A stretch of DNA of 27,055 bases from a virus: IMG/VR virus record IMGVR_UViG_3300027714_000098, positions 1 through 27,055 of that record. One strand, given 5' to 3'. The position numbers were made by a program, and so were the translations under genes. Shown piece after piece: positions 1 through 27,055 of this stretch; position 1 is the first letter of the stretch, and the number at the start of each line of letters is the position of its first letter. The notes under the pieces were generated by a model. That model searched no databases. It was not told where the DNA came from and worked only from the letters and a program-made list of their open reading frames with translations.

Positions 1-1495
1 GATCGCCGGCATGTGTTGCTATAGAAGTTTCAGTAAATGCTACTGCATTGAATACTAGAGAACCACTCATTTGAGCAGAGCCACTTATATATAGATTTGT
101 CCCATATATAGAAGAAGCTGATACATGCGAACTAGCAGTTAATGAAGCTATTGATACATCACTATTAGAATCTAGACCCACTCCTGTAAGACTTGAACCA
201 TCACCATAGAAATAACTAGAAGATACATGACCACTTGCAGTTATATTTGTTGCAGATATAGTCGAAGTAGAAGACGCTCCACCACCAATAGTTAGTGCTT
301 GGGCATATATGGTTCCACTTGCACTTACCGTGGTAGCTACAAAGGCTGATGCTGTTATATTATTGGTCGTTGAATTATGATTGTCAGTAACATAATCCAA
401 TGTAAAACCATCTGCAGCAATATTACCAACAGTACCTGCATTTGTAGCATAGTCAGCAAAGTCTACATACCCATCTACATTACCTGCTGGCACGTATGAA
501 GCTGTTTCCGCAGTAACTGCATTGTTAACGGAGAAAGTAATAGCATCAGCATTAGCAACTGAATTAGCTACCGCAGCTAAAGAAGCTGAAGTTGCAGTGG
601 CAGCATTACCGGATGTATCTTGATTTAAAGTTGGAATATTATCAGAATAAACTTTTGTTGATTCACCTTGATCTACAGTCCAATCAATATGTTCATTTGC
701 TATAAATCCTGCTAAAGAATCATGATTAGGAGCAACTGCAGGTGTAGCATCATAATTAAGAGTTCCAGATGCATTCGTAGTTATCCTATGATTAGACCAG
801 GAGCTACTATTTGTTTGTCCAGTACCACCTTTACTTATTGGAACAGTATCTGATAATGTAGAACCAGCAGCTGGTACGGTTATATTTCCAGATCCATCAA
901 AAGCAACACCATTTATATTTACGGAAGAAGATAATTTAGTAGCTGTTGCAGCATTACCAGCTGTAGATTGATCCCATAACGGTACAGAGCCAGAAAGACC
1001 TGTGTATGGTACAGATGAGGCTGATACTGCATTATCTACGATACCAAATATATTAGACGAAGTTATATATGAAGCTGTGATATTGGTTAGACCAGAACCG
1101 TCACCGTAGAAATTAGTAGCATGAATGTTATTAGAAGCTGTTATACTACCAGTAAAATAATGATAGCTATCGGCATCAGTTCCCCAAGTATGATCACCAG
1201 CATGAGTTGCTATTGCAGTTTCTGTAAAAGCAATTGCATTGAAGTGAAGACTACCAGAAAATTCACTAGATCCACTAACCTTTAGAGTACCAGTTTCTAT
1301 TGCTGAGGAAGATATAGTTCCGCTAGCAGTTATGTCATTTGCAACAGATAGACTCTGTGTTAATGAAACATCACTACCACTAATAGATATTGGCAAAGCA
1401 GAACCTGTTCCATCTAAAAGACTACCACTACCTATTTGAATAAGTCGTTGGTATGTGTCTTGTATGAAAGATCCTGAGAGATTAAATTCAGACAT
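1..1495 (-). CDS. Tail fibre / adhesin protein, 3' end outside window
   Basis: I translated this frame by hand. From the ATG at 1493-1495 it has no stop to the left edge, so at least 498 residues are present and the C-terminus is missing. The protein is rich in Ser, Gly, Ala, Thr and Asn and poor in Cys, as in trimeric phage fibres. It has typical fibre motifs: FYGDGSGLTN and FYGDGSSLTG, ISKGGTGQT, AGNAATATKL and an IANEHIDWTVDQG segment. A block near the N-terminus (SGSLHFNAIAFTETAIATHAGD, split here as SGSLHFNAIAF then TETAIATHAGD) recurs almost unchanged at the left edge, so the protein is built from modules of about 390 residues. AGG (GATAGG) lies about 5 nt before the ATG. It follows the 192-aa gene by 15 nt and is probably the distal gene of the fibre operon. 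The role in receptor binding is inferred from composition and context. No known fibre was identified. Confidence 0.8.
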   Translation of the reverse strand, partial: MSEFNLSGSFIQDTYQRLIQIGSGSLLDGTGSALPISISGSDVSLTQSLSVANDITASGTISSSAIETGTLKVSGSSEFSGSLHFNAIAFTETAIATHAGDHTWGTDADSYHYFTGSITASNNIHATNFYGDGSGLTNITASYITSSNIFGIVDNAVSASSVPYTGLSGSVPLWDQSTAGNAATATKLSSSVNINGVAFDGSGNITVPAAGSTLSDTVPISKGGTGQTNSSSWSNHRITTNASGTLNYDATPAVAPNHDSLAGFIANEHIDWTVDQGESTKVYSDNIPTLNQDTSGNAATATSASLAAVANSVANADAITFSVNNAVTAETASYVPAGNVDGYVDFADYATNAGTVGNIAADGFTLDYVTDNHNSTTNNITASAFVATTVSASGTIYAQALTIGGGASSTSTISATNITASGHVSSSYFYGDGSSLTGVGLDSNSDVSIASLTASSHVSASSIYGTNLYISGSAQMSGSLVFNAVAFTETSIATHAGD

Positions 1496-1510
1496 AACTA
1501 CCTATCCAGT

Positions 1511-2089
1511 TTATTTTCGTTTTTCTAATACTTTTAAAAGCTTAGTGATAACCGGACCTTTTTGATCTTCTTTTACTTTTTCAGTTACAATATATTCTGC
1601 TATAATATTATTCAATTTATCTTTTTTAATGTGTAAATTATCAATATTTATATTTTCTTTTATGAGCATTTTCATTATCGCAACCACATGATTCTTTTCA
1701 GATAACGTTGGCTTTGAAGCTTCTTTCTGAGATTTTATTTCTACAGATGTTTTTGCTTCAATAATAGACTTTGCACTTTGTTGAGATTTTATTTCAACTT
1801 TTATAGACTTAGCTGTATCAACAGAAAATGTAGATTCCCAAGGTGTAAAAAAAGTATCTTCGGCGATAACTTCTAGTCTTATAGCACCACTTGTATTTTC
1901 ATCTAGTAAACCTTTAAGTCTTCTTACAGGTACACTTACGTTACCAGAATCATCGATAGTTCCATTGAAAAGTAGTGAAAAGTTTTCAGCTTCAACTACT
2001 AATCTGGCACTCGATTTTTTTAATGAAGCACCTTCTAATTTTATACGAGCTTCAAAATTTTCTATTTTATCAGTGAATAATTTGTACAT
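1511..2089 (-). CDS. Hypothetical virion-associated protein, 192 aa
   Basis: The function is not recognised. Residues about 1-95 have alternating hydrophobic residues suggestive of a beta-sandwich (for example RLVVEAENFSLLFNGTIDD and IRLEVIAEDTFFTPWESTF). A linker follows that is rich in Lys, Ser and Glu and contains VEIKSQ twice. The last 70 residues are charged and look helical. A small Ig-like domain plus helical tail would suit a minor capsid, head-decoration or tail-accessory protein, but this is inference. The ATG overlaps the end of the 101-aa gene upstream by 20 nt, so the two are probably coupled. AGAGGAAG lies a little farther than usual (about 10 nt) before the start. Its place between fibre genes argues for a late structural or assembly role. 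Confidence 0.7.
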   Translation of the reverse strand: MYKLFTDKIENFEARIKLEGASLKKSSARLVVEAENFSLLFNGTIDDSGNVSVPVRRLKGLLDENTSGAIRLEVIAEDTFFTPWESTFSVDTAKSIKVEIKSQQSAKSIIEAKTSVEIKSQKEASKPTLSEKNHVVAIMKMLIKENINIDNLHIKKDKLNNIIAEYIVTEKVKEDQKGPVITKLLKVLEKRK

Positions 2090-2375
2090 TTTTCTTTACT
2101 TCCTCTACTATTAATTTTACATCTTCAACATAAGCTTTTATGTTTGATACTTCTTTTTTTTCATCATATACTTCGACATCATTAAGATACATAATAAGAC
2201 GGATTAATTTCTTTTTCTTCTTATCGTCGAGTTTTTCGAGTTCTTCTGGTAATCTATCTGGGAAACCTTTAGCACCCAACTCTTCCAATATCTCACGGAC
2301 ATCATCCCATAAGTAAGAGTTACTATTCCAAAGAATAGCTGCTTTATCCCATGATATTTTAGAACCGAATCTCAT
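2070..2375 (-). CDS. Hypothetical small protein, WDKAAILW-type, 101 aa
   Basis: A short acidic and basic, mostly helical protein. The N-terminal third holds three Trp residues in a W-D-K-A-A-x-L-W / L-W-D-D-V pattern, followed by a charged helix with five Lys in a row (DDKKKKKLIRLIMYL). My recollection is that Trp-rich small proteins with a similar helix occur beside fibre genes in marine T4-like phages; I could not test this. The ATG has no Shine-Dalgarno sequence. Instead, the 12-nt element GATATTTATATA directly abuts the start codon. An in-frame stop just upstream and the lack of another early Met fix this as the only likely start. It overlaps the next gene by 20 nt. Function unknown. Confidence 0.7.
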   Translation of the reverse strand: MRFGSKISWDKAAILWNSNSYLWDDVREILEELGAKGFPDRLPEELEKLDDKKKKKLIRLIMYLNDVEVYDEKKEVSNIKAYVEDVKLIVEEVKKNVQIIH

Positions 2376-2387
2376 TATATAAATATC
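2376..2387 (-). promoter_or_regulatory. Recurrent intergenic element, copy 1
   Basis: Coding strand reads GATATTTATATA and ends exactly at the ATG of the 101-aa gene; it starts 10 nt after the TAA of the upstream fibre gene. It matches four other gaps in this window. It is the reverse complement of the T4 late box TATAAATA. Whether it is a promoter, a processing site or something else is not known. Here a promoter would give a transcript starting inside the gene. Confidence 0.45.
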
Positions 2388-2397
2388 TCACAACTCA

Positions 2398-2973
2398 TTA
2401 ATATGTCCCACCATCTATGGGTCCAAAATAAGAAGATGCTGATATTCCTCCAGTAGCCAATACCCTTACTACTTCACGAGGAGGTTGGGCTATTGTTGTT
2501 GTGTCTGTAGGGTCTGTAGTTAGAAATACTATATCTCCTGCTGTACCATCTACGTTTGCATTGGTACATATAGAATATATTGCTGCTGAATCTCCAGGAT
2601 TCCCTGATTCGTTTTCATCGTTCCATTTTACGCCACCCATATTATCGCCGACTACAGCTTTACTGCCATCTCTATCATAAGATATTTCTATTATTGATCC
2701 GGTAGAAGTTGTTCGTTTGACAGTTTTTATTTCGCCAGAGATTTCAAAATCCTTTGTTGGAGAAGATGTGTTTATACCAATCCTACCAGATGATGAATAA
2801 TAGAACGGAATGCGATCATCTGATCCACTAAATGATGCGGATGGTATTCTCAATTGTACACTTTTGCCATCAGACGGGTCCAATAACCATTCACCCTTTA
2901 TTTGACTAGCAGATACTTCACCATTGACATCTGCAGACCCACTTGAAAATTGGACTTTTCTAAATCTCGACAT
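2398..2973 (-). CDS. Short tail-fibre-like protein, 191 aa
   Basis: A beta-rich, Ser/Gly-rich protein. The middle contains GRIGINTSSPTKDFEISG, which is the I-G-I-x-T-x-S-P-x-x-x-F/L-x-I/V-x-G repeat often seen in trimeric fibres and in the stalks of S74-chaperone proteins. The C-terminus ends in GGISASSYFGPIDGGTY. The reading frame has two nearby ATGs. I chose the one at 2971-2973 because GGAGG lies exactly 6 nt upstream of it, while the ATG at 2977-2979 abuts the GGAGG. The 5' end overlaps the 3' end of the S74 fibre gene, so the pair is translationally coupled. It has no S74 domain of its own and may be an accessory adhesin or a partner in the same fibre. Confidence 0.75.
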   Translation of the reverse strand: MSRFRKVQFSSGSADVNGEVSASQIKGEWLLDPSDGKSVQLRIPSASFSGSDDRIPFYYSSSGRIGINTSSPTKDFEISGEIKTVKRTTSTGSIIEISYDRDGSKAVVGDNMGGVKWNDENESGNPGDSAAIYSICTNANVDGTAGDIVFLTTDPTDTTTIAQPPREVVRVLATGGISASSYFGPIDGGTY

Positions 2974-4231
2974 TATCATCCTCCATATTATCTATCCTCG
3001 TTTCTAATTCTAAAATCTTGCTATAGGCATCCTGCAGAGATTTCATCAGTAGTGGAATATATTTAGCATACGCAACGGTCATATATTTAAAGTCTTCATC
3101 GCCAGGTTTTAAGTCATTTAATATATTATAGTCTTCATAATCAGAGACTGCTGGCGGATAACCTTTTTTGGCCTGCTGAGCTATTACCCCCGTCCTGTTT
3201 ACGTCACTAGTTTTATATTTAAAATCAACTATATCTATCTCTAACAAATCAGCTATACCAAATTTCGTAGGTTGAATATCTTTCTTTCTACGAATATCTG
3301 AAGACTCTTTGAATTCGGTTCCACCGGATCCATCTCCATCGATCTGTCCTATTACTGTACCATCCCCATCTTGGAAGTGCATAAAATTGTTGGTGTTTTT
3401 GGGATTTGTATTTGGCCCTAAACGTATTATAACACCATCTGCTTCGTCATCAGTGCTACTATTCCAAAATCTAGCAATAAAGTTTGTTTGAGAATCTTTT
3501 ACGTCAAGTTTATAAGATGGTGATGCTGTGCCAATTCCGACTTGTCGGTCGTCGTTGATCATCATCGCTACTTTAGAGCCGGTAGCATATGAATCTGTCG
3601 TACCAAAATACATTTTAGTACCATACGACCCATCGGACCTTACATAGATACCTGCTTGAGCAGTAGCTCCAGATCCTGCATCAGAGGCACCAAACGTTAT
3701 TGCTCCTCCGTGATGATCAGTACTAACTCCAGGATCTAGATGTATGGTTCCTGTTGTTAAGCCAGGGGCAGTGTCACTCCAATAAGCGGAACCACCTTCA
3801 AAAATTGACTTTCCAACAATATGTATTTTTCCATCTGGGCTATCAGTACCTATGCCGATATTATTATTAGATCCATCTATAGTTAAACCATTTCCACCAC
3901 CAGTTATAGTATTGGAATTTTTAATCCTAAATTTATCTACACCTTGTTCTTGACCTACTATCCATGTACCGCCGCCATAAAATCCTATAACACCATCACC
4001 ATCGGATCCACCAGATTGTATTTTAAGACCTGGTGTATGATCATAATTTTTTATCTCTACAAGACCATGAGTTGTCAAGGTTGGGTTAGATGCTCCCGAG
4101 CCAGATATTGTTACAGCTGATGCAAATAAAGTATTTTCATGGGAATGGTCCGAAGCTTGTGTTAAAATTAAATTTGAATTTTCACGTTTAAATTTAAAAA
4201 CATGTCCATTTGATAAAGATTTTTCTGCCAT
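2960..4231 (-). CDS. Tail fibre/spike with C-terminal S74 intramolecular chaperone
   Basis: A receptor-contacting fibre of 423 residues that ends in a self-cleaving chaperone. Residues 1-300 are Gly/Ser/Asp-rich beta structure with two copies of the GIGT-x-SP repeat (IGIGTDSPDGKIHIVGKS and VGIGTASPSYKLDVKDS). From about residue 309 the S74 (endosialidase chaperone) signature begins: ESSDIRRKKDI, then GVIAQQ and YMTVAYAKYIPLLMKSLQD, closing with a coiled coil (ILELETRIDNME). In the family the chaperone folds the trimer and then cuts itself off just before the Ser of the Ser-Asp pair, here about Ser311. Start ATG has AGGAG 7 nt upstream. It lies 10 nt after the 784-aa gene. The S74 call is strong. 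The ligand is unknown. Confidence 0.9.
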   Translation of the reverse strand: MAEKSLSNGHVFKFKRENSNLILTQASDHSHENTLFASAVTISGSGASNPTLTTHGLVEIKNYDHTPGLKIQSGGSDGDGVIGFYGGGTWIVGQEQGVDKFRIKNSNTITGGGNGLTIDGSNNNIGIGTDSPDGKIHIVGKSIFEGGSAYWSDTAPGLTTGTIHLDPGVSTDHHGGAITFGASDAGSGATAQAGIYVRSDGSYGTKMYFGTTDSYATGSKVAMMINDDRQVGIGTASPSYKLDVKDSQTNFIARFWNSSTDDEADGVIIRLGPNTNPKNTNNFMHFQDGDGTVIGQIDGDGSGGTEFKESSDIRRKKDIQPTKFGIADLLEIDIVDFKYKTSDVNRTGVIAQQAKKGYPPAVSDYEDYNILNDLKPGDEDFKYMTVAYAKYIPLLMKSLQDAYSKILELETRIDNMEDDNVEI

Positions 4232-4241
4232 TAGTTAACTC

Positions 4242-6596
4242 CTATCTATTGACCGCTGCTTCTAAATAGCCACCAGAAATGTTACCATCATCGTATGAAC
4301 AGCCATCTATATTTACTATTATTTGAACTTCTGCAGATTGACTAGCTGCGGCATTCGGGATTATAATATCTTTTATTATTCCAGGATCTACATCCAATTG
4401 CATATTCATAGTTATATCTCCTCCACCAGAACCATCAAATAATAAATTTATTCCTCCAGTAACTGATTGTGTATAATTAGCTACATTACCTGAATTAATT
4501 ACTACATATTTTTCAGAAAAGTTTACTGCTGAAACTAATCCCTCAAAAGAAACATTACCAGTTGCTGCTGACATACTGATGTTTGTTTTGCCTTGAGGTC
4601 CAATGGTTAGATTACCAGAACCATCTACACGAAGTGCACTCTTGGTAGCTGAATCATGCCCAACTCTCATTGTAGCACCAAACTTACCAACTTCAACATT
4701 ATTATCAATAATAGCTAATCCAGCAGAAGTTATATCTGCATAGGTTGTTGTGTCGTCACCATAAGCTCTAACACCATCTGCATTCAATTTTAATTTTACA
4801 TTAGCTTCTGCTGAGGCAACACCATCATAAAAATTTGTAGTAGTACCAAATCGAGCAAGTCCAAAATCTGGGGATTGTCCAGAAGTTGATATTTCAACAG
4901 CATCATTTGCAAGAACTAATTGTGCAACATAACCATCAATAGTTGTTTGTTGTGCAGAAGAAGAAGCTAAAGCATATCCTGCACTTGATGAAGCTGCATT
5001 AGCTGTTAATTGAGCTGCTGATGCACTAGCTGCTGCATTGTCTGCATAACCTTGAGCAGCTGTCTGTGCATTAGAAGCACTTGTTGCTGCATTATCAGCA
5101 AATCCTTGAGCTGCATTAGTAGCAGCTGTCTGTGCATTAGATGCCGAAGTAGCTGCATTGTCTGCAAATCCTTGAGCTGCAGTTTCTGCTGCTGATGCGC
5201 TTAGAGATGCAGAGTAACCAAAATCAACTTCTGAAGTAGAGCTAGGACCAATAGTTATTGTTCCAGTAATTGCTAAATCAGTTCCATCCCACACTAGTTT
5301 GTCTTCTAAACTAAACTTACCTGAATTGTCCACATAGAATTGGGTATTTTCATCTCCATGAGTACCTATACCCACGAACATTTTATCAGACTGTAATTTG
5401 ATTCCACCAATCATACCAGAAGATGCAGAAATTGCACCCTTCAAATAGACATTATCGGTATATAAACCAGTCTGGCCTGTAAGGTCCCCAAAGCTAGTTG
5501 AACTACCTAGACTACCTAAATTTCCCAATAATACTTTCGTTTCTAAATCATCAACACCTGAACCAGTACGCTCAACCATTTCCATATATGGAGCATAGTC
5601 ACCAGAAGATCCATTAAGAAGTATGTAGCCAGATCCAGAAGCAGCTTTAGAAACTATCACTTGTCCTGAAGACATTGTTGGTATTGCACCACTACGAGAA
5701 ACCATTAAAATACCAGAGCCAGTAGATTCTATCTTGAAAGTTTCTTCTGTAAAGCCTGTTGATGACGTAGCCTTAGCAACTAAATATTCACCGACTACAA
5801 ACCCATTTGAAGACTCTACAGAAAATGTTGCATTGGTTGAGATGATATCGGAGCCAGAGATTGTTGTAGCATTTGCAATTATTACTGCACCACCTACAGC
5901 ACTTATAGTATCTTTTTCGAATACTGCCGTTGATAGAGTTCCTCTAATTCTTGCTTCTTCGAATTCTGCTACACCGTCTGAACCTATCTTCCAACCTTGA
6001 CCTGTACCTACTAAAGAGGATTGGAAGTTTGTTGTTTGGATATTACCATCTGAATTTATTATTAAATTACTAGCTTGTAAGCGATCGGATGAAATAGCCC
6101 ATCCGGCAATAGAAGATGTACCAGGAGTAAAATCTACATTATAGTTGCCAGCAGCATCTCCAGAAAATTTAGCTACACCGGAACTGGATATATAAGCTTT
6201 TGCATTAGAAGCAGTTGCTCCTGCAGGAACGAATAAATTATTAACAGACAGATCAGCATTGATCGTAGTTCCTGCACCAATTATAAGACTACTATTAGCA
6301 GGATCTAAATGGAATAGAGATGATGATATTTCTATGTTGCCTGATGAACCCGATATGTATTGAGTTGATGGTGTCCCGATAAAGAATTTCTTAGCTTTAA
6401 TATCTAATTCGGCACCAGTAGACGATGCATCGAATTTTAGATAAGATTCAGATCCAGCAACTAATTCCATACCTACACCAGAATAGCTACTACCACTTAA
6501 TTCTTCTGAACCAGACCACATCATCCAACCTTTAGGTCCAGTACCATCAGAGGCTGATGCGAATCCCTTATAATCTATTGTACGTATATTAGCCAT
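4242..6596 (-). CDS. Large tail fibre / tail-tip protein with Ala-rich repeats, 784 aa
   Basis: A long beta-rich protein with many SGSSG-type turns and motifs common in tail-tip and J-like host-specificity proteins: GWAISSDRL, GWKIGSDGVAEFEEARIRG, LLGNLGSLG and GLYTDNVYLKGAI. Residues about 465-540 form an alanine-rich repeat block (near-identical units of the type AAQGFADNAATSASNAQT, three copies), which looks like an Ala-type trimeric coiled coil. The last 150 residues return to beta structure. The start is one base after the TAA of the upstream gene. AAAGGAA is too far away (about 17 nt) for a good Shine-Dalgarno, so coupling is likely. The role as fibre, tip or wedge-attached adhesin is inferred from composition and position. 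Confidence 0.8.
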   Translation of the reverse strand: MANIRTIDYKGFASASDGTGPKGWMMWSGSEELSGSSYSGVGMELVAGSESYLKFDASSTGAELDIKAKKFFIGTPSTQYISGSSGNIEISSSLFHLDPANSSLIIGAGTTINADLSVNNLFVPAGATASNAKAYISSSGVAKFSGDAAGNYNVDFTPGTSSIAGWAISSDRLQASNLIINSDGNIQTTNFQSSLVGTGQGWKIGSDGVAEFEEARIRGTLSTAVFEKDTISAVGGAVIIANATTISGSDIISTNATFSVESSNGFVVGEYLVAKATSSTGFTEETFKIESTGSGILMVSRSGAIPTMSSGQVIVSKAASGSGYILLNGSSGDYAPYMEMVERTGSGVDDLETKVLLGNLGSLGSSTSFGDLTGQTGLYTDNVYLKGAISASSGMIGGIKLQSDKMFVGIGTHGDENTQFYVDNSGKFSLEDKLVWDGTDLAITGTITIGPSSTSEVDFGYSASLSASAAETAAQGFADNAATSASNAQTAATNAAQGFADNAATSASNAQTAAQGYADNAAASASAAQLTANAASSSAGYALASSSAQQTTIDGYVAQLVLANDAVEISTSGQSPDFGLARFGTTTNFYDGVASAEANVKLKLNADGVRAYGDDTTTYADITSAGLAIIDNNVEVGKFGATMRVGHDSATKSALRVDGSGNLTIGPQGKTNISMSAATGNVSFEGLVSAVNFSEKYVVINSGNVANYTQSVTGGINLLFDGSGGGDITMNMQLDVDPGIIKDIIIPNAAASQSAEVQIIVNIDGCSYDDGNISGGYLEAAVNR
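4980..5200 (-). repeat. Tandem repeats encoding an Ala/Ser/Asn coiled coil
   Basis: Within the 784-aa fibre, three nearly identical units encode AAQGFADNAATSASNAQT, the last as AAQGYADNAAASASAAQL. Units 1 and 2 are separated by an AATN insertion. Conservation at both DNA and protein level makes the tract a likely site of slippage or recombination that changes fibre length. Boundaries are approximate. Confidence 0.75.
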
Positions 6597-6597
6597 A

Positions 6598-8625
6598 TTA
6601 TTGTGCCGATATTCCTTTCATTAATATTCCATTACCAATTACCAAGCTACCTTCAATTGTATTATTTTCTCCAGTTACAGATGTATTACCACCAACCCAT
6701 GCTAAGGATTGAGTATATGATGTATGGATTAATTCACTATTATTATCATAAAGTTCAAACTTAAAATCGAATATATCATTCTGTTGAGTGTCTGCAAACA
6801 TTCTGAATTCTGCTGATGTATGATTGGGAGTAAACCCTGATTGTTTGACCGATTGAAATGATACATTTGCCACATGCCAACGCCCGGATATCACTTCAAA
6901 TATCAGAGAAGCATGACCATTTTTATATGTACTAAAATTGTAAACTAATTCATGTTCTGCAGATTCTGGCTCTTGACTGATTTCCACCGTTGTCGTATTA
7001 GATACTGCTAGATTGGTACCATTAGCTCCTCTTGCTGATGTTTGAGCAATGGATGCTTTATTAGTAGTACTAGTAGGCACCACAACACCTGTACCTATAT
7101 TGGAGATGGTATCTAATAAAACCTTATCAACTGTTTCAGATGGTGATGCAACTGCTGAACCAGATATATAGACCTTGATCTTAGATCCATCCAACCCATC
7201 ATCTATATCTTCAGAAGCTAATTTAAAGGATACTTGATAGTTTCCATTCTTAAATAATTCGACTCCTGAAGTGTTTGAGCCATCTCCATTAAAGTCCGCA
7301 GATTTCATTTTGAATTGAACTCTGGCATCTTCTCTTGTATTTGCAAAATTATCTTTTAGATTTTCACTACCAGATATAACTACAGCTCCCATGAATCTTG
7401 ACGAGTTTGATGATGTTATAGGTAAACTACCAACTGCCGAAGCTACACCTTGATAGCTAGCTTCCCAATAGGAATCTATGGTTGATTGCTCTGTGAAGTT
7501 CCCTAGAAGCTTTTCCAAGGCAAAGGCATCATCTTTAGCTAAAAGTTCACTATTATCTAGATCAACTTCTACTGCCAATTCATACTTTTGGAAGCCCTGA
7601 CTTCTCTTCAAAACTTTAATTCTTCGTAAGTCTCCGCACATAGGATCTAATTCAGATATATCAATCTTAGCCCAAGATTCAAAATTTAATTGTTGGGTTG
7701 CCCAGGTTATATCTTGTTGGTATGTATGAGAATATAATGCATAATTAAAACCTGATACATTTGTAGAAAATGTTTGAGTTAGACTGTTCCCAGCCCTTTC
7801 GGAAATGGTGAAGTCTATTGCTGGAGCATATGAACTATTAACTTTTGCTTTAGTATCATTTACTATTTCGACAATCTGAGTTGCCCAGTAATCTTGAGTT
7901 TGGCCTCCAGGTCCTGTAACCGATAAGACTTGGTCAGTTGGTAAAGTTGGGGTTATATCTGTAAACGCTACTGTTGAACCAACCATTGAAGAACTGAAAT
8001 ATGCAGAAGGCGTTGTTAAATAACCGAAGCCTTGTCCTGGAGAGAATCCTGCCTGGTCTGTTGAATATTCATAATTAATACTATCACCAGTGGATTCTGT
8101 TATTGCAGTTGTTACGCCGCCAGATGGAACTAAATATTCTCGGACCAATTCTTTTATTTTTATTACTGGGGGAGTTTTTAATATGACCCTAGTTTTATTT
8201 TCCCTAAAAGGATATATTCTTATTCTTTTGGTCCATTTAACATTGAGCTTATTTTGCCAGGATTTTGGTACTGAATTACCGTTTGGTCTTTTCTCGGCTT
8301 CACCAGCTATAGTAATCCAACCTATACCAGTAGGCGTAGATTCGTATACATAAATGCTAATAGCTCTCTTATTAGTACCAGTTTCAATATATTGGTTTAC
8401 TTCATGAAATATAGGGTTGCCATTAGAATCGGTAATCTCTAATTCGATATTTGAGCCTGGCTTCAATAAATCATTATTACCACCAATCAACAAAAGATTT
8501 TTACCACCAGTAAGATAACTAGGAATTTCTGCTACTTGGAAGTAAGTAGAGTCTGGATCTGTGTCTGCTATAAGCATTGACGTTTCTCTCAGATATTTGG
8601 GTTGGTTCAGTTTTATGAACGGCAT
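6598..8625 (-). CDS. Structural protein, baseplate/proximal-fibre type, 675 aa
   Basis: A large protein without membrane segments or a signal peptide. It starts with MPFIKLNQPKYLRETSMLIAD and has a beta-rich N-terminal region of about 150 residues (IELEITDSNGNPIFHE; GIGWITIAGEAE) followed by a basic segment (KWTKRIRIYPFRENKTRVILKTPP). The C-terminal region reads as a chain of beta domains (FDFKFELYDNNSELIHTSYTQ; NTIEGSLVIGNGILMKGIS). The position after the replication cassette and before the fibres suggests a baseplate-proximal or fibre-connecting protein. Function is inferred, not recognised. AGGAG lies 5 nt before the ATG. The 5' leader carries a 6-bp hairpin and the recurrent AT-rich element. 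Confidence 0.7.
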   Translation of the reverse strand: MPFIKLNQPKYLRETSMLIADTDPDSTYFQVAEIPSYLTGGKNLLLIGGNNDLLKPGSNIELEITDSNGNPIFHEVNQYIETGTNKRAISIYVYESTPTGIGWITIAGEAEKRPNGNSVPKSWQNKLNVKWTKRIRIYPFRENKTRVILKTPPVIKIKELVREYLVPSGGVTTAITESTGDSINYEYSTDQAGFSPGQGFGYLTTPSAYFSSSMVGSTVAFTDITPTLPTDQVLSVTGPGGQTQDYWATQIVEIVNDTKAKVNSSYAPAIDFTISERAGNSLTQTFSTNVSGFNYALYSHTYQQDITWATQQLNFESWAKIDISELDPMCGDLRRIKVLKRSQGFQKYELAVEVDLDNSELLAKDDAFALEKLLGNFTEQSTIDSYWEASYQGVASAVGSLPITSSNSSRFMGAVVISGSENLKDNFANTREDARVQFKMKSADFNGDGSNTSGVELFKNGNYQVSFKLASEDIDDGLDGSKIKVYISGSAVASPSETVDKVLLDTISNIGTGVVVPTSTTNKASIAQTSARGANGTNLAVSNTTTVEISQEPESAEHELVYNFSTYKNGHASLIFEVISGRWHVANVSFQSVKQSGFTPNHTSAEFRMFADTQQNDIFDFKFELYDNNSELIHTSYTQSLAWVGGNTSVTGENNTIEGSLVIGNGILMKGISAQ

Positions 8626-8645
8626 TAAATCTCCTAGTATATACC

Positions 8646-8662
8646 CTCACTATTGAAGTGAG
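8646..8662 (-). promoter_or_regulatory. Hairpin in the leader of the 675-aa gene
   Basis: Coding strand CTCACT-TCAAT-AGTGAG gives a 6-bp stem with a 5-nt loop. It lies between the recurrent AT-rich element and the AGGAG ribosome site. It lacks a T-run, so it is not an intrinsic terminator. A stabilising 5' stem-loop is possible. Confidence 0.4.
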
Positions 8663-8666
8663 ATCG

Positions 8667-8678
8667 AATATAAATATC
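8667..8678 (-). promoter_or_regulatory. Recurrent intergenic element, copy 2
   Basis: Coding strand GATATTTATATT, beginning 2 nt after the TGA of the SbcD-SbcC gene and about 41 nt before the ATG of the 675-aa gene. The placement allows a promoter for the fibre genes. It could equally mark the 3' end of the replication cassette. Confidence 0.45.
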
Positions 8679-8680
8679 TA

Positions 8681-11600
8681 TCAAAACGTTATTTTACTAA
8701 AGTCTTTATGGGTGTTAATCTCAAATAATCCATCTGCTGCATCTTTCAAGGCATCTAAATGGGATATGACCAAAATGAATTCAAACTCAGATTTTAGATA
8801 TTCAAAAAGCATAAACATACTATTAAGATTGTCAGAATCTAAATTACCAAAACCTTCATCGATAGCTAAAAAATTAGGTCTTGGCAGATTAGATACATTT
8901 ATAAGAGCAACTCTAATTGCCAATGAAGATATGAATTTTTCCATACCAGAAGTCATTTCCAATGGCCAAAGGCTTTTATCATACTTGATATAAGTTAGTA
9001 TATTTTTACCATCAGTTTCGAAGCTAATGGTGAATTCTACTATCTGAGATAATGTCTCATTCACGGCTTCCTCTATGTACGGTAGAGCATCAGATATCAG
9101 TTCATAAGGTATACCATCTCTCTTGATAGATTCTAAATAATACTCATAAGCCTTCAATCTATTTTCTAAATCATTAGCTTTTTCTATAGAACCATTGATA
9201 GCTTCTATTTTTGATTTTGCAAGATTTATATTCGAATAATTTTCCAATAATTTAGATTCCACGCCATCTAATATATTTTCCGATTCTAATTTTTCACTTT
9301 CTAATATATGTATGGCATCTTGGGTTTTTCTATTGAAAGATATGATCTTTTCATTTTTATGATAAGATTCTATATTGGATTTTATAGTTGAAAGTTTTTC
9401 TACATTATAATCACGCTCACTTTCTTTATTTTTTATATTCAACAATAGATTTTTTTGATCTGCCCCAAGATCTCTCAATTTTAAACCCAATTGATCAAGA
9501 TCGTCTTTTTGATCTATATATGATTTTAAAGCTGTCGATTTATTACCATAATGTTCAACGTCTTTGATATACGAATCTGCTTGTTTGCGATCTTCAGGGA
9601 GTTCCAATTTTGCTTTTTCAGCTTGTTTAACAAACTCATTATTGATGCAGTGCTCACAATCTGGATCGTATAAATGGGTAGATAATTTAGAAACCAGTTT
9701 TAGCTTTTGTTTAACTACAGCTTTTAATTTGTCTAAATCTATTTCCCGTGAAGATTTTTCATCTAGACATTTATAATATTCAGTAACTTTTTCATCTATC
9801 AAAATGGAATCAAAACTAACTAATTGACTATTCAAAGTTAAATATTCAGACTTGTTATTACCACTCTTTACATTAAGATTTGAAACATTCAGATCAGCCT
9901 TTGCTATCATATCAATGACTATAGTTTCACTAGATTCTAAAGCTTTAATATCCCAGTCTTTAGTATCAGATTTTATTTTTTTAGTAAGGCTTATAATATC
10001 ATCAGATAGTTTTTTGATTTGTTTTTTCAAACTTAATTTGTTTGCTTTAACTATTTTGATTTCTGATGTGTGATGATTGTAAACCTCTGTTGCATCTATT
10101 AATTGTACATCATAATCTGTTTTTTTGAAGTCTCTAAGTAACACTTGGACATCTCGAATCTCTTCATTAGCTACCTGATACAGTTCCTCAAAAACGGTTA
10201 TATCCATAAATTGAGCTAAGAGATCTTTTCGTTCTGTCTGGGATTTATTTATGAAGCCTATCCCATCATTTTGTACAGAAAGGGAAGTTAATTCAAAATC
10301 CTCATAGGTGCCGACATAGCCTCTAATATTTTTATTAGTTTCACGTCTTTGTTCACCATTCAAAGATATTATGGAATTATCTTCACCGACCATAGAAAAA
10401 TCAACATCAACCCTAACATTGGACTTGCCACTTTTTACTCTTTTGGCTTTCCTTTCTATAAAATAATCTACACCATCTATTTCAAAGGTGAGTTTACATT
10501 TAAAGTCCAAACATTTATTATTCATAATATCTTCGGCTTTTTTTGTTCTACTACACTTATCAAACAAACAGAAAGCTATAGAATCTAAAATAGCAGATTT
10601 ACCTGAATGGTTAGCTGCGAATAAACCCATCAAGCCTTTAACATTTTTAAAATCTATCACGTTGTCTGAACCGTAACTAAACATATTATCAAACTCAAAC
10701 TTCTTTGGCTTCCATGAAATATTTCTAGATATTTCTACAGGAGGAAGTCCTGCGTTTAAAGATCTGTTGAGATTTTTTATTCGAGATTGCATTTCAGGAT
10801 CTAAAGTGTAATTTCTAGATATATAATCATCCAATAATTCATTCTGATATTCGATGTCCCGAACATCCTTCAATAAAGCCTTAGCGATTTTATTATTTGA
10901 AGATCCTTTCACCTTGTCTGTTTTAATAATCATAGCATCAGAGAAACTGGACTGCTTACGGATTTGCAACATCAGACTTTTAAGTTCTGCCTCGGTAGTA
11001 TTACTAGTTCGTATTCTTAATCTTGGAAACCTAGGAATGTCTTTAATGCTAGGAAGCTGCCCATCATTAATATCAACGGTATAGAACCCATAATCATTAT
11101 TGATATGAGTAAAGCTGCTAGACAAGTCCCTAAGGTCCCAAATAGTATAGCCATGGTTTTCATATGATTCTCCGAAATTTTGCTGGATTAAACTACCAGG
11201 ATAATGTATGGTTTTATTAGTATCTAGATATTGATGTTTATGGATATCTCCCAATAAGACCATATCATAATTACTAAACATTTTTACAGAATAATTTTCA
11301 TTACGCACTTTGAAGCCTGCATCGGTCATGGATGAATCTACTGCACCATGGAATAAAGCCACCTTTAGTTTATCATCAGGAATGTCCCTTGCAAGGATAT
11401 AGTTTTCTTGATCGTCTGCGATATCAAAAACAGAGAATTGGACATCAGCAATTTCATAAACCATAGTCTTATCTAAATACCAAAGGTTCGGATGATTCAG
11501 TGAATCGTATATGGGTTTAAGAGCATCCATTCTATTTTTATTATTGAGGTTCATATCATGATTTCCCCTGATGAAAATAGTAGGTCTTTTATTTGCTAAC

Positions 11601-11833
11601 GATATAAGAAACTCACGGGTCAGATCTATTAATTCAGGAGACATATCTATTTTATTATGTACTATGTCCCCAGCAATATAAACTAATGAGTTTGCAGGTA
11701 GCTTGTCGACTGCTTTATATAGTTGATCGAAGACAGATCTATATTCAGTATGCCTCTTATAATTCCGGATATGTATATCTGCAATATGCAATATCTTTTC
11801 AATTTTATCAAAGCCTATATCAATTTTTTGCAT
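8681..11833 (-). CDS. Fused SbcD-SbcC (gp47-gp46) recombination nuclease/ATPase
   Basis: A 1050-aa single-chain version of the T4 gp47/gp46 pair (bacterial SbcD/SbcC, Mre11/Rad50). It should process DNA ends in recombination-dependent replication. Residues 1-250 are a metallophosphoesterase: D19-x-H21, G55-D56-x-x-H59, G90-N91-H92-D93, H162-G163 and G195-D196-x-H198-x-H200. From about 375 the Rad50-type ATPase begins: Walker A AANHSGKS (406-413), Q-loop Q521, zinc-hook C726-x-x-C729 between two coiled-coil arms, signature T961-S962-G963, Walker B FLAIDEGF (988-995), D-loop at 996-1000 and H-loop H1025. No stop or frame change interrupts the chain. In T4 and most bacteria these are two genes. 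The first Walker A Gly is Ala. It overlaps the primase gene by 14 nt and has no good Shine-Dalgarno, which implies coupling. Confidence 0.93.
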   Translation of the reverse strand: MQKIDIGFDKIEKILHIADIHIRNYKRHTEYRSVFDQLYKAVDKLPANSLVYIAGDIVHNKIDMSPELIDLTREFLISLANKRPTIFIRGNHDMNLNNKNRMDALKPIYDSLNHPNLWYLDKTMVYEIADVQFSVFDIADDQENYILARDIPDDKLKVALFHGAVDSSMTDAGFKVRNENYSVKMFSNYDMVLLGDIHKHQYLDTNKTIHYPGSLIQQNFGESYENHGYTIWDLRDLSSSFTHINNDYGFYTVDINDGQLPSIKDIPRFPRLRIRTSNTTEAELKSLMLQIRKQSSFSDAMIIKTDKVKGSSNNKIAKALLKDVRDIEYQNELLDDYISRNYTLDPEMQSRIKNLNRSLNAGLPPVEISRNISWKPKKFEFDNMFSYGSDNVIDFKNVKGLMGLFAANHSGKSAILDSIAFCLFDKCSRTKKAEDIMNNKCLDFKCKLTFEIDGVDYFIERKAKRVKSGKSNVRVDVDFSMVGEDNSIISLNGEQRRETNKNIRGYVGTYEDFELTSLSVQNDGIGFINKSQTERKDLLAQFMDITVFEELYQVANEEIRDVQVLLRDFKKTDYDVQLIDATEVYNHHTSEIKIVKANKLSLKKQIKKLSDDIISLTKKIKSDTKDWDIKALESSETIVIDMIAKADLNVSNLNVKSGNNKSEYLTLNSQLVSFDSILIDEKVTEYYKCLDEKSSREIDLDKLKAVVKQKLKLVSKLSTHLYDPDCEHCINNEFVKQAEKAKLELPEDRKQADSYIKDVEHYGNKSTALKSYIDQKDDLDQLGLKLRDLGADQKNLLLNIKNKESERDYNVEKLSTIKSNIESYHKNEKIISFNRKTQDAIHILESEKLESENILDGVESKLLENYSNINLAKSKIEAINGSIEKANDLENRLKAYEYYLESIKRDGIPYELISDALPYIEEAVNETLSQIVEFTISFETDGKNILTYIKYDKSLWPLEMTSGMEKFISSLAIRVALINVSNLPRPNFLAIDEGFGNLDSDNLNSMFMLFEYLKSEFEFILVISHLDALKDAADGLFEINTHKDFSKITF

Positions 11834-12737
11834 ACAATTTATATTCCATTAATTTACTGAAGGTTAAAGGTTTGGATTCTTCTATCATTTCTAAGATTTT
11901 ATTACGACCTAATTCACTAGGATCGGATTGCTCCATTTCTATCAAATGTACAATTATATTATTATCCATAAAATATGCTGCATGCTCTAAAGCCTTGGTC
12001 CTTGCATCTGCATCCAATAGTAAGTTTATCCGAGAGACTCTTGATTGCAAAATTTTATGTTTTAGTGCGTTCTGGATTAATTTACCAAAAAGAGGGATTG
12101 CATTCTCACCGACGGCTAAGGCATCGAAAGGACCCTCAACGATATTAACAGGTTCATTCCAATTAACTAGTAAATCATAACCGATAATATCTTTTGAAAC
12201 TTGAGGGTTTTTATGCTTGAAGCTAACGTCGTAAAAAGATCTAGCAGTAAAATAATTGAGTTCTCCATTGGCATCGTAACTAGGTACGATAATCATCCCA
12301 CCATACTCACCAGACTCACAATAACCAATAGAATATCTTAAGATATCATACTTCTTAATGCCTCTATTTTTTAAATATCGAACTGCATTTCTATAATCAG
12401 GACTCTTCATATTGCCATCAAGGATCGGTATATATTCTAGAGGTAGTGAAAGTAATTGTTGGTATTTAGTAAATGATCTAGTATCTATATCACCTACTAA
12501 TTTACCAAGCTCCTTTATCTTATTATATGAAGCGCCAATACTTTTTAAGATATTTACTAGTTTACGACCCTTCTTACCACAGACCCAACATTGCCACTTT
12601 TGATTTATAGTATTTACAGAAAGTTTAGGTTTTGGATGGTGACAGTAAGGACAACTAAACCATACATCGCCGTTGGTTTTATCTAAACCACGACCTAATA
12701 CGGACTCTAGCAATTTCTTAATTTGTACTTTTATCAT
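11820..12737 (-). CDS. DNA primase, CHC2-type zinc finger plus Toprim, 305 aa
   Basis: Makes RNA primers for lagging-strand synthesis, the role of T4 gp61. A four-Cys zinc ribbon (C29-x2-C32 ... C50-x2-C53, with CPYC and CWVC) binds template DNA; the usual His of the CHC2 form is replaced by Cys. The RNA-polymerase core follows with GMIIVPSYDANGELNYFTARS (147-167, in two parts). The Toprim motifs are E201 in IVEGPFDAL and D242-x-D244 in LLLDADA, which bind metal. Length is close to gp61 (about 340 aa), and there is no helicase domain, so a separate helicase is expected elsewhere. The start has no Shine-Dalgarno. The 3' end overlaps the nuclease-ATPase gene by 14 nt, so both replication and recombination functions are probably made together. 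Confidence 0.92.
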   Translation of the reverse strand: MIKVQIKKLLESVLGRGLDKTNGDVWFSCPYCHHPKPKLSVNTINQKWQCWVCGKKGRKLVNILKSIGASYNKIKELGKLVGDIDTRSFTKYQQLLSLPLEYIPILDGNMKSPDYRNAVRYLKNRGIKKYDILRYSIGYCESGEYGGMIIVPSYDANGELNYFTARSFYDVSFKHKNPQVSKDIIGYDLLVNWNEPVNIVEGPFDALAVGENAIPLFGKLIQNALKHKILQSRVSRINLLLDADARTKALEHAAYFMDNNIIVHLIEMEQSDPSELGRNKILEMIEESKPLTFSKLMEYKLYAKN

Positions 12738-12772
12738 AGGTTAAATATAAGAAAAATATACGACATATGAAA

Positions 12773-13219
12773 TTATTTTGGGAGTTTTGTTTCTAAAATA
12801 AGCTCTTTAGATTTGTCTGTGAATTTAACCGAAACGAACTTTCGACTACCTACACAATCATTATAATAATCTGATCTAATCATAACATCAGACTTGTGTT
12901 GGATATTCTCCTCCATATAATTGACTTGACCTTTAGTCTCTCCGAGAAATAAAATTTCAAACTTGAATTTTGATATGTCGAATTTTTCTATGTCTGCAGT
13001 TACAGTTTTAGAGCTACCGACATAAGAACGCCAGTCAGATTCTTTACGTACAATCTTGCGTCGTGTTTTGCCCTTGACCTTTACACGTCTTGAGGTACCG
13101 AAGTATTTCCGACCGATATATTTTCTACCATTAATAGTATTGGTAATTAAATAAACAAAACCGAAAAAGCCTTCAGGAACATCTCTAAGATATTTTCCTT
13201 TATATTTCCAATGGCTCAT
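12773..13219 (-). CDS. GIY-YIG-like endonuclease, 148 aa
   Basis: The N-terminus has a GIY-YIG-type motif pair, FVYLITNTINGRKYIGRKYF (13-residue spacing of VYL and YIG), then a basic loop (KVKGKTRRKIVRKESDW) and SYVGSS. A candidate catalytic Glu lies in NYMEENIQ, and a Tyr/Asn-rich YYND follows. It is shorter than typical homing nucleases of the Seg family and has no obvious DNA-binding extension. My recollection is that similar small GIY-YIG-like genes are common in T4-like marine phages. It might cut DNA, act as a degenerate homing nuclease, or have a host-DNA role. The start overlaps the 268-aa gene (TAATG), and its 3' end is 35 nt before the primase. Confidence 0.75.
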   Translation of the reverse strand: MSHWKYKGKYLRDVPEGFFGFVYLITNTINGRKYIGRKYFGTSRRVKVKGKTRRKIVRKESDWRSYVGSSKTVTADIEKFDISKFKFEILFLGETKGQVNYMEENIQHKSDVMIRSDYYNDCVGSRKFVSVKFTDKSKELILETKLPK

Positions 13220-14025
13220 TATGTATCAAATCTTATAATAAATGTTGTGTCGTAGTTTTCAGATTTTTTAATTGGTTGACCTAATTTCCCTATAGCTAAA
13301 AGATCATTATCCTGGTTGTATAAGCCCACCGTAGTAATGTATGGATTCCATGAAGGAGATGATACAAAAGATTTTAGGGTTTTCGTAGTGATATCAGATA
13401 GTACAGAAACGTTTGTACTAGCATTAAATTCTCCTTTATCTATGCTGCACATATACTCATGCTCTTTCATAACATAAGTATTTTTAAATTCTAGATTACA
13501 CTCACTAAATGCGTTTGCCCAGTCTCCTGAAGCACTTGTTGTTAAAACTATAATACCATAATCATAAAATATATTACCGATATTTGTAGATCCAGATATT
13601 AAGTTACCATTAGAATCATCTGTCAATATAAGAGATCCAGATGTTATTTTTGTTGAACCTGCCTTTATAGCGTCACCTTTCATAAGATGGGGTATAGATA
13701 ATACATTGATGTCAGGAAGTGTAGTTTCTTTAATTATTGCAGAACCTGTAGGATCTTGAGATAATAGACCTACGAAGGCACTAGAAAAGCACGGCTTATA
13801 AAAATCACTCAATATTGAATAATAGATATCTCTCTTGGCATAACCATTTGTTGTAATAGTATTATTAGTAGTATCCCACTCCAGAGTATTCGATGAGCCA
13901 GCATAGGAAAAGACTTTTAGGTCGTCAAAACTTCCTGTTGAGTTTGCTACTGTTATCTCATATTTTTTATGAGCAGTATGTTTAGTAATATTTTTATTGG
14001 CTATTTGTTTGAATGCACCTGCCAT
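13219..14025 (-). CDS. Virion structural protein, paralogue A (VGLYNQDNDLLAIGKL domain)
   Basis: A beta-rich protein of 268 aa. It ends in WNPYITTVGLYNQDNDLLAI / GKLGQPIKKSENYDTTFIIRFD, which is the same C-terminal domain as the next upstream gene. The N-terminal part differs (MAGAFKQIANKNITKHTAHKKYEI, split after 15 residues as MAGAFKQIANKNITK and HTAHKKYEI). A family of this type is common in marine T4-like phages as an unnamed structural protein, from memory. AGGGGGCTAGAGA precedes the ATG. Placement after baseplate genes suggests a baseplate or tail attachment component. Confidence 0.75.
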   Translation of the reverse strand: MAGAFKQIANKNITKHTAHKKYEITVANSTGSFDDLKVFSYAGSSNTLEWDTTNNTITTNGYAKRDIYYSILSDFYKPCFSSAFVGLLSQDPTGSAIIKETTLPDINVLSIPHLMKGDAIKAGSTKITSGSLILTDDSNGNLISGSTNIGNIFYDYGIIVLTTSASGDWANAFSECNLEFKNTYVMKEHEYMCSIDKGEFNASTNVSVLSDITTKTLKSFVSSPSWNPYITTVGLYNQDNDLLAIGKLGQPIKKSENYDTTFIIRFDT

Positions 14026-14036
14026 TCTCTAGCCCC

Positions 14037-15221
14037 CTAATATTCTAATCTTACACGAACTAAGGCTTCTCTTTGGAACGATTTCAAAAGAGGTTTAGAT
14101 AGTTTTGCAACAGCTAATAATTCATTATTTTCATCATAAAGACCAACCGTTGTTACATACGTTTTTGGATTACCAACCATTGATGAGAATCGGAATGTAC
14201 CATCAGTAGAACTGTCAGCTACAAAAGTTGGGTTAGCCGAATGATTTCCTACATGACTTGGAATTCTACAGAAGTAAGTTCTAGAATGAAGGTGTTCGGT
14301 ATTCCTTGCTTTAAAATGTGCTCCACCTTTAATAGCATTAAATAAATTTAAAGGGTTTTGATTAGCCATAGTCGTACTTATAGTTTGAGTCGGAGTACCT
14401 GTACAATCATAACAATATGGAGTAGCATCTAAAGTGATTGTTGCATCAGAATTTATTGCAGCTTGGTCCAATATCATTACACCATACTTAGGATAAAACT
14501 TACCATAAATATCAGTACCGGATTGCCCAGAAGCAATGGATCCTGAAATTATATTATGTGGGCCATCACCTTGGTCATTAGAACCAGAACCAGTTAGAGT
14601 ATCGATTAATTGAATTGTCGTTCCATTAGAACCAGATATTTTCAATTCCCAGTTACCAGGATCCATAGATTCTTTAAGTTGATTTCTACCAACATTAATT
14701 ACATATATAGAATCTTTAGCAGCACCACCAATATTGAATTTAAAATCAGAGTCATTATCATTTTTATCTTCAAGTAATGCAGCATATTGTGAGTAGATAG
14801 CTTTGGTTGGTGTAAATCCATAAGATTGACCTTCTAAATTAGAAGAACCAGATCCGTTGTAGTTACCATAAGCTACAGAAAATTGAGATGTTAAGGTAGA
14901 GTCTACCTGAGGGTCTGCTCTGTAAACATCTAAGTAGTATTCCCCTGAAGAACCAGACTGAGCTGATGAAGTATGAAATTCACCCGAAGCTAAAGTAGAA
15001 TCACCGGTATCCCACATAGCGCTATTAATTCGATCACCAACAGTATTGATGATAACATCACCACCAACTATTTTAGTTAAGTCTCCTATATCGTCTGGCG
15101 AATTGTAGACATAATCAAAGTCTATGAAGGTTGTATTTGTGGGTTTTACTATATTAGCCATTTTTATGGATTTCCTTTTATTTTTAAATGTCTGTAAGCC
15201 AGGAACATATCTACCTGACAT
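14037..15221 (-). CDS. Virion structural protein, paralogue B, 394 aa
   Basis: Shares its last about 45 residues with the 268-aa neighbour (PKTYVTTVGLYDENNELLAV then AKLSKPLLKSF and RVRLEY). The rest is Gly/Ser/Asp-rich with many beta turns. Two starts are possible: the ATG at 15221, which is 2 nt past the upstream stop but has no Shine-Dalgarno, and an ATG at 15161 (MANIVKPTNTTF), which has AAGGA about 11 nt before it. MANI is also how the 784-aa fibre starts. I report the longer form and regard the shorter (374 aa) as a real alternative. It is a likely late virion protein; no enzyme motif is seen. Confidence 0.7.
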   Translation of the reverse strand: MSGRYVPGLQTFKNKRKSIKMANIVKPTNTTFIDFDYVYNSPDDIGDLTKIVGGDVIINTVGDRINSAMWDTGDSTLASGEFHTSSAQSGSSGEYYLDVYRADPQVDSTLTSQFSVAYGNYNGSGSSNLEGQSYGFTPTKAIYSQYAALLEDKNDNDSDFKFNIGGAAKDSIYVINVGRNQLKESMDPGNWELKISGSNGTTIQLIDTLTGSGSNDQGDGPHNIISGSIASGQSGTDIYGKFYPKYGVMILDQAAINSDATITLDATPYCYDCTGTPTQTISTTMANQNPLNLFNAIKGGAHFKARNTEHLHSRTYFCRIPSHVGNHSANPTFVADSSTDGTFRFSSMVGNPKTYVTTVGLYDENNELLAVAKLSKPLLKSFQREALVRVRLEY

Positions 15222-15223
15222 GA

Positions 15224-15844
15224 TTATGTTGTTAATTTAGATACACTGATGGCTACAGTCCCAGTTATACCAGTATTATTACCTACTATCGTAAGAGTTG
15301 TAGACTTTGCTGCATTCTGTGATGGGTGACCTATGAATGTGATTACTGCATTACCTGAGACTACATTAAACGTCTTAGAAACAGAACCACCATCGGTAAC
15401 TATCTTACGATCGAAATTAGCTACACTCTTATCAGATATGATAGCTGTATATGCTGTGTCTCCAAATAATGTACCACCAGAAGTAGAAGTAGAAGTTATT
15501 GCAGTTATCGAACCTTGAGCACCTAATCCAGTTAATGTAAATGTTGCATCAGCTGGTGATAATTGCAAGAATGGTAATTTTTGAATATTTTTACTAAGAG
15601 TCATCAGTTTATATCTCATGACTTTGGACTCATCAGGTATTGCTTCGACCATCGGCATATTTTCTATTGCTTGACCATAGTATAATGTTCCTTTAGAATG
15701 ACTCTCATCCCATAGACCATAATCGATCTCATCATCAGCTAAAGCAAATTTTGTTATAGTAAAATCACCGGATGCTAATTTTTCTCGACCTCTTTTAGTC
15801 AATATAGCATCTACAGTAATTGAGGATTTATCTAAATATCCCAT
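15224..15844 (-). CDS. Structural protein with Ig-like C-terminus, 206 aa
   Basis: Residues 1-95 have a compact, recognisable pattern (YLDKSSITVDAILTKRGREK, then LASGDFTITKFALADDEIDY, YYGQAIENMPMVEA). From memory, this module is frequent in marine T4-like phage virion proteins, where it starts MGYLD and is followed by variable domains. Residues about 105-206 are Thr/Ser/Gly-rich beta strands ending GTVAISVSKLTT, which fits an Ig-like or adhesin-type beta-sandwich appended to the core. AGGAG lies 7 nt before the ATG. The recurrent element lies about 45 nt upstream. Likely a baseplate or tail surface protein. Confidence 0.75.
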   Translation of the reverse strand: MGYLDKSSITVDAILTKRGREKLASGDFTITKFALADDEIDYGLWDESHSKGTLYYGQAIENMPMVEAIPDESKVMRYKLMTLSKNIQKLPFLQLSPADATFTLTGLGAQGSITAITSTSTSGGTLFGDTAYTAIISDKSVANFDRKIVTDGGSVSKTFNVVSGNAVITFIGHPSQNAAKSTTLTIVGNNTGITGTVAISVSKLTT

Positions 15845-15888
15845 TATAATACTCCTATTTTTAATTTAAGCATCTTAGCTTATCTCTG

Positions 15889-15900
15889 TATATAAATATC
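15889..15900 (-). promoter_or_regulatory. Recurrent intergenic element, copy 3
   Basis: Coding strand GATATTTATATA, 14 nt after the TAA of the giant baseplate gene and about 44 nt before the ATG of the 206-aa gene. The spacing matches copy 2 and suits a promoter for the downstream genes. Confidence 0.5.
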
Positions 15901-15914
15901 CAAAATATAGATTT

Positions 15915-18900
15915 TTACCTTATTGTAAGGTCACCTCTATTCTGGATTGATCTATCTGTTGCTTGTAATATTACGGCATTAGTTTCAACAACTTCTATTG
16001 CACATTTTATGTTATGGGCATTTGTACTATCAAACAAACCATCACCTGTTACAGTAGGATCATTCACAAGATTAATGATACCTCCAATCGAACCATCAAC
16101 ACTACCATATTTGGTTCCACCATACCTTTGATTCTTTATAGCTGTCGGAATAAAGTCTTGTACTTGTACTGGCCCCGATCCGGTTCCCGATGTCTTCGTC
16201 GTATATTTCCTGCTGGTTACAGAATTATCATACGTAGGTATGTCTTGTGAAGCCATTGAGCCTTGTGCAATATGACCACTAATACTAGCATCAAAACTAT
16301 TAGCCATATAAGAATTTGCTTTCTGAGAAAGGTCCCTATCATAAACCATATATGTTTTATTGAATGCTGGTATTGCACCCTCATATGTTCCGTTTGATAA
16401 AGCTCCTAAATCCATTGTTTCAGAATTAAACTTATAGCTAACCTTATTAGCTACCAGGTCGGACATACCATAAGTTCTATTTTCAAAAGACTCAGAAACT
16501 TTAGAGATTGTAGGTCTTTCTAGAAGATTTGGTTTAATTAATAATCCAGTATATGCTTTAGCACGACCAGGTAATAAAGATTCTACTTGTTGGAATATCG
16601 AATGATCGAAATACTTTAAAACTTTTAAGTATGCATCGAATGTTGGTGAAGTATTGTATTTTGACCAATAATGATTTCGAATATTATTCAATTCTTTATA
16701 TCTTGTTCTATAGCCATCACGAGGATTACCTACGAAATCATCAAACTTAGCACCACCTATTTGATGAGATATATCAATATCAATATCATCAACAGGTGAA
16801 TAATAAACTCCCAACATAGGAGAATCTATAGATGCTAACTGTATAGAATTACTCACTATCGATTGATCTCTATGAAGTTCGCCAGTTACACTTCCAGATT
16901 CAATTCTAATCTTATCCGAAATTGCTCTCGTACCTATGATCTCAGGAACTACAGTAAAGTAAGTTTCTTCTTCGTACTGCCAATCTGCAGACGTTCCGGT
17001 GAATCCATGAGCTGACCCGCTATGGACATTCCAGTGTTCACCATTAATACCATCTTTAAATATATCGACAATAGATTGGTTTGGATGACTAGAAGATATT
17101 GTTGTTCCATCAGTCAATAGAGGTGTTCTATTATCGCTTCCAAGAGGTAGTCTATATACAAGTTCAGAATAAGATCCTGTATATGTATTGCTCTCTATAG
17201 ATAATGGAGATAGAACATGATTAGTAAATGCCGAGTTGCTCAATCTTGCATCATTAGCAAAGGACCAATATCTAATTTCTTGGAGACTACCAGTATACCC
17301 ATCTAAAGTGAGATGAGCTGCAACAGAAGCTCCATTTTTCCATATTGGACCATAGGCGCCAGATTCTGCACCAACTATTAGAGAGGTATGATCATTACCT
17401 ATAACAGAAGAAGGATACCAATGTTCTTGAGTTGCCCCAAAAGAAGAACTATACTTATGATTTACGACACCATTAGAATGGTCAGAAGCTTTCCATAGAT
17501 CTAATTGGAACGTTTGTAAATTAGTACGTACATAGTCAGGTTCTGTCATACCGAACTGAATATTCCACCAATCATTATCAAAAATAGGGGCCCAAGGTGT
17601 GTATGATGATGAAACATCATTATTTGTAGAACCATACCTAATATACGACCATAACCTACCATGATTATAATAACCAGATGAAGCATTACTAGACGAAGGA
17701 TGCTTTTCCATTTCTATCTGCCAATTTGCAAGTGTGCCACCATAAGCATTATACATAATAAGAGAATCTTGAGGTTTATTAGCATTGAAACGAACCTCTA
17801 CTGAATTGATAGATCTAACCATATCAATTCCGAGATGATTTATAGCTGACGATGTTAAAGGACCCCAAGGAAGTTTTAGACCATTACTACCACTAAATAC
17901 TAAAGACTGATTGAACTGTTCATACTTCACATATTGATTAGTAGACATATCTTTAGGTGCACCACCATATTCTCTAACTCTTAACACTGTAGGAGGAAGA
18001 CCGTATGTATTAGTCAAAGCTCTGATTGATCTTTCAGTTCCCTTGGTCTTTAGAATATATGGTAAATTATTTAAAGTACGTTTCCAAACTTCTTTTGTTA
18101 TATCTGCTGTTGGCATTGATGATGATACAACATATGTTTGAGTACTTCCAGAATCTGTTGTTTGGTAACTTCCCGATTCATTTGTACCTAGCTTATAAGA
18201 CCAAAGATCTTCAAAGTTGTAACCATTAATACCATGCCAACCCAAAGACTTTAAAGTATCCCATATTATATCTTTGGAAATTCCAAGATCTAATTCATTA
18301 CTTCTATCATGGATTTTTGTTAAATGATCTATGTAATTATATAGAGTATCATAATGCTGGCCCATCATATTCACAAACATTAGATAGTTTGCATTTTGGA
18401 CATCTAATCTTATATGGTCAGGTATTGTCTTTTCTAAATTATAATCATTATCTATATCATAATCTAATGCTGCAGACTCCTGTGTAGTTAGCCAATTTGT
18501 AACTTCTGATGAGGTTGAATTGTATAAAGTATATGGTATAGCAGAATTAGATTTGGGCCATGTTGAAGCATTAAATATACCATAGGCACTAGATTCATAG
18601 GAACTAGATTCATAGTATAAGTAATCTTCATAACCATCAAAAGATGCTAAGACCTTATTCTTCTTGGCTATATAATTTAATTTGTTAGTAGCAATTGCTG
18701 AAGAGGTTGCCGATGATAGAGAATCTAATTTCAAATCGTAATACTCTACCAATTGAATCTTATATTTAAAATTAGCTAGACGTTCTTTTGCAGAACTAAA
18801 ATGTATAAAATTGGAATATGTTCTATAGTCTATACCAAGGTCTGCTGACGAAGCCTTTGATCCACTAAAAATACTATTTAGCAATCTATCTTTGGTAGTA

Positions 18901-19736
18901 GCATCTCCCAGTAAAGAATCCCAAGATTCATATTTTGTTGAAATAGAAGCTTTGGTTGTACCGATAGGTGCAGAAAAGTTAGGACCTCTTAATATATAAC
19001 TAGTACTCGGAAGAGGTTGAGCTTTTACTTTAAGTTTTATTTCTCGAGGTTCGGTTAATTGTTGTTCTAGATTACAAAGATCTCCAAGTTCAATTGGTTC
19101 TAAAGGTCTTGATAATTTTAAAATTATTGTACCAGGATGGGAAGACTTTGATACATTCCATTGTGGGAATACATCCACTCTCTGGTTTATTATTTTATAA
19201 ACACCACCACCGGAAAGTACAAGAACTTTATTGACTTGACCTATGTGTTCTAAAATTAATTGTTTTGCCCTATCCCAATAACTATTATTTTTATTAATGG
19301 CTTGTAGTGTATTTCCAGATGCTAAAATCGGATCATGAACCCCGATAATTAATTCATCACGTTTTGATGAGACTTCTTTTATATAATAAGATATTGGGTT
19401 CTTATATGATACTCCAGTATTACCTTCCAAAGATCTATGAAGATGAATTTTAATATCATAATTGTTCGGTGGGAGAGTTTCAAATCTTAATAATTTATCA
19501 ACATCAATTTCTAATTTAGGAATTTCATCATCTATGAAGTGACCAACAATAGGTATTGAAAGACCGTTTGGAGAAAGTTTTGAAGTAGCTATAGCATATC
19601 CACCTAGCATAACTTCATATCTGGCAATCCATGATTTATTCCATCCAGCACCCATTTCTTCTAACGTTAGAGAAGGATCTAAATACTTAGGTAGGTCTTT
19701 TACCTTTTTATTTTTATATGATGATAATACTTTCAT
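15915..19736 (-). CDS. Giant baseplate wedge protein, gp7/P2 gpI-like candidate, 1273 aa
   Basis: The largest protein in the window. Residues about 540-590 read WKRTLNNLPYILKTKGTERS then IRALTNTYGLPPTVLRVREY GG, which resembles the P2 gpI-type motif K-G-T-x-x-[AS]-[IV]-R-x-L-x-x-x-[YF]-G. In P2 the order is W-J-I, matching T4 gp25-gp6-gp7. Here the gp25-like and gp6-like genes are followed by two small genes and then this one, so a gp7 equivalent is a reasonable inference. Residues about 610-860 look like an inserted LamG/concanavalin-type beta domain (VEVRFNANKP ... WNIQFGM ... GYTGSLQEIRYWSFANDARL). The start overlaps the 60-aa gene (TAATG). No Shine-Dalgarno is obvious, so translation is probably coupled. 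A fibre-attachment role is possible. Confidence 0.75.
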   Translation of the reverse strand: MKVLSSYKNKKVKDLPKYLDPSLTLEEMGAGWNKSWIARYEVMLGGYAIATSKLSPNGLSIPIVGHFIDDEIPKLEIDVDKLLRFETLPPNNYDIKIHLHRSLEGNTGVSYKNPISYYIKEVSSKRDELIIGVHDPILASGNTLQAINKNNSYWDRAKQLILEHIGQVNKVLVLSGGGVYKIINQRVDVFPQWNVSKSSHPGTIILKLSRPLEPIELGDLCNLEQQLTEPREIKLKVKAQPLPSTSYILRGPNFSAPIGTTKASISTKYESWDSLLGDATTKDRLLNSIFSGSKASSADLGIDYRTYSNFIHFSSAKERLANFKYKIQLVEYYDLKLDSLSSATSSAIATNKLNYIAKKNKVLASFDGYEDYLYYESSSYESSAYGIFNASTWPKSNSAIPYTLYNSTSSEVTNWLTTQESAALDYDIDNDYNLEKTIPDHIRLDVQNANYLMFVNMMGQHYDTLYNYIDHLTKIHDRSNELDLGISKDIIWDTLKSLGWHGINGYNFEDLWSYKLGTNESGSYQTTDSGSTQTYVVSSSMPTADITKEVWKRTLNNLPYILKTKGTERSIRALTNTYGLPPTVLRVREYGGAPKDMSTNQYVKYEQFNQSLVFSGSNGLKLPWGPLTSSAINHLGIDMVRSINSVEVRFNANKPQDSLIMYNAYGGTLANWQIEMEKHPSSSNASSGYYNHGRLWSYIRYGSTNNDVSSSYTPWAPIFDNDWWNIQFGMTEPDYVRTNLQTFQLDLWKASDHSNGVVNHKYSSSFGATQEHWYPSSVIGNDHTSLIVGAESGAYGPIWKNGASVAAHLTLDGYTGSLQEIRYWSFANDARLSNSAFTNHVLSPLSIESNTYTGSYSELVYRLPLGSDNRTPLLTDGTTISSSHPNQSIVDIFKDGINGEHWNVHSGSAHGFTGTSADWQYEEETYFTVVPEIIGTRAISDKIRIESGSVTGELHRDQSIVSNSIQLASIDSPMLGVYYSPVDDIDIDISHQIGGAKFDDFVGNPRDGYRTRYKELNNIRNHYWSKYNTSPTFDAYLKVLKYFDHSIFQQVESLLPGRAKAYTGLLIKPNLLERPTISKVSESFENRTYGMSDLVANKVSYKFNSETMDLGALSNGTYEGAIPAFNKTYMVYDRDLSQKANSYMANSFDASISGHIAQGSMASQDIPTYDNSVTSRKYTTKTSGTGSGPVQVQDFIPTAIKNQRYGGTKYGSVDGSIGGIINLVNDPTVTGDGLFDSTNAHNIKCAIEVVETNAVILQATDRSIQNRGDLTIR

Positions 19737-19918
19737 TAATACGCCTTAAACTCTGGATCTATGATTTCCTCGAAAGGTTGTTTTTTATATACTACAGCTC
19801 TTACATCAATTGTTATAATATTCTCAGTTTCGGATAAAGTGATTATCGATGGAGCAGCATCATCAAAATTAAGAGGGTCCAGAGAATAGGTTTGCTCCCA
19901 TGGTTCTTCAGTAGGCAT
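19736..19918 (-). CDS. Small acidic structural-operon protein, 60 aa
   Basis: A very acidic peptide (MPTEEPWEQTYSLDPLNFDD, then AAPSIITLSETENIITIDVR), with no membrane or signal region. It has TAATG overlaps at both ends, which argue that it is a real coupled gene and not a spurious frame. AAAGGTGG lies upstream. Function is unknown; it could be a baseplate accessory or assembly factor. A gene of this kind between gp6 and the giant wedge gene is not one I can name. Confidence 0.65.
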   Translation of the reverse strand: MPTEEPWEQTYSLDPLNFDDAAPSIITLSETENIITIDVRAVVYKKQPFEEIIDPEFKAY

Positions 19919-20940
19919 TATTCAACCACCTTTAGAATATTTTCCAAGTCATGATATTTTACCATTCCATCTGTGCCATCCACTCTAATAATAAACTTGT
20001 ATAATCTATCAGGATATAGGCCACTCAATGTTAAGTTGGCATAATTACCTACAGCGTCACAACTTATTTTTGTATATGTTGTATCAAAAGGAATTATGGT
20101 TTCACCAGTTTTAACATCAACCAAGGAATAGTATGACGAACTTGGGAAGTACTCCGAAGATATTGATGTCGTAGATGTTGTATATGTTTTAGCCGGATAT
20201 TTTTCCTTGGCCTCAAATCTAAATCTTGTCGTTGTGTCTATCTTTAAAGTCTCGAAATTATTTTTTAGATAAACAAAATAATCTTTAGTAGTATCTAAAG
20301 CTGAAAGACTACCAGTTACCCATGAGTGGTCATCATAACAGATATCCAATCTAGGTCTGTAAATCGTTGAAGTGTCATTAGAAAAGAATTTTATATTTCC
20401 ATATTTCTTACCGTCTGTTTCCTGCGCAAGAGTTCTTTTTATAAGAAGTCCAGGATTTGCAGATATATCCCAAGTTGAATTTATTAATCCAGTTAAATCA
20501 GCTCTAACATCCTTTATACTTTCACTATGAGTAATATGAATAGCAGAATTGGTTTCAGGACCATTTCCACCAGTCCATGTTGTAGTTCCGGTACTATAAG
20601 TCCAGCTAGCACCATCTTTGGTTATAGGGTTGTGGGTTGATTTGCCTATACCTGAATTCCATTCAGTGTCTACAGGATATCCATACTGTATGCTCGAAGG
20701 TTCTGGAGTATTCCTATCTGCCACATATAAATTCAAATAGAATTTAGCAGGATTAATTGTCAATGATTGTGAAAGATTGTACAGATCAAAGTCCATTAAT
20801 ATACGAGTATTATATAGTCCATGTATTGTTGAACTAGAAACTATTTTTTCTAATTCTAAGATTTCATCAAGACCTGTATTCTTCGTAGGATATTGTTGAT
20901 AGCATGTTGTATCTGCTTTAGGAAAAATCGAATATATCAT
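19918..20940 (-). CDS. Baseplate-region protein with DNRLRE-like and beta-sandwich domains, 340 aa
   Basis: The first about 215 residues have the layout of the DNRLRE family: ADTTCYQQYPTKNTG near the start, ILMDFDLYNL in the middle, then YNxxxY-type segments and IYRPRLDICYDDH near the end. In other proteins this beta-sandwich module is found in surface and adhesion proteins. The C-terminal part (residues about 215-340) looks like a second beta-sandwich, ending TLSGLYPDRLYKFIIRVDGT. The ATG starts 2 nt after the gp6 stop. The domain call is by eye and should be confirmed. It sits between gp6 and the giant wedge gene and so is probably a baseplate component. Confidence 0.65.
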   Translation of the reverse strand: MIYSIFPKADTTCYQQYPTKNTGLDEILELEKIVSSSTIHGLYNTRILMDFDLYNLSQSLTINPAKFYLNLYVADRNTPEPSSIQYGYPVDTEWNSGIGKSTHNPITKDGASWTYSTGTTTWTGGNGPETNSAIHITHSESIKDVRADLTGLINSTWDISANPGLLIKRTLAQETDGKKYGNIKFFSNDTSTIYRPRLDICYDDHSWVTGSLSALDTTKDYFVYLKNNFETLKIDTTTRFRFEAKEKYPAKTYTTSTTSISSEYFPSSSYYSLVDVKTGETIIPFDTTYTKISCDAVGNYANLTLSGLYPDRLYKFIIRVDGTDGMVKYHDLENILKVVE

Positions 20941-20942
20941 AA

Positions 20943-22862
20943 TTAGTACCCAACCACTTTACCACGTATATCAGAATCAGGATATTTTATTTCAAATATG
21001 CAAGGATCTTGAGAAGGGTATATTACATTATTAGAAGTTGCAGCATCTATATTATATTCATTACCAGAATATCCAGAAGCTTCGCTTACATTATTTTTTA
21101 TTTGTATATTAACCAATGCCTGAACACCATCTACTACACTAAGCTTAGCAGCAAGGTCATTTAAGAGTATTGGTTGATTGAATTGCCATGTAGACACATC
21201 AAAGTATTTCTTGATCCTATCAATGACTTTTGCTAAAACTTCTTTTCCATTAAAACTAGGCAAAACGATAATCTCAAAATCTATACCAATATTAATAACG
21301 AAACCATTTCTAATATTTATTGCATCAGTCAATAACCTATACTGACTTAAGTAAGTCTGAAGGTTTCTTTTCGTAGTATCATTTGCTATGGTCATATTGC
21401 TATTGAGATCATAGCTCAGAACATATAAATTTAAAGCTAATGGATTGGCGGTTGTTTCCGTAGAATTTGGAGCATTTCCTTGGGGTTGATCTCCCACTAC
21501 ATCTGTGGTTAGCAGATTGTTTACAGCATCATCTTTAGTTATATAAGCTTTAGCAAGAGATCCAAATTTGGCAGGCATAGCATAAACCCTTGCTATATAA
21601 TCCTCTTTGGTTACTGCTCTATTTTGAGATGCATAGGATGCCAATGCATTTTGTCGTATCTCTTCGTTAGTCTCAAAAGATCTACCACCTGTAGCAGGTT
21701 GTTCATTAGTAACAGCTAAAGAATCTTTTACCGTTTGTAAAGTACTGGCATCTAAACCATCCTCATCAATATTAAAACTATTACTAGAGATCTTTGTTAA
21801 GTCTCCAGAAACGACATTTGATTTTATACCACCACCACTTAAATATGTAACCGTTAGATTTGAACTAGGAGCTTTACCATAAGCTCTAGTGAACATCATA
21901 TTTGCAGGATCAAATGAAACATCTAATTTAGAAGTTTCACCGATTTGTAAGACATTTCCAATCGTAGATGGATTTGGCGTTATAAGCTCATCAGGATTAG
22001 AAGATATACCTGCTCCAAATAATAACTCAGTATAATTATCCTTATCTATCTTAGTGGTAAATCTTCTTGCTGTACGGCGAAGGTTTAATAGGTATGGAGT
22101 CTCATTCGTATCGGTTGAGGTTGTTGGATCATTTGAAGAATTGTTTTGAAGTTCTTCGAAAATAGTATCCTGAGCTAAGTATGGAACATTATACCATTTA
22201 TTAGTATCAGCATCTATTACTGATTGTATCTGGATGATATCCTTTGCACCTAGTTTTAACTTTTGGAATTTCTTTGCCTCAGATATGGTAAAGGTTTCAG
22301 ATTTAGATTCTCCTGAGACTGCTCGAACTTTTGTTTTTATCAAGTAAGCGTTAGGTTCTCCAGTAGTATCATCTAAACTATAAACAGTAACATTTGTATT
22401 CGCTGATCCTGTTTGTACAAAATTAACTTCCTCAACTGTAGTGAATTTAACATCCGAATTTGATTCAGCATCTACTGACATTCCTGTTGGTATCTTTAGA
22501 GCATAAGACATATCTGGTATTGCGTTTCCTGAACCGTCTTCAATAGCAGGTAACCATTGGTAAACACTAAGGTCGACATAAGCTGGTACGGTTGGTTTTG
22601 CTTTATATCCTAGAGAATGAGCTATATCTAAAATATTAACTCGCTCTTGAGCTTGAGATAATAAACTCTCTCTTAATTGATAGTCTGTATAATAAGAAAG
22701 CACGTCACCTACATACGAAGACATTTCAATAAACATCATACCAGGTGATGACTCATTAAAGTCATTGTAGGTATCCGGAAAGTAATTTTTAGCAAATTCT
22801 ACAAGGCTATCTCGGAAGCCCGAAAAATCTTTGTTTAAATATTTTATATCTTTTTCAGCCAT
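20943..22862 (-). CDS. Baseplate wedge protein, gp6/J-like
   Basis: Builds the outer wedge of the baseplate, where in T4 gp6 pairs with gp25 and gp7. The N-terminus has the usual opening FRDSLVEFAKNYFPDTYNDF, then ESSPGMMFIEMSSYVGDVLSYY and a helical region, and the central and C-terminal parts contain EIRQNALASYASQNRAVTKE and DINIDFEIIVLP-like strands of the baseplate_J family. I placed the start at the ATG at 22862, which has AGGA 5 nt upstream (639 aa). The longer frame would begin with TTG. The gp25 stop is 7 nt upstream, giving a tightly coupled gp25-gp6 pair. Length is close to that of T4 gp6 (660 aa). Confidence 0.93.
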   Translation of the reverse strand: MAEKDIKYLNKDFSGFRDSLVEFAKNYFPDTYNDFNESSPGMMFIEMSSYVGDVLSYYTDYQLRESLLSQAQERVNILDIAHSLGYKAKPTVPAYVDLSVYQWLPAIEDGSGNAIPDMSYALKIPTGMSVDAESNSDVKFTTVEEVNFVQTGSANTNVTVYSLDDTTGEPNAYLIKTKVRAVSGESKSETFTISEAKKFQKLKLGAKDIIQIQSVIDADTNKWYNVPYLAQDTIFEELQNNSSNDPTTSTDTNETPYLLNLRRTARRFTTKIDKDNYTELLFGAGISSNPDELITPNPSTIGNVLQIGETSKLDVSFDPANMMFTRAYGKAPSSNLTVTYLSGGGIKSNVVSGDLTKISSNSFNIDEDGLDASTLQTVKDSLAVTNEQPATGGRSFETNEEIRQNALASYASQNRAVTKEDYIARVYAMPAKFGSLAKAYITKDDAVNNLLTTDVVGDQPQGNAPNSTETTANPLALNLYVLSYDLNSNMTIANDTTKRNLQTYLSQYRLLTDAINIRNGFVINIGIDFEIIVLPSFNGKEVLAKVIDRIKKYFDVSTWQFNQPILLNDLAAKLSVVDGVQALVNIQIKNNVSEASGYSGNEYNIDAATSNNVIYPSQDPCIFEIKYPDSDIRGKVVGY

Positions 22863-22869
22863 TTTATTC

Positions 22870-23367
22870 CTAAGCAAATATGGTTATACTTTGAAGATCA
22901 AAATCATTTTCAAAAATAACATAATCAATTTTTATTCTAATTTCATTACTATCAATTCTATCAGTATTAATATCAATATCTTTTATGGTCACATAAGGTA
23001 GCCATAAACCTACTTGAGATTTAATCTTAGAAATTAAATTCTTTAATAATTCTCTAGTTATATTTTCAAAAAGAAGACCTTGTACTCCAGCACCGAAAGT
23101 TGGATGGTAATATCTCTCTCCCGGATTTGTAAGAACCAAATTCTTGATATTCGCTTTAACTTGTTCTTTAGTTGTATATGTAGAATTGAATACACCACCT
23201 GACATCTTCGTAGTTCCAACTTCAGAATCTCCTTGATCGAAACTAGCTGATACGGGCGATGTGAACTTACCGGCATTTGGATGTACTAAAGGAAGACCAA
23301 GACCGATAGCTACATCAGCTTCAAAATCCAAAGGATTAAATCTGGTTTCTTTTATGGTCTGAGACAT
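22870..23367 (-). CDS. Baseplate wedge protein, gp25/P2 W-like
   Basis: A 165-aa wedge protein of the gp25/W family, which in related phages forms the baseplate core with gp6 and contacts the sheath. The family core reads LVLTNPGERYYHPTFGAGVQ then GLLFE at residues about 78-101; the NPGER-Y-P-x-F-G part is the signature. The first 60 residues are longer than in T4 gp25 (132 aa), with a low-complexity insertion (PVSASFDQGDSEVGTTKMSG) of unknown role. It lies 3 nt after the 119-aa gene, without a good Shine-Dalgarno. It is directly followed by the gp6-like gene, the conserved order in contractile-tail phages. Confidence 0.93.
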   Translation of the reverse strand: MSQTIKETRFNPLDFEADVAIGLGLPLVHPNAGKFTSPVSASFDQGDSEVGTTKMSGGVFNSTYTTKEQVKANIKNLVLTNPGERYYHPTFGAGVQGLLFENITRELLKNLISKIKSQVGLWLPYVTIKDIDINTDRIDSNEIRIKIDYVIFENDFDLQSITIFA

Positions 23368-23370
23368 CTC

Positions 23371-23730
23371 TTATTTCTTTTTCATTGCTTTAACTAAACT
23401 ACTATAATCTCTAGTAAACGCTTTCTGTAAGCTCTCGTCATTTTGAACTGCTGGCTGGCTTAATAGATTAGATTGAGCTCCAATTAAATTGGTAGCATTA
23501 CCACCTTGCATTGCTGCGAATTGCCCTCTAGCATCTTGAGAGTTAAACTCACCCATTGACTTCCAATCACCCTGTTCTTCCGTTTGAGCTAAAACTTCTT
23601 GTAGTGTAGTTTTTTGCTCAGACTTCTCTAGTTTAGGCTGTGCAATTTCATTAATAGCTTTCTTAACAGCTTTCTTAACTTCAGACTTTACAACCTTTCT
23701 TATAACTTCTACTAACTCTTTTTTTGTCAT
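23371..23730 (-). CDS. Small charged protein, 119 aa
   Basis: The N-terminal 30 residues are an amphipathic, Lys/Val/Glu-rich helix (MTKKELVEVIRKVVKSEVKK), and the rest is Gln/Ala-rich, ending VKAMKKK. My recollection is that MTKKEL-type proteins of this length are often found beside baseplate genes of marine T4-like phages. The start is the ATG at 23730, with AGAGG 8 nt upstream; the alternative longer frame begins at TTG. The recurrent element is 23 nt before the start. Function not recognised. It could be a chaperone or minor tail protein. Confidence 0.7.
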   Translation of the reverse strand: MTKKELVEVIRKVVKSEVKKAVKKAINEIAQPKLEKSEQKTTLQEVLAQTEEQGDWKSMGEFNSQDARGQFAAMQGGNATNLIGAQSNLLSQPAVQNDESLQKAFTRDYSSLVKAMKKK

Positions 23731-23752
23731 TATCAAACCCTCTTTTTGTTCC

Positions 23753-23764
23753 TATATAAATATC
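23753..23764 (-). promoter_or_regulatory. Recurrent intergenic element, copy 4
   Basis: Coding strand GATATTTATATA, 4 nt after the TAA of the 235-aa gene and about 23 nt before the ATG of the 119-aa gene. It splits the baseplate operon just upstream of gp25. Confidence 0.5.
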
Positions 23765-23768
23765 ATAG

Positions 23769-24476
23769 TTACTTTAAACCTGTCCAGTTTGTTGAGAGAG
23801 GAGTAGAACTAGGTGGAGTCTCAATATGGGTACCGCCGACACTACCGAAATAATCCTCAAACGCTTGGACCATTGAGGAACCAACCTTTGTAGTAATGAT
23901 AGTCCGAGAAGCCCCTTCTTGTTTTAAGGCTAGACCGAAATTTTTACCTAGATTTGCATGGTCGCCAAAATTGGTTATGAAATTGCTCGTTGGTACATTC
24001 GAAGGACTAATATGATTAATCAAAAAATTCATAGTTGTATTAGTTGCCATCCATGTTGCAATAACTGCACTCATAGGTTTAAACACAGTCTTTAGTTTTG
24101 AGCCTGATAGCATAGCATTATCCGTATCCTTTAACTGTAAAAGGCCTTCCTCAATCTTATTGGCTATAACACTAGTTATATTACCCATAGTATCCATATC
24201 TGTACGATATACTAATGGTATCAGAGGGATATTACCCTTAGGATCTTGAATCTTAGACAATAGATATTCAGAGATAATTTCAGCAAAAAACCTTGCCGTT
24301 TCTTTTTCGGATTCTGGGAAGGTCTCCCCAGTAAAAGCTATCCATGGTGGTCCACCACTATAATTATAGGTCGAAGTTTCTGAATCATAATCCGAAGTTG
24401 CCCAACCTTTATGTATGAAACCATTACCCATTAACATTTTTTCCAATTTAGCCTGGAAGCTATTATAATCTATCAC
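23769..24476 (-). CDS. Hypothetical baseplate-operon protein, 235 aa
   Basis: No domain is recognised. The sequence has a hydrophilic N-terminus with SGGPPWIAFTGETFPESEKE, a helical middle and a Ser/Thr-rich end. It begins with GTG. The upstream stop TAG and GTG share a G (TAGTG), and GGAG lies 5 nt before the GTG, a good site that supports this start. There is no membrane segment. It sits between the gp5-like hub gene and gp25, so a hub, plug or tail-tube initiator protein is possible, but this is inference. Confidence 0.7.
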   Translation of the reverse strand: MIDYNSFQAKLEKMLMGNGFIHKGWATSDYDSETSTYNYSGGPPWIAFTGETFPESEKETARFFAEIISEYLLSKIQDPKGNIPLIPLVYRTDMDTMGNITSVIANKIEEGLLQLKDTDNAMLSGSKLKTVFKPMSAVIATWMATNTTMNFLINHISPSNVPTSNFITNFGDHANLGKNFGLALKQEGASRTIITTKVGSSMVQAFEDYFGSVGGTHIETPPSSTPLSTNWTGLK

Positions 24477-25525
24477 TACTGCTCCAACAACCCAAGTCTA
24501 GTTTCTAGTAGAGTCAATATTGCAATAGAAGCAGGATTTGGACCTGTTGGCCCTACACCAGTTGTGAATGGTGATCCACCTTCTGCTTGAGATTTCATTT
24601 CAGCAATAAGCTCTTTAAAAATATCCATCAATTCATTAAAGTCTGTTTTCCAATCCGGAGTAGTTATATATACACCAGTCTTACCAGCGATAATAACACC
24701 ATCGGCTTTTGAATTCAAAACTACCCTATCTGAATTTAAAACAATCTGACCTGCACTATACTGATTGATCGATTGCAACGAGGGGTGCACCTTATTCGAT
24801 ATAGATAAGTCTATGGATTGTGCAGAAGATAATACTATAGTTGAAGCATCATCATCTATTGCTTCTAGGTATGGGTCCGGAAATTCGCTTGCATGACCAT
24901 TCGATATTACAATCAAAGGATCACCATCGTTGCCATCTTTATTCCAGAACGATTTTTTAGACGAACCATTAGAAGTGTTTGTAAATCTAATACCATGGCC
25001 CCATCGACCCTGAATCAATTTATCACCTTCAAATGCTATTAAGTTAGATTTGGCTATTTCAGGAATATAATCTCCGAGACCATCGACCTTGTCTGTATTT
25101 TGATTTCCAGTATAAGTTACAAGATTACTCTGAGCTATAGGTTTTGAAAAGCCCTTTATAGCATTATTAGTAGCATTTCCCATAGTAGAGACGATACTAA
25201 TATAATAATACTCAACGGACTTCTTTGACTTAACTATATTTCTATTTGGTGCTTGAACTAACATGACAACTTCACCAATGACAGGTACATGAATATCATT
25301 CATGTTCAGCGGTGCGTACCAAGTTAGATCCTCAGATGCTTTACCTCTTTCAGTATCCAGCAGTCTAGCTTTGATACTACCAATATTTATATTTCCGGGT
25401 GGGTTGAATGATGGGTCATCAGAATCTAACAGCACTTGAACAACCTCTGCGAAAGTTATTGTCGGATGATTTATAGGTGATGCACCGGTTATAGATGCTC
25501 GATTTGATGAAAAGACTTTAGCCAT
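24476..25525 (-). CDS. Baseplate hub protein, gp5-like (OB-fold), 349 aa
   Basis: Resembles the hub/spike protein at the baseplate centre. The N-terminal 120 residues have beta strands typical of a gp5-type OB-fold: GNINIGSIKARLLDTERGKA and HVPVIGEVVMLVQAPNRNIV. The rest shows IQGRWGHGIRFTNTS, a spike-like NSDRVVLNSKADGVIIAGKT stretch of short strands, and a helical end. I see no lysozyme domain, which T4 gp5 does have, so tail lysis would need another protein. The 5' end overlaps the 115-aa gene by 8 nt. No strong Shine-Dalgarno, so coupling is likely. The family call is from memory of marine T4-like phages. Confidence 0.78.
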   Translation of the reverse strand: MAKVFSSNRASITGASPINHPTITFAEVVQVLLDSDDPSFNPPGNINIGSIKARLLDTERGKASEDLTWYAPLNMNDIHVPVIGEVVMLVQAPNRNIVKSKKSVEYYYISIVSTMGNATNNAIKGFSKPIAQSNLVTYTGNQNTDKVDGLGDYIPEIAKSNLIAFEGDKLIQGRWGHGIRFTNTSNGSSKKSFWNKDGNDGDPLIVISNGHASEFPDPYLEAIDDDASTIVLSSAQSIDLSISNKVHPSLQSINQYSAGQIVLNSDRVVLNSKADGVIIAGKTGVYITTPDWKTDFNELMDIFKELIAEMKSQAEGGSPFTTGVGPTGPNPASIAILTLLETRLGLLEQ

Positions 25526-25865
25526 TTTTTTCTCGATCTTCCAATTCTTGAGCTGCTTGGATTAATTGTTTCTTTTCGTCCTCTGTTAATAGAGATCCAT
25601 TACCTTCGGTTGATACCGATCTGGCCATAGCCCTCTGGACGATTGAAGCCATTTTTACTAGGTGGTCATCATTCTTAACAGAAACATCTAAATATTCAGC
25701 TATCAAAGGAACTATTATTGTTGCATCACCTAGATTCTTTATCATAGGTTGCAGATCTCTTATCAAGCCATTAATTTGATTTTCTTTCTTTTTAGAATTT
25801 GTGTATATATCAGATAGTAAATCTGAAAAGGTCTTACCCTTAAAAATCTCATGATCGTTATTCAT
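25518..25865 (-). CDS. Hypothetical helical protein heading the baseplate operon, 115 aa
   Basis: An acidic, helical protein (KGKTFSDLLSDIYTNSKKKE, then IVPLIAEYLDVSVKNDDHLV, EDEKKQLIQAAQELEDREKN). From memory, related proteins stand next to the gp5-like gene in marine T4-like phages. Function is unknown. AGGAG lies 8 nt before the ATG. It is the first gene after a strong terminator, and copy 5 of the recurrent element is 14 nt before the ATG, so this is a likely operon start. Confidence 0.75.
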   Translation of the reverse strand: MNNDHEIFKGKTFSDLLSDIYTNSKKKENQINGLIRDLQPMIKNLGDATIIVPLIAEYLDVSVKNDDHLVKMASIVQRAMARSVSTEGNGSLLTEDEKKQLIQAAQELEDREKNG

Positions 25866-25879
25866 ATAAAACTCTCCTA

Positions 25880-25891
25880 TGTATAAATATA
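25880..25891 (-). promoter_or_regulatory. Recurrent intergenic element, copy 5 (variant)
   Basis: Coding strand TATATTTATACA, a match to the other copies except for the first base. It lies directly downstream of the terminator and about 14 nt before the ATG of the 115-aa gene, where a promoter for the baseplate operon is expected. Confidence 0.5.
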
Positions 25892-25899
25892 TATACTAC

Positions 25900-25930
25900 A
25901 AAAAAAATGCCCCGACTTAAAGCCAGGGCA
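25900..25930 (-). terminator. Rho-independent terminator after the membrane-protein gene
   Basis: Read on the minus strand, TGCCC-T-GGCT-TTA-AGTC-G-GGGCA forms a 10-bp stem with two G-T wobbles and a 3-nt loop, and is followed by eight T. It separates the membrane-protein/barrel unit from the baseplate operon. Confidence 0.88.
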
Positions 25931-25958
25931 CTTAAAAAAAACTAATTATATAAACCAA

Positions 25959-26186
25959 TTATTTTTTGCCGGTGAAAAATGATACTAGTAAAACTAATAC
26001 CACGATACCTACAAATCCACCTTCGCCAATGCGAGAGATTAAATTTGAAAGGTTAGCTACAACATCGATACCGAATACTGCACCACCAGTCAATACATAC
26101 CATAAGATTGATACAGGGATCATAGCCATAAAAATAGCCATTAGTCCACTGAAAAAACCTGTTACATACTTAATTACTGATTCCAT
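25959..26186 (-). CDS. Small membrane protein, two predicted helices, 75 aa
   Basis: Two hydrophobic stretches, residues about 8-35 (TGFFSGLMAIFMAMIPVSIL, continuing WYVLTGG) and about 57-71 (GFVGIVVLVLLVSFF), are joined by a short polar loop with ANLSNLISRIGEGG, ending in a Lys pair. Size and layout fit a holin or other small phage membrane protein, but no holin signature is present and this is only inference. I recall related small proteins in marine phages. GAGG lies 8 nt before the ATG. Directly followed by a strong terminator. Confidence 0.75.
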   Translation of the reverse strand: MESVIKYVTGFFSGLMAIFMAMIPVSILWYVLTGGAVFGIDVVANLSNLISRIGEGGFVGIVVLVLLVSFFTGKK

Positions 26187-26216
26187 CTGATTTTCCTCAA
26201 ATACAATTTAATTTTA

Positions 26217-26230
26217 GGGCAATATTACCC
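26217..26230 (-). repeat. Palindrome with AATATT core (left of barrel gene)
   Basis: Coding strand GGGTAATATTGCCC can form a short stem with a G-T wobble. It is followed by an A/T mix but not by a T-run. It lies next to the left arm of the inverted repeat and shares the AATATT core with the palindrome at 26688-26699. Confidence 0.5.
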
Positions 26231-26232
26231 AA

Positions 26233-26242
26233 TAGGAAGCTC
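26233..26242 (+). repeat. Left arm of 10-bp inverted repeat
   Basis: TAGGAAGCTC, the exact reverse complement of GAGCTTCCTA at 26710-26719. The two arms bracket the outer-membrane protein gene. The length is short and chance is possible. Confidence 0.4.
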
Positions 26243-26251
26243 GCTTAAAAA

Positions 26252-26662
26252 TTAGAATCTAAACCCGAAGCCTATTCCTAGGTTCGTGGTTTGATCTCCT
26301 GTATTATAAACGATTTTTGGGTCTACATATACATTGCTGCGTAGTGTAAACATTTTTCCGAATCCAAGGCGCATGTCCTCGGTATCCAAATTTAAGTTAG
26401 ATTCTAGGTATGCAAAATAACCTTTTACAAAGTATCTTGCATTCACATCTACATTTAGGGTTTCACCGGTTACTTGATCTAATGATGCTCCGATTACTAA
26501 ATTATTAGTAACACTGTATCCGATAGTTGGGCTTACTGACCATTCAGTCCAAGCAACGTTAGAAACGTCACCAGTACCTATGTACCAATCGCCTTTTGTC
26601 TGTGCTTGTGATGCCATCATAGACATACAAGCTAATGTAATTGTTAAAATTAACTTTCTCAT
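26252..26662 (-). CDS. Secreted outer-membrane beta-barrel protein, 136 aa
   Basis: A cleavable signal peptide (MRKLILTITLACMSMMASQA, cut likely before Gln21) is followed by about 115 residues of alternating hydrophobic and polar beta strands: YIGTGDVSNVAWTEWSVSPT, then IGYSVTNNLVIGASL, VNARYFVKGYFAYLES and a final NLGIGFGFRF. The C-terminal Phe is the classic Omp signature. Both features point to a small barrel in the outer membrane of a Gram-negative host. ASQAQ at the cleavage site is like Bacteroidetes. Phage-encoded barrels could block superinfection, alter receptors or help host lysis; none is proven. Not a virion protein by appearance. AGGAG lies 7 nt before the ATG. Confidence 0.8.
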   Translation of the reverse strand: MRKLILTITLACMSMMASQAQTKGDWYIGTGDVSNVAWTEWSVSPTIGYSVTNNLVIGASLDQVTGETLNVDVNARYFVKGYFAYLESNLNLDTEDMRLGFGKMFTLRSNVYVDPKIVYNTGDQTTNLGIGFGFRF

Positions 26663-26687
26663 AAAATTTCTCCTCTTGTTTAATTAT

Positions 26688-26699
26688 GCCAATATTGGC
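26688..26699 (-). repeat. Perfect 12-bp palindrome GCCAATATTGGC (right of barrel gene)
   Basis: GCCAATATTGGC is its own reverse complement. It lies about 26 nt upstream of the barrel gene's ATG, upstream of the AGGAG site. It shares the AATATT core with the left palindrome at 26217-26230. It could be an operator, a hairpin or a boundary mark. Confidence 0.55.
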
Positions 26700-26709
26700 T
26701 TTTGCTAAG

Positions 26710-26719
26710 GAGCTTCCTA
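26710..26719 (-). repeat. Right arm of 10-bp inverted repeat
   Basis: Plus strand GAGCTTCCTA, the reverse complement of the left arm at 26233-26242. It stands between the upstream gene's stop and the palindrome. Confidence 0.4.
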
Positions 26720-26728
26720 ATTCGAAAC

Positions 26729-27055
26729 CTACTGAATCTTTCCATCTTCGAAAAGAATGAAAAGTTTTCTATATTCAGATTTGATCTCATTTACAACCTT
26801 CGTGATATACTGAGTCTTCGTCCCAGTCATTTCCCGAATCATAATATAAAGTGCTTTTTTATTATAATTCTCGATGTTCTCACGATTTTTAAAAAGTTCT
26901 AAAACTGCATAAGCAATTCTTCGATCTCTCTCACTTCTATATACTTCTTCAATTTTATTATCATAATAATCTATAAACCTATCCATGAAAGAATTGACCA
27001 TTTGGAGATTACCAGATCTCACAATTTCATTCATAACATTTCTTTGATTATCAAT
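26729..27055 (-). CDS. Putative HTH regulatory protein, 5' end may lie outside window
   Basis: The frame is open to the right edge; the ATG at 27034 gives 101 aa, but seven more codons (IDNQRNV) precede it with no stop, so the true start may be beyond the window. The sequence is helical and charged (VYRSERDRRIAYAVLELFKN). Residues about 61-90 (KALYIMIREMTGTKTQYITK then VVNEIKSEYRKLF) have the spacing of a helix-turn-helix. A transcription or DNA-binding role is therefore possible. From memory, related proteins are frequent in marine T4-like phages. It reads in the same direction as the barrel gene, 66 nt upstream of it. Confidence 0.7.
   Translation of the reverse strand: MDNQRNVMNEIVRSGNLQMVNSFMDRFIDYYDNKIEEVYRSERDRRIAYAVLELFKNRENIENYNKKALYIMIREMTGTKTQYITKVVNEIKSEYRKLFILFEDGKIQ

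Follow-up and report, generated by a model that had tools for sequence, protein, structure and literature searches.

The window, as the term is used here, is the whole 27,055-nucleotide stretch of the virus record IMGVR_UViG_3300027714_000098 (positions 1 to 27,055). Its minus strand carries a gene in which the two subunits of the Mre11-Rad50 (SbcD-SbcC) complex are joined in one polypeptide, and the surrounding genes that match Pfam or PHROG models are a primase, a GIY-YIG endonuclease and baseplate genes. The features are as follows:

8681..11833, minus strand: fused Mre11/SbcD-Rad50/SbcC gene (P0001), 1050 aa in a single ORF (Pfam, PHROG, NCBIfam)
10922..11803, minus strand: Mre11/SbcD nuclease and capping domain, residues 11-304 (VIA-align; ligand invariance in 53 rows)
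10751..10855, minus strand: Rad50-binding helix-loop-helix, residues 327-361 (AlphaFold2 helices 327-341 and 346-361)
10718..10750, minus strand: linker joining the two halves, residues 362-372 (AlphaFold2; near-constant junction length)
8684..10714, minus strand: Rad50/SbcC part, residues 374-1050 (VIA-align to E. coli SbcC)
9647..9658, minus strand: zinc hook C726-x-x-C729 (invariant in 53/53)
11820..12737, minus strand: DnaG-type primase, 305 aa, directly upstream of the fusion gene with a 14-base overlap
12773..13219, minus strand: SegE-type GIY-YIG endonuclease, upstream of the primase (PF19835, E 8e-32)

The fused gene runs from an ATG at 11833 to a stop at 8681 through 1050 uninterrupted codons, and the plus strand of the same interval is dense in stops. 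A first-pass annotation had described one unbroken SbcD-SbcC chain of 1050 residues at 8681-11833: the chain is borne out and the coordinates are right, with the gene lying on the minus strand. Both subunits are recognised in the one protein. Pfam finds a calcineurin-like phosphoesterase (Metallophos, residues 13-199, E 1.2e-12), AAA_23 (382-621, E 2.3e-11) and, more weakly, the SbcC Walker B region (961-1011); PHROG finds the SbcD-like phrog_100 (13-353, E 2e-35) and the SbcC-like phrog_77 (375-1048, E 5e-39); and phmmer against the PDB matches SbcC/Rad50 and SbcD/Mre11 chains. The NCBIfam models of the canonical proteins score below their curated cut-offs (TIGR00618, SbcC, 56 versus 478.5 bits; TIGR00619, SbcD, 45.7 versus 77.65 bits), so the fusion is a divergent, non-canonical member.

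In many phages the gp47 and gp46 genes adjoin in this same order, so that a lost stop could merge them, and the single frame might then be an assembly or sequencing artefact. The chance of this is negligible. A search through 2.9 million viral contigs (IMG/VR) turned up relatives in 490 stretches. Of the 80 loci retained, 78, in separate assemblies, hold one full-length fusion ORF of at least 1000 aa, and the two that do not (L009 and L010) are cut by contig ends. Residues 340-380 of the window protein contain neither a stop nor a frameshift, and the joined frame is unbroken, with a near-fixed junction, in those 78 relatives and in cultured phages as well. The modelled junction passes from helix to linker to strand, with Rad50 starting at its native residue 1. 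The same fusion in many separate assemblies rules out an assembly artefact, and the fusion in IMGVR_UViG_3300027714_000098 is genuine, intact and conserved.

The nuclease half retains the SbcD fold. Residues 10/11-303/304 of the model align with SbcD of E. coli (4lty_B, Z 23.8) and of S. aureus (7dog_A, Z 23.9), and the ligands D19, D56, N91, H92, H162, D196 and H198 are invariant in an alignment of 53 fusions that reaches down to 22% identity. The metallophosphoesterase motifs had been placed from D19-x-H21 to H200. D19 stands; H200 does not, since position 200 is His in 12 of the 53 and the ligand pair of motif V is D196-x-H198, in which Asp replaces the usual His. The same replacement is found at Asp242 of Mimivirus R555 (PMC3175470). 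His21 is replaced by Gln in 11 of the 53 sequences, which form one branch (L011, L013, L014, L015, L016, L022, L027, L028, L077, L087 and L089, with the motif I sequence DIQIRN). All other nuclease ligands are retained there, and the branch may have either an altered metal site or a lowered nuclease activity. With an Asp (D196) at the usual His position of motif V, and H21Q in a sister group, nuclease activity is not to be assumed.

The ATPase half is likewise complete. Residue 374 of the model pairs with residue 1 of E. coli SbcC (7yzo_D, Z 31.3, 3.3 Å over 350 residues); with SbcC aligned from its native first residue and the SbcD fold at 10-304, both proteins are kept essentially whole in the fusion. 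The Rad50-type ATPase and hook of the first-pass annotation hold up: Walker A (A-A-N-H-S-G-K-S, 406-413), the signature (962-965), Walker B (D992-E993), the D-loop and H1025 are all present, and N408, G411, K412, S962, G963, E965, D992, E993 and H1025 are invariant in the 53 fusions. The ABC signature is SGME, not SGGE. The hook is flanked by coiled-coil arms of ∼165 residues each (model helices 547-718 and 733-903). SMC-like ATPases of this build also occur in defence systems: the PADLOC LmuB model matches residues 389-1020 (E 4e-21) and LmuB is among the PDB matches, which could make the protein a Lamassu-type ATPase with a fused nuclease effector rather than a repair nuclease. In Lamassu systems LmuB is accompanied by an LmuA effector and LmuC. 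The Lamassu reading is highly improbable, as LmuB itself resembles Rad50, SbcC/Rad50 chains give the top matches among solved structures, the fused nuclease has an SbcD fold complete with capping domain, and in phages the gene is firmly linked to a primase.

The two halves meet in a short and tightly constrained segment. AlphaFold2, run on the single chain with the 53-row alignment, gives a mean pLDDT of 82 and a pTM of 0.43, so that the individual domains are reliable and the relative placement of the halves is not fixed. The model has a linker of 11 residues (362-372) followed by Rad50 strand 1 (373-382), and its helix-loop-helix occupies the position of the Mre11 helix-loop-helix site in the T. 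maritima complex (PMC3175470). Across the alignment the junction (355-381) is 27 residues long in 51 of 53 fusions and 28 in the other two, while the lengths of other domains are more variable. This near-fixed length is the strongest sign that the fused state is under selection. It also favours a single folded unit over a gene that yields, besides the fusion, a separate Rad50 product made from an internal start or by proteolytic cleavage close to the junction. Start-type codons do lie at 348, 384 and 392, with M384 invariant throughout the close family. M384, however, sits inside the first ATPase region, where a start would lose strand 1, and Shine-Dalgarno-like sites are absent before 348, 384 and 392 in the window and in ten relatives (a weak test, as real starts lack one too). 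A free Rad50 product is distinctly unlikely.

The first-pass annotation had implied that the fusion is rare and proposed a search for it in phage proteins; the search found many, in 78 of the 80 IMG/VR loci and in cultured phages, and the novelty falls away, the same fusion being common in aquatic phages and published in 2011. It is widespread in aquatic phages and present in cultured phages of Microcystis, Listeria, Rhizobium and Tenacibaculum, where annotated records carry it unremarked (Microcystis phage Mel-JY01, Rhizobium phage RHph_TM30, Listeria phage LMTA-57 and Tenacibaculum phage pT24). Annotation often names one half only (‘AAA domain protein’, ‘SbcD-like’, ‘metallophosphoesterase’), and fusions are readily overlooked. 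In 11 of 12 fusion-bearing records checked, a strong phrog_77 match is given by the fusion alone or by nothing (pT24). A scan of 84,980 cellular species genomes gave only four loci, each on a short MAG contig, and the one read in detail (L086) bears phage-type genes; no plasmid relatives of the fusion protein were found in PLSDB.

Two huge-phage records show variations on the gene. The 735-kb LR756501.1 (around 670999-672753 and 278537-282130) has a fused SbcDC and an additional, separate SbcC-like locus, and the matched stretch of the SbcC-like locus holds stops (one TAG, three TAA). In the 484-kb phage LR756508.1 (L002:6701-7618) a 305-aa ORF sits directly behind GDIHKRQ and splits the fusion gene, leaving the two gene parts as separate ORFs. 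The inserted ORF has Cys-rich repeats and matches a TnsA-like nuclease weakly. The arrangement resembles a homing-type insertion into the most conserved motif; a self-splicing intron was rejected, as Rfam gave no credible match even at a relaxed threshold.

The primase (phrog_47, E 6e-37; Zn_ribbon_DnaG, E 5e-5, below its Pfam cut-off) stands upstream of the fusion in all close relatives with sufficient upstream DNA, and mostly overlaps or adjoins it. The GIY-YIG gene has an equivalent place in L006-L008 and in Mel-JY01; its protein matches phrog_447, whose label ‘NAD synthetase’ is probably wrong. At 31 of 84 loci with more than 1800 bases upstream, its place is taken by a relative of an L086 ORF (L086:2583-2990) that we take, by eye, to resemble T7 endonuclease I. 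The alternation of the two before the primase, with GIY-YIG in the branch of the window and in Mel-JY01 and the other ORF in many other branches, is possibly a swap of junction-cutting nucleases. On ocean scaffolds, R555 homologues adjoin phage primases and T7-type gp3 endonucleases (PMC3175470). The primase ORF of L010 (L010:2254-3663) has 470 aa, its central part seemingly repeated, which may be an assembly error in a short contig. A Shine-Dalgarno-like sequence is absent at both the fusion start (11833) and the primase start (12737), perhaps a sign of a Bacteroidota-type host.

Mre11-Rad50 complexes are built as a dimer of chains with the Mre11 active sites between the heads, are closed by ATP and tether through their hooks. 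The 1050-aa protein is very probably a phage version of this end-processing nuclease, with a helix-loop-helix docked in cis and a role in replication and repair alongside the primase; its enzyme activity is a prediction from conserved motifs. Two chains would dimerise through their Mre11 parts and their ATP-bound Rad50 heads, the zinc hook could tether DNA, and the helix-loop-helix (327-361) of each chain would dock on the coiled-coil root of its own Rad50. The overall machine would then keep the canonical M2R2 form, each half being covalently joined. By analogy with T4 gp46/gp47, the likely job is DNA-end processing and bridging for recombination-dependent replication and repair; the recombination-dependent role is inferred from these T4 proteins together with the primase linkage. 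The fusion would be co-expressed with the adjacent primase, and the two probably act jointly.

How such a dimer and its active sites are arranged had been raised as a question by the first-pass annotation, and a proposal published in 2011 already addresses it. The Mre11 C-terminus of the T. maritima complex lies ∼28 Å from the Rad50 N-terminus, a distance bridged by a linker of 9-12 residues (PMC3175470). The modelled fusion shares with the R555 type a helix-loop-helix (327-361) followed by a linker in this range; with 11 residues available for the published 9-12, docking in cis is the simplest arrangement. It is unlikely that the short linker instead forces a non-standard arrangement, such as helix-loop-helix exchange between chains or a nuclease gate that is locked. 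If it did, the phage family would possess a natural single-chain machine regulated in a way of its own, with an altered metal site in the H21Q branch.

Fusions of Mre11 and Rad50 were described in 2011 by Yoshida, Claverie and Ogata in Mimivirus (R555), a Bacillus phage (0305phi8-36), plasmids and eukaryotes, and R555 homologues were abundant in aquatic viral metagenomes (PMC3175470). No later follow-up on phages was found in the open-access literature. The phage fusion belongs to this published class and is a known kind, not a discovery. In a tree of six unfused phage pairs and 28 fusions (R555 and cellular canonical pairs left out), LMTA-57 falls beside the unfused Twort and Goe3, and the window fusion groups with fusions of uncultured phages and pT24. 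A constraint that puts every fusion into a single clade is rejected (p-AU 0.0005, with long branches as a caveat), so fusion arose, or was undone, more than once, in agreement with the 2011 proposal (PMC3175470). Separate phage origins, one of them lying within unfused Herelleviridae pairs, provide independent evolutionary evidence that the Mre11 C-terminus adjoins the Rad50 N-terminus. Fusions fix the nuclease-to-ATPase ratio and drop one assembly step, which makes them handy single-gene models for structural work on Mre11-Rad50.

Among known systems, the R555 type shares with the phage fusion nuclease and ATPase in one chain, with Mre11 N-terminal and Rad50 C-terminal, the capping domain and helix-loop-helix kept, a short linker, the motif V Asp (Asp242 and D196), occurrence in aquatic viral metagenomes and phage primase neighbours. 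It differs in belonging to a giant virus rather than a tailed phage and in its length, 1351 aa against 1050 aa with a shorter coiled coil. Among viral proteins, the top structural matches over the full length are the fused DNA-repair proteins of the giant viruses Tupanvirus, Yasminevirus and Harvfovirus, at ∼20-24% identity, with pT24 and LMTA-57 lower. Microcystis phage Mel-JY01 has a full-length fusion of 1066 aa (WWT39521.1, 40% identity), and its upstream primase and GIY-YIG genes follow the gene order of the window; there, however, a small ORF separates primase from fusion, and the label ‘AAA domain containing protein’ covers the ATPase half only. The recombination exonuclease of Listeria phage LMTA-57 (1009 aa) also joins SbcD and SbcC in one chain, but is of separate origin, grouping with the unfused Twort and Goe3 pairs, and keeps the canonical GHxH motif V. 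T4 gp47/gp46 and E. coli SbcD/SbcC share the domain folds, motifs, order and presumed function of the fusion, but each pair is two separate polypeptides; the contrast drawn with T4 in the first-pass annotation is sound, as T4-like, Twort-like, Thalassa and Moorella phages all encode SbcD and SbcC as separate proteins, whereas the window encodes them in one ORF.
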